64,000 nucleotides of DNA from Hydrogenivirga caldilitoris (lineage in GTDB: Bacteria > Aquificota > Aquificia > Aquificales > Aquificaceae): NCBI RefSeq assembly GCF_003664005.1, contig NZ_RCCJ01000001.1:868001-932000 (forward strand), read 5' to 3'. The position numbers and the translations under genes were made by a program. The notes under the pieces are model-generated. The model searched no databases. It saw only the letters and a program-made list of their open reading frames with translations, and was not told the origin of the DNA. Positions 1-64,000 of this stretch are shown here, in pieces (positions within the stretch are counted from its first letter, which is position 1; every line of letters starts with the position of its first letter).

Positions 1-38
1 CTGCGTTTATATTCAAACTCTGGAGGATGACCAGATGA
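1..38 (+). CDS. 3' tail of an upstream gene (partial)
   Basis: The third frame is open from the window edge and ends in TGA at 36-38, giving the tail [11 protein letters not shown]. That stop overlaps the next ATG (35-37) as ATGA, the usual sign of translational coupling. Too little is visible to name the product. The call rests only on the overlap geometry. Confidence 0.35.
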
Positions 39-148
39 GCTGGGAGTGGTACTTTTTCATGATACCTATATTTATATTTATAGTTTCTTTGCTCTTTCTA
101 ACTTACGAGGTTCTGAAAACTCCCGACAAGGAAGAGAAAACCACCTGA
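35..148 (+). CDS. Small single-span membrane protein (37 aa)
   Basis: This is a 37-residue ORF preceded by a GGAGG ribosome-binding site at about 22-27. Residues 7-24 form one hydrophobic helix, followed by a short charged tail. It overlaps the upstream tail gene by ATGA and the rsmH start by a single A (TGATG), so it sits in a tightly packed transcript. Small one-helix proteins of this kind occur as accessory subunits of respiratory complexes, but no family is recognised here and the function is unknown. Confidence 0.5.
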
Positions 149-1017
149 TGCACGTTCCAGTTTTGCTTGAAGAGTCAACAGACCTTTTACTTGGAAACGG
201 AGGTAAGCTCTACGTTGACTGCACCCTCGGTCTCGGAGGGCACACGAAGAGAATATTGGAGAAGAATCCTGAAGCTTTCGTTATAGGTATAGACAGGGAT
301 GAGGAAGCCATAGAGCTCGCCAAGGAGACCCTGAGGGAATTTGAAGGGAGGTTTGCTATATACAAAGCGGACTTTGCCGACCTTGATGCCGTCCTTGAAG
401 CCGAGGGTATAGATAAGGTTGATGGTTTCCTATTTGACCTCGGTGTCTCCATGTTCCAGCTGAAGAGTGAAAGGGGCTTTTCCTTTCAGATAGAGGCTCC
501 CCTTGACATGAGGATGGACAGAGAGCAGAGGCTTACCGCCTACAGGGTGGTGAACGAGTATTCTGAGAAGGAGCTTGCGAGGATAATCTGGGAATACGGG
601 GAGGAGAAGCTGAGCAGGAAGATAGCCAGAGCGATGGTTGAGTACAGGAAGAAGAAACCAATAGAAACCACGAAGGAGCTTGCCGACATAATCCTTTCCG
701 TTTACCCAGAAAGACTCAAACACGGGAGGATACACCCGGCAACTAAGACCTTTCAGGCTATAAGGATAGAGGTAAACAGGGAGCTTGAAAACCTTAAGGA
801 AGCTCTGGAAAAGACTGTGGATAGGCTGAACAAGGGAGGAAGACTCGTGGTTATAAGCTTCCACTCCTTAGAGGACAGGATAGTTAAGAACTTCTTCAGA
901 GAGCACTCTCAGGAGTTTAGGATTCTGACGAAGAAACCAATAACACCCTCCGAGGAGGAGGTAAAGATGAATCCGGCTGCCAGAAGTGCTAAATTAAGAG
1001 CAGGGGAGAGGATATGA
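148..1017 (+). CDS. rsmH: 16S rRNA (cytosine-1402 N4)-methyltransferase RsmH (MraW)
   Basis: A 289-aa SAM-dependent methyltransferase that N4-methylates C1402 in the decoding centre of 16S rRNA. The start MHVPVLLEE is the classic RsmH N-terminus, so ATG 148 is chosen over an in-frame upstream ATG at 46. The motif [12 protein letters not shown] (SAM loop) follows at about 27-38, then [12 protein letters not shown] (about 93-104), the PLDMRMD segment and the C-terminal [12 protein letters not shown] block. Length is normal for the family. The stop overlaps the next start by four bases, matching the common rsmH-ftsL arrangement of cell-division clusters. Identification is secure. Confidence 0.96.
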
Positions 1018-1307
1018 ACCCGTTTCTGATTGTCGGCTTAGGGCTCCTGATATTCCTTGCCAACATGCTTTACTCGGCATACTCCATAAAAGTACTCAGG
1101 GAACACTCCCAAAAGCTCAGCACCTACAAAAGTTTGAAGGAAGAGAATCTTAAACTAAGGGCTGAGATAGAGAATATCTTAAATATAAGAGAGCTTGAAA
1201 GATACGCCCTCAAGCAGGGCTTTAAACCCTTCAACTGGGAGGATTTTGCCTTAATTCTCTTTAAAGAACCTTCAGAGAAAGGTCGCACCAAGAAGCGCCG
1301 TAGATGA
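1014..1307 (+). CDS. ftsL: FtsL-like cell-division protein
   Basis: A 97-aa protein with a short N-terminus, one transmembrane helix (about residues 4-24) and then a heptad-like coiled coil (about 28-60, rich in L, K and E) with a basic tail ending KKRRR. This bitopic plan, the size and the position directly after rsmH are those of FtsL, the divisome protein that pairs with FtsB/DivIC. Sequence conservation in FtsL is low, so the name rests on architecture and synteny. The last 47 bases overlap the 3' end of nadC on the opposite strand. Confidence 0.72.
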
Positions 1308-2085
1308 TGGAGCCGGAGGAGATATAGTTTACCCCCTCTACAGCATATTCTTTTACGTTTTCCAGGGTTATGTTGCCCGAAACTTCCACCTCCGCCCTCT
1401 CCTTCACGAGCTTCACCGCCTCCTTCACCTCTTCGGGAGAGAAGTTGTCTAACATAACTATATCAACGCCCAGAGTGAGAACCTTATCAAGCTCCTCCAA
1501 ACTTTCCACCTCCACCTCTATTTTGTATGCAGGGCTGACCTTTTCTTTTATCCTCCTTATCACCTCCTCCACTTCTCCCGCTACCCTCTTGTGGTTATCC
1601 TTTATAAGAACCATATCGTAGAGGGCGAACCTGTGGTTCTTTCCGCCTCCGACCCTAACTGCATACTTTTCAAAGAACCTGTAACCCGGCGTGGTCTTTC
1701 GGGTATCTAAAATCTTTACCCCCGTTCCCTCCAGTGCCTTTACGAACTCCCTTGTGCGCGTGGCTATACCGGAGAGACTTTGAAGGATGTTCAGAGCAAG
1801 CCTTTCTCCCATGAGTATCTGATCCGCTCTCCCTTCAAGTTCTATCAGAGTATCTCCTCTCTTGAACTCCGAACCTTCGCTCACGCAAGGTCTTACATAA
1901 ACACCTCCCAGCATTAGAAATAGCTCCTGAACAAAGGGAAGACCGGCAAGGATACCATCAGACTTCGCCTTTATCACGGCTCTGACGGTTTCCTCGGAAC
2001 AGACCAGCTCCGTGGTTATATCACCCGTCCCTAAATCTTCCTCTAAGAAACGCTGGAGCTGGGAGCGAATGAAGAGTCTGTTCAT
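1261..2085 (-). CDS. nadC: Nicotinate-nucleotide pyrophosphorylase (quinolinate phosphoribosyltransferase)
   Basis: A 274-aa enzyme converting quinolinate and PRPP into nicotinate mononucleotide in de novo NAD synthesis. Family signatures are visible in order: EEDLGTGDITTELV near residues 15-28, the catalytic LNILQSLSGIATRT block, LDTRKTTPGYR, the RVGGGKNHRFALYDMVLIKDNH segment, VEVESLEE, and the C-terminal VEVSGNITLENV and ISSGSI strands. Length matches the family. The 3' end overlaps ftsL by 47 bases tail to tail. Identification is secure. Confidence 0.96.
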   Translation of the reverse strand: MNRLFIRSQLQRFLEEDLGTGDITTELVCSEETVRAVIKAKSDGILAGLPFVQELFLMLGGVYVRPCVSEGSEFKRGDTLIELEGRADQILMGERLALNILQSLSGIATRTREFVKALEGTGVKILDTRKTTPGYRFFEKYAVRVGGGKNHRFALYDMVLIKDNHKRVAGEVEEVIRRIKEKVSPAYKIEVEVESLEELDKVLTLGVDIVMLDNFSPEEVKEAVKLVKERAEVEVSGNITLENVKEYAVEGVNYISSGSIIYGASWCDLSLKVL

Positions 2086-2110
2086 GGGTTATATGTTATC
2101 ATCTGCCAGT

Positions 2111-2812
2111 ATGAGGAAACCTAAGATAATAGCCCACAGGGGATACAGCTCCAAATTCAGGGAAAATACCTGGGAAGCCTTTGAGGGAGCTTATCAAGTT
2201 AGAGCCGATATGATAGAGCTTGACCTCGTCCTTACAAAGGACAGAAAGATATTCGTAAACCATGACCTTAATATAAATGGGAAGCTCATAAGGGATATGA
2301 ACCTTGAAGAAGCCAAGAAGATGATACCGGGCTCTATGGAGGTTTCGGAGGTTTTGAAATGGACTGAGGACAGAGGCATCGGGCTTTACTTAGACATAAA
2401 GGACAGGGACATGATAGAGGAGCTTACCCACATACTGAAGGACTTCGGATATAAAACCGATATCGTCGTCTCCTCCTCCGACGACTTTCCTTTCATGAGG
2501 AGGTTTAAAGAGCTTAACGACCACATACTCACGGCGTTACTCTTCAGGAACGTCCTTCCGCCGGAGGACATGGTGAGCCTTGCCCGTAAGTATCAGGGGG
2601 ACATAATTCATCCCTGCTGGGAAGACAAGCATCCGTTCCCTCACACGTTAATAAGTTCTGAGGATATAGAGCACATGAAAGGTGAGGGTTTTGAGGTCGT
2701 CTGCTGGCACGAGGAGAGAGAGTCTGAGCTAAGAGAGCTTGTCAAAAAGGGCTTCTGGGGCATTACCACTAACGACCCGGAGAAGTTGAGGGATATAGTT
2801 GATAAGCTATAA
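2111..2812 (+). CDS. Glycerophosphodiester phosphodiesterase
   Basis: A 233-aa GDPD-family enzyme that hydrolyses glycerophosphodiesters to sn-glycerol-3-phosphate and an alcohol. The start at 2111 gives the standard opening MRKPKIIAHRGYSS with the catalytic HRG, followed by REN, the metal-binding ELDLVLTKD (E/D pair) and VNHDLNINGK (catalytic His). The C-terminus has CWHEERE and the GITTNDPEKL motif typical of the fold. No signal peptide is seen, so it is probably cytosolic (UgpQ-like). An in-frame upstream start at 2012 would read through the nadC 5' end and is rejected. Confidence 0.9.
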   Translation: MRKPKIIAHRGYSSKFRENTWEAFEGAYQVRADMIELDLVLTKDRKIFVNHDLNINGKLIRDMNLEEAKKMIPGSMEVSEVLKWTEDRGIGLYLDIKDRDMIEELTHILKDFGYKTDIVVSSSDDFPFMRRFKELNDHILTALLFRNVLPPEDMVSLARKYQGDIIHPCWEDKHPFPHTLISSEDIEHMKGEGFEVVCWHEERESELRELVKKGFWGITTNDPEKLRDIVDKL

Positions 2813-2820
2813 AATGTTTT

Positions 2821-4104
2821 TTAAACACTTCCCCTATGCTTCCACACGAGCCACAGGGTTAATATAACCCTCACGTTTGTGACCAGAGCAAGCAGGATAA
2901 AAAGCGCCTTTATCCAACCAAAGAGACAGAAGAGCATTATGAAGAAAATCCTCTCGTCCCTTTTTCCAGGAAGCCACCTGAGTTCTTTTACCACGCCGTA
3001 GGCGTCCTCACAGTAAGCTCCCCTGAACCTCTCCGTTGAGTAGCTCACCATTAAAGAGCCGAAAATCGCAAGAAGAACCCATGGAAGGAACTCCTGAGAA
3101 GGCTTGAGCCACAGAGCAAGAGATGACAGAAAGAGAAAGTCGGTGTATCTGTCAAGGACGGAGTCAAGGTATCCCCCGAACCTTGTCGTTCTCATGCTCG
3201 CCCTCGCTATCTCCCCATCTATCCCGTCTAACATTGAGCTGAGTTGATACAGAAGTCCTCCCAGAGCGGGACTGAGTAGTGCCACCAGGGCAGAAAACAC
3301 CCCTATGAAGAAGGTGAGCCAAGTAGCCCGATTGGGTGTGAGCTTGTCTACAAGTCTTTCGGAGAACCACAGGGATACCTTCCTGTTGAGGTGCCTTGAG
3401 ATAAAACCGTCTCCCGTTCCCTTTACCGAAGCCCTTACCAGAGCCTTCTTCGCCCGCTCTATATCTTCCGGTGTATCAACGTCCGTCCAGAACTTACCTG
3501 AAACTGGAGTGCACTTTATATGGGCTTCCTTTACTATCTCGCTCAGGGTTACCTTTTCCCTTTCCTTAACAAGCCTCTCGGCAGTTTCAAACACGCTTTC
3601 GTCAAGAATGAAGAAACCCGTATCATACCCGTTAAAGTTCTTCAAGTCTTTGCCTATCTTCTCAATCTTCCCTTCTTTACAGAGAACCTTTGTCGCTTCC
3701 TTCCTGTCGGTGTATAGGGCGAGCTCGTCCACGATAAGACCTTCCCCTTTTAGTGCTTCTTCAATAAATTCCTCCGAATAGAGGTGGTCTCCCATAGTAA
3801 GGACGAACCTCCCGTTGACGTGATTTCTTGCCAAGTACAGGGAGTAGCCGTTTTCCTTCTCGGGATGTTCGTTGAGAACTATCTCGTAGCTTATGCCGAG
3901 TCTTCTGACGAAGTTCTCTATAGGTTCCCTGTTGTGTTCGTTCACCACCAAGACGAACTTGCTTATCCCTTTACTATCAAGGAGTTTAATCGTTCTATAG
4001 AGTATTTCCCTTCCCGCCACCCTTATCAGAGGCTTTGGCAAGTACTGGGTGTATCCCTGCATCCTCTTAGCCAGACCTGCACAGAGGATAACCGCTGTAT
4101 CCAT
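2821..4104 (-). CDS. Bifunctional CTP:inositol-1-phosphate cytidylyltransferase / di-myo-inositol-phosphate phosphate synthase (IPCT/DIPPS)
   Basis: A 427-aa two-domain enzyme. Residues 1 to about 220 are a nucleotidyltransferase with the NTP loop CAGLAKRMQGYTQYLPKPL. Residues from about 235 on are a CDP-alcohol phosphotransferase with the full signature DG-x2-AR-x8-G-x3-D-x3-D (starting DGEIAR and ending GGYLDSVLD) and several membrane helices. This fusion is the known IPCT/DIPPS enzyme of hyperthermophiles. It activates L-myo-inositol-1-phosphate as CDP-inositol and couples it to a second inositol phosphate, leading to the thermoprotective solute di-myo-inositol phosphate. No inositol-phosphate synthase lies in this window. 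The stop of the upstream UDG gene abuts this start, suggesting co-transcription. Confidence 0.92.
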   Translation of the reverse strand: MDTAVILCAGLAKRMQGYTQYLPKPLIRVAGREILYRTIKLLDSKGISKFVLVVNEHNREPIENFVRRLGISYEIVLNEHPEKENGYSLYLARNHVNGRFVLTMGDHLYSEEFIEEALKGEGLIVDELALYTDRKEATKVLCKEGKIEKIGKDLKNFNGYDTGFFILDESVFETAERLVKEREKVTLSEIVKEAHIKCTPVSGKFWTDVDTPEDIERAKKALVRASVKGTGDGFISRHLNRKVSLWFSERLVDKLTPNRATWLTFFIGVFSALVALLSPALGGLLYQLSSMLDGIDGEIARASMRTTRFGGYLDSVLDRYTDFLFLSSLALWLKPSQEFLPWVLLAIFGSLMVSYSTERFRGAYCEDAYGVVKELRWLPGKRDERIFFIMLFCLFGWIKALFILLALVTNVRVILTLWLVWKHRGSV

Positions 4105-4794
4105 CTACCTACCCTCCAGCAGGCTCTTTATCTCCTCAAAAACCCTAATCCAGTCCTCCCACTTAAGCCTCCCCGTCTGGGTGTTCTGTTTGCTCGGGTG
4201 ATAGGAGGTAATAAGAGTGTAGGGAATCCCTTCGGGCTTATACTTGAGTCCGCGTCCGGACTTTATGCCTTTGAGCTTAGCTTCAGGGTAAAGGTCTTTC
4301 AGAGCCATTAAAGTTCCCTTTAAGGCTATACTTCCTAGGCAGAGGATAACCTTAACGTTTTTCAGAAGTTTTAACTCTTCAACCAGATACCCGTTGCAGT
4401 TCTCCATCTCCTCCTTTGTGGGTTTATTCTCCGGAGGGGCGCACCTGACCACTGCTGTTATGTAAGCATCTTTAAGCTCAAGCCCGTCGTCTCTGCTCTC
4501 GGATGTAGGTTTGTTGGCGAAACCGGTTTCGTAGAGAGCCTTGGCGAGCCAGTCCCCTGAGCTGTCCCCTGTAAACATCCTCCCCGTCCTGTTCCCTCCG
4601 TGAGCCGCAGGCGCGAGCCCAACGATCAATAACTTTGCCTCTGGGTCTCCGAAGCCGGGAAGGGGTTTACCCCAGTATTCCCAGTCGGCGTATCTTCTGA
4701 CTTTCTTACGTGCCACCTCCCTTATGTAGGTAGAAAGTCTTTCACACTTTTGACACTCAACAATTTTCCTGTTGAGTCCTTCTAAGGAATGCAT
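4105..4794 (-). CDS. Family 5 uracil-DNA glycosylase (UDGb)
   Basis: A 229-aa DNA repair enzyme that removes uracil and other deaminated bases. Motif 1 is GLAPAAHGGNRTGRMFTGD (about 57-75), where family 5 has Ala in place of the catalytic Asp or Asn of other UDGs. Motif 2 is the C-terminal SYHPSKQNTQTGRL. Four cysteines (CQKC near 14-17, plus C in VRCAP and in ILCLG) fit the iron-sulfur cluster of families 4 and 5. Such enzymes counter heat-driven cytosine deamination. It is directly followed by the IPCT/DIPPS gene with no gap. Confidence 0.9.
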   Translation of the reverse strand: MHSLEGLNRKIVECQKCERLSTYIREVARKKVRRYADWEYWGKPLPGFGDPEAKLLIVGLAPAAHGGNRTGRMFTGDSSGDWLAKALYETGFANKPTSESRDDGLELKDAYITAVVRCAPPENKPTKEEMENCNGYLVEELKLLKNVKVILCLGSIALKGTLMALKDLYPEAKLKGIKSGRGLKYKPEGIPYTLITSYHPSKQNTQTGRLKWEDWIRVFEEIKSLLEGR

Positions 4795-4820
4795 GGGTTA
4801 ATAATTATAAGGGTTTAGGC

Positions 4821-4826
4821 TATATT
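4821..4826 (+). promoter_or_regulatory. -10 element of a leaderless hicB transcript
   Basis: TATATT lies 8 bases upstream of the hicB ATG, leaving no room for a ribosome-binding site. The same spacing (a TATAAT-like box 6-8 bases before the start codon) recurs before the genes at 7934, 20956, 55071 (minus) and 55136. Confidence 0.45.
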
Positions 4827-4834
4827 GTTATTTT

Positions 4835-5053
4835 ATGGAAAGAAACGAGCTGGTTTTTATAGTTGAAGAAGAGCCAGAAGGTGGTTATACCGCTAAAGCG
4901 GTAGGACATGCTATATTCACGCAGGGGGAAACCCTTGAAGAACTCAAAGAAAACATAAAGGATGCTGTAAGGTGTCATTTTGAAAGGGAAGAAGAACTCC
5001 CTTCCCAGATCAAGCTACATATAATAAGGGAAGAGGTTATACCTTATGCCTAA
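4835..5053 (+). CDS. hicB: HicB-family antitoxin-like protein
   Basis: A 72-aa protein with the partial RNase-H-like HicB fold: LVFIVEEEPEGGYTAKA, then the GETLEELKENIKDAVRCHF helix typical of the UPF0150/HicB group. In TA modules HicB neutralises the HicA mRNA interferase and represses the operon. There is no C-terminal DNA-binding domain, so it is the short version. The partner downstream is only a 12-codon stub, so this is an orphan antitoxin. Transcription is probably leaderless from TATATT at 4821. Confidence 0.78.
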   Translation: MERNELVFIVEEEPEGGYTAKAVGHAIFTQGETLEELKENIKDAVRCHFEREEELPSQIKLHIIREEVIPYA

Positions 5054-5084
5054 ACTCCCACGAGATATATTTGGAAATGAATAA
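5046..5084 (+). pseudogene. Truncated HicA toxin remnant
   Basis: An ATG overlapping the end of hicB opens the frame MPKLPRDIFGNE and stops at 5082-5084. The first eight residues match the usual HicA start (MPKLPRDISGKE type), and the position after hicB, overlapping it, is the normal place for hicA. The rest of the double-stranded-RNA-binding fold and its catalytic His are absent. The next gene, rimM, begins 30 bases on. I read this as a decayed toxin. Confidence is limited by the short match. Confidence 0.5.
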
Positions 5085-5114
5085 AGATACTCTGATTTCA
5101 GACTTATTCGGGTG

Positions 5115-5609
5115 ATGGAATACATAGTTATCGGTAAGGTCATAGACACCTTCGGTGTTAAGGGAGAGCTTAAAGTCCTTCCCATGGCTCCCGAGGAGGT
5201 CTTTGAGAAGCTCAAAAGAGTCTATCTCAAGAGAGTCGGAGGCGAGTATGTACCCTTTAAAGTTGAGGGTGTGAGGAGACACGAGAACTTCTTACTGATT
5301 AAGTTCAAGGGCTACAACGACCTCGGTTCTGTTGAGCAGTTCAAAGGTGCCCACCTCTTTCTTCCCGAAAAGGAACTACCCAAGAGGGACGAGGAGGAGT
5401 TCTATGCCTACGAGCTTATAGGGATGGAGGTTGTTACGAACAAAGGAAAGAGGCTTGGAAAGGTGAAGAGGGTGGAGGACTTCGGAGTTTACGACATGCT
5501 CGTTCTGGAAAATGAGAAGATAATGATTCCCTTTGTGAGCGATATAGTCCTGAATGTTGATAGGAGGGAAAGAAGAATAGAGGTTAAGGAGGAACTGGTG
5601 TTGTTTTAA
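5115..5609 (+). CDS. rimM: Ribosome maturation factor RimM
   Basis: A 164-aa 16S rRNA maturation factor of the 30S head. The N-terminal RimM domain starts YIVIGKVIDTFGVKGELKV, the family signature (G-x-I-x2-x-G-V-K-G-E-hydrophobic). The C-terminal PRC barrel carries ELIGMEVVTNKGKRLGKVKRVEDFGVYDMLVL and the ending IPFVSDIVLNVD, both characteristic. ATG 5115 is preferred over the GTG at 5112. Length is normal. In many genomes rimM lies with rpsP and trmD; here it stands alone, followed by island-type sequence. Confidence 0.93.
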   Translation: MEYIVIGKVIDTFGVKGELKVLPMAPEEVFEKLKRVYLKRVGGEYVPFKVEGVRRHENFLLIKFKGYNDLGSVEQFKGAHLFLPEKELPKRDEEEFYAYELIGMEVVTNKGKRLGKVKRVEDFGVYDMLVLENEKIMIPFVSDIVLNVDRRERRIEVKEELVLF

Positions 5610-5646
5610 TAGAGCGTACCTTGTGGTTTTTCCTTGATAGAAGCTT

Positions 5647-5904
5647 CTAAACCCTTTGTTGGAAATATTGCCTGAAGTAAAAAGTTACAGGTTTCACCCT
5701 TTTATAACTTGTGTGAAACTCCTTCCTCTTACAATTTAATCTTTTGAGGACAATATGAGTTTTAGGTTGCCTGATATTCTGAGTTGCGGTAATTTTTTCA
5801 ACAGGCTCGTAACTCTCTGGTGCCCGCAAATCCATAAAATACAGAATTTTTGCACCGTACCCCTTATAGTCTGCAAGCTTTGAGAAACCTAACTTAGAAG
5901 CCAT
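5647..5904 (-). CDS. Hypothetical basic protein (85 aa)
   Basis: An 85-residue, lysine- and arginine-rich ORF opening MASKLGFSKLADYKGYG, with a purine-rich GGAAGG ribosome-binding site just upstream of ATG 5904. No known domain, signal peptide or membrane helix is recognised. It lies between rimM and a set of IS21-like terminal repeats, so it may be a fragment left by a mobile element or a chance frame. It is reported because it fills the gap and has a plausible start, but function is unknown and the gene itself is uncertain. Confidence 0.35.
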   Translation of the reverse strand: MASKLGFSKLADYKGYGAKILYFMDLRAPESYEPVEKITATQNIRQPKTHIVLKRLNCKRKEFHTSYKRVKPVTFYFRQYFQQRV

Positions 5905-5919
5905 CTGCCCTTCCCTCTC

Positions 5920-5980
5920 AGTCGCAATTTATGGTGTGCCAGTCGCATTTTTTAGTGTCCAGTCTCACTTTATGCTGTGT
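5920..5980. repeat. Three tandem ~20-bp repeats resembling an IS21-family end
   Basis: Three consecutive units start at 5920, 5941 and 5961. Each follows the pattern AGTCKCA-T/A-rich-TNGTGTGCC with small differences. Arrays of imperfect ~20-bp direct repeats are typical of IS21-family (IstAB) element ends. No istA or istB gene is present nearby, so this would be a solo end left by an excised or decayed element. The family assignment is from the look of the repeats only. Confidence 0.45.
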
Positions 5981-5986
5981 TTTACA

Positions 5987-6039
5987 GAAATCCTCGGGGC
6001 GACAGGACTTGAACCTGCGACCTCTGGCTCCCGAAGCCA
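5987..6039 (-). repeat. attL: displaced 3' half of tRNA-Pro(CGG)
   Basis: Read on the minus strand, this holds the 3' side of a tRNA-Pro: part of the anticodon arm with loop TTCGGGA, the variable region, a full T-arm and the 3' acceptor strand. It is a direct repeat of the 3' half of the intact tRNA at 35016-35088, and the shared block extends about 7 bases past the 3' end. The two copies differ only at two base pairs of the T-stem, and both changes are compensated (C-G to G-C, A-T to C-G). The 5' half is missing. This is the expected footprint of integration into a tRNA gene. Confidence 0.8.
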
Positions 6040-6223
6040 TATTTCTCTTCAGAGGACTACCTCCTGAAAATCCTTGTTTTCCTTGTCTTTCAACGAGAAG
6101 AGCCGTTTTCGGCGTTCCTTTGAAGGAGCCTTTCCGAACCTCTGAGAAACCCATTTTTACCTTTCTATTTCGGCAGTTTTTCGGCAAAACCTTCCAAACT
6201 CCATGTTTTGGTTTGGGTTATTT

Positions 6224-7599
6224 GTTTCAACTCCACACGGATGATTAAGAACAGACAGAACTGAGAAATGTGGTGAACGCTGTTACAACGTCGTTTCAAC
6301 TCCACACGGATAATTAAGAACTCATGCAAATAATCCCAATATGTCAAATATTTCTATAGTTTCAACTCCATACGGATGATTAAGAACTGATTTTCACAGA
6401 ATTCGCAAAATGCTTGAAGCCGCATGTTTCAACTCCACACGGATAATTAAGAACAGCTACTCATTTCAGAGTGAGGAATGGGAAGTGGAAGAGTTTCAAC
6501 TCCACACGGATAATTAAGAACTGCCTTGCGCCCCGTTTTCTCGCAAGCTATAAGCGGTTTCAACTCCACACGGATAATTAAGAACCAAATAATATGGCGG
6601 TTTTTTCTAAAACCGCTAATAGTTTCAACTCCACACGGATAATTAAGAACAAGAGTCTATCACTAGCAGCGAGGAAATCAAAACCCTGGTTTCAACTCCA
6701 CACGGATAATTAAGAACAAAATAAAAGAGCCAACGGCGGGCGGGCTTGCGAGCCGTAGTTTCAACTCCACACGGATAATTAAGAACCTCTTAAAGCGAAT
6801 GTCGTCTAAGCCTTCCACTCCCGAGTTTCAACTCCACACGGATAATTAAGAACGATATAACCTTAGAAACCAAAGAAATAGCCGATGCAATTAGTTTCAA
6901 CTCCACACGGATAATTAAGAACATACAGTTAGCTTGTTATTTCATAGGCTATTCATATAGTTTCAACTCCACACGGATAATTAAGAACTGCCTTGCGCCC
7001 CGTTTTCTCGCAAGCTATAAGCGGTTTCAACTCCACACGGATAATTAAGAACCAAATAATATGGCGGTTTTTTCTAAAACCGCTAATAGTTTCAACTCCA
7101 CACGGATAATTAAGAACAAGAGTCTATCACTAGCAGCGAGGAAATCAAAACCCTGGTTTCAACTCCACACGGATAATTAAGAACAAAATAAAAGAGCCAA
7201 CGGCGGGCGGGCTTGCGAGCCGTAGTTTCAACTCCACACGGATAATTAAGAACCTCTTAAAGCGAATGTCGTCTAAGCCTTCCACTCCCGAGTTTCAACT
7301 CCACACGGATAATTAAGAACGACATTTAGGACTTGATATATTTCTCATTACTCAGGATGTTTCAACTCCACACGGATAATTAAGAACTATAACGTTTATG
7401 ATTTGTATAAGTTATATAATTCCAACTCCGTGAAAGGGTTTCAACTCCACACGGATAATTAAGAACCCTCTTTATGTTTACCTTCCCCTATCAAGGCTAA
7501 GGTGTTTCAACTCCACACGGATAATTAAGAACCGGTGGCGAACAAGCAGGTCAATTTATAAATCCGAGCGGTTTCAACTCCACACGGATAATTAAGAAC
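6224..7599 (-). CRISPR. CRISPR array 1 (21 repeats, 20 spacers)
   Basis: Twenty-one copies of a 29-bp repeat (plus strand begins GTTTCAACTCCACACGGATA and ends ATTAAGAAC), first at 6224 and last at 7571. Spacers are 35-50 bp, mostly 35-40. The leader is on the right and the degenerate repeats (6224, 6359) are on the left, so the array is transcribed on the minus strand. The RNA repeat then ends in GUUGAAAC, a typical 8-nt crRNA 5' handle. Spacers at 6522-6824 recur in order at 6989-7291, offset exactly 467 bp: five spacers are duplicated, with two others between. The spacer at 7388-7437 is 50 bp and contains a repeat-like stretch. Confidence 0.99.
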
Positions 7600-7890
7600 C
7601 CTCAAACGGGGTGTTACAAAATTAAACTATTATCAATAACTTACGCAAAGGAGAGTGCTCTAAAATGAAGTTAATTTCCGGAAATCTTCAGTGAAGTAAA
7701 TTGCTCAAAAATTTACCACCTTTAAACCTTTGAAAAACAATCACTTTAGAAACCCATCATCAAAACATCAAAACATTTAGGCATTTTGATGATTCAATTA
7801 AAACCGCACTCCCCTTACTTTTGAGAGCCTCATACTCCCTATTCACTTGTCAAGGAGCCGGAGGGCTACTTAAAGCCCTCTCCAAGATTA
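7600..7890 (-). promoter_or_regulatory. Leader of CRISPR array 1
   Basis: This sequence borders the intact-repeat end of array 1 and is nearly identical over ~280 bp to the leader at 20615-20900. It contains two tandem CATCAAAA boxes (7758-7765, 7766-7773) and an inverted TTTTGATG (7784-7791), a conserved TTGACA on the minus strand (7848-7853), and a hairpin (7861-7867 with 7874-7880). No gene is seen here. It should hold the array promoter and the adaptation signals. Confidence 0.85.
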
Positions 7891-7908
7891 TATTCCTTTC
7901 TATCCTGC

Positions 7909-7927
7909 TATGCAAGGGGTATAATTT
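7909..7927 (+). promoter_or_regulatory. Promoter of the type III-B/Calp operon (leaderless)
   Basis: TATGCAA is followed by GGGGTATAATTT; the TATAAT at 7920-7925 lies 8 bases before the GTG at 7934, so the transcript should be leaderless or nearly so. A closely matching motif (TATGCAA, CGGTACAATTT) stands at 20934-20951 before the RHH gene, also just outside a leader. No convincing -35 box is seen. Confidence 0.55.
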
Positions 7928-7933
7928 ATCTCC

Positions 7934-8362
7934 GTGAGGGGGTTTGAGGAGTTATACAAAGAACTTATAACTAAGGAGGGACATAAATTTCTGGGGTTTT
8001 TCAGGTCGGACGAGCTTCGCTTTCTGGAGGAACTTTTGAGTACCGACCTCGGGGTATCGGTAAGGGAGGTAAAGGGAAGACAGCCTAGAAGCGCGCGACC
8101 TTTTATAGGCTGGTTTGATGGGGAAATTCTGAACCTGTGTTTTTTAACCAGAAATAAAAGGAATTTGAGTGTAGATATAAAAAACTGCAAGAGAGTGGAT
8201 AAAAAGTGTAATTGGATAAGGGTGTTCGGATATGTTCTCTTTGACCATCTTAAGAAGGGATACTTCCGATATACGTTGAAAGCCGTTAAACCTGAATACG
8301 TTTTATGTGGGAGGTGTGATGACCTTGAATTCCTGGAGAAACTGAAGGTTTTTGAGATATGA
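7934..8362 (+). CDS. Unknown first gene of the III-B/Calp operon (142 aa)
   Basis: A 142-aa protein of no recognised family. It starts at GTG 7934, the only start near the promoter. The N-terminal half is helical and acidic (about residues 1-40), the middle has strands around RPFIGWFDGEILNLCFL, and the C-terminal part has a CGRC pair among six cysteines. Its stop overlaps the sigma-like gene by ATGA, so the two are translationally coupled. Position as first gene, upstream of the sigma factor, inhibitor and protease, suggests a role in the same signalling cascade or as an extra regulator of it. That role is inference only. Confidence 0.8.
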   Translation: MRGFEELYKELITKEGHKFLGFFRSDELRFLEELLSTDLGVSVREVKGRQPRSARPFIGWFDGEILNLCFLTRNKRNLSVDIKNCKRVDKKCNWIRVFGYVLFDHLKKGYFRYTLKAVKPEYVLCGRCDDLEFLEKLKVFEI

Positions 8363-9027
8363 AAGAGCTTATCTTATCTTTCTTACAGGGCAGGGAAGAT
8401 TTAAAGACGAGAAACTTCTTTATAAAGGAAATAAGACAGCTTGCGGTCAGGTCGGGGCTTGAGGAAATATTAAGAAGGCGTATAGGTGATGATTACGCTG
8501 AGGAGATTCTTTCGGTTCTCAGATTCAAGTTACTCAAGATGTCGGGCAGTATTGCAAAGAAGGGTTTTATAAGCACAGCTTATCTGAGAAAAGTTATCTA
8601 CTCCTGCATAATAGATACTCTAAACGGTGAGTTTAGCGCCCAGATGTTAAGTATGGAGGAGCTGAATTACGAAAATCAGGAAGGTGATGTGGTAAGTTTT
8701 GAGGAAAACATTGAAGTTGAAGAGGATAAAGACCTGAAGATAAACGCCCAGGACCTGTTCGGTGCGATTATGAATATCCTTAAAGAGGAAGACATTAAAG
8801 TCATGTGCTACTACTTCTGCAAAGAACTTTACTCAGAGGAGATAGAGTTAGAGGGGCTTACAAAGACGAATCTTTACAAGAGATGGGAGAGGCTAAAGAA
8901 GAGACTTGCGCAGAAATTACCCTATGTGCCCACCAAGGAAGAGTTCCGGGAGTTTGCCGAGAGATTCCTGTCAGAGGTATGTGAAAGTAAGGGTTATATT
9001 ACAGAAAGAGGAAAAGACCATGAGTGA
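8359..9027 (+). CDS. CalpS-like ECF-type sigma factor
   Basis: A 222-aa protein with sigma-70-like layout. Residues about 50-100 resemble region 2 (AYLRKVIYSCIIDTLNG, as in the helix binding the -10 element and core RNAP). After an acidic linker (about 105-135), residues about 135-185 resemble region 4, with a helix-turn-helix around LYSEEIELEGLTKTNLYKRW. It overlaps the next gene by 8 bases, and that gene and the one after match CalpT and CalpL. In Sulfurihydrogenibium, CalpS is a sigma factor held inactive by CalpT and freed after CalpL cleaves CalpT. The identification rests on architecture plus this context. Confidence 0.75.
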   Translation: MKELILSFLQGREDLKTRNFFIKEIRQLAVRSGLEEILRRRIGDDYAEEILSVLRFKLLKMSGSIAKKGFISTAYLRKVIYSCIIDTLNGEFSAQMLSMEELNYENQEGDVVSFEENIEVEEDKDLKINAQDLFGAIMNILKEEDIKVMCYYFCKELYSEEIELEGLTKTNLYKRWERLKKRLAQKLPYVPTKEEFREFAERFLSEVCESKGYITERGKDHE

Positions 9028-9808
9028 ACTACAGGAGAATCTCTACAGGGTTTACGAAAAGAGCCTCGGAAAAGATTTACTTGAGGTAAAGGAAGAGGAG
9101 AAAGTGCCGCCGGAGGAGGGACAGGTCAGGCTCTTTTTTATGACTCCCCCTGAGTTCATACTTGTCTTGAAAAAAGAAGGAGACCTCAATGTCATAGTTC
9201 CGCTTACAAGTTATATCCAACTCGCAATTACCAATATATATCCCCCGCTCATAAAGTGGAAAGGTTTCCGTTTAGTCCCCCTTCCCTTCTGGGTTTACGC
9301 AAATGAAAAGATTATTCAAAAGTACTCTGTTCCGGTTTTTAAACTCAGTAACCTTGAAAAAATCCGTGAGTATGTAAAAAGTGCACGCACTAAAGGGATA
9401 GGAAAATGGCGTGAAAAGTTCATAAAAAAAGTTGCAGAAAGGTATAAAGATTTAAATCTTTCAAGTCTTATCTACGAAGTTATGAAAGCGGAAGAGGAGA
9501 GAAAAGCTTTAGTAATTGAATTTCCTGCAGCCCTTAAGGAGAGGTTTGAGTCAAGGGAGGAGATCCTGCTCGCCGCTCAGCCTCAGAACTATCTGAAGGG
9601 AAGGGACTGGCTCGGTGTTGTAGAAAACGGGGTTCTTTTCCTTTACCTACCTGAGGAGTATTCAGGAAAGAGAATCAGAATCTCTTTAGGGGAGGAGGTA
9701 ATTTATGAAGGGGAAGCTACCGCCTTAATAAAGATAGAAAATCTTCCGGAATTACCTTCTTATGGTTTCTTGGAGGAGGAGTTAAATGTTCAGGTTCTCG
9801 GAGATTGA
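9020..9808 (+). CDS. CalpT-like sigma-factor inhibitor
   Basis: A 262-aa protein with start ATG 9020 inside the end of the sigma-like gene. It has an acidic N-terminus (about 1-35), a hydrophobic strand-rich core (about 36-110), a basic helical stretch (about 112-165), then a small-residue segment LLAAQ at 183-187 and a separate strand-rich C-terminal domain of about 75 residues. Known CalpT is cut by CalpL into large N-terminal and ~10-kDa C-terminal pieces, and a cut near 183-187 would give that split here. The site is my inference. Sequence similarity alone would not name it; the place between sigma factor and Lon-SAVED protease does. Confidence 0.7.
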   Translation: MSELQENLYRVYEKSLGKDLLEVKEEEKVPPEEGQVRLFFMTPPEFILVLKKEGDLNVIVPLTSYIQLAITNIYPPLIKWKGFRLVPLPFWVYANEKIIQKYSVPVFKLSNLEKIREYVKSARTKGIGKWREKFIKKVAERYKDLNLSSLIYEVMKAEEERKALVIEFPAALKERFESREEILLAAQPQNYLKGRDWLGVVENGVLFLYLPEEYSGKRIRISLGEEVIYEGEATALIKIENLPELPSYGFLEEELNVQVLGD

Positions 9809-11219
9809 AGAAGAGCATCTGAAGGGTCTTCTGAGCGCGGGGAAGTTAGATGAGTTTCTTGATGACCTCTTTCTTCAGTTCTGGGAGCTCAGACCTTCGG
9901 TGCAGTACGAGCTTATCAATTACATAAAATCCAGAAAGAAGTATCCGAGCCTTAAAGCCTTGCAGGAAACCTTCCGCATCACTCAGGAAGAGGCACGGGC
10001 GTTTTTAAAGAATCCATACATGGAGTTCTACGTTCCCGTCGTTGGGAAAGAAAGCAAGATGGTGAGGGGGCTTGCGGTGAAGGGGTTAAAGGAAGTAATA
10101 ACCAATCAGGATCACCTGAAAAGTTCAATGGACACTATAAGGAAGTTTATCGGAGAAGGTCTTGCCCTTTTCTTTGATGATTTCTTTACCGGTGAGAGTT
10201 ATATGCTCCCGGCGGCTGTCAGCCTGCTGGTTGAAAACCTCCCTTTGGATGTGGTCTTTACCGGTAAGATAGATGAAGAGGGGAACGTTTACGAGGTTAA
10301 CGGTATCCCCAAAAAGAGAGAGCTTGCGGAGAGCCTTGGGCTGAGACTCATAGAACCCGGTTTTATAGATAACGTGAGAACCCTAAAGGAATGGTACGAT
10401 GCGGAAAACTACGATGTTCCTCTGTTTATCACAAAGACAACGGAAAACTACGAAGGCGAGCTTAAAAACTTCTACTCAAGCCTGACGTTTTTGGATGTGG
10501 AGAAGAAGATAGAGATGTTAGAGCTTCTCAGCGGAGTGCCCAAGGAAAAGCTCGTCCTAATCACAGGTCAAATCCCGCCGGAAGAAACAGCATGGTTCAG
10601 TGTTATCCACCGCTTCTTTACCACAATAAAAGAAATAGAAAAAGCTCTGGGGGGTAATGAAACTCTACACATGGGAATTAATGGACCTACCGCTTTAGCC
10701 TTCTCGCTGGGTGTGATCTTCGGCAGTCAGAAGCCCTTTGTGTTCTATCACTTTCAGGATGATAAATACCATCCGATAAAAGTCTCTAAGGTTAGAGAGC
10801 TCAAAGAGAGGGTTAGCGAGTACAGAACTATAAACTACAGCATAGAAGGGGAGGGAAAGGAGCTTGCGGTTATTCTTGCCTCTGCCCATCACGAACCTGT
10901 GGCGAGCGTAAAGAAGTTTATGAAAGATAAAGATGCTACGCTCCTCATAGTAAGACACAGCAAATCGGGGAACATTCCCGTAGATGAGATGAAAGAGGTA
11001 GCCAAAGAGACAGCAAGCCTGATACAGGACCTGAGAGCTACGAAGGATTACACCAGATTTCATTTCTTCTTTGCCTGTCCGGTGCCAGTTGCCTTTATGC
11101 TCGGTGTGGCTTTCGGATACTACAGTTCAGGATGTGTCTATCAGCATGCAGAAACGCAGGGCTACATAAAGGTGGTAGAATTTGATAGAATCAGAAAAAT
11201 AAGGGAGGAGGGAACTTGA
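9786..11219 (+). CDS. CalpL-like Lon-SAVED protease activated by cyclic oligoadenylate
   Basis: A 477-aa protein. The N-terminal ~80 residues are helical. Residues about 85-200 are a Lon-type protease domain with a Ser-Lys dyad: Ser138 in TGESYMLPAA and Lys176 in VNGIPKKRELAESLG, which align with the GPSAG and GGLKEK motifs of Lon. Residues about 255-477 match a SAVED domain (glycine-rich INGPTALAFSLGVIFG and CPVPVAFMLGVAFGYY repeats), which binds cyclic oligoadenylate. No AAA+ module is present. In the known system cA4 binding to SAVED oligomerises CalpL and switches on cleavage of CalpT. The SAVED domain there is also a ring nuclease. Lies between calpT and cas6. Confidence 0.85.
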   Translation: MFRFSEIEEEHLKGLLSAGKLDEFLDDLFLQFWELRPSVQYELINYIKSRKKYPSLKALQETFRITQEEARAFLKNPYMEFYVPVVGKESKMVRGLAVKGLKEVITNQDHLKSSMDTIRKFIGEGLALFFDDFFTGESYMLPAAVSLLVENLPLDVVFTGKIDEEGNVYEVNGIPKKRELAESLGLRLIEPGFIDNVRTLKEWYDAENYDVPLFITKTTENYEGELKNFYSSLTFLDVEKKIEMLELLSGVPKEKLVLITGQIPPEETAWFSVIHRFFTTIKEIEKALGGNETLHMGINGPTALAFSLGVIFGSQKPFVFYHFQDDKYHPIKVSKVRELKERVSEYRTINYSIEGEGKELAVILASAHHEPVASVKKFMKDKDATLLIVRHSKSGNIPVDEMKEVAKETASLIQDLRATKDYTRFHFFFACPVPVAFMLGVAFGYYSSGCVYQHAETQGYIKVVEFDRIRKIREEGT

Positions 11220-11950
11220 GGTTCCTCATCAGCCTTTCCAACCTCAACCCAGAACCCGCACACATAAGGCTTGACTACAGGGGAAGGTTCATATCCCTTA
11301 TGAAGAGAGTGTTCGGCACGGGAGAGTTCTCACAGGAAAAACCGAGACCTTACACCTTTGCAGTTTACTTGGGAAAGGATGCAAAGATTATAGACGGACA
11401 CTTTACGGGAATAAAGAACATAAAGCTGAGGTTTTCTACCGGGGATTCGGTGGTAGGTGTTAAGTTTTACAACGGCATACTGAGATTGAAAAAGGAGGAC
11501 TACATACATAACATAGGCACGGGAAGGTTCAGGATAGAGCTTATAAAGCCCGAAAAGGAAAAGCCTATCACGGGCATATTTAAAACCCTATCTCCCGTGG
11601 TTGTAGAGCGTATAGGGTTCAACGACTCAAAGAATCCGAAGGAGAGGTATACAATTCCCTCAGAACCAAACTTTGAAGAATCCCTGCTGGAGAACTTAAT
11701 AAGAAGATACAGGACAATTAAAGGCAGGGAACCGAGTATTAACTCCTTCAGATTTGAGTCTGTAAAGATAAGGGAAGAAGTTATAAGGCACTACGGGGGA
11801 GTGGTCAGGGGGTTTATCGGAAGTTTCAGGATTGTGTCAGATTCGGAGGAACTCCTCCGTTTTATATATCTCTATGGACTTGGACTCAGAACCGGTCAGG
11901 GCTTCGGCTATCTGGAGGTGGAGGATGGAAAAACTAACCTTCGAGCTTGA
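11216..11950 (+). CDS. cas6: CRISPR endoribonuclease Cas6
   Basis: A 244-aa protein starting at TTG 11216, overlapping the CalpL stop. The C-terminus has the glycine-rich Cas6 signature GLGLRTGQGFGYLEV and the N-terminal half forms a ferredoxin-like RAMP domain. Cas6 cuts pre-crRNA inside each repeat, leaving the 8-nt 5' handle. It is the only cas6 in the window and both arrays share one repeat, so it very likely serves both the III-B and I-B complexes. The type I-B operon has no cas6 of its own, which supports this. Confidence 0.88.
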   Translation: MRFLISLSNLNPEPAHIRLDYRGRFISLMKRVFGTGEFSQEKPRPYTFAVYLGKDAKIIDGHFTGIKNIKLRFSTGDSVVGVKFYNGILRLKKEDYIHNIGTGRFRIELIKPEKEKPITGIFKTLSPVVVERIGFNDSKNPKERYTIPSEPNFEESLLENLIRRYRTIKGREPSINSFRFESVKIREEVIRHYGGVVRGFIGSFRIVSDSEELLRFIYLYGLGLRTGQGFGYLEVEDGKTNLRA

Positions 11951-13046
11951 GTTTATAACTCCCGCTTTTATAGGAGGAGCTTTTCCAAAAGAAGCAGAGT
12001 TGAAACCAGCCAGCTTTATAGGACTCTTAAGATGGTGGTGGAGAGCGTTAAGGTGTGAAGAAGATACTGAAAAACTCTACACGGAAGAAGCAAAAATCTT
12101 CGGAGGACATTTTGAGGACGGAGCTATTGCCAGTAGAGTAACACTTAGAATAATAAAAGACAATGACAATTTAAAGATAATAGAGAATAAAACCTTGAAA
12201 GATTACGCAGGACTGAATTACTTTTACGACAAGCATAAGAGAACGCTTTCCGGAAAAGATTCGGGCATTGGTTATCTTCTGTATTCCACCATGTTACCTA
12301 ATAGGGAAAGGAGTTTTATAACCGAGGGTTCCAAGTTCAAGCTGATATTACTGGGAGATAGTGAAGCTATTAAACACTATGTAGCAAGTCTTTGGTGCTT
12401 GGTTTTTCTTGGCGGAATAGGGACAAGAGCAAGAAGAGGCGGGGGAAATATGAACTGTTTAAGTGTTGAACCTGAATTTAGAGAACTGAGTTTTCAACCA
12501 GAACCCCAAGACCCAGTAGGCTGGATGGAAGGAAATTTAATACAAGCCAAGAAAATAGTAAATGGGGGATTCTCAGAGAAAGAACTGGAGTATTCCAATC
12601 TGTGCCCATCTATAAAAATTGCGATAAGTAAAACATCTTTTAAGGATTACAAAGAAGCTCTCAACGAAATAGGGATATTGTTCAAGCAATACAGAGAAAA
12701 GAATAAACATCGTATATTTGATATGGGATATTTTGGGCTACCAATAAGACATTCAAATAACAAATTTTTGACTGCGGACGCAGATAAGTATTTTAGACGT
12801 TCTTCTCCATTAATCCTAAAGGTTCTAAAGATTGGAAGAAGTTATAAATGGATGGTTGTAAAACTAAACGGGAAATTTCTTCCTGATGGAACTGAGCTAA
12901 CCCTTATAACTCCACCGAAAAGGAAAGGAGAAAAACCAATAATACATAAGGGAAAATCAATAAATCAAAAAGTAGCCGGTAGAATGCTGGAAGAATTCTT
13001 CGATAGTATAAGACACCAAGCCCAAATCAAGGAGGTCTCCCTATGA
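11925..13046 (+). CDS. cmr1: Type III-B RAMP protein Cmr1 (Cas7 family)
   Basis: A 373-aa protein. ATG 11925 follows a GGAGGTGGAGG ribosome-binding site and sits inside the end of cas6. The N-terminus LTFELEFITPAFIGGA followed by ELKPASFIGLLRWWWRA is the hallmark of Cmr1, and IGTRARRGGGNM is the glycine-rich loop of the second RAMP domain. Cmr1 caps the 3' end of the crRNA in the Cmr complex and helps target-RNA binding. Its stop overlaps the cmr2 start by four bases. Confidence 0.93.
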   Translation: MEKLTFELEFITPAFIGGAFPKEAELKPASFIGLLRWWWRALRCEEDTEKLYTEEAKIFGGHFEDGAIASRVTLRIIKDNDNLKIIENKTLKDYAGLNYFYDKHKRTLSGKDSGIGYLLYSTMLPNRERSFITEGSKFKLILLGDSEAIKHYVASLWCLVFLGGIGTRARRGGGNMNCLSVEPEFRELSFQPEPQDPVGWMEGNLIQAKKIVNGGFSEKELEYSNLCPSIKIAISKTSFKDYKEALNEIGILFKQYREKNKHRIFDMGYFGLPIRHSNNKFLTADADKYFRRSSPLILKVLKIGRSYKWMVVKLNGKFLPDGTELTLITPPKRKGEKPIIHKGKSINQKVAGRMLEEFFDSIRHQAQIKEVSL

Positions 13047-14845
13047 AACTCCTAATCTTCACTTTCTCACCCGTTCAGGGATTTATAGAAAAATCAAGGA
13101 AGCTGAGGGATTTCTTTAACTCCAGCTACATACTCTCTTACCTTACCGAGAAACTCGTTGAAGAGATGGAGAAAGATTCCCGCTTTGAGGTTATATATCC
13201 CCAGAAACCGAAAAATCAGTTTCAAAAGCTAATCGCTAACTACCCTAACAGGATAGTGGCTAAGATTAAAGGGGAGGTAGGCGAAAACCTCTGTGAAGAC
13301 TTAAAGAAAAAGTTTTCAGAAATATGGAAGGATATATACACATCCGTTGCAGACAAGTATCTTAACCTTGATGACAATGTCAAAGAAACCTTTGAGATTC
13401 ATAACAAATATTACTTTCAGTGTTTTTGCCACATTCAGGAGCAAGTGAACGAACAAAAGTGGTTGGAAGTGCTAAAGCTTACTTCCAATAATACGGGACA
13501 GAAGGATGATTACGGCTTTACCTACGATCTTGCGGAAAGGATGCTGGGGGCAAAAAAGACCTTCAGACCCTATTATGGAAGATATCAGAACGAGCAGGTA
13601 GATGGATGCATCCTGTGTGGTGAAAGACCGGCACTTAATTTAAAGTTGGAAAAACTTAAGGAAAATATAGGAGAAAAAAACTGGAAGTATCATCTGGACG
13701 ACAGCGAAAGGTTGTGTGGAGTTTGTCTTACAAAGAGGTTTTTCCACTTATACCTGAAGGAAGAGAAAGAGAAAGAAAAAGAAAAAATAAGAGAACTCCT
13801 GCACTTTAATAGCACAAGGCACTTTGCTTGGGCTCCGCTGTTAGATTACCTAGAAAATGAAAAATACGAAAACAAGGAGTACAGCCGAGAGCTAAAAGAG
13901 GTTCTTAAAGAGATACTAAAAACCGATGAAAGCCTGAAACTGAAAAACATAGACGAGATAGATCCACAGGAGGTGGAAAGAGTCAGTAGCGAAAAATGTA
14001 GAGAAAAGGGGAAAGAAAGTCTGTGCAACGAACTAAAAGAACTGACTAAAGCAATTAAAAACCCTTACTTTGCGATACTTATGGCGGACGGGGATGAGAT
14101 GGGAAAGTGGCTGGGTATAGGGCAGGAAAAAAGGGGTAAAGAGCTTACGGAAGACTTTCATAAAACTTTTTCTCTGGCTCTTACTGGGTTTGCTCAAAAG
14201 GTGGCAGAACTTGAAGATGGAATCTGGATAAAGTTCGTTTATCTCGGGGGGGATGACGTTCTGGCGGTTATGCATCCCTCAAAGGCTCTCCAGCTTGCGG
14301 AACTTTTGAATAATAACTTCAGATGCACTCTCAATGAGAAGCTTACAGATATAAAAGGAGAACCCACAATAAGCGCGGGAGTTGTTATAGCTCATGAGAA
14401 GGAAAACCTAACCTTCGTTCTTGAAAATCTCAGGCGTGCGGAAAAGAGGGCAAAGAAGGAAGGGAGGGACAGACTGTGCGTTAGCGTAATACCTCACAAC
14501 GGCTCTCCGGTGGAGCTGGTTTTAAGGTGGGGTGAGGTGTATAAACTCAAAAGGCTTATAAACCACTTTAAGAGCGGGAAGCTCTCCTCAAGGGTCCCCT
14601 ACTCTCTCGGAAAAGAGGTGGAAATGCTTACTGAGATGGAGTATGCGGATAATTTGAAGGAAATCGCCTTCAGCTTAATAAAGAGGGTTTTAAGAAGGCA
14701 GAGCAACCTGAAAGATAGCGAGCTGGAGGAGCTTGAAAACGATGTAAAGAGCACTCTTTGCTCCGCAGGAGATTTAAAAATCGGAATACAAACCCTTCTA
14801 AATATGTTTTACATAGCAAGATTTTTAGCCGGGCTGGAGGTATAG
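13043..14845 (+). CDS. cmr2: Cas10 (Cmr2), cyclase-competent, without HD nuclease domain
   Basis: A 600-aa large subunit of the Cmr complex. The N-terminus (FTFSPVQGFIEKSRKLRDFF) is the Cmr2 signature. A zinc-binding set C189-x2-C192 and C225-x2-C228 follows, then palm motifs MADGDEMGKWLG and LGGDDVLAV with GGDD at residues 402-405. GGDD makes cyclic oligoadenylates from ATP when target RNA is bound. The usual N-terminal HD DNase region is absent, which explains the short length (Cmr2 is commonly 800 aa or more). The complex should signal, through CalpL and the CARF membrane protein, but not cut DNA by itself. Confidence 0.95.
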   Translation: MKLLIFTFSPVQGFIEKSRKLRDFFNSSYILSYLTEKLVEEMEKDSRFEVIYPQKPKNQFQKLIANYPNRIVAKIKGEVGENLCEDLKKKFSEIWKDIYTSVADKYLNLDDNVKETFEIHNKYYFQCFCHIQEQVNEQKWLEVLKLTSNNTGQKDDYGFTYDLAERMLGAKKTFRPYYGRYQNEQVDGCILCGERPALNLKLEKLKENIGEKNWKYHLDDSERLCGVCLTKRFFHLYLKEEKEKEKEKIRELLHFNSTRHFAWAPLLDYLENEKYENKEYSRELKEVLKEILKTDESLKLKNIDEIDPQEVERVSSEKCREKGKESLCNELKELTKAIKNPYFAILMADGDEMGKWLGIGQEKRGKELTEDFHKTFSLALTGFAQKVAELEDGIWIKFVYLGGDDVLAVMHPSKALQLAELLNNNFRCTLNEKLTDIKGEPTISAGVVIAHEKENLTFVLENLRRAEKRAKKEGRDRLCVSVIPHNGSPVELVLRWGEVYKLKRLINHFKSGKLSSRVPYSLGKEVEMLTEMEYADNLKEIAFSLIKRVLRRQSNLKDSELEELENDVKSTLCSAGDLKIGIQTLLNMFYIARFLAGLEV

Positions 14846-14863
14846 AGAGTGGAGAGGGAAGAG

Positions 14864-15877
14864 ATGAAGGTATACATACTTAAACCTTACGACGTTTTAA
14901 GTTTTGGAAGTTTAAAAAACTTTTCCGCAGGAGAGGTTCGCCTCCAGAAGAGCGTTTTTCCTCCTCCAATTATTAGGTTCTTCCACATATTTGAAAGAGT
15001 TTTGGGCGTTTTCCTTTACAGAGAGAAGGGCGAAGAAAAAGAGCTCTTCCTGCCCCTGCCTGCGGACTGCCTTACAAAACGAAAGGGAGACGGAGCACAG
15101 AGGGTAAAAATCGCCCCTCCGGAAAGTCCCCCTCTGATAACCGGAGACATAGAAGCTTACGAAACTGCAAGTGGTTTTATATCGCTTATGGACTTTCTCC
15201 AGAATTACGAAAAAGGCTCCGGAGATTTTACGACCTACCCGCCGGAGGAGTTCTTTGGAACCGAGAGAAGGATAGGCATATGGCTGGAGAAATCCTTCAG
15301 AAATGTAAAGAATGTTAAGAGGGAAGGCGAAGAAGAAAAGGAGGGTCTTCTTTACTCCAGGGATTTCATAAGGCTAAAGGAAGGGGTAAGAATAGCGGTA
15401 TTAGGAAAGGTGCATAAAGACGTTTCCGACAGAGAAATTTTCGGACTGGGCGGAGAGAAAAAGATGGGTCTTCTTGAGAAAACCTTAGATGCTGACACAG
15501 CTTTAGAGAAGGAAATAGAGATAGAGAAGGATACAATATACAAGTTTTACTGTCTTACCCACCTTTATGTAAAGGATGGCATACAAAGAAGTAAGACCTT
15601 AACTATAGATGGTCTGAACTTTGAAGTTGTGTGGCTCTTTAATGCAGGCGTGGAATATGTGTCCGGCTATAAAAAATCTTCTCAGGAAATATCAGGGCAA
15701 AAACCCTTTCTGGAGATGCTAAAGCCCGGTAGTGTGATAGTGCTAAAACCAAAAAGTGAAGGAAAACTTAAGAAACTGTGTCAGATTTTTACGGAAATAC
15801 CCGTTAATGGTAATGTTGGAGAAAAATTTTTAAGCAGGGGATGGAATTCTGGAATTTTAACGGAGGTGAAGGGATGA
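14864..15877 (+). CDS. cmr3: Type III-B RAMP protein Cmr3 (Cas5 family)
   Basis: A 337-aa protein beginning MKVYILKPYDVLSFGSLKNF; the 'L-x-P-x-D-x-L-x-F-G' opening is typical of Cmr3. ATG 14864 has a GGAGAGGGAAGAG ribosome-binding site and is preferred over GTG 14849. The C-terminus has GLGGEKKMGLLEK and the glycine-rich ending FLSRGWNSGIL. In the complex Cmr3 binds the crRNA 5' handle next to Cas10 and helps decide self from non-self. Its stop overlaps cmr4 by ATGA. Confidence 0.9.
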   Translation: MKVYILKPYDVLSFGSLKNFSAGEVRLQKSVFPPPIIRFFHIFERVLGVFLYREKGEEKELFLPLPADCLTKRKGDGAQRVKIAPPESPPLITGDIEAYETASGFISLMDFLQNYEKGSGDFTTYPPEEFFGTERRIGIWLEKSFRNVKNVKREGEEEKEGLLYSRDFIRLKEGVRIAVLGKVHKDVSDREIFGLGGEKKMGLLEKTLDADTALEKEIEIEKDTIYKFYCLTHLYVKDGIQRSKTLTIDGLNFEVVWLFNAGVEYVSGYKKSSQEISGQKPFLEMLKPGSVIVLKPKSEGKLKKLCQIFTEIPVNGNVGEKFLSRGWNSGILTEVKG

Positions 15878-16755
15878 GAAGAGAAACTTACCTTATCAAA
15901 GTGCTAACACCCCTCCATGTGGGAGCAGGTCAGGGACTTTCCCATATTGACCTTCCGATAGTGAGAGAGGTGCACACGGGCTTTCCCTTTGTCCCCGGAA
16001 GTGCCATAAAAGGATGCCTTAGAGAATATCAAATTAAAAAGCTTGCGGAAAAAATTAGTCCTCCAGAGCTTGATAAGGCATTACAGGAGGGTAAGAAGCC
16101 TCAGAATATAACAGAGGAAGAGTTTGAGCGTCTCGTAAAAATCTTCGGAACCGCAGGGGAAGCGGTAGAAAACGGAACAGGGGGAGCGGGTAAGGTCTTT
16201 TTCACAGACGCTAAAATACTCTTTTTCCCAGTAAAAAGTCTAAAAGGCATCTTTCAGCTGATTACCTGCCCTTATGTCATAAACAGGTATCTGGAAGACA
16301 TTGGGGAAAACTTACGCTTTGATAGGAATCTGTCAGAAAGTGAAGCACTGGTGTATTCAATAAAGGATTCTTCAGTAGAGGGCAAGATACTCCTTGAGGA
16401 GTTTGTTTTTGAAGCAAAAGAATATGAAGAGTTCAAGAGAGTTATAAATTTACTCCCCTTAGAGGACTATCAGAAAAATAGGGTTGTGTGCATAAACGAC
16501 AGTATCTTTTCCGATATGGTTCAAACCTACACCGAGGTACAGACCCATATAAAGATAGACCCGAAAACCGGGACGGCAAGTGGAGGTGCCCTATGGATAG
16601 AAGAATACCTGCCTGCGGAGAGCGTGCTTTACTTTAGCCTGTTCTTTGAAGAAAAAGTAGATTTTGAAGTCCATGAAGATGTTCTTCACCTCGGAGGGGA
16701 CGTAACCACTGGCAAGGGTTACGTAAAAATCAGGAGGGTTGAAAATGAGAAGTAA
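15874..16755 (+). CDS. cmr4: Type III-B backbone RAMP protein Cmr4 (Cas7 family)
   Basis: A 293-aa protein with start MRRETYLIKVLTPLHVGAGQG, then VREVHTGFPFVPGSAIKGCLREY, both Cmr4 signatures, and a C-terminal glycine loop LHLGGDVTTGKGYVKI. Cmr4 forms the filament along the crRNA, and its conserved Asp, in the thumb region of each subunit, cuts bound target RNA at 6-nt steps. ATG 15874 is used because it overlaps the cmr3 stop by four bases and has GGAGG just upstream. Confidence 0.95.
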   Translation: MRRETYLIKVLTPLHVGAGQGLSHIDLPIVREVHTGFPFVPGSAIKGCLREYQIKKLAEKISPPELDKALQEGKKPQNITEEEFERLVKIFGTAGEAVENGTGGAGKVFFTDAKILFFPVKSLKGIFQLITCPYVINRYLEDIGENLRFDRNLSESEALVYSIKDSSVEGKILLEEFVFEAKEYEEFKRVINLLPLEDYQKNRVVCINDSIFSDMVQTYTEVQTHIKIDPKTGTASGGALWIEEYLPAESVLYFSLFFEEKVDFEVHEDVLHLGGDVTTGKGYVKIRRVENEK

Positions 16756-17122
16756 GGTTCAGGAAATAGCGGGTTTTGCCTACAGGTGTATCAGCGAGGT
16801 GAAGGGAAAGGAGATGGAGAGTCAGTACTCCTCTTATGTGCGCAAGCTACCCTCCATGATTACCCACAACGGTATTTTGACTACTGTAACCTTTGTAAAT
16901 GCAAAAGCCCGTGAAAACAAGGCATGGGCAATAATTAAGAAACACGTAGAAGATTATTTAAAAGAGATGGAAAAGGAATCTACAAACGTGGAACTTGTTA
17001 AGTTCTTTGCGGAGCTGGAACTTTCCCAGTACAGGCTCTACACTAAGAAACTCCTTTTCTTTACCCAGTGGCTTAAAAGAATAGCGGAAGGCGAATTAAA
17101 ATACGAGGAGAAACAAGAATGA
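16745..17122 (+). CDS. cmr5: Type III-B small subunit Cmr5 (Cas11)
   Basis: A 125-aa all-helical protein (MRSKVQEIAGFAYRCISEV) with the Cmr5 features of conserved Tyr and Lys in the first helices, the YVRKLPSMITHNG loop and FFAELELSQYRLYTKKLLFFTQWLKR. Cmr5 forms the inner filament beside the target RNA. ATG 16745 is preferred over TTG 16739. Overlaps cmr4 by 11 bases and cmr6 by four. Confidence 0.93.
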   Translation: MRSKVQEIAGFAYRCISEVKGKEMESQYSSYVRKLPSMITHNGILTTVTFVNAKARENKAWAIIKKHVEDYLKEMEKESTNVELVKFFAELELSQYRLYTKKLLFFTQWLKRIAEGELKYEEKQE

Positions 17123-18018
17123 GCGGAAAAACTTCTGCAACCATAAAGGAATTGCTTGCCAAGGCGAAGGGTTCTAACCCTGCCCTTCTCTTTAACAAAT
17201 TACTTGCTCACAAACTTTCGCACAACGGAGAAGAGATAAAGAAGGTTGAGTTTCTGAAAGAATTTACAGCACTCATCGCCGAAAACTTCTCAGAGCACTT
17301 AAACCTTTTAAAGAAGATAGTTGACTCACTTCCCTGCTCAAAAACCTTTAAAGTCAGGACAGGTTACAGGCTTGCCATAGGGCTGGGCAATCCTTCCTTA
17401 ATAGAAAACGGCTTTCTCTTCCATCATACCTACGGCATTCCTTACATACCGGGGGAAACCCTTAAAGGACTTGCAAGGAGCGTTTTTCTTATTTCCGCAT
17501 ACGAAAGCATTAAGGACAATTTAAATTCCCTTTCTATTTCTGATTTTGAAAAAAACTTGGTCTCGGAAGGAGAGAACGATGTAAAGAAAACGCTTAACTC
17601 CCATCCTGTGAAGGTTGTGCTTGAAGGAACGCAAATAGAAAAACCTTATGATTTCTTTGTAAAGGTCTTCGGGACTCAAAGGAAGAGGGGAGAGGTTGTA
17701 TTCTTTGATGCTTATCCTGAAGACTTCAATAAAAATTGCTTTGAAATAGACATAATGAACCCCCACTACCAGAAGTATTACACGGAAAAAGGGAAGGAGC
17801 CTCCCGCAGACTGGTATAATCCCGTGCCTATACATTTTCTTACTTTAAAGGAGGGGCTTGTTTTCGTGGTGTGTTTAGGTGAAGCGTCTCTTGACGAAGG
17901 ACTGGAGGATAAGGAGTGGAAACTGATAGAAACGCTCTTGAAGGTAGGACTTGAGAACTTCGGAGTGGGAGCCAAGAAGAGGAAGGGTTATGGGTGGTTT
18001 GAAATACAGAGCAAATGA
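17119..18018 (+). CDS. cmr6: Type III-B RAMP protein Cmr6 (Cas7 family)
   Basis: A 299-aa protein. The central block VRTGYRLAIGLGNPSLIENGFLFHHTYGIPYIPGETLKGLARS is the Cmr6 signature, and the C-terminus has VGLENFGVGAKKRKGYGWFEI, the glycine-rich RAMP loop. Cmr6 lies at the 3' end of the crRNA beside Cmr1. It completes a full Cmr1-6 set, with every gene overlapping or nearly touching the next. Its stop overlaps the next ATG by ATGA. Confidence 0.92.
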   Translation: MSGKTSATIKELLAKAKGSNPALLFNKLLAHKLSHNGEEIKKVEFLKEFTALIAENFSEHLNLLKKIVDSLPCSKTFKVRTGYRLAIGLGNPSLIENGFLFHHTYGIPYIPGETLKGLARSVFLISAYESIKDNLNSLSISDFEKNLVSEGENDVKKTLNSHPVKVVLEGTQIEKPYDFFVKVFGTQRKRGEVVFFDAYPEDFNKNCFEIDIMNPHYQKYYTEKGKEPPADWYNPVPIHFLTLKEGLVFVVCLGEASLDEGLEDKEWKLIETLLKVGLENFGVGAKKRKGYGWFEIQSK

Positions 18019-19034
18019 TTTTTAGAAGCACGGGTATGAAAGGGTTTAAGTTTAATTTGCAAAATACAGTATTACCATTCTATGGAATTCTTGCAACGTT
18101 TTATATCCTGCTGATAGATAGTAGCTTAGTAAAATTGTCTCAGAATAATATATTGATTCATGTCATTCTATTTGTCGCAATTCCCTTGTTAATACTTTCA
18201 AACTTGTTCCTTTTTAAGATTTTCTACAGACCAGAATTTGACCTTAAATACCTTATACGCTCAGCTCTTGCAGGTTCTTTTCCGAGCGTTCTTACCTTCT
18301 TCTTTGTTTTATTTTTCGCAATCTTCACTTCCTGGATTGCTGACTTTCTTAAAGAAAATAATTATTACCAAGCTATTGGAACTTCTGTTTTCACATTCGG
18401 TTTAATATTTGCCTTTGCCCTTAGCATACCGCATGGAAGGCTCGGTAAAACAGGAGAAAGACAGCCCAAGAAAGTCTTGATATGTGCTCTTTCAAAACCA
18501 GGGTTAATAGGAAGAAACGCACAACAAAAAAGTGAAGATGAGGTTTTTGAAGAGATGAAAAGACTTCTTGCTAATGGAGATAAAGAAAGGATTTTAGGAC
18601 TGGATCATACATGGGCTCCTTTCCTTGAGTTATATCTTTTTCACAAAGAGAAACTTGAGAAATGGTATATTTTGATTAGTAAAGAGGTTTATAAGTCAAA
18701 AGATAAGTTTATAGAAATACTCGGAGAAGAAGCAAAAGAAATCGTTCATTTTAAACCTGAATCGGAAGGAATAGATTTTAATAATTACGAGGAGATAGTA
18801 GGGGTTCTTACGGAGATACTAAAGGAGATAAAGCGTTCCGGTTATGATGACGAGGATATTTCAGTTTACATAAGCGGTGGAACTTCTGCAATTACGCTTG
18901 CCTTAACACTCTTTGCAGTAAAAGACGGAAGGCAGGTGGAATATCTAACACAAAGTGAAAACGATAAAAAGATTATATCCATAAACATTAGTTTTGAAGA
19001 CCTGTATTCTTTTAGCCCAGAAGCGAGAGGTTAA
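18015..19034 (+). CDS. Four-helix membrane protein with CARF-like C-terminal domain
   Basis: A 339-aa protein. Four hydrophobic helices are visible at about 19-35, 46-70, 90-107 and 120-138. The soluble part from ~150 on is Rossmann-like: strand KVLICALS (153-160), then ISGGTSAITLALTLFAV (286-302), which is the glycine-Thr loop and helix typical of CARF ligand pockets, and VEYLTQ (308-313). No HEPN R-x4-6-H or nuclease motif is seen. CARF proteins bind cyclic oligoadenylate made by Cas10, so this is a candidate membrane effector, in the same broad class as Cam1, but with more membrane helices. Last gene of the operon, ATGA-coupled to cmr6; MKGFKF at 18036 is an alternative start. Confidence 0.82.
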   Translation: MIFRSTGMKGFKFNLQNTVLPFYGILATFYILLIDSSLVKLSQNNILIHVILFVAIPLLILSNLFLFKIFYRPEFDLKYLIRSALAGSFPSVLTFFFVLFFAIFTSWIADFLKENNYYQAIGTSVFTFGLIFAFALSIPHGRLGKTGERQPKKVLICALSKPGLIGRNAQQKSEDEVFEEMKRLLANGDKERILGLDHTWAPFLELYLFHKEKLEKWYILISKEVYKSKDKFIEILGEEAKEIVHFKPESEGIDFNNYEEIVGVLTEILKEIKRSGYDDEDISVYISGGTSAITLALTLFAVKDGRQVEYLTQSENDKKIISINISFEDLYSFSPEARG

Positions 19035-19050
19035 TTAATTTCAATTTTTT

Positions 19051-20614
19051 ATTTCAACTCCACTACTCCACACGGATGATTAAGAACGCTCATATACGGT
19101 CTCTCGGTATCAACAACCTCAAGGGTTTCAACTCCATACGGATGATTAGGAACTAATAGAGGTATTCTAAAACTTTTAAAGGAGGTGTTAGCAAGTTTCA
19201 ACTCCATACGGATGATTAAGAACATTAAAAGACGCCCAGCTTTTGTCCCCGTTCTTGATGCGTTTCAACTCCATACGGATAATTAAGAACCCGGTCAGAG
19301 AAAGATATAAAAGGACCGGCAACGTGTGTTTCAACTCCACACGGATAATTAAGAACCCGAACTTTAGCAAGACGGCAAAGCCATTTCAGGTTGTTTCAAC
19401 TCCACACGGATAATTAAGAACAAAACCCTTTGATATGCTTCTTCTCTTTGTAATTCTAAGTTTCAACTCCACACGGATAATTAAGAACTAGAAGAAGAGG
19501 AGGAGGGAACCTTGAAGGAATTCGAGTTTCAACTCCACACGGATAATTAAGAACATATTACCTCGTAAATACAGGGTTTTAATAAGTGCGTTTCAACTCC
19601 ACACGGATAATTAAGAACTTTCTACTAACCGAGTTTGCGGTGGCGGGTTCCTTCTGTTTCAACTCCACACGGATAATTAAGAACTATCTCTCTATCATCA
19701 GTCTTGAATATCTCATTAATGTTTCAACTCCACACGGATAATTAAGAACCTTTTATGGGTTCAGGAATGTTCTTAGCAAATTTTGAAAGTTTCAACTCCA
19801 CACGGATAATTAAGAACTATTTCAAAGGCTTTAAACAGCGTGATGAGGTTCTACGTTTCAACTCCACACGGATAATTAAGAACAGAGATAGTCAAGGCAA
19901 TAAAATTCCTATAATACTTGGTTTCAACTCCACACGGATAATTAAGAACACTCCTTTACTTTCCCGTATCACTTGCTAAGTTAGGTAGTTTCAACTCCAC
20001 ACGGATAATTAAGAACGGTCTGAATACACCCCCTATCCCAGCCTATTATAATAGGTTTCAACTCCACACGGATAATTAAGAACAAAAGACTACGACACGG
20101 TTCGGGTCATAGAAGAAGAGTTTCAACTCCACACGGATAATTAAGAACCACTCCTTCCAGTCTTCCTTTAAGTTTCTGCTGAATGCCTTGTTTCAACTCC
20201 ACACGGATAATTAAGAACCCTCTATACGGTTGATATGAACTACTGGATAATCGCTAAGTTTCAACTCCACACGGATAATTAAGAACCCCCTTATCCTCAA
20301 TTAACCCCTGCTCCTTGAGGTAGGTTTCAACTCCACACGGATAATTAAGAACACTTAAACTTTTTCATAGCTTCACCTCCCATTTAAGTTTCAACTCCAC
20401 ACGGATAATTAAGAACCACCTGCTCCCGTCTTCGCTTCTCAAGGAATATCAGTTTCAACTCCACACGGATAATTAAGAACCAGGAAAACAATTTTAGAAA
20501 CCTTAACACTTCAATTCTGTTTCAACTCCACACGGATAATTAAGAACCAAGCCTAAACCTGAGCCTAAACCTGCTGTTAAAACTGGTTTCAACTCCACAC
20601 GGATAATTAAGAAC
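19051..20614 (-). CRISPR. CRISPR array 2 (24 repeats, 23 spacers)
   Basis: Same 29-bp repeat as array 1, from a degenerate first copy at 19051-19087 to a perfect last copy at 20586-20614. Spacers are mostly 35-41 bp. The left (oldest) repeats vary: the first has an 8-bp insertion, and those at 19125, 19195 and 19262 read CCATACGG. Similar CATACGG/GATGATT variants sit at the old end of array 1, so the arrays share ancestry. The leader is on the right and transcription is on the minus strand. No spacer is shared with array 1 as far as I can see by eye. Confidence 0.99.
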
Positions 20615-20900
20615 CCTCAAACGGGGTGTTACAAAATTAAACTATTATCAATAACTTACGCAAAGGAGAGTGCTCTAAAATGAAGTTAATTTCCGGAAAT
20701 CTTCAGTGTCCGAAAGTGGTCAAAATTTTACCACCTTTAAACCTTTGAAAGCCAACCACTTCCGAAACCCTTCATCAAAACATCAAAACATTTAGGCATT
20801 TTGATGATTCAATTAAAACCGCACTCCCCTTACTTTTGAGAGCCTCATACTCCCTATTCACTTGTCAAGGAGCCGGAGGGCTATCTAAAACCCTCTCTTG
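20615..20900 (-). promoter_or_regulatory. Leader of CRISPR array 2
   Basis: Near-identical to leader 1 for about 280 bp from the repeat outward, with a diverged patch around 20708-20765. The same CATCAAAA boxes lie at 20773-20780 and 20781-20788 with inverted TTTTGATG at 20799-20806. At its outer end a GAGGG/CCCTC hairpin (20876-20880 with 20891-20895) is followed by a T-run on the plus strand, so it could also stop plus-strand transcription. Confidence 0.85.
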
Positions 20901-20933
20901 CTTTTTTAATAATTATACAACTCTGTAAAGTCA

Positions 20934-20951
20934 TATGCAACGGTACAATTT
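20934..20951 (+). promoter_or_regulatory. Leaderless promoter of the RHH gene, matching the operon promoter
   Basis: TATGCAA followed by CGGTACAATTT; the TACAAT at 20944-20949 is 6 bases before ATG 20956. It matches 7909-7927 with one gap and two or three substitutions, beyond the point where the two leaders stop aligning well. A shared regulator or shared sigma factor is possible. Confidence 0.5.
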
Positions 20952-20955
20952 TTAT

Positions 20956-21147
20956 ATGGCTAAGAAGGCGGGTAAGAAGGAGAAAAAGTTTGTTAGAACC
21001 ACCGTGTCCCTGCCGGAGAATGTGTGGAAGGAGCTCCGGATGGAGAGCATCAAGGAAAAGCTTCCTATGGGTGAGCTTATAGCAAGGAAGTTAAAGGAAC
21101 TCAAGGAGCTCAAGAGAAGGAAAAGCATAATCTCTCCTGAAGATTAG
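20956..21147 (+). CDS. Ribbon-helix-helix DNA-binding protein
   Basis: A 63-aa protein: a lysine-rich N-terminal arm, then the strand RTTVSLPENVWKELRMESI and a second helix GELIARKLKELKEL, the MetJ/Arc/CopG ribbon-helix-helix plan. ATG 20956 is chosen over the in-frame start at 20935, which lies upstream of the -10 box. It stands alone between leader 2 and cas2, divergent from array 2 and convergent with cas2 (four-base overlap). It could regulate the leader or cas operons, for example through the CATCAAAA boxes, but nothing in the sequence proves a target. Confidence 0.78.
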   Translation: MAKKAGKKEKKFVRTTVSLPENVWKELRMESIKEKLPMGELIARKLKELKELKRRKSIISPED

Positions 21148-21425
21148 ATTACGTTTTTCGTAGGGTCATCGGAGTTGGTTATTATCCGGCGCTCGTAGGA
21201 AGTTCCGCTTTCAAAGACGTAAATTATTACAAAGTCCCTGTCTCTGTCCACAACGCTGAGAACCTCGTGCTCAAGCCTCTCAAGTTTTGACGGGCTTATA
21301 TCCCCTTCAAACACGGATTTCTGGACGTGGTTTATGTATTTCCTTACCACCTTCCTGACCCTGTTTAGCCTGCTCTGGTCTGCTGGTTCACTGACCGCTA
21401 TGTCGTAAACGAGTATGACCCTCAT
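21144..21425 (-). CDS. cas2: CRISPR adaptation protein Cas2
   Basis: A 93-aa protein opening MRVILVYDIAVSEPADQSRL, the Cas2 ferredoxin-fold signature with the conserved Asp after the first strand. It continues with RKYINHVQKSVFEGDIS and DFVIIYVFES. Cas2 bridges two Cas1 dimers in the spacer-integration complex. It is the last gene of the type I-B operon, with its ATG overlapping the cas1 stop by four bases. Confidence 0.96.
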   Translation of the reverse strand: MRVILVYDIAVSEPADQSRLNRVRKVVRKYINHVQKSVFEGDISPSKLERLEHEVLSVVDRDRDFVIIYVFESGTSYERRIITNSDDPTKNVI

Positions 21426-22369
21426 ACTACACTCCTGTATATGAAGGGAGTGTAAACCTCATCCCCTATCAGGTGTTTCACAAGCTTGTATAACTCAATC
21501 CTTATCAGACCTCTGAAGGATATGTTCCTCTTCAGCTTCCTGTATCTCACGGTTTTTTCTAGGAGGTCGTTGAACTCGCTTACGAATATTCTCTTTCCCT
21601 CCTCGTTGAGATACACAAGTCCCGACCTGTTTTCAAAGTGCTTTTCTGTTATGGTTTTGCCTGCAAGTTTGATTATCAGAGCGTCGGAAAGCAGAGGTTT
21701 GAATACCTCGGATATGTCCAGAGACAGGGAAAACCTTTTCGTGGAGGGTTCGTGAAGGTAGCTTACCGCAGGATTAAGAGGAGTGTAGTATATCTCTCCG
21801 AGAACCTTGGCGTATACAAGGGAGTTCCCGAAGGATATGAGTGCGTTCAGAGGGTTTCGCGGGGGTCTCTTTGTCCTTGTCCCGAACTCAAAGCCCGTAA
21901 GTTCCTCAAGCCTTTCGTAGCACCTCCTTCTGAAGTCCCCTTCAACGCTCATAACTTCCTCCACACTTTTAGCCTCGGAAAGTCTATTCAGGTGTTCCTT
22001 CCCGTCTATACCGTAAACGTAAGAGAGATTCTCTATGGCTCCGTAGATGAAGGCTTTTGCCAGGTAAAGCCTCTTCTCTCCGTCTATGTAGTGCTCAGCC
22101 TGTTTTACGATAAGATACCCGGAGGGTCTTCTCTCCCTCGGATAGAAACTTCCGACGTAAAAGCCGAACCTGTCAAAGAGGTGCATGGGAGCCTCTCTCT
22201 CCGCAAGGAGCTTGAGGAGTTTTGAAGTCAGAGATACATCGGAAATCACGAAGAGCTCGTCCACGTCCTCTATCGGTATGGTTTTTCTGAGGTCCTCACT
22301 CTCAAAGAGTATGGTGTTTTCCTTTCTTGAGAGCCTGCCGTCCTTTATTAAGAAGTAAGGCTTACCCAT
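21422..22369 (-). CDS. cas1: CRISPR integrase Cas1
   Basis: A 315-aa Cas1 of the I-B type: MGKPYFLIKDGRLSRKENTI at the N-terminus and DVDELFVISDVSLTSKLLKLL in the beta domain. Metal-binding residues lie in the helical domain, around EEVMSVEGDFRRRCYE (Glu), YLHEPSTKRFSLSLDISE (His and Asp) and the following KPLLSD. It inserts new spacers at the leader end of the arrays. ATG 22369 overlaps the cas4 stop by eight bases; an in-frame start at 22411 would extend into cas4 and is not used. Confidence 0.96.
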   Translation of the reverse strand: MGKPYFLIKDGRLSRKENTILFESEDLRKTIPIEDVDELFVISDVSLTSKLLKLLAEREAPMHLFDRFGFYVGSFYPRERRPSGYLIVKQAEHYIDGEKRLYLAKAFIYGAIENLSYVYGIDGKEHLNRLSEAKSVEEVMSVEGDFRRRCYERLEELTGFEFGTRTKRPPRNPLNALISFGNSLVYAKVLGEIYYTPLNPAVSYLHEPSTKRFSLSLDISEVFKPLLSDALIIKLAGKTITEKHFENRSGLVYLNEEGKRIFVSEFNDLLEKTVRYRKLKRNISFRGLIRIELYKLVKHLIGDEVYTPFIYRSVV

Positions 22370-22883
22370 AGCACAGCTCGTAGTAGGCACACTTTTTACA
22401 GTAGGGAGCATTTATTACAGGTGGAGGTTCGGGAAGTTCCAGCGTCTTCTCAAGCCTTGCCAGTATTTCCTCTATTTTTGCCTCGTCCTCCTTTCCGAAC
22501 TCAACCCTTTTGATTTTTCTGAGCCTGGGATAGTGAAGCAGTCCGTATGAGACCCTTGCTCCCTTCAGCCTCAGATAGTAAATGTAGTACTTTATCTGAA
22601 CCTCGTGGGCTTCCTCCAGGGAGCTTGAAAGTTTTATCTCGTGAACTACGAGCTCATCATCTATGGTTATAAAGTCTATGCTCACGTTCTCATCGCTGAA
22701 CCCCTCCTTACCTCTGAAGGATACTTCATCAACGAACTTACCGAGGGCTACCCTGTCGGAGGAGTGTTCAAGGGCTATGCCTCTGGAAAAGAGCCAGAGC
22801 TTCCTCGGACACACAACCGCATAAGCTACCTGAGTCCCTTTAAACTTTATCTCTTTAAGCTCTTCAGATGATATTACTGTCAA
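22362..22883 (-). CDS. cas4: CRISPR-associated exonuclease Cas4
   Basis: A RecB-type nuclease with a [4Fe-4S] cluster that trims prespacers and checks the PAM. Cysteine ligands are visible as the first Cys in VVCPRKLWLFSRG and the C-terminal cluster YCKKCAYYELCYG. The nuclease core shows IDFITIDDELVVHEIKLS (Asp, Glu and Lys) and the QIKYYIYYL helix. I chose TTG 22883 (173 aa) because a GGAGG stands about 6 bases upstream; TTG 22901 in the same frame is possible. Overlaps cas3 by about 20 bases. Confidence 0.9.
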   Translation of the reverse strand: MTVISSEELKEIKFKGTQVAYAVVCPRKLWLFSRGIALEHSSDRVALGKFVDEVSFRGKEGFSDENVSIDFITIDDELVVHEIKLSSSLEEAHEVQIKYYIYYLRLKGARVSYGLLHYPRLRKIKRVEFGKEDEAKIEEILARLEKTLELPEPPPVINAPYCKKCAYYELCYG

Positions 22884-25005
22884 GCTCTTCCTCCGGTTCA
22901 AAGCCGAACTCGGAAGAGTACTCTCCCCTCATCCAGTAAACTTCTTTAAGTCCTTTTACCGGCTCCCTCCGGGATTTTACGTGAGCAGGGACGCTGAGGA
23001 TGTAGCCCGTAATCTCCGAGAATTTAAGGAGTTTTTCGGCGTGATCTCCTGCGCTTCTGTACTCTTCTATTAAAGGCTCAACCTCTTCTCTGAAAGCCTC
23101 GGGAATAACACTGACCGAGAGTATGTCCCTGAACATCTGCTGAGCCTTCTTCTTACTGAACTGTTCTTCTATATTCCAGAGGGAATCTATATAACTTTTT
23201 GCCTTTTCATACTCGTTCATATACTCCCCGTCCTGCCTTTCTACCTCTTCGTACACCTTTTCTATAATCCTCAGCTTTTCTTCCTCCGATAGTATTCCTT
23301 CGGGCAGGTACCGTTTTGTTATCTCGTGTATGCTCTTTCTGTAAACGGGTCCTATCCCTGAACAGTCCTCTGTGAATACAAACACGTTCGGCTCTTCAAT
23401 CTCCTTCCTTCCCCTACGGTTTGCTCTTCCCATTCTCTGTATGAGGGAGTCAATGGTTGAGAGCTCCGTTATAAGAAAGTCAGCGTCAAGGTCCAGAGAG
23501 ACCTCCGCTATCTGGGTGGTTATCCAGAGTCCTTTTTCAGAGCCTTTGAAAAACTCATCTATATGTTTCTCCTTTTCCTTCCTGTCCCTGTAGATAAACT
23601 GGGAGTGAAGGAGGTTCCCACCGCCGAGCCTTTCTCTGAGCTCTAAAGCTCTGGCTCTTGTGTTGGTGATTATGAGCACCTTACCTTCCTGAGAGAGCCT
23701 CTTTATTAGACTGAGTCCCTCTTGGCTGAGGATGGAGTCTCTGATTAGTCTGATATGGTGTCTGGGCTGGCTTGTGAGGAAGGTCCCTTGAGTAAAGTCT
23801 ATACTCTCAAGGTCCTTCCTGACATAGGAGGGCAGTGTTGCGGTCATGACCATCACCCTTCCGCCTACTTCGTTTATCTTCCCTAAAGCCTTCACTATGA
23901 AACCAAGGGTGTGAGGTTCAAAGAGCTGAACTTCATCAAGAACAAGCCTCGCGTAGGAGAACATGGAGTAGTACTTCTCAAAACCTTTGGGTCTTAAGAT
24001 AAAGGGCATGAGCTGGTCCGGTGTGGAGACTATCAGAGGCTTTCCGAAGTTCCTCGTCAGGTAAAGGTCTGCAACCACATAATCGGTTGTGAAGTTTCTG
24101 TCCTCCGAGTAGCTCTCCACGAGGTAGAGAAAGGCTGTGGAGTGAAGCAGACCCACGCTCTCCATTCCGAAAACTTCTTTTGCCCTTTCGTATATGGCGT
24201 TTGCAGATGTTCTTATCGGTACGGTAAAAAATCCCTTATCCTTCAAAAAGATAAAGCCCGCTTCCGTTTTACCGTACCCCGTTGAAGCGGTGATAAGGAG
24301 GTTTTTATCTACGTTCTGGCAGACAAACTCCTGAAGGTCGTTAAGCCGGCTGTTTTTGATAGTTTTCAGATAGTCCTCTACCTTTACCTCATTCCCCTCA
24401 AGCCTTGAGGTCTCAACCGAATCCGCAAAGTGGGAACTGCTCGCGTGGTCTATGCGCAGGAGAAAACCCTTAAGAAGGGTGTAGAAGGTTTTAAGATTCC
24501 TCCCCTCCCTCTCCTCAAGCCTGTTGATAAGGTCCGATTCTCCCACTTTCAGCACCTTCAGGTGTGTCCGGCTCATCTCCTTTCCGAACTCATCCTTGAG
24601 GATATTTTTGACCTTTTCCACCACCTCATCGGAGGGTTCGTAATCGTGGTGATGGACTATGGCAAGGGTTACGAGGGTTTTCAGAGGTTCAGGCAGTTCC
24701 TCGGGTAAAAAGGCGGGGGAGATGAGGTTATGTCTTACCTCTGCTTCGTTCTTTACTTTCTTAAATTCGGGATTGCCTACCTTCTTTTGAAATCCCTTAT
24801 AAACCTTACCGTAGTCATGATATTCGCAGGCAAGCCTGAGCGCTTCCCAGAACTCCTCAGCGTGTGGACCAAGGAGATGCCTTATTTTGTCTCCGAAGAG
24901 TTCTTTTAGGACCCTGAGGTTCTCCAGCAGTTTATCCGTATGCTCCCTTATAGTGGTTCCATCCGACTTTGCCCAGAGCTTGGAGAGAAGCTCTTTTATA
25001 TTCAT
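22864..25005 (-). CDS. cas3: Type I CRISPR helicase-nuclease Cas3
   Basis: A 713-aa protein with an N-terminal HD nuclease and an SF2 helicase. HD ligands: H22 (REHTD), H63-D64 (EYHDYGK) and the VHHHDYE cluster. Helicase motifs: TASTGYGKTEAG (Walker A), LVLDEVQLFEP (DEVQ box), VMTATLPSY (motif III), ISLDLDADFLI-type segment (V) and QRMGRANRRGR (VI). It is recruited by Cascade to unwind and degrade target DNA. Complete and apparently active. Overlaps cas8 by four bases. Confidence 0.95.
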   Translation of the reverse strand: MNIKELLSKLWAKSDGTTIREHTDKLLENLRVLKELFGDKIRHLLGPHAEEFWEALRLACEYHDYGKVYKGFQKKVGNPEFKKVKNEAEVRHNLISPAFLPEELPEPLKTLVTLAIVHHHDYEPSDEVVEKVKNILKDEFGKEMSRTHLKVLKVGESDLINRLEEREGRNLKTFYTLLKGFLLRIDHASSSHFADSVETSRLEGNEVKVEDYLKTIKNSRLNDLQEFVCQNVDKNLLITASTGYGKTEAGFIFLKDKGFFTVPIRTSANAIYERAKEVFGMESVGLLHSTAFLYLVESYSEDRNFTTDYVVADLYLTRNFGKPLIVSTPDQLMPFILRPKGFEKYYSMFSYARLVLDEVQLFEPHTLGFIVKALGKINEVGGRVMVMTATLPSYVRKDLESIDFTQGTFLTSQPRHHIRLIRDSILSQEGLSLIKRLSQEGKVLIITNTRARALELRERLGGGNLLHSQFIYRDRKEKEKHIDEFFKGSEKGLWITTQIAEVSLDLDADFLITELSTIDSLIQRMGRANRRGRKEIEEPNVFVFTEDCSGIGPVYRKSIHEITKRYLPEGILSEEEKLRIIEKVYEEVERQDGEYMNEYEKAKSYIDSLWNIEEQFSKKKAQQMFRDILSVSVIPEAFREEVEPLIEEYRSAGDHAEKLLKFSEITGYILSVPAHVKSRREPVKGLKEVYWMRGEYSSEFGFEPEEELDSNII

Positions 25006-26465
25006 TCTGATTCTTTCACTTCTGACAGCTCTCTATCCTTTCCGTTGAGTCCTATAAGGAAAGCGTAGGCTATACGGTTGAAGCCCCCGTCTTTAAGAGC
25101 CTCCACAAACACGTAGGGGATTTCCCTCTCCACTTCCAGATAAGCCCTTATAAGGTTCTGCTCAAAGGCGTCGGTGTCCCTCCTTCTCACCGCTTCGAGG
25201 ATTCGGTAAGATATGGACTCTATCTTCTTCCTTGCCTTATCATTTCCAAGCTCGTCAAAGTAGGCTTTTCTCAGGCTGAGTCCCTCTCCGTAAGCCCAGT
25301 TTACCTGCCTGCTTATCTTTTCCTTATCCTCCATGTTCAGCACCTCCTGAAATTTAATAAAGAAGGTCAAATTTTTAGGTAAGTAGTCCAGACCTTTGCC
25401 CTTTCTTATAAGCATAGATTTCCTTCCGCTAAGGTTTTTATAACGCTCGCTGTAAAAGAAACCTGACAGTATGCTAAAGAGAAATTCGTAAAGGCTTCTG
25501 CCAGAATAGACGTACTCTATGAACGAATCAAAGATGTCGTCAAAAAGCGGAGGGTATTCGTTTATCATCTCCTTTATAGCCCTTGCCAGCTTTGCAGAGA
25601 TGTTTAGGGTGTAAATGTTCGCCTGAGCATCCCCCACCTTTTCTATCTCCACTATGTAGATGTTTTCTAAAATCCACTCAGCCTTTCTTCCTTCAACCAT
25701 CTTGGAGGCTTCAACTATCGTCCTGCTTATTACTGACTTTGTTCCTTCCTGTGCTAATATATTGTTGAGGTTGTAGGCGGTTCCGAGATCCGGTGCGTAT
25801 ACGAAAAGGTAAGTTCTTCTCGGAGTTCTTGTAAAACCGAAGGCGGAGAAGTAAAGGAATATCTCGCACTCCGGGCACAGGTACATGTTGCTCCTTCCGT
25901 TCCAAAATAAGTTTTCAAGGGTTTCTGGACTTGCTCCCAGAGGTGTGAAGTTCGTGGCATCAAAGGTCTTAACCTTATCCTTTTTTATATAAGCCTTCCT
26001 TTCCTGGCAGAAGAAGCAGAGTTTATTACTTCTCTTGCTTTTAAGGAGTTCGTCTAGCTGTTCCCTGACAAAGTCTCTCACTACTGTCTTGGTAAAGTCG
26101 TATAGTCTCCTGCTATCCTTCTCTTTTTCATAAAACTCCTCAAACCTCTTATTCGCCCTTTTAGTAGATGATGGATTTGTTAACGGGCTGTTAGAGTAGA
26201 AGTCTCCTATTTTCTGAAGAACTATGTTGTTGTATACGTTTATTTTTCCTTTCTCAAGCATGTTTTCCAGATTTTCAAGGGTAAAATCGGCAAGTATATA
26301 TTCCGTATAGTGCTCAGCTATACCCTGGAAGGTATCCTCAGGAATCTCAATTACATTTCCGTTCACGAAAGGCTTCCAGTTAACTCCTATCTTTTCAAGA
26401 ACTCTCAAAAGACCTACACCAGCTGAGGCGGTCAGCCAGTTATCAGCGTAAAACCTCACACCCAT
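25002..26465 (-). CDS. cas8b: Type I-B large subunit Cas8b (Cst1-like)
   Basis: A 487-aa protein starting MGVRFYADNWLTASAGVGLLRVLE, the opening of the Cst1/Cas8 family of the Tneap variant of type I-B. A zinc finger is formed by LCFFCQERKAY and YLCPECEIFL. The C-terminal half is helical, as expected where no separate small subunit gene is present. Cas8 recognises the PAM and recruits Cas3. Its place between cas3 and cas5, and its short overlaps with both, support the call. Confidence 0.85.
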   Translation of the reverse strand: MGVRFYADNWLTASAGVGLLRVLEKIGVNWKPFVNGNVIEIPEDTFQGIAEHYTEYILADFTLENLENMLEKGKINVYNNIVLQKIGDFYSNSPLTNPSSTKRANKRFEEFYEKEKDSRRLYDFTKTVVRDFVREQLDELLKSKRSNKLCFFCQERKAYIKKDKVKTFDATNFTPLGASPETLENLFWNGRSNMYLCPECEIFLYFSAFGFTRTPRRTYLFVYAPDLGTAYNLNNILAQEGTKSVISRTIVEASKMVEGRKAEWILENIYIVEIEKVGDAQANIYTLNISAKLARAIKEMINEYPPLFDDIFDSFIEYVYSGRSLYEFLFSILSGFFYSERYKNLSGRKSMLIRKGKGLDYLPKNLTFFIKFQEVLNMEDKEKISRQVNWAYGEGLSLRKAYFDELGNDKARKKIESISYRILEAVRRRDTDAFEQNLIRAYLEVEREIPYVFVEALKDGGFNRIAYAFLIGLNGKDRELSEVKESE

Positions 26466-27097
26466 ACAGTATCCCCCTCTTCATCTGATAAGAGCTTCCC
26501 CTCAAGAAGCGTTCCCTTAGGAAAGTAATACACCGTCTCCCAGTTCCACATGCGCTCGTTGTTTTCAATCCGGTAAAAGGAAGGTATTCGGAAAACTATC
26601 CCTTCTCCATAAAGTGCTTTCCTCAGTCTATCGGGGACATAGGCTGAATATTTCAGCTCACTTTCCAGAAACCGCTCTTCAAGCTTCAGTATTCTCGGAT
26701 TTTTCACCAGAACAGGATATTCACCACCACCAAAGGAAAGAAACACGGAAGGCTTCTCAAGAGCTTCTTTAAAGGTCTTTAAGAGTTGCTCTTCTCCCAA
26801 TATATGGACTATACTGCGGAGTCGGAAGAGTCGAGGGACTTCAAGGGGCAGGGTCTCAAATTTCTTATCTTTCTTGTTATACTTCCTGAACCTTATGTAG
26901 TCTCTGAAGAGAGTTTCGTAATCGCCCTGAACCGAGATGGAAAACTTTTCTCCTCCGTACTTTCTCCCGAGGGCTGTATAAAGAAGCCCGATTATGGTGG
27001 AGTAGGTTGGGAGCGGGTAGGTCTCTATACCTTTGAGAGAGAAGGGAGTCTTAAAGGTGGCAGAGGGAGAAAAAACTTCAAACTTGAGACACTCCAT
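26456..27097 (-). CDS. cas5: Type I-B RAMP protein Cas5 (Cas5t)
   Basis: A 213-aa protein with the Cas5 N-terminus LKFEVFSPSATFKTPFSLKGIETYPLPTYSTIIGLL (F-S-x-A-x-F-K, then the P-x-P-T-Y-S-T-I-x-G loop). It has the mid-protein strand FLSFGGGEYPVLV. Cas5 caps the crRNA 5' handle in Cascade. It overlaps cas7 by 20 bases and cas8 by 10. The Cas6-type catalytic motif is not visible, so processing is left to Cas6. Confidence 0.92.
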   Translation of the reverse strand: MECLKFEVFSPSATFKTPFSLKGIETYPLPTYSTIIGLLYTALGRKYGGEKFSISVQGDYETLFRDYIRFRKYNKKDKKFETLPLEVPRLFRLRSIVHILGEEQLLKTFKEALEKPSVFLSFGGGEYPVLVKNPRILKLEERFLESELKYSAYVPDRLRKALYGEGIVFRIPSFYRIENNERMWNWETVYYFPKGTLLEGKLLSDEEGDTVWV

Positions 27098-28055
27098 AGT
27101 ATTCCCTCACCTGCTTTTTTAGCTCTTCAAAGGCTTCCTTTATGGTTTTCACGCTGAAAGCGTTTCTCAGCTCGCTTTCGTTTATAAAAGTTCCCGAAAG
27201 CACTCCCACAACCACCTTATTCTGCTCCGGCACAAGCTCCGCGCACTCCCTGAGCCTTGCAACGTTGAGCCTGAGCTTTCCCTTCTCTTCCTGTGCCTCG
27301 ACTCCTTCCATGAAGAAGGGATGCTTTGAGGAAAATACCCCTCCTACCACAAACACAGGAGAGAGGCTCTCCCACCTTCCCTTTATCTGCCTGCTGAGAG
27401 TCATCACGATGTCCAGGAGGTCCAAAACTCTCTTTGCCTTTTCCTCTTTGCTCAAAACATCTTCATAAGAGCCATCCTCCTTTTCCCATCCTCCAGCTCT
27501 ATTAAGGTCCACTGCGAGTGTGTAGATATAGTGAGATTGATGCTCTTCGCTGTTTGCTATAGCCTGTTCTGGCTTGTCCTCCACGTGTTTTATGTATCTG
27601 TTATAGGCGTCTATATTGTTCAGGAAGTTTAAGTCTCCTGAAAACTCGGACACAGAGAAGGCATAGGTAACTTTAACAGGACAGGTTCTTTTGACACTGT
27701 CTCCGTAACTGAGTTTTACCTTCTTATCTGTTTTCAGGTTCGTAAACAATCCTCCGAAAAGGTCAAATTCGTGGTAGTCTTTGACCAGAGCTTTTCCAAA
27801 GGCATCCACATCAAGCTCTGAGCCTTTAAGATTCCCCTCTATGTATTCCTTTAGCTTCTCATCCAGCAGTTTCCAGCCTTTTTCTTCCTTTCCCTTTCTT
27901 CTTATCTCGTACTTCAGGGCTTTGTCGGAGACAAAGGTTAACTGAGAGCCATCCCCGCGTGAGAGCTTCTTAAGAACCGACACATTTCCTATGGTCTCTC
28001 CGTAATTTAAGCTTGACGCCTTTGAAGTTATCACAGTAATGGTTAGTCCTCCCAT
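27078..28055 (-). CDS. cas7: Type I-B backbone protein Cas7 (DevR/Cst2 family)
   Basis: A 325-aa protein starting MGGLTITVITSKASSLNYGETIGNVSVLKKLSRGDG, the DevR/Cst2 N-terminus. The core shows FDLFGGLFTN, CPVKVTYAFSVSEFSGDLNFLNNIDAYNRY and YTLAVDLNRAG. Six or so copies coat the crRNA in Cascade. It is the first gene of the I-B operon. A strong AGGAGGT ribosome-binding site (plus strand 28062-28068) precedes ATG 28055. A weak TATAAA-like -10 lies about 30 bases upstream. Confidence 0.93.
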   Translation of the reverse strand: MGGLTITVITSKASSLNYGETIGNVSVLKKLSRGDGSQLTFVSDKALKYEIRRKGKEEKGWKLLDEKLKEYIEGNLKGSELDVDAFGKALVKDYHEFDLFGGLFTNLKTDKKVKLSYGDSVKRTCPVKVTYAFSVSEFSGDLNFLNNIDAYNRYIKHVEDKPEQAIANSEEHQSHYIYTLAVDLNRAGGWEKEDGSYEDVLSKEEKAKRVLDLLDIVMTLSRQIKGRWESLSPVFVVGGVFSSKHPFFMEGVEAQEEKGKLRLNVARLRECAELVPEQNKVVVGVLSGTFINESELRNAFSVKTIKEAFEELKKQVREYYGVSQV

Positions 28056-28358
28056 TTTGTTACCTCCTAACTTTCCTTAGTGTTTATATTAACTTCCACT
28101 TTCTGGAATTTCTGACACTTTTTCCCTCACCTTCTCAGCTAATAGAATGGTAATTCTACATACATTCTGGGTCTCGTTGAAGTTAGCTTCGCTTGCGGTT
28201 GTGAGCTGGCAGTCAAAACAAAGTGGTCTGAAGACTGGACCTCAGGAGAGGAGATAGAGGAACAGGAAATTGAAGAATTTTCTCCCTGCGAAAAACACGA
28301 GGGCATAGAATTAAGCGACAAGGCTCTTACACAGGTAGATGAATCAAAAACTCTGGAA

Positions 28359-29120
28359 GTGTTGGACAACCTTCCCGAGAGCTATTTCCCCGAGACAACA
28401 GACAAGCCACTAATTGCACCCTTTTATAAAGAGGCAAGGGAGTTCTTCTTTTCTTGCCTTCCTCCTTTTTACCGCAAGATCTATGAAAGCAAAAAAGAGC
28501 TCATTTATGAACTGGTTGACTATCGGAGCGACCTGTTTTCCTATAAAGACATAAGGATGCTTTTCCACAAAGACATTATGAGGAGGCTGGTTGTCCTGCT
28601 ACATATATTAGGTTGCCTCGGAATGGAGGAAAAGATGCGGGATATAAGATCGAAAGCGATTGAGTACTCGGGAGTCCGCGACATATACCATTACATGGAT
28701 ATGGACATAGAGTGCGTGCTTGAACAACTTGTAAGTTCCGGGATGGATATTCCCGATGTCCCCAAGATGGAAGAAACGTATTTCCTGGACGAATTCGCCA
28801 GCACACCCATAGGAGAAAGAATCCTTGCAAGATATATGCTTATGGAAGATCAGGTGGTGCCTTCAGAGGTTGTTGTCGTAGACGTAAGTAACGATCGCCT
28901 TGCTTTTATGGGAGAAAAACGGGGGATGAAAGCCTCCAAAGTAGCCAGGATGATAAAGTCCGGAGAAGGAAAGGTAAAGGTGTTCAACTCTACCAGAAAA
29001 GTTGATTATGTCACAATTAGTGGCAAGTACCTTGTCTTCTTATTGGTCACTAGCGCCCTGGGAGTTGCCGTTCCCTTATACACGGATGACGATGACATTA
29101 ACTTTGTAACATCTGTATAA
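28359..29120 (+). CDS. Unknown protein with C-terminal membrane helix, probably 5'-truncated
   Basis: A 253-aa frame from GTG 28359. The reading frame stays open and protein-like for 70 more codons upstream to a stop at 28143-28145 (ILGLVEVSFACGCELAVKT, then an acidic stretch), but no ATG, GTG or TTG occurs there and no good ribosome-binding site precedes 28359. So the gene has probably lost its 5' end, perhaps when it was joined to the cas operon. The middle is helical and basic; residues about 215-235 (KYLVFLLVTSALGVAVPLY) could be a membrane helix, followed by a run of Asp. No family is recognised. It is the first gene of the plus-strand tail of the island. Confidence 0.6.
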   Translation: MLDNLPESYFPETTDKPLIAPFYKEAREFFFSCLPPFYRKIYESKKELIYELVDYRSDLFSYKDIRMLFHKDIMRRLVVLLHILGCLGMEEKMRDIRSKAIEYSGVRDIYHYMDMDIECVLEQLVSSGMDIPDVPKMEETYFLDEFASTPIGERILARYMLMEDQVVPSEVVVVDVSNDRLAFMGEKRGMKASKVARMIKSGEGKVKVFNSTRKVDYVTISGKYLVFLLVTSALGVAVPLYTDDDDINFVTSV

Positions 29121-29163
29121 AAGGCTCAGACAAAAGATGAAATCCAGAACAGGAGGTATTGCT

Positions 29164-29394
29164 ATGAAAGTCACCCTGGACAAAATAGCATCCCAGCCGA
29201 GCGACTATAAGATCTGCAAAGAGTGCGGGTACATCAACTTCTATGAAAATGAAGTATGCGTGATGTGCCAGGGAGATGAGTTTGACGAATCAGAGGAAAG
29301 CGTAATAAGGTGGGTGGATAACGAATACCAGTACCGGATAGAAACCGAAGGCTATACGGAAAGAGAAGCGGACAATGTTGTCGTGGAGGTCTGA
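29164..29394 (+). CDS. Small zinc-ribbon protein
   Basis: A 76-aa acidic protein. CKECGYINFYENEVCVMC (residues about 18-35) gives a C-x2-C, x11, C-x2-C zinc ribbon. The rest is rich in Glu and Asp. ATG 29164 follows GGAGG at 29152-29156; an in-frame ATG at 29137 has no such site. Likely a small regulator or nucleic-acid-binding protein of the element, function unknown. Confidence 0.7.
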   Translation: MKVTLDKIASQPSDYKICKECGYINFYENEVCVMCQGDEFDESEESVIRWVDNEYQYRIETEGYTEREADNVVVEV

Positions 29395-29481
29395 CGGAGA
29401 AGAGAGGTTAACCATCACAACGGGAGACCAGGAACTTGAGCGGTCTCCCGAAGTTCCGTCCCTTACAAAAGGAGGCTTAAT

Positions 29482-29748
29482 ATGAGACTCCTTGCTCTAT
29501 TGCTTCTGGGAGCCCTTCTGCTTACTTCCTGTAAGGCTCCGGACTCTGCAAAGGTAAAAAGAAGGTCAAAAGCAAGGGTTACGGTACAACTGGTCAGGGG
29601 AGCAATAAAGCTATACCGTTACTATTCCGTCCGAAAGAAAGCTCAGACAGGAGCCATACCTTTTTCTCCTGTTGTCCTGAGTAACGGAAAGGGACTTGAG
29701 ATCAGGGAGCAGTATTGCGAGGCTTCTTTCAAGGGTTCAGGCATATAG
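29482..29748 (+). CDS. Small putative lipoprotein
   Basis: An 88-aa protein with a lipoprotein signal: hydrophobic helix LLALLLLGALLLTSC with lipobox LLTSC (Cys17), then a very basic mature region (KVKRRSKARVTVQ). GGAGG precedes the ATG by about 6 bases. After processing it would be a ~70-residue envelope-anchored protein. No homologue is recognised. Entry-exclusion and surface proteins of mobile elements are often small lipoproteins, but that link is only a guess. Confidence 0.7.
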   Translation: MRLLALLLLGALLLTSCKAPDSAKVKRRSKARVTVQLVRGAIKLYRYYSVRKKAQTGAIPFSPVVLSNGKGLEIREQYCEASFKGSGI

Positions 29749-29765
29749 CGAAGAGGTGAGAGGAA

Positions 29766-30314
29766 ATGAGAATCCACATCTTTACTAAAGAAAGGCTCGG
29801 TGCAGATCAACACTTTTTTGAGCTCCTGAAAAGGCACGGAGTCAAGCTCAGCCTCTCATTCTATGAAGAAAATGAAAACGGGAGAGAAGAGGACTATAAG
29901 GTTCTTCTAAACGGTGAGCGTGTCGGGTACCTGCACTGTGTAGATGATGCTGTCAACGGAGAGAGCCACGCTCACCTTGTGGTAAATACATATGACATTG
30001 AGCTATCTCCTGAAGACCTCTTAGAGCTCATCGAAAACCCTGACATCTCCAGAGCAGTCATAGAAGTAGATTGGCACGAGAGGAGCACAGACAAGGATAT
30101 AGAGATAATCTTCAAGGTACTGGAGGAGCTAAGTAAAGACATAAGGAAGGAGGATATGGTCATCGAGGAGCTTGATCCCGTAGAAGCAGATGTGGACGAT
30201 CTCTCCTATGAGATAAGGATACGGGAAGACAGGGTGATAAGAATACCCGTCTTCTACATCGGAAAGGGTCAACTTATCCGCATCAAAAAGGGAGACCTCA
30301 CTCCCTCTTCTTAA
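29766..30314 (+). CDS. Hypothetical acidic protein (182 aa)
   Basis: A 182-aa soluble protein with no signal peptide. The start MRIHIFTKERLGADQHFFELLKR has a GAGGTGAGAGGAA ribosome-binding region. It is rich in Glu and Asp and alternates strands and helices, with a C-terminal strand-turn-strand (VIRIPVFYIGKGQLIRIKKGD). No family is recognised. It is the last gene of the plus-strand group 29164-30314 and ends at the repeat field. Confidence 0.65.
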   Translation: MRIHIFTKERLGADQHFFELLKRHGVKLSLSFYEENENGREEDYKVLLNGERVGYLHCVDDAVNGESHAHLVVNTYDIELSPEDLLELIENPDISRAVIEVDWHERSTDKDIEIIFKVLEELSKDIRKEDMVIEELDPVEADVDDLSYEIRIREDRVIRIPVFYIGKGQLIRIKKGDLTPSS

Positions 30315-30701
30315 TGTCCCATAAATGTCCCATTTCTATGCCCTCTTCTCCTTCTCTCCTCCCTCCTCTCCCTATCAGACTATGAAGGAGACCCAGAGAA
30401 ATTTTTTTACAGACCACAAGCAAACCCTTGTCCTTCAATAACTTCCCGAGGGGTCAAATATATAGTGCTATATATTTTCTATATTCCTTGAGCCACAAGG
30501 ACTGGAGAGGCTACCTTTTGCTATATACCTCAAACCGTTGCCTATCAAGGCTTAGTCAAATGTCCCATAAATGTCCCATAAATGGGACATAAATGGTCCA
30601 TAAATGTCCCATTTCTATTTCACCTCCGGAGGTGCTGTCTGGGGGCAAAAAAGAAATGTCCCATAAATGGTCCAAAAATGGTCCATAAATAGGACATTTC
30701 C
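30312..30701. repeat. Iteron-like repeat field between convergent genes
   Basis: The 11-mer TAAATGTCCCA and its inverse recur many times: a pair at 30312-30334, a dense cluster at 30558-30620, and a variant cluster (TGGTCCA, AGGACAT) at 30652-30701. Between them are a 14-bp palindrome CACCTCCGGAGGTG (30621-30634) and an AT-rich inverted repeat AAATATATAG-TG-CTATATATTT (30456-30477). The genes on both sides point inward, so these are not promoter sites of neighbours. A replication origin, partition site or transcription-stop region of the element would fit. No gene is seen in this 430-bp gap. Confidence 0.75.
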
Positions 30702-30743
30702 TTGGAAGGGAGGAATGAGCCGGAAGGTTTGGCGGGCAAGATG

Positions 30744-31067
30744 CTATTTGCTGTATTGCTCCCGATCGCACACGGGGACTTCTATGACGAGATCAGGATT
30801 GGGTAACCTGATAAGTGCTTCGTCGGGATAGTGGATGCGGTTGTGGACAACCTCTCCGTTTTTAAAGGCTATTATCCTCACCGGGAACCTGACGCCTTTC
30901 ATAGTGAACCGGGGAGAAGGGTCAGGAAAGATCAGGTACTTCGGAGCCTGCTCGCACCTTTCATAAGCTTTCATACCTATCCTTTTTTCTTTACCTTCAA
31001 GAACCTTAATATTCGTCTCGTCTGAGCAGGAGACGAGCAGTAAGGCAAGGACGATGGCTTTCTTCAT
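30744..31067 (-). CDS. Putative lipoprotein (107 aa)
   Basis: A 107-aa protein with an N-terminal lipoprotein signal MKKAIVLALLLVSC (lipobox LLVSC, Cys14). The mature part has strands and two further cysteines (ERCEQAP, VPVCDRE). No family is recognised. It converges with the gene ending at 30314 across the repeat field and is divergent from the gene at 31120. Confidence 0.72.
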   Translation of the reverse strand: MKKAIVLALLLVSCSDETNIKVLEGKEKRIGMKAYERCEQAPKYLIFPDPSPRFTMKGVRFPVRIIAFKNGEVVHNRIHYPDEALIRLPNPDLVIEVPVCDREQYSK

Positions 31068-31119
31068 ACTTAGTCCCCAATTATTGTTTTACAAGAAACC
31101 TCTATTAGAATCTATACTT

Positions 31120-31422
31120 ATGGAGAGGTTTCTTTTTGAGGGTTTGAGGAGAAAAGGAGAGTCTGTTCACTCTGAGGATCTCCTGGTTCTCGTTAAGCGT
31201 GCAAGGACTCTGGAGTTCGGAGCTTTCGGAGTAGACATCTTTGACAGGAGAGGGAGATACCTTGACACATTCATTCCTCAAGATACTTGCCCTTTCTGGT
31301 ATGAGGAGCTTGCAGAAGAATTCGTGAGGAAATACAGGGACTGCTACTTTTCATTCTCGTTCGTTCCCGTGAAGGATTATGAGGATCTTATACAAGCAAC
31401 TGCCGAAGAGTGGGAAGAATAA
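31120..31422 (+). CDS. Hypothetical protein (100 aa)
   Basis: A 100-aa soluble protein from ATG 31120 (MERFLFEGLRRKGESVHSED). An in-frame start at 31054 would overlap the signal peptide of the divergent lipoprotein gene and is less likely. Strand-helix pattern with aromatic-rich YFSFSFVPVKDYEDL near the end. No family is recognised and no clear ribosome-binding site is seen. Function unknown. Confidence 0.6.
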   Translation: MERFLFEGLRRKGESVHSEDLLVLVKRARTLEFGAFGVDIFDRRGRYLDTFIPQDTCPFWYEELAEEFVRKYRDCYFSFSFVPVKDYEDLIQATAEEWEE

Positions 31423-31529
31423 TAGGGACTACATTCTGCATAAGTCATTCTTCTATCAATCTTATTGATGTGCTTAATTATACTCCACGGTGTTACACCG
31501 GCAAGTATAATACCCGGTTCTCTTAGAGG

Positions 31530-31595
31530 TTATAGCGTAAAAGGAGCCTCTATGGACTTGTCACTAAACCTTCCCGTGAAATGTTCCGTTTTCAT
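31530..31595 (-). pseudogene. Remnant of a second DUF2283 gene (C-terminal end)
   Basis: The frame MKTEHFTGRFSDKSIEAPF matches the end of the intact DUF2283 protein just to the right (EHFTERFSGKPAEIPLTF). At DNA level 31564-31585 repeats 31830-31851 closely. It lies directly after the 56-aa gene, so a DUF2283/partner unit was probably once duplicated in tandem and has since decayed. Only 21 codons remain. Confidence 0.55.
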
Positions 31596-31598
31596 CAG

Positions 31599-31769
31599 TC
31601 AACGCTCCTTCTTCTGGTTTTGGGCTTTCTTTTTGAGGTAGGCTTCAGCCGCCTCTTTCAACTCCTCTTTTATCTTCTCAGCGTCCTTGGCTTCTACCCA
31701 CTCTCCTCTTTCAAGCTCTTCCTCTATCTGCCTCTCAAAGTCGTCAAGTTTTATCTTGTCTATGTCCAT
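31599..31769 (-). CDS. Small highly charged protein (56 aa), partner of DUF2283
   Basis: A 56-aa helical protein MDIDKIKLDDFERQIEEELE with a Lys- and Glu-rich C-terminal helix ending KKKAQNQKKER. It starts 10 bases after the DUF2283 stop, so the two form an operon. Short charged helical proteins paired with another small gene are typical of toxin-antitoxin modules, but no known TA family is recognised. Confidence 0.7.
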   Translation of the reverse strand: MDIDKIKLDDFERQIEEELERGEWVEAKDAEKIKEELKEAAEAYLKKKAQNQKKER

Positions 31770-31779
31770 AACAGGTAAT

Positions 31780-31989
31780 TTAGGCGAGGAAGTTGGTAAA
31801 GGTAAGTGGGATTTCCGCAGGCTTACCGCTAAACCTTTCCGTGAAATGTTCTATCTCTATGCCTACCACTTTTCCCTTTTCATCGTAGTCAAAAACAACA
31901 CCTTCCATAACCTCTGCCGACTCTACGCTCGGCACGTTAATAAGCTCTATGTAGAGCGTGTCAGTGTCAGGAAAATACCACACCTTCAT
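31780..31989 (-). CDS. DUF2283 family protein
   Basis: A 69-aa protein of the DUF2283 type: MKVWYFPDTDTLYIEL, the ESAEVMEGVVFDYDEKGKVVGIEIEHFTERF strand pair, typical of the family (Y-D-x-x-x-D-x-L-Y-I-x-L and V-G-I-E-I). Function is not established; members are often found in TA-like pairs beside a small partner, as here. An operator-like palindrome lies 30-53 bases upstream of its start. Confidence 0.8.
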   Translation of the reverse strand: MKVWYFPDTDTLYIELINVPSVESAEVMEGVVFDYDEKGKVVGIEIEHFTERFSGKPAEIPLTFTNFLA

Positions 31990-32018
31990 TTATAATTGTT
32001 AAATATATGTTTTGAGGC

Positions 32019-32042
32019 TTATGTGCATATATATACACATAA
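32019..32042. promoter_or_regulatory. Operator-like palindrome 1 (TTATGTG-N10-CACATAA)
   Basis: Inverted repeat with arms 32019-32025 and 32036-32042, just upstream of the DUF2283 gene. Same arms as the three copies at 33236, 33280 and 33676 but with a 10-base spacer instead of 8. Confidence 0.65.
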
Positions 32043-32086
32043 ACTGGGCAAAGTGCGAGGGCAAGAATGACTCGGGAGCTTCGGCT

Positions 32087-33118
32087 TTACCTTTCCGGTG
32101 TAAACCACTCTCCGCTCTCGTGGTCTTCTTCTGTTGGATTTTCAAGGTTTTCAAGTCCTAGTCGGGGAAACTTGCTTTCCCTGACATCAAGAGAAGGGTG
32201 AGTGAACCAGCTCTTGCCCCTCTTGATAGCTATAAAGTAGCCTCTCCTTATAAGCTCACGGATACTGTCGGGAGAATAGCCGAGCTCGGAAGCTACCTCA
32301 GAAGAAGGCATAAGGGTTATGCTCCGTTTCTTCTCCAGTAAAGGGGCAAGTATCGTATCCATACTCCTGATAAGAGCCTCTTCAATAAGCTCTTTCATCA
32401 ACTCTGCGTTCATCTCGTTCATAGCTTTCTCAAGTTCTCTCCTGTCAGGCTCCTTCTGGAATAGCTCCACAAGAGGTTCTTCCGCAACCTCAAGAGCCCT
32501 GATATACCTCTTTCTGTTTTCCTCGTCTCCCTTTATGACTACCGGCGGGTAGCCTCTGGAGATAAGAAGGTAGTTGAGTATAACCCTGCCCGTCCGTCCG
32601 TTCCCATCTGGGAACGGGTGTATGCTCTCAAAGAGGACGTGCTCCTTTGCAAGGAAGTCCGTGAAGTCTCCGGAACCTGCGTTCTCCTTTACCCAGTCCA
32701 CGTAGAGCTTCATCCACTTCTCCAGATGAAATGGAGATGGCGGTCTTAACCTCGCTCCCGCTATTCTGATTTCTCCCTTGCGGTATTCTCCTCTTTCCCC
32801 GAGAACTCCCTTATTGATCTGCCTTATAAGGGACTCCGAGAAGATGAACTCCCCCGTTTTGTAGTTCTCATAGGCAAGCCCGTAAACGAACAGGGCGATT
32901 TTGAAGTAGTGCAGAGCTACCTCTTCGTCCCTTGTTATTGCTCCTTTCCCTGACAGGACGGCTTCCATCTCCTCTTCCGATACGAAATGTCCCTCAATCA
33001 TAATGGAGTTCCTCGTCTCTTCTTTGAGGAGATAGAGCCACTCTTCAAGCGGAGGAAGACCGCCGAGTTCTTCTATCAGTCTCTTCCTCAAACTAATCAG
33101 CTCATAAGTGTTTCGCAT
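32087..33118 (-). CDS. Fic family protein (class II, self-inhibited)
   Basis: A 343-aa Fic enzyme, which transfers AMP or another nucleotide moiety from ATP to a protein target. The Fic motif is HPFPDGNGRTGR (about 166-177). An inhibitory helix motif (S/T)xxxE(G/N) is visible as S38-I-M-I-E42-G43 upstream of the Fic core, which marks class II Fic proteins kept off by their own N-terminus. A C-terminal winged-helix-like region (SSEVASELGYSPDSIRELIRRGYF) suggests DNA binding. Two palindromes of the operator set lie upstream. Such genes are common on mobile elements as toxins or regulators; the target is unknown. Confidence 0.9.
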   Translation of the reverse strand: MRNTYELISLRKRLIEELGGLPPLEEWLYLLKEETRNSIMIEGHFVSEEEMEAVLSGKGAITRDEEVALHYFKIALFVYGLAYENYKTGEFIFSESLIRQINKGVLGERGEYRKGEIRIAGARLRPPSPFHLEKWMKLYVDWVKENAGSGDFTDFLAKEHVLFESIHPFPDGNGRTGRVILNYLLISRGYPPVVIKGDEENRKRYIRALEVAEEPLVELFQKEPDRRELEKAMNEMNAELMKELIEEALIRSMDTILAPLLEKKRSITLMPSSEVASELGYSPDSIRELIRRGYFIAIKRGKSWFTHPSLDVRESKFPRLGLENLENPTEEDHESGEWFTPER

Positions 33119-33235
33119 ACAAAGAGGATAAATCTCAATAGCTTGGTTTTCAAGGACAAGAGAGTGTTTCGGTAAGTGGGGGAATCCCCAACCGTAACAC
33201 TACAAATCTCTCAATCCGTAACCCAAGCTCCAAGG

Positions 33236-33259
33236 TTTATGTGGATACCTGCACATAAA
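33236..33259. promoter_or_regulatory. Operator-like palindrome 2 (TTTATGTG-N8-CACATAAA)
   Basis: Perfect 8-base arms at 33236-33243 and 33252-33259, about 120 bases upstream of the fic start. Second of four copies in 1.7 kb. Confidence 0.75.
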
Positions 33260-33279
33260 AGATTTCTTCCGGTCAGACG

Positions 33280-33303
33280 TTTATGTGTATATGCACACAT
33301 AAA
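33280..33303. promoter_or_regulatory. Operator-like palindrome 3 (TTTATGTG-N8-CACATAAA)
   Basis: Perfect arms at 33280-33287 and 33296-33303, 44 bases centre to centre from copy 2, which is about four helical turns. It lies just beyond the 3' end of the gene 33315-33653 and upstream of fic. Confidence 0.75.
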
Positions 33304-33314
33304 AACTGTTGTGC

Positions 33315-33653
33315 TCAGAAAGCCGTCTCTATCAAGGCTCTCAGGTATTCAAAAGTGTCCGAGTCGTCATACACATGTATGCGTAGAGGTTTCTTTCTAC
33401 CGTCCCACACACTCAGGATTTCCACGGCTCCTACCAGCACCTTCACCAGTATCTGTCTGTCGTAAATACGGATACTCACCAGGATGCTGTTCTGATTCCA
33501 GGCAAGGACTACCAGTTCAGGAGAGTGGTCAATGTAGTCTCTTAGAATATCCAGAACAAAGCAGAGCGTATGAACCGCAGGAACGTCTTTATAGTAGCTG
33601 AGGAAAGACTTTACGACGGGATTGAGATACTCTTTTTCTACTTTAACCCTCAT
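33315..33653 (-). CDS. Hypothetical protein (112 aa)
   Basis: A 112-aa protein starting MRVKVEKEYLNPVVKSFL at ATG 33653. A possible in-frame start at 33686 lies inside palindrome 4 and is not used. Helical N-terminus, then a strand-rich half (LVVLAWNQNSILVSIRIYDRQILVKVLVGAVEIL). No family is recognised. It is divergent from the excisionase-like gene, with palindrome 4 in between, so it is probably part of the element's regulated control region. Confidence 0.65.
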   Translation of the reverse strand: MRVKVEKEYLNPVVKSFLSYYKDVPAVHTLCFVLDILRDYIDHSPELVVLAWNQNSILVSIRIYDRQILVKVLVGAVEILSVWDGRKKPLRIHVYDDSDTFEYLRALIETAF

Positions 33654-33660
33654 ATGAGAA

Positions 33661-33722
33661 ATAGCGCAAAAATTGTTTATGTGCATCTACCCACATAAAA
33701 CCGGCTCAGAATTTTGCGCTAT
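33661..33722. promoter_or_regulatory. Operator-like palindrome 4 nested in a larger inverted repeat
   Basis: TTTATGTG (33676-33683) and CACATAAA (33692-33699) form the fourth copy. They are nested inside a second inverted repeat: ATAGCGCAAAAATT (33661-33674) and AATTTTGCGCTAT (33710-33722). The block fills the space between the divergent genes 33653 and 33731, so it should hold both promoters and their control sites. It may also be an excisionase or integrase arm-site region. Confidence 0.7.
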
Positions 33723-33730
33723 ACAGATGG

Positions 33731-33925
33731 ATGAGCGGGGTTTTGACCGTCAAAGACGTCGCTCAGATGCTCGGAGTGACAGAACAGCAGGTAAGGAGAC
33801 TGACGTATAAGGGAAAACTGCCGGGAAGAAAGTGGGGAAAGAAGATCATCTTCCTCAAGGAAGAACTGGATGAATACTTCAGGAGTTTGCCTTTTGTAAA
33901 TCCTATGGTAGACAAGCTAAAATAG
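33731..33925 (+). CDS. Excisionase-like helix-turn-helix protein
   Basis: A 64-aa protein: LTVKDVAQMLGVTEQQVRRLTYKGKLPGRKWGKKIIFLKEELDEYF, the classic excisionase/MerR-like winged HTH with the basic wing G-R-K-W-G-K-K. It ends five bases before the integrase start. In such elements this protein directs excision and often regulates the integrase. It is also a candidate ligand of the palindromes around it. Confidence 0.85.
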   Translation: MSGVLTVKDVAQMLGVTEQQVRRLTYKGKLPGRKWGKKIIFLKEELDEYFRSLPFVNPMVDKLK

Positions 33926-33929
33926 GAGT

Positions 33930-34997
33930 ATGCCGAGGGGAGAGGGCTATCTCAGGAAGAGAGGAAAGAACTGGTATTTCGAGTTCATGTATCAGGGTAA
34001 ACGATACTATGTCAAGATAGGGAATGTCGCTAAGACCGTTGCACGAGAAATCGCTAACGAGATAAGAGCTCAGGTAATCCGGGGAGAGTGGATACCACCG
34101 AAAGAGAAAAACACTACCTTCAAGGAGGTAGCGAGAAAATACCTCGAATGGTATGAAACCCGCTCACACGCAAGGAAAAAGGCAAAGGACATACACAGAT
34201 ACAGAGTAGAGAAGCTCGTGGAGTACTTCGGGGACTATCAGCTCCAGAGGATTTCATATTTCACGGTAGAGCACTACAAGAAGAAGAGACTACAGAATGG
34301 AGTAGGTAAAGACACGATAAACAAAGAACTGACCGTTCTCAAAAGTATCTTCAACAGAGCCAAAGAGCTGGGCTTGTTTTCCGGAGACCTGCCGAAGATA
34401 GAGAAGTTCAGGGATGTTGAGAATGAAAGGCTCAGGTATCTCACTCCCGAAGAGGCTAAGAAGCTGATAGATACCTGCCCCGAATGGCTCAAACCAGCAG
34501 TAATATTTGCTCTTAATACGGGACTGAGAGCGGGAGAGATATTCTCCCTCAAGTGGGATCAGGTAGACTTCAAGAACAGGAAGATCTACATAGAGCCAAC
34601 AAACACAAAGACAAAGAAGATCTACAAGATACCGATGAACAAAACTGTGTATGAATTACTGATGAAGCTAAAGGAAGAGCAAAAGGAAGGAGGGATAGAC
34701 CACGGGTATGTTTTCATCAACTCGAAGGGGGAGCCGTATAGTGCAGAATGGAACGGATACAGGAGAGCCTTTCAAACAGCTTGCCGAAAGGCAGGTATAA
34801 AGAACTTCCGATTTCATGACCTCAGGCACACTTTTGCTTCTTGGGTAGCGATGAAATCAAAGGACATATATGCAGTTCAGAAACTCCTCCACCACTCAGA
34901 CCTTTCCATGACAAAGAGATATGCCCATCTGACAGATGAATACCTTCAAGAAGTAGTGGACAGTATCGACTTCGGCAGTATTTCGTCAACGGGATAG
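33930..34997 (+). CDS. int: Tyrosine recombinase / integrase
   Basis: A 355-aa integrase. The N-terminal Arm-type domain (GYLRKRGKNWYFEFMYQGKRYYVKIG) is followed by a core-binding SAM-like domain (about 65-150) and the catalytic domain. Catalytic residues are visible: Arg in NTGLRAGEIFSLKW, Lys in the beta-hairpin around TNTKTKKIYKIP, His-x2-Arg in FHDLRHTFASW, His in LLHHSDLSMTKRYAH and the nucleophile Tyr in the same segment. The gene ends 18 bases from the intact tRNA-Pro, its probable integration target. It appears intact. Confidence 0.95.
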   Translation: MPRGEGYLRKRGKNWYFEFMYQGKRYYVKIGNVAKTVAREIANEIRAQVIRGEWIPPKEKNTTFKEVARKYLEWYETRSHARKKAKDIHRYRVEKLVEYFGDYQLQRISYFTVEHYKKKRLQNGVGKDTINKELTVLKSIFNRAKELGLFSGDLPKIEKFRDVENERLRYLTPEEAKKLIDTCPEWLKPAVIFALNTGLRAGEIFSLKWDQVDFKNRKIYIEPTNTKTKKIYKIPMNKTVYELLMKLKEEQKEGGIDHGYVFINSKGEPYSAEWNGYRRAFQTACRKAGIKNFRFHDLRHTFASWVAMKSKDIYAVQKLLHHSDLSMTKRYAHLTDEYLQEVVDSIDFGSISSTG

Positions 34998-35015
34998 GGG
35001 AGAAGCGGGAAATCC

Positions 35016-35088
35016 TCGGGGCGAGCGGACTTGAACCGCCGACCTCTGGCTCCCGAAGCCAGCGCTCTACCACCTGAGCTACGCCCCG
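35016..35088 (-). tRNA. tRNA-Pro (anticodon CGG), intact; attR site
   Basis: A 73-nt cloverleaf. Acceptor CGGGGCG pairs with CGCCCCG. The D-arm is GCTC/GAGC. The anticodon arm is CTGGC-TTCGGGA-GCCAG with anticodon CGG, and the T-arm is GGCGG-TTCAAGT-CCGCT. C1-G72 and A73 are typical of tRNA-Pro. CCA is not encoded. A TATAAT at 35100-35105 (minus strand) gives a promoter about 11 bases upstream. The 3' half is repeated at 5987-6039, so this copy appears to have been rebuilt by integration. Confidence 0.95.
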
Positions 35089-35131
35089 TCAGTTAATTAA
35101 TTATACGAGGAGGAAACAGGGGAAGAGAGGT

Positions 35132-38100
35132 TTAAGAATCCTCTCCCCCTTTGCTGTCACCGCTTGGGGCTGTAGCCGGCTGATAAGCTTCTTTGGGTAT
35201 GAATTGGAAGTCTCCGTCTTTAAAGTCAACCACTATCTTCATTCCATCCTTAACTTCACCCCTGATTATCTTGTCAGCTAAAGGTGTTTCAATGTACCTC
35301 TGTATAGTTCTCTTTAGAGGTCTTGCACCAAAGGCAGGGTCATAACCCCGTGCAACGAGCTCGTTTTTAGCCTCATGGGTCAGCTCAATCTCTATATCTC
35401 TTTCTCTGAGTCTGCGGTTTACGTTGGCAACCAAGAGGTCAATAATCTGAGATAGCTCCCTCATCGTGAGAGGTTTGAAGACTATCACCTCATCAACCCT
35501 GTTAAGGAATTCAGGTCTGAAGAAGACCTTGAGCTCTTCAAGAACTTTATCCTTAGCCTTTTCAAACTCCCTTTGAACTACATCTTCGTTGGCGTCAACG
35601 GGTATGTTAAGTAGGTACTGGCTACCTATATTTGAAGTCATTATGATAACCGTGTTTCTGAAGTCAACGGTCCTTCCATGGGAATCTGTGAGCCTTCCGT
35701 CATCAAGAACTTGAAGGAATAGGTCAAATACCCTTGGGTGAGCTTTCTCAATCTCATCAAGAAGTATGACCGAGTAAGGTTTTCTTCTAACCGCCTCGGT
35801 AAGCTTTCCACCCTCTTCATATCCCACGTATCCTGGAGGTGCGCCTATTAACTTAGCAACGGAATGCTCTTCCTTAAATTCGGACATATCCAGCCTTATA
35901 AGGGCATCCTCTTCACCAAAGAGGAGTTCTGCTAGTGCCTTTGAAAGCTCTGTTTTACCTACACCGGTTGGTCCAAGGAAGAGAAAGCTGGCTATCGGTC
36001 TTTTGGGGTCTTTCAGACCAGCCCTGGCTCTCCTCACCGCCTCGGCTACTGCCTTTACAGCATGCTCTTGATCAACAACCCTCCTGTGCAGCTCTTCTTC
36101 AAGTTTAAGGAGTTTTTCCATCTCCTCCTCTTTCAGTCTTGTAACTGGTATCCCTGTCCATTCGGAGACAACCTGTGCCACATCATCCCATGTGACAACG
36201 AGCTCCTCAGCTTTCTGGGATTCAAGGGCTTTCAGCTCCTTTTCAAGGTTTACCTTCTCTATCTTAAGCTGGGCTTCCCTCTCATAATCTCCCTTTTCAG
36301 AGGCTTTAATGATTTCTTTATCAAGCTCGTCTATCCTCCTTTTTAGCTCTTTAGCCTTAACGTCTACACTACCGAGCTTTTCCATGAGGAGCTGTCTTTC
36401 CTTCTCAAGCTGAACCTTCTGAACTTTGAGCTGGGCTTCCCTCTCGTAGTTACCTTCAAGGTTTGCCTTCACTATCTCCTCTTCTAGAGCTTTTAGCTTC
36501 CTCTCAATTTCTTGTATCTCAGGAGGTACGGATATAACCGAAAGTTTCTTTCGTGCGGAAGCCTGGTCCAGCGCGTCTATAGCCTTGTCGGGAAGCTTCC
36601 TGAAGGTCACATATCTCCTTGTGAGTTTTACCGCAGCCTCTATAGCCTCGTCAGATATTTTCACCTTATGGTGCTGCTCAAGTTTTGGTCTCAACCCCTT
36701 GAGTATCTCTAAGGTCTCCTCCTCCGAAGGCTCGTCAACGTATATGGGTTGAAACCTCCTCTCAAGGGCAGGATCTTTCTCTATGTATTTTCTATATTCA
36801 TCAACGGTTGTAGCACCTATAACCCTTATCTCACCCCTCGCGAGAGCCGGTTTCATTATATTACCGGCATCAACGGCACCTTCAGCCTTTCCCGCACCAA
36901 CTATAGTGTGTATTTCATCTATAAAGAGTATTACGTTACCCTTTTCCTTCACTTCATCAAGGAGGGCTTTCATCCTTTCCTCAAATTCACCTCTGTACTT
37001 GGAACCGGCAAGTAGTGTCGCCATATCAACTGCCCATATCTCCTTGTCCTGAAGCTCCGTTGGAACTTCCTTGTTTACGATTCTCTGAGCTAAGCCTTCA
37101 ACTATCGCTGTCTTACCAACTCCTGGGTCTCCCACCAAGACAGGGTTATTCTTTGTTCTCCTCAGAAGTACCTCAATCAGCTGGTTTATCTCCCTCTCCC
37201 TTCCTATCACAGGGTCAAGCTTACCTTCCTTTGCAAGCTGGGTCAGATTCACGCCGAACCTCTCAAGGGGAGATTTCTCCTCTTCTTTCAGCTCCTGTCC
37301 TACATCTTTCATCTCTTTTTCACCTCCTAATACCTGATTTATTAATCTACCTCCGATTGTATCCTTTGCCTCAACCAGAGAGGCACCTATATGGGAGGGT
37401 TGCACCTGGGTTTCTCCCTCACTGACAGCCCTGTTCTGGGCGTCCTCAAGAACTCTTATCAAGTAGGTGCTGTAATCAAAGCTTGGTTTCTTCCCAAATA
37501 CTCTTTCCGCTATCCTGTCAATAACCCTGTCGGGCGATATCCCTATCTCCTTTACCTGTTGAATTAGGGAAGAATCCTCTATAGCCTTTCTTATGAGTCC
37601 GTCTATTGAAAGCCTGTTGTCAAGGAAAGCTCTCACGTCCTCTGACTTGAATACCGAGGTTAAACTCCTTTCAACACCCTCCAGCTGTCTGCGGTAATTT
37701 TGCTCCAGAGAGTTGAGTCTTCTGAGTTCAAGCTCAAGACTTTCCAATGTCCAGTAATCCCTGTACCTGCGTGCCTGTTCCAGCTCCCTCTGAAGCCTGT
37801 CCTTTGCCTGTCTTATCCGCTGAAGTTCCGTCTGAACCCCACCTATGTCTGACTTTACCTGCATTATCTGGGAGCGGAGGTTTATGAGGTGTTTCGCTTC
37901 CTGTTCAACTGCCTTTTCAATCTGTTCCCACAGGTTGCCAAGGTGTTCCCTTATCCTTTTAAGAAACTCCTTCCTTTCAACCCCTCTCTTTTCAAGGAAC
38001 TTGGCAAGGGGAGAACTCTCATCTGACAATAGGGCTATCAGGAGGTGGTCTGTATCCACTTTCGTGTCACCCTGCTGACGGGCTATCTCCTTTGCCGTTT

Positions 38101-38146
38101 CCAGATACTCAAGGGAACGTGCCGAGAACAGATTTTCGCTTATCAT
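35132..38146 (-). CDS. clpB: Protein disaggregase ClpB
   Basis: A 1004-aa AAA+ chaperone that, with DnaK, pulls aggregated proteins apart. Two Walker A motifs (GDPGVGKT at 339-346 and GPTGVGKT in the second module), Walker B segments ILFIDEIHT and [11 protein letters not shown], and a long coiled-coil M domain between them. It exceeds the usual ~860 aa because a predicted coiled coil of about 95 residues (about 70-165) splits the N-terminal Clp-repeat domain, and the M domain carries a duplicated block ([14 protein letters not shown] and [14 protein letters not shown]). Upstream lie a strong promoter and an HspR-type operator. Separated from the tRNA by about 40 bases. Confidence 0.95.
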
Positions 38147-38162
38147 TCCTCTTCCTCCTATT

Positions 38163-38209
38163 TAATTGCTATTATAATATTTCTTGAGTATATTATTGTC
38201 AAGTTTTTC
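38163..38209 (-). promoter_or_regulatory. clpB promoter with HAIR-like (HspR) operator
   Basis: On the minus strand TTGACA and TATTAT are spaced 17 bases apart, followed by an AGGAGG ribosome-binding site before ATG 38146. An inverted repeat at 38183-38203 reads CTTGAGT-N7-TGTCAAG on the plus strand. The HspR consensus (HAIR) is CTTGAGT-N7-ACTCAAG, so one arm is perfect and the other has two mismatches. It overlaps the -35 box, a good place for repression. Confidence 0.65.
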
Positions 38210-38257
38210 TGAGGCGGTTTCCACCATTCATAAATAGTCTTTTCCAATAGAAGGGTA

Positions 38258-40129
38258 TTAATACTCCTCCCCGCTCCACATATCGTGTGTGAACCTGACC
38301 ACCCTGTTCCTCCCGCCTTCCTTTGCCTTGTAAAGGGCTACATCTGCGAACTTAACACACTGCCAGAACTTTCCTTCACAGTCCTTGGGAAACTCCGAAA
38401 CTCCTATACTCACTGTCTTCTTTAAAACTCCCCCAGATACCTCTATAGGTCTGTTCTCAACCGCCTGTCTTATCTTCTCCGCTACCCGCTCAGCAGCTCC
38501 TTCTTGAGAATCCACAAGGAGGACCATTATCTCTTCCCCGCCAAACCTTATCACATAGTCCGCTTCCCTGACGTTATTTTTTATAGTCTGGGCTATCTCT
38601 TTTAGAACCCTGTCACCTACATCGTGTCCGTACTTGTCGTTGACCTGTTTAAAGTAGTCTATATCTACCATGAGGATTCCAAGGATAGTCCCCCTCCTCT
38701 TTATCTGGGCGGATAGTTTATCCACGATCTCCTCAAGGAATCTACGGTTGTATAGCCCTGTAAGCTGGTCCACGTAGGACTGTTGCTGGAGCAGCTCCAT
38801 AAGGCTCTTAGACTCTAAAACGGGGGAAGCTTCCTGGAGATACCCTTTAATGTAGGGTATAAGCATCCTTACGAACATGTCCATGTCTTTCTCGTAAACT
38901 ATCTGGACTACGCTACCTACCTTTCCACCTATGTTTACGGGTATGCAGTAGTACTGGATTCCATGAGTTGAACACAGCTCGTTATGGGCGAATCTCGGAC
39001 ATATACACGGGAACTCCTGGGAGTCCACATCGTGTCCTGTTCTCTTAGCCCTGCACTCGTTAGCATTTTCCAGAATCACCTCAGAGCACCACATACTCTC
39101 ACCCTGAACCGCAATCGGGCGCATCGCATTCCTGCGTTCGTCAACTTCGTAAATTGAAAATTTGTCCAGGCTCATGTAGTCTCCGAGTATCGTCTCAAGC
39201 CTTTCGTATATCTCAGCCTTCCTTATATCCTGCTCTATAGTCCTCTTGAAATGGGATATCTTTACCAACTCTTCAACTATCTTCTCCGTGTCCTTGAGGG
39301 CGTTCTCCGTTTCCATAACGTTGTAGCCTATGAGCATTGAAACTTTCTCCCTGATGTTCGTGAGTATGAAGTTCAGCTGCTCACCGACCATGTTTATAAA
39401 CTGGGCAAGTTCCCCAGCCTCGTCCCTCAGGTCCGTTTCAAGCCTGCTTTTAAAGTTTCCCTCTTTGAAATTGCCCAGAACCTTCTTCATATCCTCAAAG
39501 AGCCTTCTGTAGGGGTCAAAGTGCTTTACTATGACCAGGAAGAGGAATACGAATATGCCTCCGGCGGTTACCGTGTAAAGTCCCAGCATAGTGAAGGCTT
39601 CATTCTTCTTCCCAGTTAAGTCCACGGCAAGGCTGATAGCGCCGAGAACTTCCCCCTCTTTTACCCTATGACACTGAAGACAGTTCACCTGCCCCGATGA
39701 GGAGGCTACGTAAGGTATCACCAGCCTGTATATGACCTTGTCCTTATCCTCAAGCAGGACCTTCTTAACCTTACCGGTATTAATAACCTCCCTTTCAATA
39801 GGGTCCGCAGGATTTTCCTTCTCCATACCGTTACCGAACTGCCTCTTGACCGCCTCACCTCTCAGTATCCTTATATACTCAAGACCTCTGGTATCCTTTA
39901 TCTGTTCAAGGAGCAGGTCTTTCCTGTCTATAACGTTAAGAACCATATAGGAGGTTAAAGTGTCTCTCACAAGCTCCGCTATAGTCATGGCTTCCTCTTC
40001 AGAGCCTTCTATTACGCTCTTTCTGAAGAAGAAAGCCACTATACCTACCGTGAGTATAAAGAGAGCTAAAAGCAAAGCCCCCGTCTTCAGTACCAGACGT
40101 CCCCTCATTCCCCGTAACATACTAATCAC
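38258..40129 (-). CDS. Diguanylate cyclase with a periplasmic haem-binding sensor
   Basis: A 623-aa membrane signalling protein. TM1 is at about 13-35 and TM2 at about 181-203. The periplasmic domain between them holds a single c-type haem motif CLQCH at 150-154. A HAMP linker (about 203-255), a GAF-like domain with several cysteines (about 310-440) and a C-terminal GGDEF domain with an active GGEEI sequence (RFGGEEIMVLL) follow. It should make c-di-GMP in response to a redox or gas signal at the haem. Next to resB, whose product helps attach haem to such CXXCH sites. Confidence 0.9.
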   Translation of the reverse strand: MISMLRGMRGRLVLKTGALLLALFILTVGIVAFFFRKSVIEGSEEEAMTIAELVRDTLTSYMVLNVIDRKDLLLEQIKDTRGLEYIRILRGEAVKRQFGNGMEKENPADPIEREVINTGKVKKVLLEDKDKVIYRLVIPYVASSSGQVNCLQCHRVKEGEVLGAISLAVDLTGKKNEAFTMLGLYTVTAGGIFVFLFLVIVKHFDPYRRLFEDMKKVLGNFKEGNFKSRLETDLRDEAGELAQFINMVGEQLNFILTNIREKVSMLIGYNVMETENALKDTEKIVEELVKISHFKRTIEQDIRKAEIYERLETILGDYMSLDKFSIYEVDERRNAMRPIAVQGESMWCSEVILENANECRAKRTGHDVDSQEFPCICPRFAHNELCSTHGIQYYCIPVNIGGKVGSVVQIVYEKDMDMFVRMLIPYIKGYLQEASPVLESKSLMELLQQQSYVDQLTGLYNRRFLEEIVDKLSAQIKRRGTILGILMVDIDYFKQVNDKYGHDVGDRVLKEIAQTIKNNVREADYVIRFGGEEIMVLLVDSQEGAAERVAEKIRQAVENRPIEVSGGVLKKTVSIGVSEFPKDCEGKFWQCVKFADVALYKAKEGGRNRVVRFTHDMWSGEEY

Positions 40130-40137
40130 CTATTGTT

Positions 40138-41802
40138 TTAATCGGCACTACCGCCGGCGGTTTGACCATGGGCGTGAACCTCTTCAAGCTCCCTTAAGAA
40201 GCTCTTTCTAAATTCCTCCCTGAATTTGTGGGAGTAAAAAGCTATCTTAGCTGTGTCCCCTTCAATTCTTACCCATACCTTTCTGTGAACCGTATAGAAG
40301 GCAACCATCATACCAAGCACCAGCACTATTGAGCCAAGCCATATTACGTTGGTTCCAGGATGGAAGGAGACCTGGAACCCGGAGTAGAATTGAGGAGAAA
40401 AACCATCCATGAAGAAAACGTAGGGGAAATCCTCAAGCTCCTTTATCTCTGAGTAAACCATGACGGTTATCTGTGGGTCGTAAACCACAGGTATATTGTA
40501 AGCCTTCCTCTTCCAGAGGACTTTGAGAACCACTGCCGGCGCTAACTGCCCCTGCATACCTGCCTGGGGATTGTTTATGTTCAGAACCACCTTCTCAACT
40601 GATATAAGCATGTCTTTAAACTCGGTCACCTTACCGCTTCCAACGGTAAACCTCCCAACTATGGCTTCCCTCACATCCTTCTGAGCTTTATCCTTATCAA
40701 CAACTACCACTCCCATCTCCCTAACACCGCCTGTAAGCCCGTAGGAAGCTTGAAAAATTCTATAGCTTCTGAATACGAAAGGCTCGTTCACCTCCACGGT
40801 GCCCTCTGCGACCTTCTCTCCCGAATTTATTATCTCTACCTTACTCCTGTAAGAGGCTATGGCATCTTTAAAAGCTTCGGCTACCCTTATCCCCTTCTCC
40901 TGAGCCTCATCTCCGTAAGTTATTATCTTGAACTCCTTCAAATGAATTGCAAAGGGTAGCTTGACCCTCTTATCGTCCGCACCCACCAGCATTATGTTTG
41001 ATGTTTCTCCTTCAGGTACAGGAAGGAAACCCCTCACACCAAAAATGGCGTCTATCAAGGCACCAGCCATTATCACCAGAAGGGCTATGTGAACTATGTA
41101 TACTCCGAGTCTTGAATACTTCCCCTTCTCCGCAAAGAGATACACCCTGTTCCCTTCTTCCTCCTTAAAAACCCTGAAGCCCTTACTTACCAGAAGGTTG
41201 ATAATATCCTTAGGGTCCTTTATCCTGACCGATATGGGTTTAAGGTGCTTTTCCGCTCTCTCGTCAAGCTTGATGACTCTTTCGCTGCCGAAGGTCTGCC
41301 TCCAGATTCTTGGTAGCCTCTTTATTGAGCACACTATTAGATTGACGGCGAGCAGGACTATGAGGGTTATGTAATACCATGAGTGGAAAACATCGTTCAA
41401 CCACAGCTTCCAAAACCAAACGGCTTTTGTGGGTCCGAACTTGTCAAGGTAAGCTTCAAAGGGCTGGAGCTGCTGAATATATGTGGAGCCAAGCATTGAA
41501 AGTATACCGAGCAGAAGCATTATGAATATGGCGAGTTTCAAAGAGGCAAAGAGGTCATATACAAACCCAAACAGGTTTCCATGCTTCCTGTAATCCTTTA
41601 TGAGGTCCTTAAAACCTCTGAACAGGGTGACTCCAAGTCCTGTTACAAACAAGAGGGCTGACGCACCAAAGATGCTCCAGTATACAAGGTTTGGCTCCTC
41701 AAGGTGAAAGAGCCCGTATATGACCACTCCTGCAAACAGTATGAGGGTGGCAACGAAAAAGCCGAAGGATTGAATAAATGAAACCATGACGCTGAGTTTC
41801 AT
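40138..41802 (-). CDS. resB: Cytochrome c biogenesis protein ResB/CcsB-type
   Basis: A 554-aa protein of the System II cytochrome c assembly pathway, which with CcsA/ResC carries haem to apocytochromes c outside the membrane. Helices at about 8-30 and 40-62, then FASLKLAIFIMLLLGILSMLGSTYIQ, the ResB signature, then further helices near 140-155 and 230-250. A large periplasmic loop (about 260-480) and a final helix (about 485-510) follow. Its start overlaps the SpoVG-like stop by four bases. The downstream diguanylate cyclase carries a haem c motif, so the pair may be co-expressed. Confidence 0.9.
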   Translation of the reverse strand: MKLSVMVSFIQSFGFFVATLILFAGVVIYGLFHLEEPNLVYWSIFGASALLFVTGLGVTLFRGFKDLIKDYRKHGNLFGFVYDLFASLKLAIFIMLLLGILSMLGSTYIQQLQPFEAYLDKFGPTKAVWFWKLWLNDVFHSWYYITLIVLLAVNLIVCSIKRLPRIWRQTFGSERVIKLDERAEKHLKPISVRIKDPKDIINLLVSKGFRVFKEEEGNRVYLFAEKGKYSRLGVYIVHIALLVIMAGALIDAIFGVRGFLPVPEGETSNIMLVGADDKRVKLPFAIHLKEFKIITYGDEAQEKGIRVAEAFKDAIASYRSKVEIINSGEKVAEGTVEVNEPFVFRSYRIFQASYGLTGGVREMGVVVVDKDKAQKDVREAIVGRFTVGSGKVTEFKDMLISVEKVVLNINNPQAGMQGQLAPAVVLKVLWKRKAYNIPVVYDPQITVMVYSEIKELEDFPYVFFMDGFSPQFYSGFQVSFHPGTNVIWLGSIVLVLGMMVAFYTVHRKVWVRIEGDTAKIAFYSHKFREEFRKSFLRELEEVHAHGQTAGGSAD

Positions 41803-42071
41803 ATTTTAAACCTTTCCTCGTAAATTTCCCTGACTTTTCTCCTTATCTCCTCAAGGAGTTCTTTGGAGATGACCTCTACAACTTCGTAGCTTCTATCTCC
41901 CAGCTGAACGCTGGGCATCTGGACGTAATAACCCCCGTAGCGGTTCTTCATCAGTTTGACGGTCTTAATGACTATAAGCTCTCCTATCTTCACGTCTGCG
42001 TAGCCCACAAGACCGCCTCTCTTTCCGGGAAGTTCAAAGGGGTAGAACTTGATAACTTCAACCTTAACCAC
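41799..42071 (-). CDS. spoVG: SpoVG-family protein
   Basis: A 90-aa protein with the SpoVG pattern: VKVEVIKFYP (first strand), GYADVKIGELIVIKTVKLMKNRYGGYYVQMPS (central strands and the N-G-x-[YF]-x-x-M-P-S motif) and a C-terminal helix ELLEEIRRKVREIYEE. SpoVG proteins are small nucleic-acid-binding regulators. It overlaps resB by four bases and is divergent from ftsY, with a 24-base gap. Confidence 0.82.
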   Translation of the reverse strand: MVKVEVIKFYPFELPGKRGGLVGYADVKIGELIVIKTVKLMKNRYGGYYVQMPSVQLGDRSYEVVEVISKELLEEIRRKVREIYEERFKI

Positions 42072-42095
42072 GGCATTTTTAGGATAATACTTATC

Positions 42096-43478
42096 ATGTT
42101 ATTCTTCAAAAAATCTGATATAGAGAAGAGGGCTGAGAAAGGTGATAAGAGCGCAATCCTTGAGCTTCTGAGAAAGGGTAAAAGAGAGAAGGCAAAGAAA
42201 CTCCTTGAAAAGTATGAAAGCGACCCAGACCTAAGGAAGGTTCTCTTTGACCTTTACTTGGAGGAAGAAAACTTTATGCAGGCTTACAGGCTCCTTGAAA
42301 GATACGGGAAGGAGCTTGGGACCGCAAAGGAGAGGGGGCTTGTATATGAGAAGGTTGGAAACTATGCAGGAGCTGTTGAGGAATACCTCAAGGTAGGGGA
42401 CTTTGACAGTCTGCTGAAAGTGGGGAACATACTCAAGGCAACAGGCAAGAGGGAGAAAGCCCTTGAAGTACTTGAGAGGGCTCTGAAGATAGCTCCACCC
42501 TCAAAAAGGGAGGAGGTTGAAGAGAAGATATATGCGGTGAAGAGGGAGCTTGGGCTTGTTGAAGAGAAGAAGGAGAACCTCTTAGAGAAGCTGAAGAGGG
42601 GACTTAGGAAGACAAAAGAGAGCGTTGAGTTCGGTATCGTGTTCAGAGGCAGGAAGGTAGATGAGGAGCTCTTTGAGGAGCTGGAGGAGCTCCTGGTTAA
42701 GGCTGATATAGGTGTTAAAACGGCTGTCGCTCTCGTTGAAGACCTGAGGAGGATAGCTTTAAGGAAGAATATAAAAACTTCTGAGGAGCTCAAAGAGGTT
42801 ACCAAGGAGAAAGTCAAGGAACTCCTTAAAGGGTGCGAAGGAACTCTGAATATCCCGGAGGATAAGAAACCCGCTGTAATTCTGTTCTTAGGTGTAAACG
42901 GTTCTGGGAAAACCACAACCATAGGGAAGCTTGCCTACAAGTTTACAAGCGAGGGGAAGAAGGTAATGCTTGTTGCCGCTGATACTTTCAGGGCTGCCGC
43001 CATAGAGCAGTTAGAGGTTTGGGCTAAAAGGTCTGGAGCGGACATAACTAAGAAACATGAGGGGGCTGACCCTGCTGCGGTGGTCTATGAAGGGGTGGAA
43101 AGAGCCATCAAGGAAGGACACGACATAACTCTTATAGATACAGCCGGCAGACTCCACACCAAGGAGCCCCTTATAAACGAGCTCAGAAAGGTGAAGAAGG
43201 TTATTCAGAAACTCCTTCCTGAAGAGCCGACGGAAACCTTGCTGGTCTTAGACGCCACCATAGGGCAGAACTCTATCCAGCAGGCTAAGGTGTTTAAGGA
43301 GGCTGTGGACATAAGCGGTATAGTTGTAACCAAACTTGACGGTTCAGCCAAAGGTGGTGCGGTCATAGCCATATGCAGGGAGCTGAAAATTCCTATAAAA
43401 CTTATAGGCGTCGGAGAGAGTATAGAGGACCTTCAGCAGTTCAGCACCGAAGAGTACGTTGAAGCTCTATTTGACTAA
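42096..43478 (+). CDS. ftsY: Signal recognition particle receptor FtsY with TPR-like N-terminus
   Basis: A 460-aa SRP receptor GTPase. The NG domain (about 165-460) has FLGVNGSGKTTTIGKLA (G1), VMLVAADTFRAAAIEQL (G2), LIDTAGRLHTKEPL (G3), VVTKLDGSAKGG (G4) and the end IGVGESIEDLQQF. The first ~155 residues form helical repeats in the TPR style (LRKVLFDLYLEEENFMQAYRLLERYG, then VGNYAGAVEEYLKVGDF). These replace the acidic A domain of E. coli FtsY and may serve membrane or partner binding. A GATAAT box 7 bases before the ATG suggests a leaderless transcript. Confidence 0.94.
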   Translation: MLFFKKSDIEKRAEKGDKSAILELLRKGKREKAKKLLEKYESDPDLRKVLFDLYLEEENFMQAYRLLERYGKELGTAKERGLVYEKVGNYAGAVEEYLKVGDFDSLLKVGNILKATGKREKALEVLERALKIAPPSKREEVEEKIYAVKRELGLVEEKKENLLEKLKRGLRKTKESVEFGIVFRGRKVDEELFEELEELLVKADIGVKTAVALVEDLRRIALRKNIKTSEELKEVTKEKVKELLKGCEGTLNIPEDKKPAVILFLGVNGSGKTTTIGKLAYKFTSEGKKVMLVAADTFRAAAIEQLEVWAKRSGADITKKHEGADPAAVVYEGVERAIKEGHDITLIDTAGRLHTKEPLINELRKVKKVIQKLLPEEPTETLLVLDATIGQNSIQQAKVFKEAVDISGIVVTKLDGSAKGGAVIAICRELKIPIKLIGVGESIEDLQQFSTEEYVEALFD

Positions 43479-44450
43479 AGACTCCAACTTTTCCCTCTTT
43501 AACCTCCTAAGAGTAACCCTGTTGAGGGCTCTCCTTATCCTTTCGTCTTCCCTGATGAGAAGGGCTTTTCTGTAAAGCTCCTCCGCACTTTCAAGCTTGC
43601 CCTCAAGTTCCGCACACAACCCCTTGTTGTAAAAGAGAGCGTAGGCGTCCCCTTTAATAGCTCTGAATAAACTGCAGGCTTCTTCAACCCTTCCATCTTC
43701 GGCAAGTTCTATGGCTTTCTCAAAGGAGTTTCTGTCCTTCACTCCCTCATCGTCGTCTATAAATTCAGCCACAACAGTCACCGGATGAGGTGCTATATCC
43801 TCTATGAGTTCCCTTATAGCCTCTCCCTTTGCCCTGTCAAGCATACGACTAAAGCTCGGAGGCGGGTACCCATAGTCATCACAGTGTTTCTCTGTATAGT
43901 GCCTGGTTATACGTCTTGAGTAAAGTATCTTCCCCCTTTCAACGCTTATCAACTTTGGCACCATTGAAAATTCCAGCTCGTAGGTCCTGCACCTGACGGG
44001 ATACTCAACAGCATCAACACACTCCTTTATAAGCCCGGAGCCTTTTGTTTTCGTGCACCTGAACCTCTTCTCATAGTACGTGCCTGTGCCACTTGCATAC
44101 TCAACCACACCGGTAAGAAGTCCTTCAGCCTTAAGAAGTCTTCCAAGCTCTGAGCTCTCTCCGGTAAACCCGCTGGAGGAGAACTTCAACTCATTTACAA
44201 CCTTGTCAATCTCGTTTCTGCTCACAAGGCTGAAGTAGGGCTTGCCTTCTACATTTACCTGTAGAAGTTCTGCCTCAAGCTCTGAAGCAAAAGCCTTACC
44301 ATCCATACTCGTGCTTTCAAAGGGCAGAACCGCAAGCTTTTTAAGCCCACCCTCATACCTTCTCGGAGGTTCCAGGTAGCTTATATTTACCCTGGGCTTT
44401 GCACACGAAAAAAGCAGAACCGCAGTAATCAGAAGGCAAAATATCCTCAT
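43467..44450 (-). CDS. CsgG/TPR-type lipoprotein
   Basis: A 327-aa protein with a lipoprotein signal (LLITAVLLFSC, Cys16). The body up to ~220 resembles proteins that sense or assemble envelope parts: LKKLAVLPFESTSMDG, FSLVSRNEIDKVVNELKFSSSGF, LLKAEGLLTGVVEYA, as in CsgG-like (FlgO/LpoB-related) domains. Residues about 235-310 form TPR-like helices (FYNKGLCAELEGKLESAEELYRKALL). It overlaps the end of ftsY by 12 bases tail to tail. Function not established. Confidence 0.75.
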   Translation of the reverse strand: MRIFCLLITAVLLFSCAKPRVNISYLEPPRRYEGGLKKLAVLPFESTSMDGKAFASELEAELLQVNVEGKPYFSLVSRNEIDKVVNELKFSSSGFTGESSELGRLLKAEGLLTGVVEYASGTGTYYEKRFRCTKTKGSGLIKECVDAVEYPVRCRTYELEFSMVPKLISVERGKILYSRRITRHYTEKHCDDYGYPPPSFSRMLDRAKGEAIRELIEDIAPHPVTVVAEFIDDDEGVKDRNSFEKAIELAEDGRVEEACSLFRAIKGDAYALFYNKGLCAELEGKLESAEELYRKALLIREDERIRRALNRVTLRRLKREKLESLVK

Positions 44451-44486
44451 CAGCAGTGTATTATAATGCCCAGAGGAGGTGTAAAG

Positions 44487-45356
44487 ATGCCCGCTTACGA
44501 CCCATTCTCATACATGTTCAACTTACTGTGGTTCATATTTATATTCTTCCTAATACTAAGTCCATGGTTTCGCAGGGTTTCCCTCCAGAGGGCAAGAGAG
44601 GCAGCTATAAGAGCCATAGAGGATAAAAGGAAGAGCAGGGTGATAACCATGATACACAGGCAGGAAGCTATGGGTTTCCTAGGGATACCCATATTCAGGT
44701 TCATAAACATAGAGGACTCGGAGAGGGTTCTGAGAGCCATAAGGATGACACCCGATGATATGCCCATAGACTTCATAATCCACACTCCGGGGGGTCTTGC
44801 CCTTGCTGCAACTCAGATTGCCAATGCCCTTGTAAAACACAAGGCACCGGTTAGAGTCATAGTTCCCCACTACGCCATGTCTGGGGGTACACTCATAGCC
44901 CTTGCCGCGGATGAGATAGTAATGGACCCAAACGCAGTCCTTGGTCCCGTTGATCCTCAGATAGGGCAGATGCCGGCAACCTCCATACTCAAAGTTCTGG
45001 AAAAGAAGGAGCCAAAGGATATAGACGACCAGACCATCATACTTGCAGACGTTTCCGAGAAGGCTATAAAGCAGATGAAGGATTACCTGCTCTGGCTTTT
45101 GAGCACAAACGGTATGGATAGAGAAAAGGCTGAGAAAATAGCACAGGAGCTTGCGATTGGAAAGTTCACCCACGACTACCCCCTTACGGTAGATTACCTG
45201 AAGGAGCTTGGTCTTCCTGTGAATACAGAAGTCCCGGAAGAGGTTTACGCCCTGATGGAGCTTTATGAGCAACCTATGGGTGCACAACCTCCTTCGGTTC
45301 AGTACATACCGGTACCCTACAAGCAGGCGCAGAACTCGGGTGCTAAGAACTCCTGA
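44487..45356 (+). CDS. SDH-family Clp-fold serine protease-like membrane protein
   Basis: A 289-aa protein with one N-terminal membrane helix (about 6-28) and a ClpP/crotonase-type fold: IDFIIHTPGGLALAATQIANAL, VIVPHYAMSGGTLIALAADEIVM (with the Ser nucleophile in MSGGT) and LGPVDPQIG. This is the DUF114/SDH group related to SppA and NfeD-type proteases. ATG 44487 is chosen for its GGAGGT site; TATAAT at about 44461 gives a promoter. Its 3' end overlaps the fetB-like gene by 14 bases tail to tail. Confidence 0.85.
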   Translation: MPAYDPFSYMFNLLWFIFIFFLILSPWFRRVSLQRAREAAIRAIEDKRKSRVITMIHRQEAMGFLGIPIFRFINIEDSERVLRAIRMTPDDMPIDFIIHTPGGLALAATQIANALVKHKAPVRVIVPHYAMSGGTLIALAADEIVMDPNAVLGPVDPQIGQMPATSILKVLEKKEPKDIDDQTIILADVSEKAIKQMKDYLLWLLSTNGMDREKAEKIAQELAIGKFTHDYPLTVDYLKELGLPVNTEVPEEVYALMELYEQPMGAQPPSVQYIPVPYKQAQNSGAKNS

Positions 45357-46083
45357 CGGCAAGCTTCAAAGCCCACCTGTAGCTCGTGTAGAGTATGAGA
45401 ACACTCCCGAGGAGTCCTGCAAAAACCAAGGCATAGAGTATAACTATCTGATATAGTATGGCGCTCATCGGGTCTGCACCTGCCATCAGCATACCCACAG
45501 CGACCCCCGGGATATGAACCAACCCGGCAGCCTTCATAAAGTTTATCTTTGGTATGAGAGAAGCCCTTAAGCTGTCAATGAAAGCCTCCTTCATGGCAAC
45601 CCTCAGGCTTGCTCCAAGAGCCACCTTGGCTTCAATCTCATGTCTGCGATTCTTTACCTCTCCGAGAAACCTATCAAAAGCCAGGGTTATTGAATTTAGT
45701 GTGTTTCCAACTATTATCCCTCCAAAGGGGATAAGCTGGTGAGCCTGAGGCTTGAGGATACCAACAACCAGGAGGGGAATTAAGGTCAAAAAGGTTGTGG
45801 TAGTTATTGAAAGAAAGCCCGTGAAGAGAACGGTTACACTTTTGACTCTCTCATAGGCTATGAAGGCGGAGATAAAAGACATACCGAGTATCACAAGGAG
45901 AAGCCCCGGTAAGGAGTTAAGCTGCAGTAGATACTTCAATACGTATCCGAGGAGAACAAGCTGCACCGCTGTTCTTATAGAGGACAGGAATATCTCCTTC
46001 CCGTTGCCTAACCCCTCCTTCCAGGCGAGCAGCATAGAAAAAACGATAAGGAAGTAAGATAGGAGAAAAGCACTCTCTTCCAT
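45343..46083 (-). CDS. fetB: UPF0014/FetB-type ABC transporter permease
   Basis: A 246-aa membrane protein with seven or so helices and the UPF0014 signatures AWKEGLGNGKEIFLSSIRTAVQLVLLGYVL, FGGIIVGNTLNSITLAFDR and LVHIPGVAVGMLMAGADPMSAILYQIVILY. In E. coli FetB pairs with the ATPase FetA in iron export. No fetA is visible beside it, so the ATPase must be elsewhere or it acts differently. Confidence 0.88.
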   Translation of the reverse strand: MEESAFLLSYFLIVFSMLLAWKEGLGNGKEIFLSSIRTAVQLVLLGYVLKYLLQLNSLPGLLLVILGMSFISAFIAYERVKSVTVLFTGFLSITTTTFLTLIPLLVVGILKPQAHQLIPFGGIIVGNTLNSITLAFDRFLGEVKNRRHEIEAKVALGASLRVAMKEAFIDSLRASLIPKINFMKAAGLVHIPGVAVGMLMAGADPMSAILYQIVILYALVFAGLLGSVLILYTSYRWALKLAVRSS

Positions 46084-46131
46084 GGAGTTTAATATTTTCT
46101 AACATTTCGGAGTTATAATTAAGAGCGTGTT

Positions 46132-47190
46132 ATGAGTTGTTGGCAGGGAATAATAAACCAGTACAGAGAGTTTTTGCCCGTCACCGACAAAACCCCTGTT
46201 GTGACACTCCTTGAGGGAAACACTCCCCTCATTGAAGCCCCCAATCTGGCTGAGGCTATAGGCTTCAAAGGAAAGATATTCCTGAAATACGAGGGATTAA
46301 ACCCGACCGGCTCCTTTAAGGACAGGGGAATGACAGTTGCGATCTCTAAAGCCGTGGAAAATGGTAAGGAAGCCGTCATATGCGCCTCAACGGGAAACAC
46401 CTCCGCCTCCGCAGCCGCTTACGCTGCAAGGGCAGGTCTCAGAGCTTACGTCCTGCTCCCAAAGGGAGCCGTAGCCATAGGTAAACTCTCCCAGGCTATG
46501 ATTTACGGTGCAAAAGTTCTCGCTGTCAGGGGAACTTTTGATGACGCCCTGCACATAGTCAGAAAGATAGGTGAAAAGTATCCTGTGGAGATCGTTAACT
46601 CGGTAAACCCCTTCAGGATAGAAGGGCAGAAAACGGCAGCCTATGAAGTATGTGATGCCTTGGGAGACGCCCCTGACTATCACTTCATTCCTGTTGGAAA
46701 CGCTGGCAACATAACCGCCTACTGGAAAGGTTACAAAGATTACAAGAAAGCCGGAAAGATAAATAAACTCCCCAGAATGATGGGCTGGCAGGCAGAGGGT
46801 GCCGCACCCATAGTCAAAGGCTACCCAATAAAGAACCCACAGACCATAGCAACCGCTATAAAGATAGGTAACCCCTATAGCTGGAAGAACGCCCTCAAAG
46901 CGGCTGAAGAATCCGGCGGGAAGATAGACATGGTGAGCGACGGTGAGATACTCAACGCTTATAAAACTATAGCTTCAACCGAGGGTGTGTTCTGCGAACC
47001 AGCCTCAGCGGCGAGCGTTGCAGGACTCATAAAACTCACCAGGGAAAGGTTCTTTAAAGGCGGGGAGGTGGTGGTTTGCACGCTCACGGGTAACGGACTC
47101 AAAGACCCCGATACGGCGATAAAGGTGTGTGAAGAGCCCGTGACAGTTCCCCCCGAGATAAACGCTGTAGTCAGAGAACTCGGTTTCTGA
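46132..47190 (+). CDS. thrC: Threonine synthase
   Basis: A 352-aa PLP enzyme making L-threonine from O-phosphohomoserine. TPVVTLLEGNTPLI opens the fold; LKYEGLNPTGSFKDRGM holds the PLP-binding Lys, ICASTGNTSASAAAYAA the phosphate loop and VGNAGNITAYWKGY the glycine loop. The C-terminus has VFCEPASAASVAGL and VCTLTGNGLKDP. Length is normal for the short archaeal/bacterial type. A TATAAT lies at 46114-46119. Its stop overlaps the next start by one base. Confidence 0.95.
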   Translation: MSCWQGIINQYREFLPVTDKTPVVTLLEGNTPLIEAPNLAEAIGFKGKIFLKYEGLNPTGSFKDRGMTVAISKAVENGKEAVICASTGNTSASAAAYAARAGLRAYVLLPKGAVAIGKLSQAMIYGAKVLAVRGTFDDALHIVRKIGEKYPVEIVNSVNPFRIEGQKTAAYEVCDALGDAPDYHFIPVGNAGNITAYWKGYKDYKKAGKINKLPRMMGWQAEGAAPIVKGYPIKNPQTIATAIKIGNPYSWKNALKAAEESGGKIDMVSDGEILNAYKTIASTEGVFCEPASAASVAGLIKLTRERFFKGGEVVVCTLTGNGLKDPDTAIKVCEEPVTVPPEINAVVRELGF

Positions 47191-47741
47191 TGGAGTGGAT
47201 TTATAAAGAGATTATAAAGGTAGGTAAACTCCTGTTCTCAGAAGGTCTTGTGAGTGCCCGTTCTGGCAACATAAGCCGGGCTTTCATGGAGAGGCTGTAT
47301 ATAACGAGGACGGGTTCAAGCCTTGGAGCTTTGAGAAAAGAGGACATAATTGAGCTACCCCTCAAAGAGACACACATCCTTGATAAAAGAGCTTCTGTGG
47401 AGCTGTCAGTTCATAAAAAGATAATAATTGAGACAGAAAGGCGTGCAGTTGTACACGCTCACCCCGTATACACCCTCCTTGTGTCTTACGAAAAGGAAGA
47501 GGTGGTTCCTGTAGATTCAGAGGGTAGAGAGATACTGGGAAGTGTGCCGGTCCTTGAGCTTGAAAAACCCTCAGCTTCCGATGAGCTCGCTGAGAGAGCC
47601 TCTTCCTCCCTTAAGTATCTCCCTGTGGTCATCGTGAGGGGACATGGTGTCTTCGCAGCTGCAGATGAACTTTACAAGGCTTACAGCTTCATATCAACCC
47701 TGGAACAATCCTGTAAAATACTCTTCTTGAGAGGTTCTTAG
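47190..47741 (+). CDS. Class II aldolase/adducin family protein
   Basis: A 183-aa zinc enzyme of the fuculose-phosphate aldolase/MtnB fold. GLVSARSGNISRAF (phosphate loop), VVHAHPVYTLL (zinc His pair), VPVLELEKPSASDELAER and VIVRGHGVFAAADEL (third zinc His) are all present. Substrate cannot be told from sequence; L-fuculose-phosphate-type aldolase or methylthioribulose-phosphate dehydratase are both possible. Co-directional and touching thrC, so likely co-transcribed. Confidence 0.85.
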   Translation: MEWIYKEIIKVGKLLFSEGLVSARSGNISRAFMERLYITRTGSSLGALRKEDIIELPLKETHILDKRASVELSVHKKIIIETERRAVVHAHPVYTLLVSYEKEEVVPVDSEGREILGSVPVLELEKPSASDELAERASSSLKYLPVVIVRGHGVFAAADELYKAYSFISTLEQSCKILFLRGS

Positions 47742-47756
47742 CTCAGGAGGTAAGGA

Positions 47757-48239
47757 ATGGCAGAGGAAATCGTTTATAGAGGATGTAAGCTTCCCCCTGA
47801 CCTGTACTACGATATAGAAAACCAGGTGTGGTTCAGGGTTAATGAAGACGGAACCGTGACTGTTGGAGCTACAGATATTGGTCAGGCAAGGGCTGGAAAG
47901 ATAATAAATATCAGGATAAAAAACCCCGGTAGAAAGGTTCCCAAGGGAAAACCTTACGCGTCCCTGGAGAGCGGTAAGTGGACCGGTCCCATACCTGCTG
48001 TTATAGAGGGTGAGGTTATAGAGAGGAATGAAAGACTCTTTGATGAGCCGGAGCTTATAAACGACGACCCCTACGGAGAAGGGTGGATAGTGAGGGTAAA
48101 GCCGGTAGACCTTGAGAGGGACTTAAAAGACCTGGTTACGGGTGAGGAAGCCATACAGAAACAGAAGGAGTACATAGAGAGAGAAAATGTCAACTGTGGA
48201 GAGGAGCTCGCCCAGATAAGCAAGAAGTTCTACTCATAA
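47757..48239 (+). CDS. Lipoyl-carrier H-protein, LbpA-like
   Basis: A 160-aa protein with the H-protein hammerhead fold: VWFRVNEDGTVTVGATDIGQARAGKIINI and the lipoyl-lysine segment SLESGKWTGPIPAVIEGEV. True glycine-cleavage GcvH usually reads ESVKA at that place. The ESGKW(V/T)GP form is the one I associate with LbpA proteins, lipoate-binding partners of the sulfur-oxidising sHdr complex, and with the extra GcvH-like proteins of Aquificales. So a role in sulfur metabolism is possible, but glycine cleavage is not ruled out. A GGAGG site precedes the ATG. Confidence 0.8.
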   Translation: MAEEIVYRGCKLPPDLYYDIENQVWFRVNEDGTVTVGATDIGQARAGKIINIRIKNPGRKVPKGKPYASLESGKWTGPIPAVIEGEVIERNERLFDEPELINDDPYGEGWIVRVKPVDLERDLKDLVTGEEAIQKQKEYIERENVNCGEELAQISKKFYS

Positions 48240-48243
48240 ACCT

Positions 48244-51081
48244 TTACAGAGAAAGCATAGCTCTGAGTTCCTCAAGTTTTGCAGGCGGCGAGAAGTAGTA
48301 TCCCTGAACGAAGTCGCATCTCAGGAGTCTGAGGGTTTGAAACTCCTTCTCTGTTTCCACTCCCTCCGCAATCACGTCCATGCCAAGGGTGTGAGCCATC
48401 TCAATTATGGCGGCAACGAGGTCCACGTTTCTCAGGTTTTCTTCCATGCTCCTTATTATCTCCATGTCTATCTTTAAAGTATCTATGGGGAACTTGGTAA
48501 GATAGGAGAGGGAGGAGTAACCGGTTCCGAAGTCATCTATGGCTATGCTGAAACCTTTATCCTTGAGCTTTACCAGGATATTGATGTTCTCCGCCGTTGC
48601 CTCTACCAGTTCCCTCTCGGTTATCTCAAACTGAATCCTCCCGGTAGGGATTCCATATTCGGATACAACGGCTTCAATAATTTCAAGAAACTCATCTTCT
48701 TTCAGCTGCTTTGCCGACAGGTTTATGCTGATACCAACGGGGTTTCTCTTAATAAGCTCGCTGCACTCCCTCACAGCTTTGCGGAGTATCCACTCCCCAA
48801 GTCTAACTATGTCTCCGGTTCTTTCGGCAACGGATATGAAGAGGGAGGGAGGTATGTTTCCAAGCTCGGGATGGTTCCATCTAACGAGAGCCTCCAGTTC
48901 CCTTACCCTTACATCTCTTGTGCTGACTATGGGCTGGTAGAGGAGGTAAAGCTGTCCCTTCTCAATCGCTGAGGGAAGCTGCTCCCTCACAATCAATCCA
49001 ACCTCAAACTGCTTAGCAACTTCCTTTGAGTAAAGGTAAAACTCCCTCTCCTTCTCCTTAGCAAGGTTGAGGGCTATGTCCGCCTTCTTAACCAGTTCGT
49101 CCATCTCCTCCGCATCGTCAGGGAACAGAGCTATCCCAACGTTGAGTCTCGGGGTAAGGTTCACACCCTTTATGTTTATCGGACGGGAGCACGTGGTAAG
49201 TATCCTCCCTATGACCTGCTCTATATCCCCAAGGGTTTTGAAACCTGTAAGCACTATACCAAACTCATCGGCTCCCAGGCGTGCCAGAACATCACCCGTT
49301 CTTAAAACATCCCTCAACCTGTCCGCAAGTTCCACAAGAACCCTGTCTCCGAAGGTGTGACCGTGGGACTCGTTTATGTACCTGAGCTGTGCAACGTCCG
49401 CTATCAGAAGGGCGACCGATAGGTTCTCCCTTTTGGCTTTCTCAAGGGTGTCCCTAAGGACTTCCATGAAAGCCGTTCTGTTCAGGAGTCCCGTTAACTG
49501 GTCGTGGTAAGTGAGGTAATGGAGTCTCTCCTCCTTCCTGAGGCTCTCAAGGGCATATCCAGCACTCTTTCTTAGCTCCTCAAGAAGTTCAAGCTCCTCC
49601 CCTCTGAAGAACTCAAGCATGTCGGAAAAGAGGACAAGGAGTGCAAAGACTTCACCCTCAACCTCAAGGGGCAAGAAGCTGCAGGATAGGAAGCCTTCCT
49701 TCACAAGGATGTCCCTTAGCTCGCCGCTAAAGTCTTCATATACGTTGTTAAAAGCACGGATACTTCGGGAGCGGACGGTTTCCTTAAGGAGGTTCGGAGC
49801 TACCCTGGAGAGAATAGGGGGGTCTAAGCTCAGTTCTCTGTCTGAGTGAGCCACCTCCAGTCTGAACTCCCCATCTTCCACTCTGCAAACCATAGCGAGT
49901 CTGAAGCCTCCCTCCTCAACAAGAATTCTTGTCATCTCCATAAACATCTCCTCTTCAGACCTAACGTAAAGGAGACTCCTGTTGAAGCTACTTAGGGTTC
50001 TGTACATCCTGTTGAGGCTGACTTCCTGAGTAACGTTCCTGGAGAAGATTATGACCTCTCCGTCGGAGAAAGGCAGGATAACAGCCTGGTAAAACAGGAC
50101 TCCCTTTTTGGGATGGTGAACCGTGTAGCTGTAATCCACCCTTGAACCCGTGTCAAGAGCCTCGTTTATAAGCTCCCTCCACCTTATGGCTACACCCGGT
50201 GGTACCACCCTCTCTATGCTCTTACTCACGAGCTTATCAGGTTCTGTAAGGAGGTCATCCTCGCTCCCCTTGACGTAGGTGAACTTTCCATCCTTTATGA
50301 GGAACACGAGGTCCGGGTAGGCGCCCAGGACCTTATTTATCTTCTCCTCTGCCAGCTTCTGCTTAGTTATGTCCTCTACGGAGCCTTCGTAAAAGACCTT
50401 CCCGTTCTCTTCAATCTTCCTTACGTTTATCTTTACCCACAGGACATCTCCCTTCAGTGTTCTCAGCCTGGTTTCATACCCCTTAATCAGACCTTTCTGG
50501 TACAGTTTCCTGAGGAAGCGGAAGAGCTCCTTTCTGTCAAGGAAAAGCTCACCTATGCTCACCTTCTGTCCAAGCTTAACTCCAAAGAGTTCTCTTGCTA
50601 TAGGATTCAGGTCAAGTATCTCTCCGTCCCTGCTCAACCTGAACAGCCCTATGGGGACGTTATTGAAGAGGTCTCTGTAAGTTGCCTCTATCCTTTCAAG
50701 CTCTTCCCTCTGCTGAGCCTTTTCCAGGACAGCCTTGGCGGCTACGGCGAGCCTCTTGAAGTGCTTCGGGGATTTAAGAACGTAGTCGTCAAGTCCTGAC
50801 TTCATAGCCTCAACAGCTACCTCTTCGTTCCCCGTTCCCGTAAACATGATTACGGGTTTTAAAGGGTATTTCTCCTTCACCTTCCTCAGGACGGAGAGCC
50901 CGTCGGTCCATCGGAGCTGGTAGTCAGTTATCAGAAGGTCAAAATCGCCCCTCTCCAGGACATCTCTTAGCTCTTTACTCTCCTTTACGTGGACAACCTC
51001 AATATCCTCAAAGGTTTTCCTGAGCTCCCTCTCCACCAGGAAGCGGTCGTCGGGGTTATCGTCAACCAGAACCACCCTCAA
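48244..51081 (-). CDS. Response regulator with PAS, GAF, GGDEF and EAL domains
   Basis: A 945-aa hybrid signalling protein. A receiver domain (1-120, phospho-acceptor D53 in LLITDYQ) is followed by PAS (about 130-240), a second PAS-like part (about 245-350), GAF (about 360-520), GGDEF (about 535-695) and EAL (about 705-945). The GGDEF loop reads LGADEFG, a changed A-site, while EAL keeps LEALVRW, DDFGTGYSS and the LKID segment. It therefore probably degrades c-di-GMP, with GGDEF regulatory. It is preceded by, and overlaps, a histidine kinase gene, its likely partner. Confidence 0.93.
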   Translation of the reverse strand: MRVVLVDDNPDDRFLVERELRKTFEDIEVVHVKESKELRDVLERGDFDLLITDYQLRWTDGLSVLRKVKEKYPLKPVIMFTGTGNEEVAVEAMKSGLDDYVLKSPKHFKRLAVAAKAVLEKAQQREELERIEATYRDLFNNVPIGLFRLSRDGEILDLNPIARELFGVKLGQKVSIGELFLDRKELFRFLRKLYQKGLIKGYETRLRTLKGDVLWVKINVRKIEENGKVFYEGSVEDITKQKLAEEKINKVLGAYPDLVFLIKDGKFTYVKGSEDDLLTEPDKLVSKSIERVVPPGVAIRWRELINEALDTGSRVDYSYTVHHPKKGVLFYQAVILPFSDGEVIIFSRNVTQEVSLNRMYRTLSSFNRSLLYVRSEEEMFMEMTRILVEEGGFRLAMVCRVEDGEFRLEVAHSDRELSLDPPILSRVAPNLLKETVRSRSIRAFNNVYEDFSGELRDILVKEGFLSCSFLPLEVEGEVFALLVLFSDMLEFFRGEELELLEELRKSAGYALESLRKEERLHYLTYHDQLTGLLNRTAFMEVLRDTLEKAKRENLSVALLIADVAQLRYINESHGHTFGDRVLVELADRLRDVLRTGDVLARLGADEFGIVLTGFKTLGDIEQVIGRILTTCSRPINIKGVNLTPRLNVGIALFPDDAEEMDELVKKADIALNLAKEKEREFYLYSKEVAKQFEVGLIVREQLPSAIEKGQLYLLYQPIVSTRDVRVRELEALVRWNHPELGNIPPSLFISVAERTGDIVRLGEWILRKAVRECSELIKRNPVGISINLSAKQLKEDEFLEIIEAVVSEYGIPTGRIQFEITERELVEATAENINILVKLKDKGFSIAIDDFGTGYSSLSYLTKFPIDTLKIDMEIIRSMEENLRNVDLVAAIIEMAHTLGMDVIAEGVETEKEFQTLRLLRCDFVQGYYFSPPAKLEELRAMLSL

Positions 51082-52903
51082 TGTTACCTTCTCCCCTTCT
51101 TAATTTAATCCAGAAGCTGCTGCCCTTTCCAGGCTCGGAAGCTACCCCTATGCTTCCTCCCATCCTTTCAGCAGCTCTCTTGGCTATGGCAAGACCCGCA
51201 CCGGTCCCTGGGTAGCTCTCCTCTCCGTGGAGCCTCTCAAACATACGGAATATCCTCTCCTGAAACTCTCCGTCTATACCGATGCCGTTGTCTTTAATCC
51301 AGAAGGTTACCCAGTCGTTGCTCTCAGCTTTCACCTCTATCTCCGGTCTCCTTTCCGGGTGCCTGTACTTAAGGGCGTTGGATATAAGGTTGAGAAGGAC
51401 TAACCTGAGCAGGGTTTCATCGGCAAGAACCGGCGGCAACGGCTCCTTTACCTCAACCTTAGCCCCACTGCTTCTTATCTCCTCCCCGAAGTAGGAGAGA
51501 ATCTCGGAAAGGACCTCTTTCAGTTCAATCCTTTTAAGCTCAGGTTTACTGCCGGTAATTCTGGTATAGGTCAGTATGTCCTCTATGAGTTTTGCCATCT
51601 TCTGAGCTGTTCCGGATATCCTCTGGACGAGCTCCAGGGCACCTTCGGGGAGGTCTTCTCCGTAGTCCTCAAGGACAGCTTCCGCATAGGACTGGAGGGC
51701 TCTCAGGGGAGCTTTCAGGTCATGGGAGATGCTGTGGGAGAAACTCCTGAGGTCCTCAAGGAGTTCAAGAACTCTCCTTTCCGCAACCTTCTTCTCCGTT
51801 ATATCAACGACCACACCGAGGTAGCCTTTTATGTTGCCCTCAGCATCCCTATATTCCGCTGCAGCAGTGAGAGCCCAGAACCTCGTTCCGTCCTTTTTCA
51901 GGAGCTCCGCCTCAACCACGTCCGGTCCCAGTCTGCCCGCTTTCCTCTCCATGAGCCTGCGGGCAAGCCATTCACGGTACTCGGGAGCTATAACCTCAAG
52001 CATGGTCTTCTTACCTATGACCTCTTCAGGCTCGTAGCCGCTCATCTCCGAGAGTCTCCGATTAATGAATAGGAAGACTCCTCTCTCATCGGCGAGGTAA
52101 ACGCCCACAAGGGGGTTCTCCACCATCTGTCTGTACCTTGACTCCGACTCCGCGAGCTCCCTCGTCCTCTCCTCAACGAGCCTGAGAAGTTCCTTCTGAA
52201 AGAGCTTCCTCTGGGTTATATCCTCAACCGTTGTTATGATAAGCTCTTCATCACCAATCTTCTCAAGGGTCGCGTTTACAGACACCCATCTCTCCCCTTC
52301 GTCCTTCAGCCTGAGCTCAAAGTTCCTTACCTCTCCTTTCTCAAGGAGCTCTTTCGTAAACCTCTTCCTGTCCTTCTTAGAACCGTATAACTGGGTAACC
52401 CTCAGGTTTTCTAACCTCTTTATATCTCCACCTAAGAGTTCAGCGAGGAAGGGATTGGCGTACAAAACCTTTCCGTCCTTTGCGGTTATCAGGACTCCCA
52501 CCGGCAGGTCTTCAAGTATCCTGCGGAGTTTTTCCTCCGCCTTCTTCTGCTGTGTTATATCCCGTGCGACAGTGATTATGAGACGTTTATCGCCCACGCT
52601 AACCAGTCTTGAGTCAAGGAGTGCCCAGAAGGGTCTTCCGTCCTTACTGAGAAACTCAGCCTCAAAGTCCCTTACCATACCTTTTTCCAACAACCCCCTT
52701 AAGAAGAGCTCCCTGTCCGCAGGGTTTTTGTAGAGTTTGGTTACGTTGAGCCCCTTTATCTCCTCCTCCGTGTATCCTGTAAACTCAAGGACTATCCTGT
52801 TCGCCTTGAGTATATCTCCCTCCAAGGTCACTATGAGGACACCTACCGGAAAGTTTTCTATAAGTTCCTCAAAAACCGGAGAGAGAACCTCAACCCAATC
52901 CAA
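51062..52903 (-). CDS. PAS-domain sensor histidine kinase
   Basis: A 613-aa soluble kinase with three PAS domains (about 8-120, 122-235, 250-375), the DHp helix with H-box FSHSISHDLKAPLRAL, and the ATPase domain with LNLISNALKY (N), DNGIGID (G1) and GTGAGLAIAKR (G2). No membrane segment is seen, so it senses an internal signal such as redox or oxygen. It overlaps the response regulator gene by 20 bases and the two should form a phosphorelay pair controlling c-di-GMP. Confidence 0.93.
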   Translation of the reverse strand: MDWVEVLSPVFEELIENFPVGVLIVTLEGDILKANRIVLEFTGYTEEEIKGLNVTKLYKNPADRELFLRGLLEKGMVRDFEAEFLSKDGRPFWALLDSRLVSVGDKRLIITVARDITQQKKAEEKLRRILEDLPVGVLITAKDGKVLYANPFLAELLGGDIKRLENLRVTQLYGSKKDRKRFTKELLEKGEVRNFELRLKDEGERWVSVNATLEKIGDEELIITTVEDITQRKLFQKELLRLVEERTRELAESESRYRQMVENPLVGVYLADERGVFLFINRRLSEMSGYEPEEVIGKKTMLEVIAPEYREWLARRLMERKAGRLGPDVVEAELLKKDGTRFWALTAAAEYRDAEGNIKGYLGVVVDITEKKVAERRVLELLEDLRSFSHSISHDLKAPLRALQSYAEAVLEDYGEDLPEGALELVQRISGTAQKMAKLIEDILTYTRITGSKPELKRIELKEVLSEILSYFGEEIRSSGAKVEVKEPLPPVLADETLLRLVLLNLISNALKYRHPERRPEIEVKAESNDWVTFWIKDNGIGIDGEFQERIFRMFERLHGEESYPGTGAGLAIAKRAAERMGGSIGVASEPGKGSSFWIKLRRGEGNIEGGSG

Positions 52904-52909
52904 AATTTT

Positions 52910-53872
52910 TTACCTCTTCTTAAATCTATCTGCCATCCCGAGCTTTTCCATAAGGAAGGTCAGCAATCCATCAACCCTCACCTCAAAGTCAAGGGCGTAG
53001 AGGTTTTCCGAAGGGGGGAGCTTTACCATATCCTTGGGGGTTGTTATGTAGAGTTTATCTTTCTCCAGCCTGAAGTCTCTGTAATCGTGGTGGTCGGGAA
53101 AGCTTAGTTTATCCTTGACCTTAAAGTTAAGCCTTTCAAGGGTTTTAAAGAACTGCTCGTTGTCCCCGAGACCTGCAAAGGCTACTACCTCTTCCCCCCT
53201 TAACTCTTCAAGGGGAACCCTTTCAAAACTGCTGTTTAAAAGATACCTGAACTCCCTGAAGAGCTTAAAAACGGGCTTTCCCTCAATGGAGAACTCAAAG
53301 GGCTCTACGTCCTGATAGGAGAGGACTATTGCGTCTGCCCTCTTTAGGTTTTTAAGAGGTTCTCTCAAAAGTCCTGCGGGAAGGAGTCTGTCGCTTAAGT
53401 CTCTCCTTTTAATCAGGACTACGTCCAAATCCCTGTAGAGTTTTCTGTGCTGGAAGCCGTCATCAAGGATTACGAGCTCCGCCCCGAGCTCTTCCACCGC
53501 AAGAAGTCCGCCCCTGTACCTGTCCTCCGAGACGACGACCGAGACCTCAGGAAGAAGCCTGGCGAGAAGGTAAGCCTCATCTCCCGCAGACCAGGCATCG
53601 GTCTTCAGCTCCCCCCATTCAGAGACCACGAGGGTTCCCTTGCTCTTCCTCCTGTATCCTCTCAGGAGAATCGCCACCCGCAGGGTCCTTCCAAGCTCTT
53701 GGGCTAAAAATCTGACTAGAGAGGTCTTCCCGGAACCGCCGGCGGATATGTTTCCTACCGAAATTACGGGGACAGGAAGCTTTTTCGTTTTAAGAATTCC
53801 TCTGTCATACAGAAGGTTTCTTATAGAGACGGCTCCGCCGTAAATAAGAGAGAAAAGGTAAAGGAGAAACAC
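52910..53872 (-). CDS. lpxK: Tetraacyldisaccharide 4'-kinase LpxK
   Basis: A 320-aa membrane-associated kinase that phosphorylates the 4' position of the lipid A precursor. N-terminal hydrophobic helix, then VPVISVGNISAGGSGKTSLVRFLA with the Walker A motif, ILLRGYRRKS, and the LILDDGFQHRKL signature with the catalytic Asp residues. Its presence shows the organism makes lipid A, so it has a Gram-negative outer membrane. It is followed closely by the PAS kinase gene. Confidence 0.94.
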   Translation of the reverse strand: MFLLYLFSLIYGGAVSIRNLLYDRGILKTKKLPVPVISVGNISAGGSGKTSLVRFLAQELGRTLRVAILLRGYRRKSKGTLVVSEWGELKTDAWSAGDEAYLLARLLPEVSVVVSEDRYRGGLLAVEELGAELVILDDGFQHRKLYRDLDVVLIKRRDLSDRLLPAGLLREPLKNLKRADAIVLSYQDVEPFEFSIEGKPVFKLFREFRYLLNSSFERVPLEELRGEEVVAFAGLGDNEQFFKTLERLNFKVKDKLSFPDHHDYRDFRLEKDKLYITTPKDMVKLPPSENLYALDFEVRVDGLLTFLMEKLGMADRFKKR

Positions 53873-53889
53873 ACTAAAATATTAGCACC

Positions 53890-54432
53890 ATGGAAAGGGA
53901 AAGACTAAAGGCTCTGATAAGGGAACGCTCTCTGAAGGTTGCTGATGAACCTGTCTTCAAACTCTCTTCCGGAAAGCTCAGCAGGTACTACGTGGACCTC
54001 AAGCAGATCACCTTTGACCCGGAGGGGGCGTACCTTGTGGGGAAGCTGATGTATGAGCTCGTGAGTGAGTTCAATCCCGACGGGGTGGGAGGTCTCACCC
54101 TCGGTGCCGACCCGATAGCTTACGCTGTTTCCTTTGTTTCTTACATGGACGGAAATCCCATAAAGCCCTTTGTTGTCAGGAAGGAGCCCAAGGGACACGG
54201 AATGGGGAGACAGATAGAGGGGCTCGTTAAGGAGGGAGAGAGGGTTGCGGTTGTGGAGGATGTGGTAACGACCGCAGGGTCTTCTTTAAAAGCTGTTAGA
54301 GCCTGCAGGGAAGCGGGTCTTGAGGTTATAGGCGTCTTTACCATAGTGGACAGAGAAGAAGGTGGAAAGGAGAACATAGAGGCTGAGGGTTTAGCCCTCT
54401 ACTCGCTGTTCAAGCTATCGGAACTGTTATGA
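53890..54432 (+). CDS. pyrE: Orotate phosphoribosyltransferase
   Basis: A 180-aa enzyme of de novo pyrimidine synthesis (orotate plus PRPP to OMP). VFKLSSGKLSRYYVDLKQI, GLTLGADPIAYAVS and the PRPP loop VAVVEDVVTTAGSSLKAV are the family signatures; VRKEPKGHGMGRQIEG is the flexible loop. Divergent from lpxK with a 17-base gap. It converges with vapC, ending one base before that gene's end. Confidence 0.95.
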   Translation: MERERLKALIRERSLKVADEPVFKLSSGKLSRYYVDLKQITFDPEGAYLVGKLMYELVSEFNPDGVGGLTLGADPIAYAVSFVSYMDGNPIKPFVVRKEPKGHGMGRQIEGLVKEGERVAVVEDVVTTAGSSLKAVRACREAGLEVIGVFTIVDREEGGKENIEAEGLALYSLFKLSELL

Positions 54433-54433
54433 G

Positions 54434-54832
54434 TCATTTAATTAAGTTCAGGGAAAACTCGGAGAGAAGGGCTTTCTCCGGATAGTGTTTTACATTCCTC
54501 GTAACAATCTTCAGCTCATGCACTTTCGCAGTTGCCATTATGAGGCAATCTATGTCTGCAAGGGTTACGCCTTTCTTCCTGTATTTCCTGTAAAATTCGG
54601 CTGCAACATTAACTATATCCCTGTTGAGGAAGAAGGTTTCAAAGGAGTTGAGGAAATCCTCAACGGCACTCATATGCTTCTTTGTAAAAGCTCCTTTGAG
54701 GAGCTCATATCTGGTCAGAATACTTACGTACACCTCCTCATTATCAAACAGCTTGAGAATAAGGTCTCTTGCGTAATCAGCGCCTCTGAGAAAATCAACG
54801 CACACGTCGGTATCTATCAGGTATCCTGCCAA
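54434..54832 (-). CDS. vapC: VapC-type PIN-domain toxin
   Basis: A 132-aa PIN ribonuclease: YLIDTDVCVDFLRG (first Asp), ILTRYELLKGA (Glu), VTLADIDCLIMATA (Asp pair) and KIVTRNVKHY (fourth acidic position region). The quartet of acidic residues is complete, so it should be active. Its start overlaps the antitoxin stop by 16 bases, the usual vapBC order. Confidence 0.9.
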   Translation of the reverse strand: MAGYLIDTDVCVDFLRGADYARDLILKLFDNEEVYVSILTRYELLKGAFTKKHMSAVEDFLNSFETFFLNRDIVNVAAEFYRKYRKKGVTLADIDCLIMATAKVHELKIVTRNVKHYPEKALLSEFSLNLIK

Positions 54833-55071
54833 CGCTCTCTATCCTCCTGTGCTTTGAGCTGTTCGCTTCTCAACTCATTAACAAATTCCGTCCCCTCCTT
54901 TATCCCCAAATCCTTCAGGGTCCCCCACAGAGATTTGAGTCTCTCCTTCCTTTTACTCTTTAAATACTCCCTCAGAGCCTCACCCACTACTTTGCTGAAG
55001 CTCTTTCCCTCCCTGACAGCTTCCCTGTAAAGCTCTTCCGGAATGGATACAGTTTTCTTAACTACCGCCAT
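54817..55071 (-). CDS. vapB: VapB-type ribbon-helix-helix antitoxin
   Basis: An 84-aa protein: VKKTVSIPEELYREAVREGKSFSKVVGEALREYL is a ribbon-helix-helix DNA-binding domain, followed by a charged C-terminal tail that would wrap the toxin. ATG 55071 is preferred over the start at 55113 because TATATT (plus strand 55078-55083) stands 6 bases before it, giving a leaderless transcript. Confidence 0.85.
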   Translation of the reverse strand: MAVVKKTVSIPEELYREAVREGKSFSKVVGEALREYLKSKRKERLKSLWGTLKDLGIKEGTEFVNELRSEQLKAQEDRERWQDT

Positions 55072-55135
55072 AAGAGTAATATAGTCCGGTATTACTTTAC
55101 TGGAAGGTGTCATAATCTTACTCTATACTACTCCC

Positions 55136-55963
55136 ATGCTCGGCATACTCCTTGCCTTTATGTCCGCCTTCTTCTGGGCTACCAACGACATATTTAACAA
55201 GAAGAGTATCCTCAGGGGTTACAACGAGAACTTCGTTCTATGGATACGCTTTCCCGTTGGTGCTCTCCTTCTGCTTCCTGTGGGTATTTACTTCTGGGAC
55301 ATGAACTTCACCGTTTTCTGGACGACCTTTCTCTGGCTCCCTTCCGAGGTGGTGGCTTCTGTTCTCTTTATAAAGGGTATAAAGCACGCTCCCCTCTCCC
55401 TCGGAATGCCTTTCTTCGCCTTCATGCCCCTCTTCTCCGCCCTTTTCGGTTTTTTGATTTTAGGGGAGAGGATAAGCACTTTGGGTCTCCTAGGGATTCT
55501 TCTCATACTCAGTGGTTCCTTTGTTATAACGGGAGGTTCGCTCCTTAGCTTTCTCCGTGTGAACAGGGGTAGTCTTTACATGCTCGGTTCTGCCCTGTTA
55601 TTCGGCTTTAACGTCGTTATCGGGAAGTTTGCTATAACCCACAGCAATCCCTACTTCTTCGCCTGGTATTACTGCCTCATAATGAGCCTCGGTCTCGTGC
55701 CCTTCGTGGGTTTCAGGGAAGTTCTCTCCTTGAAGAATTACAGAAATCCTCTGAACATCCCGATGGGCATTCTCTTCACCCTCGGAATGGTGACCTACAC
55801 AGCCGCCCTCACCTTCACCTACACCTCTTACGTAGCGTCGGTAGAGAGGCTCGCCATAATCCTTGACGTTATTTACGGAAAGCTCTTCTTCGGAGAGGAA
55901 ATAAAGAGGAGCTTCTGGGGAGCACTTTTGATGGTATTAGGAGCCGTGCTCTTGGGTTTTTAA
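55136..55963 (+). CDS. EamA/DMT-family transporter
   Basis: A 275-aa membrane protein with about ten helices in two repeats: MLGILLAFMSAFFWATNDIFNKK opens the first EamA unit, and GSLYMLGSALLFGFNVVIGKFAITH the second. GERISTLGLLGILLILSG and GEEIKRSFWGALLMVLG are the paired repeat ends. Substrate unknown (drug/metabolite family). TATACT 6 bases before the ATG again suggests a leaderless start. Its end overlaps the carbonic anhydrase-like gene by 27 bases tail to tail. Confidence 0.9.
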   Translation: MLGILLAFMSAFFWATNDIFNKKSILRGYNENFVLWIRFPVGALLLLPVGIYFWDMNFTVFWTTFLWLPSEVVASVLFIKGIKHAPLSLGMPFFAFMPLFSALFGFLILGERISTLGLLGILLILSGSFVITGGSLLSFLRVNRGSLYMLGSALLFGFNVVIGKFAITHSNPYFFAWYYCLIMSLGLVPFVGFREVLSLKNYRNPLNIPMGILFTLGMVTYTAALTFTYTSYVASVERLAIILDVIYGKLFFGEEIKRSFWGALLMVLGAVLLGF

Positions 55964-56467
55964 ATACTCGTTCTTATACCTCACGTAGTTCTCAGCCGAC
56001 TCCTCTATGAGCTTTATCTCCTCCTCCTTCAGATCCCTGATGACCTTTGCCGGGACGCCTGCAACGAGAACGCCCGAAGGTATCTTCTTGTTAGGAGTTA
56101 TCAAAGCTCCTGCTCCAACGAGGACGTAGTCCTCTATCTCAACCCCGTCCATTATTACCGCTCCCATGCCTACGAGTATGTTGTTTCCGAGAGTGCATCC
56201 GTGAAGTATCACCCTGTGTCCAACGGTGACGTTATCTCCGATTATCGTCGGGTGGGTGTCGTGGGTAACGTGAACCACCGAGTTGTCCTGAATGTTCGTC
56301 CTCCTCCCTATCCTTATGTAGTTCACATCTCCCCTTACAACGCTCCCGAACCAGACGCTTGAGTCCTCACCTATCTCCACGTCGCCTATAATGTAAACGT
56401 TGTCCGACAGGTAAACGGATGGATGGATTTTGGGAAACTTACCCTTGTAAGGCTTTATGACTGCCAT
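55937..56467 (-). CDS. Gamma-carbonic anhydrase family hexapeptide protein
   Basis: A 176-aa left-handed beta-helix protein built of hexapeptide repeats. The zinc His residues are visible in VVHVTHDTHP and VGHRVILHGC, plus RGDVNYIRIG and the NIQDNSVVH signature; a C-terminal helix follows. It may hydrate CO2 or be a related acyltransferase-like protein. Identification of the family is secure, the activity is not. Confidence 0.9.
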   Translation of the reverse strand: MAVIKPYKGKFPKIHPSVYLSDNVYIIGDVEIGEDSSVWFGSVVRGDVNYIRIGRRTNIQDNSVVHVTHDTHPTIIGDNVTVGHRVILHGCTLGNNILVGMGAVIMDGVEIEDYVLVGAGALITPNKKIPSGVLVAGVPAKVIRDLKEEEIKLIEESAENYVRYKNEYLKTQEHGS

Positions 56468-56484
56468 CGGATTAAATTATAACC

Positions 56485-56568
56485 ATGCCTGCGGTTGAAT
56501 GCCCATGGCTTGAAGCTATCTTTGACCACCGAAGGGCTGAGAAAGCACAGGGAAGCCCTTTACTATGA
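56485..56568 (+). pseudogene. Possible remnant of a transposase C-terminus
   Basis: A 27-codon frame MPAVECPWLEAIFD ending KAQGSPLL has the look of the tail of IS605-type OrfB (TnpB) proteins, which often end in a short Pro-, Glu- and Ser-rich stretch closing with 'GSP-L'. No upstream transposase sequence or element ends are present. This is a weak call made from pattern alone. Confidence 0.2.
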
Positions 56569-56593
56569 GGTAAATATACGAAAGGCTCGTTAA

Positions 56594-56809
56594 TTAAGAA
56601 ACGGATGGAGAAGTTCCTCTCAGATGCTTTCTGATCCAGAAGATGGCACTTATACCCATAGCTATCAGGGTGAGGAATGCGGCTAAGGGAAGGGCTAATT
56701 TCTCGTTCACTCTTATAAGGGTGTCCCAGAAGAAGAGAAACAGGAGATAAAACCCGTAGAGAACGAAGATAAATGATATAACCTGCCAGAGCTTTCTGAG
56801 AAACTGCAT
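56594..56809 (-). CDS. Small two-helix membrane protein
   Basis: A 71-aa protein: MQFLRKLWQVISFIFVLYGFYLLFLFFW (first helix about 9-29), then a second helix (about 38-58) and a basic tail. A longer overlapping frame at 56472-56864 is low complexity and not protein-like, so this one is preferred. An AGGAGGA-like site precedes the ATG. Function unknown; possibly related to its neighbour, the antiporter. Confidence 0.7.
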   Translation of the reverse strand: MQFLRKLWQVISFIFVLYGFYLLFLFFWDTLIRVNEKLALPLAAFLTLIAMGISAIFWIRKHLRGTSPSVS

Positions 56810-56867
56810 AGGAGTATTCTAATACATTCCTCCTTTCCATATCAGCGAGCCGTAAGCCCTTCAAAAC

Positions 56868-58094
56868 TCATAGTTTTGTCACCTCTCCCGCTTTCGTCAG
56901 GGCGAGCTTGGAGGATATTGGTCCAAGGAGCTCATGGATAACGGTAGCACCTATCACCACGTTCACTAAGATAGCACCTACCTCTTTAAAGTTTGGGTTC
57001 TGGTAGGCAAGGAGGGCGAGACCTATAACTATCCCTCCCTGAGGGAAGAGGGCAAAGGCTAGGTATCTCTTTACTTTTTCTTGTGCTCCAGATATATGCC
57101 CTCCTATGTAAACACCTGTGAACTTGCCGGCAAACCTGCTCAGTATGTATATAATGACCACAGGGAAGAATGTAAGGAGCACTTCCAGGTCAAGAAAAGC
57201 TGAGCCCACCACGAAGAAGGCTGTAAATATGAAGTCCTCTATGTAGTTCTCAAGGGGTTTCTCAAACTTTTCCCAGGCGTTGCCCACGTTTGCAATGGTT
57301 ATCCCAACGCTCATCGTAGAGAGAAGCTCGTCAACTCCTAAAACTCTCGCCAAGGCGAAGGTGAGCAGGAGTGTCCCTATGGTCAGGGTAACTACTTCCT
57401 TCCTCTCTCTGGCAAACCGCCCCAAAAGGAACATAAAACTTCCCATAACCGTTCCAAGTATGAGGGCACCGATTATATGAATGGCTATCTCTCCTAAGAC
57501 GGAGCTTAGACTGAGAGATGTTCCCGAGGCGAGGGCTATCGCCACTGAGAAGCTGAGAACGAAGTTTATTATTCCTGTCGCATCATCAAGGGCTGCAACC
57601 CCAAGGACAGTTGTGGTGAGAACTCCCTTAGCTCTATATTCATGGATAACGGCGAGTGTGGCTGTAGGGTCTGTTGGAGATGCCAGAGCGCCGAATAGGA
57701 GAGCTAAAGCAACGACCGTTGTTAGGTTCTCTCCCTGAGTTAAGTAGAGGTAGAGCGCCATGGTGAGTGTGACGAAAAGGTAAGCCAGCTCAGCCTCGCC
57801 AAATGTTATAAGAGCTATGCTCTTCCCAAGCTTTCTAACCTTACTCCAGCTGAGGCTCGCACCTATAAGGAAGGTTATTATGGAGAGGCTCGCGTGGGTA
57901 ACTATATCGGAACGTTCAAGAAAGCTCTTATCTATAACCCCCAGCAGTGAGGGGCTCATCACTATCCCTGCCAGTATGTATCCGCTCACCCGTGGAAGCT
58001 TGATAAGGTTTGCGAGGTTACCGAAGAGGTACCCTGCTATGAGGATTATACCTATCTCTAAGAGGGCTCCTCCCCTATGGATTATCTCCTCCAC
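56868..58094 (-). CDS. Cation:proton antiporter (CPA2/NapA-Kef type)
   Basis: A 408-aa membrane protein with about 12-13 helices. GALASPTDPTATLAV and GVAALDDATGIINF (the adjacent Asp pair of the transport site) are the CPA2 signatures; RFAGKFTGVYIGG and FALFPQGGIVIGLALLA are conserved late helices. It probably exchanges Na+ or K+ for H+. No C-terminal TrkA-N domain is present, so it is the short NapA-like form. Confidence 0.92.
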   Translation of the reverse strand: MEEIIHRGGALLEIGIILIAGYLFGNLANLIKLPRVSGYILAGIVMSPSLLGVIDKSFLERSDIVTHASLSIITFLIGASLSWSKVRKLGKSIALITFGEAELAYLFVTLTMALYLYLTQGENLTTVVALALLFGALASPTDPTATLAVIHEYRAKGVLTTTVLGVAALDDATGIINFVLSFSVAIALASGTSLSLSSVLGEIAIHIIGALILGTVMGSFMFLLGRFARERKEVVTLTIGTLLLTFALARVLGVDELLSTMSVGITIANVGNAWEKFEKPLENYIEDFIFTAFFVVGSAFLDLEVLLTFFPVVIIYILSRFAGKFTGVYIGGHISGAQEKVKRYLAFALFPQGGIVIGLALLAYQNPNFKEVGAILVNVVIGATVIHELLGPISSKLALTKAGEVTKL

Positions 58095-58107
58095 TCAAGA
58101 GATTATA

Positions 58108-59982
58108 TCAGCTCACCGAAAGCAGTCTTCTAAGCTGGTTCTCCACCACAAAGGAGAAGGCTGAAGGGAGTTTGGATACATCCTCAACGCTTATACCAGT
58201 CCTGTCAAAGTAATCTTTAACCATCCTCGTAGCTTCACCAACTCCCACGCCTACTATTGGGAACTTCTGTTTCATCTGGAGGATAAAGGACTTCAGCTCT
58301 TCATTCCTCATCCCTTTAGTTGGCTCTCCATCGGTGAAGAGTATAAGTATCCCCTTTCTGTGGGTACTCTTTATATAGAGCTCCAGGCTCTCAAGTCCTA
58401 TGTTTATGGCTTTTCCGAGGTCAGTTCCCCCGCCCACATTCGTAACGAGCTCCATTATCTTGGCTTTTGCTATTCTGTAATCCTCTTCAAAATCCTTGAG
58501 CTCATAAACATTCTCATTAAAAACTTTTATGGAAAAGGGCATCTTCAGTTTGTTTAAAACCTCGGAAACCAGCAGAAGAGACCTTACTGCGTTTATTATC
58601 TTTTCCTCCTTCTTCATAGACGCAGATATATCTATAAGTAGCTCAAAAGCCAGCTCTTTTCTTTCGGGAATCTCCCTTCTCGTATATATCTTCCCCCTTC
58701 TTATAGGAACCTCTGTGGGAAGCCTCTTAAAGTTCAGCCTCTTGCCGGACATGTAGCTCCCTCCCCAGTGCTCCTCCTCTTCGGGGAGAAGGTTATCAAA
58801 CTTCCTCTTAAAGTGCTCTACGTAGGGAAGAATACTCTTCATTAAGAGCTGATACCTTTTAAACTCCTCCTCTGTGAGTCCGTGTTCCCTCCTGTATTTC
58901 CTGTCCATTTCAGAGAGTTCTTGGTCGTGTATCTCTTGGAGCTTCATACTGTTTGATAGGGAGCTCTCCTCATCCCAGCCCTTGAAAAGGAAGCTCAGGA
59001 ATCCCCTGTGTTCTACATCAACCTCAAGGGTTTTTGGCAGGAAGTGTTTCAGAAAGGCTATATCCTTTTCAAGGAGGTCTAAGTAGCTCATCTGTTTTAC
59101 ATAGTCCTTCATCCAGTCCTGTATTGAGTTTAGAACCTTTAAAAGTTCCCTTCTCTCCACCTCCGGTATGTCTATGGAGGTTTTTTCCTTATACTCCTGA
59201 ATGAGTGACTGGTATTTATCGGGCAACTTACGGAGTATGTCCGTCATTATCCTTCCCCTGTGACCGTCTTCCCTCTTCCTACCTTTAGCTTCCTCTATCA
59301 AGAGGTCTATGTGGTTGAGTTCCTTTGCTTCATCTACCAGAACCCTGTACTTACTCCACAACTCCTCCATAACTATGTCGTATGCGGTCTGGGGGTCCTT
59401 CTCTCTGATGTACTCATAGAAGCTTTTTTCCATACTGTCAGTGTAATGCTTAATCTCTTGGGAGAAAGGCACCTCTTCCCCTAACCATCTGTACGCAAGA
59501 GATAAAGCCAGCTGATGGTGCGGGTAAGTTGTCTCTATCTTTTCCAGGACTTCACGAAGTATAGCCTTCAGACCGAATACCGCCGACGGAACTTCCTCTG
59601 TTATCCTTTCGTTAGCCTTTATGCTCTCCAAAACGGCATAGAGAGTCAGGAAAGAAGTTGGTACGTACCCAGCCCTGAATACCTCCCTCTGTCCAAACCT
59701 CCAGCTGGGAAAGTGGGTGCTCAATAGGTAACTGATTTCATGCCTTACCGAATTTATCGTGTAGTCGTCGGTTTTTCTCAAAAATTCAACTATATTAAAC
59801 ACCACACCTCTCGGTGTTTTTGCTGCGTGAGGAATATCCTCTACCTCACCCCTTGCCCACATCTCAATAACCGGGAGGAACTTCGGGTCATACCCGGCAC
59901 CCCAACCCTCATAGGAGGGTTGAACCTCTATATCAAACTCATCCTCCAAGAGGTTTGCTATTACCTTCCACCTTTCCTTCAT
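58108..59982 (-). CDS. VWA-domain protein (CoxE/NorD-like)
   Basis: A 624-aa protein, mostly helical and charged to about residue 430. A C-terminal von Willebrand A domain follows with the complete MIDAS: DISASM (DxSxS), GGGTDLG (Thr) and FTDGEP (Asp). Proteins of this plan (NorD, CoxE) work with a MoxR-type AAA+ ATPase to assemble metal centres. No moxR gene is visible in the window. Start at 59982 (MKERWKVIANLLEDE) follows a GGAAGG-like site. Confidence 0.85.
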   Translation of the reverse strand: MKERWKVIANLLEDEFDIEVQPSYEGWGAGYDPKFLPVIEMWARGEVEDIPHAAKTPRGVVFNIVEFLRKTDDYTINSVRHEISYLLSTHFPSWRFGQREVFRAGYVPTSFLTLYAVLESIKANERITEEVPSAVFGLKAILREVLEKIETTYPHHQLALSLAYRWLGEEVPFSQEIKHYTDSMEKSFYEYIREKDPQTAYDIVMEELWSKYRVLVDEAKELNHIDLLIEEAKGRKREDGHRGRIMTDILRKLPDKYQSLIQEYKEKTSIDIPEVERRELLKVLNSIQDWMKDYVKQMSYLDLLEKDIAFLKHFLPKTLEVDVEHRGFLSFLFKGWDEESSLSNSMKLQEIHDQELSEMDRKYRREHGLTEEEFKRYQLLMKSILPYVEHFKRKFDNLLPEEEEHWGGSYMSGKRLNFKRLPTEVPIRRGKIYTRREIPERKELAFELLIDISASMKKEEKIINAVRSLLLVSEVLNKLKMPFSIKVFNENVYELKDFEEDYRIAKAKIMELVTNVGGGTDLGKAINIGLESLELYIKSTHRKGILILFTDGEPTKGMRNEELKSFILQMKQKFPIVGVGVGEATRMVKDYFDRTGISVEDVSKLPSAFSFVVENQLRRLLSVS

Positions 59983-60019
59983 TGGATTTAAAGTATTATC
60001 TCGTGAGCTCTTTTCAATG

Positions 60020-60568
60020 CTACTCCTCAGCTTTTTTAATTTTAAGTTTCCTGTAGACTCTCCTCATTCCCTTCTCAAATTCACTATCCAAGGGTTTTCT
60101 TTTTGTAAGTTTAACAAACTCAAACCAGCTTCTTTCCATTAAAACGTACGTAATTCCGAGAGCCACAAGAAGGACAGCGTACCCTATGAGGTCTGTGTAA
60201 GTGAAACGGTGCTCAAACATCGCGATAACTATCTCTCTTACCACGAAGACTATGCCAGCTTCAAGCATCTGGCGTTTCCTGATTCTTTTAAACTCAATCA
60301 CGTCAAGGAAGACCCTGAATAGTTCTATAAGAACAAAAAAGTTGAGAATATTTTTTATTAGCAGCTTAAAGGCTTCTTCATGCTCCAGTCTCAGTTCTCC
60401 GCCCACAACGTGTGCCGTAAAGAGTCTGAGGTCATAAAGGATTATTACTATTGCCGTAATGAGCGTCAGAATTATTATGGGTACTGTGAGTATAACGAGG
60501 ACGTTAACGAACTTGTTGTAAAAGTTTAAAGCTTTCCTGGAGAAGTTCTCCGTAAACAGAAACTTCAT
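60020..60568 (-). CDS. PsiE-family membrane protein
   Basis: A 182-aa protein with four helices (about 18-45, 68-88, 100-118, 122-142). LIKNILNFFVLIELFRVFLDVIEFKRIRKRQMLEAGIVFVVREIVIAMFEH is the core of the PsiE (phosphate-starvation-inducible E) family. Function is unknown in general. It is divergent from the gene at 60591. Confidence 0.85.
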   Translation of the reverse strand: MKFLFTENFSRKALNFYNKFVNVLVILTVPIIILTLITAIVIILYDLRLFTAHVVGGELRLEHEEAFKLLIKNILNFFVLIELFRVFLDVIEFKRIRKRQMLEAGIVFVVREIVIAMFEHRFTYTDLIGYAVLLVALGITYVLMERSWFEFVKLTKRKPLDSEFEKGMRRVYRKLKIKKAEE

Positions 60569-60590
60569 GTAAAAATTTTAAATTGATTTT

Positions 60591-61091
60591 ATGGAGCAGG
60601 GCTTCTCCAAACTTTTCAAAAACTCGGTAGTGGTTTATGTAAACTCAAGGGTGGAGTTCCTTTACAGGGTTGGACTTTCATTGAGAGTGGACTACACTCG
60701 CTCCATACTGGAAGTCTACAGGGAGGAAGGGAAAATCCTTGCAGGCAGGAGCCTTTCAAGGGGAAAGAGAAGCAAAGTTCCCTTCAGAGGTAAACCTACA
60801 ATTGAGGGCATAGGAAAACTTTTATCTCTTATGCTTGATAACTCACAGCTGACCTTCTTCTCTATTTCGGAAGTTTTCCTCAACGAGACCTTTACCGAGA
60901 AGGTCAGTCTAACAGAGTTTATCCTCTGCTTTGATACAGGCAAGGTATTTAAAGTTAACAATCTCTCCGGAGATAGGGAGCTTCTATCTCAACTTGAGCC
61001 CGTTGAGGAGCTGGACTCCCTGTTGAGGCTCACGGGAAGGCTGTGGAAAATCGTTGACCAAGCGGGCTTCAGCCGACCGGATGCCTTCTAA
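60591..61091 (+). CDS. Hypothetical protein (166 aa)
   Basis: A 166-aa soluble protein (MEQGFSKLFKNSVVVYVNSRVEFLYRVGLSL) of mixed strand and helix, with no signal peptide and no recognised motif. It may be a sensor-type fold, as LRVDYTRSILEVYREEGKI and LSLMLDNSQLTFFSISEVFL suggest alternating strands, but that is weak. Its 3' end overlaps the glucoamylase 3' end by 23 bases. Confidence 0.65.
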   Translation: MEQGFSKLFKNSVVVYVNSRVEFLYRVGLSLRVDYTRSILEVYREEGKILAGRSLSRGKRSKVPFRGKPTIEGIGKLLSLMLDNSQLTFFSISEVFLNETFTEKVSLTEFILCFDTGKVFKVNNLSGDRELLSQLEPVEELDSLLRLTGRLWKIVDQAGFSRPDAF

Positions 61092-62848
61092 TTCCAACAG
61101 CAAGGGCTGCATTTATAAGACCAACGTGGCTGAGGGCTAACGGGTAGTTTCCCAAGTACCGCTTACCGTCCACCGATAGCTCTTCGGGAAGTAACCCGAG
61201 GGGGTTTACGAAGTCTATAAGACCTGTTAGGAGCTCTTCAGCCCGGTTTACGTCTTCCATATGAGATAGGGCTTCAACCATCCAGAAACTTCCCAGAAGG
61301 AACGGGTTATCCTCTCCCTTCAGACCGTCATGTACGTTATACCTCAGGTAAAGTCCATTTCCTAGACCGAGTTCCCTCTCAATCCTTTCCACGGTTCCCT
61401 TTATTCTCAAGTCATTCCCTGGCAAGAGGTTTAAAATTGGGATTAAGAGTAGACTTACATCAACCGCCTTAGAACCGGGGAACTGGACAAAGCTGTTTAG
61501 CTCTTGACTATAACAGTGCTCAAGTATAAATCTTTCAATATCCTTAATACAATTCCTCCACTCGGAAACCTTCGGATTATTTGGGAGAAGCTCCGATATC
61601 CTCTTCAACGCCAGCCAGCTCATCAACTTTGAATGAGTGTAGTGTTTCGGTTTTGTCCTGAATTCCCATATACCGCTGTCTGGTAACCTCCAGGCAGAAC
61701 TTATAAAGTTGGCTATCGTCTCCAGCAGTTCTGCATCTCTTAGGTCCAGTTCCAAACCTTCACCTCTTGCCCTGTAAAAGGTTTCAACCAGTTCCCCGTA
61801 CACATCAAGCTGGAACTGTTTCCCTGCTTCATTTCCTATCCTAACAGGTCTGGAGTTCATGTAACCGCTTAAGTGAGGAAGCTCCCTCTCTTCAGGGACA
61901 AGCTCTCCCTTAATAGTGAAGGCTATCTTCAATTTTTCCACGGGCATATGATCTTCACAGACCCTACAGAGATTTCTCAGCCAGTTAAAGTACCTATTGG
62001 CTTCCGATATGTGACCCAAAGAAGAAAGTGCCTGAAAGGTAAAGGCAGAATCTCTTATCCAAACATACCTGTAATCCCAGTTTCTCTCCCCGCCTATGGA
62101 CTCTGGAAGGGATGTGGTGGGAGATGCTACAACAGCCCCATTATCGGTTGAGAGAAGCTTCAGAACCAAACCCGACCTTACGGCGAGATCATGCCATGGT
62201 CCTGCAAAGACACACCCTCCTGGTTCGCACCTGTGTACCCAGTTATTCCAGAAGTTTATCTCCTCAGAGAGTAGTTCTTCACATCCATAGTAGTTAAGGT
62301 CTGGGGGGTTTACCGTAAGATAGGAGCGTCCAAAAGCTCTGCCCGTTTCTGAGCTTGATTGTTAGCTCTACGCCTCCATCGTCAAACTTTACATGTTCCG
62401 GCTCCCAAAGGATTTTAAGGTGTAGTGCTTCATTTCCGCTATAGAAAGTAAAGTTTTCCTCTCTGAAGTCTACCGTAGGCCTATCCCTTCCATAGTTAAA
62501 CTTCGGGTAACATCTTATTCTCACATTACAGCTACCACGCCTGCACTTCACCCTTCTAAGGAGCAAGTCTTTACCCCTCGGCATAAAACTGGTAACAAGG
62601 ATATCGTGGTCATAGGCAGAGAAAACATTTTCAAGGATGTTGGTTTTCTCAACGTAACCCAAGCTCAGGTTCTGGTGTTCTTCGGAAGATATTGAGTAGT
62701 AACCCGCAGACGGGTCAAGGACTGCAGAGAATACGGACGGAGAATCAAAGAAAGGGAGGCAGAGCCAATCCACAGAGCCATCGGAGTTTATGAGAGCACA
62801 GGTACTTCCATTTCCGATAACTCCGTAACTCTCTATAGACTTCCACAT
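61069..62848 (-). CDS. GH15 glucoamylase-like protein, interrupted by a frameshift
   Basis: Two adjacent frames make one GH15 protein of about 592 aa. The N-terminal part (62848 to about 62303) starts MWKSIESYGVIGNGSTCALI and DGSVDWLCLPFFDSPSVF. The C-terminal part, from NYYGCEELLSEEINFWNNW onward, holds the (alpha/alpha)6 catalytic barrel with NWDYRYVWIRDSAFT and GLLPEELSVDG (catalytic Glu). They join at a run of six C (six G on the plus strand, 62303-62308); five would keep the frame. Either a sequencing error, slippage-based phase variation or a mutation. Natural substrates of this group are alpha-1,4-glucans or trehalose. Confidence 0.85.
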
Positions 62849-62891
62849 ACCAGGAACTTAACCTCTATGAATACTATTTCTGTAAACCAGT

Positions 62892-64000
62892 TCACTGAGC
62901 ACAGCAGGAGAGTTTAGAAACGTCCTTCTTGAAGGTCTGGGCACAGAGTTTGATGGATTCAGAAAGGGTTGGGTAAACGTCTACCGTTTGTATAACCTCA
63001 TCAACAGTGAGACCGTATCTGACCAGCAAGACAGCCTTATGTATAAGTTCGGCTCCATGGGGTGCAAGGATGTGAACTCCAAGTATCTTCTCGCTATCCT
63101 TCTCCACTATCATCTTTATCAGCCCATCCGTCCTAAAGCTGAGAGCTGCTCTGGGAACTTTGGAGAACTCCAAGACCCTCACGTCAACCTTTATCCCCTT
63201 CTCCTCAGCCTCCTTCTCCTTTAAGCCTACACCGGCAAGCTCTGGGTCGGTGAATATGGCATGAGGGACAGAGAGATAATCCATACTCCTCCTGTTACCG
63301 AGGAGTGCGTTCTCCGCCGCTATACCCCCTTCCATGGCTGCGACGGTAACCAACATGACCTTCCCAACGCAGTCACCAGCAGCATATATGTTTGGATTGG
63401 AAGTCTGCATGAACTCGTTTGTCTCTATAAAGCCTCTTGAGTTGGTCTTGACGCTGACCACCTCCAAACCTATGTCCCTTGTATTCGGGGCTCTGCCGGT
63501 AGCCACCAGGAGATCTGTGCCTCTTATTATCCTCCTCTCTCCCCTGTGCTCTACCTCAAGAACTATCTCCTCTCCTTCCTCTCTGACCTCGGAAACGGTC
63601 GCGCCGATGAGGATATTCATACCTTCCCTTTTAAGAAGTTCTCTGAGCTTAGCCCTCAGCTCTGGCTCTTCTCCCATAGCTATATCAGGAAGAGCCTCCA
63701 CTATCGTCACATCGCTCCCCATCCTGAGGAAAGCCTGTCCCAGCTCAAGACCTATAGCGCCTCCCCCGATAACTATCAGGTGCTCCGGAAGATGGTCTAT
63801 GTTGAATATGTCGTCACTCGTGTAGTATCTTACCCTGTGTAGGTTTTTAATGGGAGGTATTCCAGGTCTGGAGCCGGTGGTTATCACAGCTTTTCCAAAG
63901 CTTATCTCCTCCTTGCCCACCAGAGCCTTCCCCTCTCCCAGAAACTTGCCTCTGCAGTCCCTGTAATCTATCTGTGGGTAGGCTTCCAGAACATTCCAGT
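62892..64000 (-). CDS. merA: Mercuric reductase-like flavoenzyme (partial, N-terminus beyond the window)
   Basis: At least 369 residues of a pyridine-nucleotide disulfide oxidoreductase; the frame stays open past the window edge, so the FAD-binding and active-site Cys pair lie outside. Seen: AVITTGSRPGIPPI, the NAD-binding VIGGGAIGLELGQAF, YAAGDCVG and the dimer domain with VPHAIFTDPELAGVGL and HGAELIHKA. The C-terminus KDVSKLSCCAQ has the adjacent Cys pair that delivers Hg(II) in MerA, which dihydrolipoamide dehydrogenases lack. So MerA is likely. No other mer gene is visible. Confidence 0.82.
   Translation of the reverse strand, partial: WNVLEAYPQIDYRDCRGKFLGEGKALVGKEEISFGKAVITTGSRPGIPPIKNLHRVRYYTSDDIFNIDHLPEHLIVIGGGAIGLELGQAFLRMGSDVTIVEALPDIAMGEEPELRAKLRELLKREGMNILIGATVSEVREEGEEIVLEVEHRGERRIIRGTDLLVATGRAPNTRDIGLEVVSVKTNSRGFIETNEFMQTSNPNIYAAGDCVGKVMLVTVAAMEGGIAAENALLGNRRSMDYLSVPHAIFTDPELAGVGLKEKEAEEKGIKVDVRVLEFSKVPRAALSFRTDGLIKMIVEKDSEKILGVHILAPHGAELIHKAVLLVRYGLTVDEVIQTVDVYPTLSESIKLCAQTFKKDVSKLSCCAQ

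What the first reader, a model, noticed from the sequence alone, without database searches (positions are those of the whole stretch)
7934..11219. A CalpL/CalpT/CalpS-type protease-sigma cascade inside a III-B operon
Four coupled genes precede cas6-cmr1-6: an unknown protein, a sigma-like protein, a CalpT-like inhibitor and a Lon-SAVED protease with a visible Ser138/Lys176 dyad. Known: in Sulfurihydrogenibium, cyclic oligoadenylate activates CalpL, which cuts CalpT and frees the sigma factor CalpS. Here the cascade is embedded in the Cmr operon and begins with a new first gene. The set of promoters the freed sigma factor turns on is the open question.
Basis: partly seen in the sequence, partly recalled or inferred. 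Interest (0 to 1): 0.92.

Follow-up and report, generated by a model that had tools for sequence, protein, structure and literature searches.

The report
CRISPR protease–sigma cascade with fourth gene
This heat-loving bacterium carries a known kind of CRISPR alarm in which a virus-triggered protease is expected to cut an inhibitor and free a transcription factor, and a small zinc-type protein of unknown function almost always travels with the three known parts, including in the strain where the system was first studied.

Summary
Window 7934-11219 carries four overlapping genes, O1-CalpS-CalpT-CalpL, ahead of cas6-cmr1-6. CalpL matches solved CalpL over its whole length (E 4e-34), with Ser138/Lys177 (not Lys176) and the cA4/ring-nuclease residues conserved. 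CalpT matches the PADLOC CRISPR-T model and, as a family profile, the solved CalpT10 fragment. CalpS is the only ECF-type sigma gene an unbiased scan of this genome finds. The cascade is therefore a member of the known Calp family.

The two claimed novelties fail. The locus encoding the crystallised Sulfurihydrogenibium CalpL/CalpT has the same order, O1-S-T-L-cmr1-6-CARF, with its own O1. O1 is instead a regular fourth gene: it precedes CalpS in 32 of 34 Calp loci, has four conserved cysteines and an invariant Arg-Pro, and in the Hydrogenothermaceae is a PADLOC 'unknown function' type III accessory (C3a162). Its role is open. A weak MazF-like resemblance did not become a fold match.

The predicted cut leaves a C-terminal fragment of 76-77 residues and an AA/LAA-type end, and ClpX and ClpP are present. 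In passing: a second class of Aquificaceae CalpL ends in a Crn2/AcrIII-1-type ring nuclease domain.

The parts
7934..8362 (+). O1: 142-aa protein, conserved fourth gene of Calp operons; invariant Arg55-Pro56 and Cys85/Cys92/Cys125-Gly126-x-Cys128 (likely zinc site); function unknown
   Evidence: ORF; alignment of 26 homologues; upstream of CalpS in 32 of 34 loci; AF2 model pLDDT 86.5 without PDB or viral fold match
8359..9027 (+). CalpS-like sigma factor, 222 aa
   Evidence: TIGR02937 sigma70-ECF E 6.7e-6, 21 of 29 homologues match; one of only four sigma-70-type matches in the whole genome; PADLOC 'HTH' PDLC01153 E 4e-81
9020..9808 (+). CalpT-like anti-sigma factor, 262 aa; predicted CalpL cut at or next to Ala186|Gln187, leaving a 76-77-aa CalpT10-like piece
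   Evidence: PADLOC CRISPR-T E 4e-25; family profile matches solved CalpT10 8b0u_D E 7e-17; cut-site mapping
9786..11219 (+). CalpL: Lon-SAVED protease, 477 aa; Ser138/Lys177 dyad; His322, Arg337, His369 of the cA4/ring-nuclease sites
   Evidence: 7qda/8b0r/8b0u E 4e-34 full length; AcrIII-2 9r8s E 2e-47; SAVED E 7e-26; residue mapping
11216..11950 (+). cas6
   Evidence: TIGR01877 E 2e-34
11916..13046 (+). cmr1
   Evidence: TIGR01894 E 1e-13
13043..14845 (+). cmr2/cas10, GGDD cyclase motif at residue 402, no His-Asp dipeptide anywhere in the protein
   Evidence: TIGR02577 E 2e-71; motif scan
14849..18018 (+). cmr3, cmr4, cmr5, cmr6 (closely packed genes)
   Evidence: NCBIfam for cmr3 and cmr6; cmr4 and cmr5 by position and conserved synteny in related loci
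18015..19034 (+). membrane-CARF protein at the end of the operon, probable second cOA effector
   Evidence: PADLOC CARF_TM E 3e-21; at least three hydrophobic helices near the N terminus; weak Csm6-type CARF match
7920..7925 (+). TATAAT, housekeeping-type -10 element just ahead of O1
   Evidence: sequence; similar TATAAT/TAAAAT boxes ahead of O1 in many related loci

Best explanation
This is a member of the Calp family. Infection leads the Cmr complex to recognise foreign RNA, and its Cas10 (GGDD intact, no HD motif seen) makes cA4. cA4 joins CalpL molecules through their SAVED domains and switches on the Lon Ser138/Lys177 protease. CalpL cuts CalpT at the Ala-Ala motif near residue 186, releasing a C-terminal piece of 76-77 residues and leaving the N-terminal piece, still on CalpS, with an AA/LAA-type tail. 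ClpXP then plausibly removes that piece and frees CalpS, the genome's only ECF-type sigma factor, to redirect RNA polymerase. The ring-nuclease residues of CalpL suggest that it also shuts the signal off. O1 is a regular fourth component; the likeliest of several poorly constrained roles is a small zinc-stabilised partner of the CalpS/CalpT pair. Shown here: gene content, order, conserved residues, synteny. Inferred from the SsCalp literature: cA4 activation, cleavage, sigma release. Speculative: ClpXP step, O1 role. The confidence given is for the Calp cascade, not for the O1 role.
For: Full-length CalpL match E 4e-34 and SAVED E 7e-26. Ser/Lys and His345/Arg361/His392 equivalents conserved, residues shown to matter in SsCalpL (PMC11417357). 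CalpT family matches solved CalpT10 and PADLOC CRISPR-T. The cut column keeps small residues at or within about two positions in 30 of 31 homologues (by eye); Ala at P1 in 20 of 31 as aligned. CalpS matches sigma families and is found by an unbiased genome scan. clpX and clpP present. The same four-gene order lies in the founding Sulfurihydrogenibium locus.
Against: The sigma match is below the NCBIfam cut-off, hhalign to a housekeeping-rich sigma profile gives only 20% probability, and a Foldseek search of the CalpS model gives no significant match. The exact cut bond is uncertain by one residue. No interaction or complex was modelled. O1 has no functional evidence beyond linkage and conservation.
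Confidence: 0.9

Rival explanations
1. The cascade is as above, but O1 is the real effector: a MazF/PemK-like RNase held in check by CalpT/CalpS and let loose when CalpT is cut, so the output is RNA cleavage as well as transcription.
For: O1 keeps an invariant Arg-Pro and a downstream Thr/Ser in the register of the MazF active-site pair. Hydrogenothermaceae O1 versus MazF gives hhalign p 0.0045, better than ten control families. The CalpT23 fragment is reported to resemble MazF (PMC9704534).
Against: hhalign probability only 8%; no PemK Pfam match in any of 26 members; no MazF among the top 50 PDB fold matches of the O1 model; no antitoxin-like partner seen.
Confidence: 0.12
2. The freed N-terminal CalpT fragment is itself the toxic product and CalpS is only its chaperone, as first proposed for CRISPR-T.
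For: The early CRISPR-T reading described by the 2022 review (PMC9704534); CalpS sequence similarity to sigma factors is weak.
Against: Later papers on the same system describe CalpT as an anti-sigma factor and CalpS as an ECF sigma factor (PMC11417357, PMC12751052); 21 of 29 CalpS homologues match sigma70-ECF.
Confidence: 0.08
3. O1 is a passenger: an unrelated small gene kept at the operon start for translation or regulation of calpS only.
For: The CalpL/T/S tripartite complex is described without O1 (PMC11417357); O1 is missing in two loci that keep S, T and L (L092, L105).
Against: Present in 32 of 34 loci over three Aquificota families, Thermodesulfobacteria and Thermosipho, with conserved cysteines and Arg-Pro; no O1 match at E 0.001 or better lies away from a Calp locus.
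Confidence: 0.2

Closest known systems
CalpL/CalpT/CalpS of Sulfurihydrogenibium sp. YO3AOP1 (PDB 7qda, 8b0r, 8b0u)
   Same: Lon-SAVED protease with Ser/Lys dyad and ring-nuclease residues, CalpT with the cut motif and a 76-77-aa C-terminal piece, ECF-type sigma, gene order O1-S-T-L directly ahead of cmr1-6 and a CARF-membrane gene
   Different: About 25% identity in CalpL; cas6 sits between calpL and cmr1 in the window; divergent CalpS and CalpT
CcaCalpL (Lon-SAVED) of Candidatus Cloacimonas acidaminovorans (read of in PMC12751052, PMC11417357)
   Same: Lon-SAVED protease and ring nuclease activated by cA4 filaments
   Different: Not compared residue by residue here; the entry 9eyi matched at E 8e-9 may be this protein, but its record name does not say so
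AcrIII-2 viral SAVED ring nuclease (PDB 9r8s)
   Same: Its SAVED domain scores higher against this CalpL than SsCalpL does (E 2e-47)
   Different: A lone viral anti-CRISPR domain with no Lon part
Csx29/Csx30/CASP-sigma of type III-E (PMC10028731, title and abstract seen only)
   Same: CRISPR-triggered protease linked to a sigma factor and inhibitor (general knowledge)
   Different: TPR-CHAT protease activated by target RNA in a Cas7-11 complex, no cA4; analogous, not a relative
PADLOC C3a162 (PDLC01080), type III accessory of unknown function
   Same: Matches the Sulfurihydrogenibium O1 (E 4e-58) and other Hydrogenothermaceae O1 (L082, L083, L088, L089)
   Different: The model misses the window O1 and the other Aquificaceae O1 tested; no function assigned

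Membership tests
CalpL (Lon-SAVED) | Full-length similarity to solved CalpL | tested here: met
   7qda E 4e-34 over residues 12-463; PADLOC CRISPR-Lon E 1e-123
CalpL (Lon-SAVED) | Ser/Lys protease dyad | tested here: met
   Ser138 and Lys177 invariant in 31 homologues, equivalent to Ser152/Lys193
CalpL (Lon-SAVED) | SAVED ring-nuclease and oligomerisation residues (SsCalpL His345, Arg361, His392) | tested here: met
   His322, Arg337, His369; roles from PMC11417357
CalpL (Lon-SAVED) | Binds cA4, oligomerises, becomes a protease | not testable with these tools
   needs protein
CalpT | Similarity to SsCalpT / CRISPR-T and a CalpT10 C-terminal domain | tested here: met
   PADLOC CRISPR-T E 4e-25; family profile to 8b0u_D E 7e-17; the single sequence alone found no PDB match
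CalpT | CalpL cut site at the same place | tested here: inconclusive
   AA motif at 185-186 aligns with SsCalpT A195|S196 within one residue, leaving 76-77 aa
CalpS / ECF sigma factor | Sigma-70 region 2 and region 4 similarity | tested here: met
   TIGR02937 E 6.7e-6 over 37-187, below the curated cut-off; 21 of 29 homologues match; unbiased genome scan
CalpS / ECF sigma factor | Predicted fold matches solved sigma factors | tested here: inconclusive
   pLDDT 77; no significant Foldseek match, a SigI1 complex ranks third at E 1.0
O1 as MazF/PemK toxin family | Family profile match | tested here: not met
   No PemK_toxin match in 26 members; hhalign 3-8% probability
O1 as MazF/PemK toxin family | MazF fold | tested here: not met
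   AF2 model pLDDT 86.5 shows no PDB match with E <= 0.001 and no MazF in the top 50
Type III-B operon | cmr1-6 with cyclase-competent Cas10 | tested here: met
   NCBIfam matches and conserved synteny, GGDD at residue 402

The most novel reading that the evidence does not exclude
Calp is a four-protein system and the published three-protein model lacks a part: O1, a four-cysteine zinc protein with a MazF-like motif, is needed in the cell for the CalpS response or for its safety, for example by pairing with the MazF-like half of CalpT or by assisting CalpS at promoters.
Probability: 0.45. Interest if true: 0.65.

Novelty: new member of a known kind. Interest (0 to 1): 0.5.

Why it matters
What CalpS switches on, and whether three proteins are enough, are the open questions of the Calp pathway. 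This locus bears on both. In this genome an unbiased scan finds only three other sigma-70-type genes, none of ECF size or score, so a CalpS regulon should stand out cleanly. The conserved O1 gene, absent from the three-protein scheme in the papers read here, is a ready genetic test. The Ala-rich cut site, conserved across some 30 homologues, gives a family-wide argument for release by ClpXP.

Tried and rejected
A T-L gene fusion in L110 was dropped: it is a run of N in the contig. O1 as a MazF family member was tested by Pfam, profile-profile comparison and fold search and not accepted. O1 homology to CalpT by hhalign failed. Pfam and PHROGs profiles give nothing credible for O1, nor does BFVD. 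CalpS fold search against the PDB gave no significant match. A first genome-contig scan with single CalpL found nothing; the alignment query found 17 loci. Scans of viral contigs with O1 or CalpS alignments were not possible; with CalpL only one 41,208-bp viral contig carrying a lone SAVED match appeared, the size reported for the AcrIII-2 phage. Reading the ~150 bp ahead of the operon in about 30 loci showed housekeeping-like -10 boxes and no obvious ECF-type autoregulatory motif by eye; no formal motif search was run. Rouillon et al. 2023 and the 39-cas-families paper thought to be the source of the PADLOC accessory models are not in the library, so whether O1 was noted there is unknown.

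Full report
What is there. Window 7934-11219 holds four overlapping + strand genes, here O1, S, T and L, followed without a break by cas6, cmr1-6 and a membrane-CARF gene. CRISPR arrays with the same repeat lie on both sides (6224-7599 and about 19059-20614), and the repeat reads in its usual GTTGAAAC-ending form on the minus strand. The overlaps (4, 8, 23 and 4 nt) suggest that the four proteins are translated as one coupled unit.

CalpL. The 477-aa protein matches the solved CalpL (7qda, 8b0r, 8b0u) from end to end at E 4e-34, and its SAVED domain matches the viral AcrIII-2 (9r8s) at E 2e-47. The protease pair is Ser138/Lys177: both are invariant in 31 homologues and align with SsCalpL Ser152/Lys193. 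The residues that PMC11417357 links to cA4 cleavage and oligomerisation (His345, Arg361, His392) are His322, Arg337 and His369 here.

CalpT. The 262-aa protein on its own matches no PDB chain, but matches PADLOC CRISPR-T at E 4e-25, and the profile of 31 homologues matches the solved CalpT10 fragment at E 7e-17. CalpT10 starts right after Ala195 of SsCalpT, which leaves 76 residues. The aligned place in the window is the AA motif at 185-186, leaving 77 or 76 residues. Small residues stand at or within about two residues of this column in 30 of 31 homologues (by eye), and in many Aquificaceae the sequence reads LAA or ALAA. Such an end on the N-terminal fragment resembles a ClpX-type tag (general knowledge), release through ClpXP has been suggested in print (PMC11417357), and the genome has clpX and clpP. 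The ClpXP step is inference.

CalpS. The 222-aa protein hits the sigma70-ECF model at E 6.7e-6 over residues 37-187, below that model's curated cut-off; 21 of 29 homologues hit it too. When the same model was run over the whole genome, four places matched: three strong ones in frames of 572, 310 and 236 aa, and this one. So no other ECF-type sigma gene is seen. The predicted structure is of middling confidence and found no significant fold match.

Not new in two respects. The locus L086 encodes the CalpL used for 7qda and a CalpT whose C-terminal 76 residues are the solved CalpT10, so it is the founding system. It reads O1-S-T-L-cmr1-6-CARF. Embedding in the Cmr operon and a gene ahead of CalpS are therefore features of the founding locus. 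Its O1 is known to PADLOC as C3a162, unknown function; the Hydrogenothermaceae O1 of L082, L083, L088 and L089 also match that model, while the window O1 and the Aquificaceae O1 tested do not. The window and Hydrogenothermaceae O1 are linked through an iterated profile, shared position and shared cysteines.

What is notable about O1. It precedes CalpS in 32 of 34 loci with readable upstream sequence (absent in L092 and L105), spanning three Aquificota families, Thermodesulfobacterium and Thermosipho. No match at E 0.001 or better lies elsewhere. Over 26 sequences Arg55, Pro56, Cys92, Cys125 and Gly126 are invariant, and Cys85 and Cys128 nearly so, which suggests a zinc site. It is doubled in L069 and L110. 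A weak MazF-like signal (RP..., then a strand ending in Thr/Ser; hhalign p 0.0045 for the Hydrogenothermaceae subset, better than ten controls) did not stand up as family or fold. Its role is open; the working guess is a partner of the CalpS/CalpT pair.

Mechanism, with status. Foreign RNA seen by Cmr and cA4 made by Cas10 (GGDD present): inferred from family knowledge. cA4 assembles and activates CalpL, which cuts CalpT and frees CalpS: shown in Sulfurihydrogenibium by others, inferred here from conserved residues. Shut-off by the CalpL ring nuclease: inferred. ClpXP clearance and the O1 role: speculative.

Verdict. A well-supported new member of the known Calp kind. The value lies in the conserved, functionally unassigned fourth gene and in a genome where CalpS has no ECF rival.

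Noticed in passing
L090:339-2006, L091:6970-8640, L092:7752-9458, L093:3888-5600, L094:7735-9423, L096:2293-3972, L097:1679-3355: A second class of Aquificaceae CalpL (556-571 aa) keeps the Lon dyad but ends in a PF08960 (STIV B116-like, the Crn2/AcrIII-1 ring nuclease family) domain at E 2e-22 to 1e-18, with only a weak remnant of SAVED; it sits in S-T-L operons, with O1 where the upstream sequence is readable except L092. One member also matches PADLOC Csx16. A protease fused to its own off-switch; PMC12409355 mentions such a fusion only for Csx1.
   Followed up: partly
L066:909-2339, L067:2646-4076: Two CalpL homologues have Ser in place of the ring-nuclease His392 equivalent, suggesting slower signal shut-off.
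   Followed up: no
window 18015-19034: Membrane-CARF protein closes the operon and recurs in many Calp loci: a likely second cOA-triggered effector.
   Followed up: partly
window 6492-6791 and 6959-7258: A 300-nt block of CRISPR repeats and spacers is duplicated without any difference inside the first array.
   Followed up: no
window 7570-7869 and 20585-20884: The two CRISPR leader regions are 95% identical over 300 nt; the first lies between array and calp operon, so leader and operon promoters are probably divergent.
   Followed up: no
L069:6403-7337, L110:5159-6093: O1 is present as a tandem pair in two related loci.
   Followed up: no
G031:C1:785323-785967, G036:C3:64843-65481, G026:C1:457658-458301: In the six-frame scan some calpS matches contain stop codons or are split (G026 clearly in two frames), hinting at decay, sequencing errors or alignment past the frame end.
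   Followed up: no
L105, L107, L112: Calp operons also occur in records named Thermodesulfatator, Thermodesulfobacterium and Thermosipho; the Thermodesulfatator one lacks O1.
   Followed up: partly
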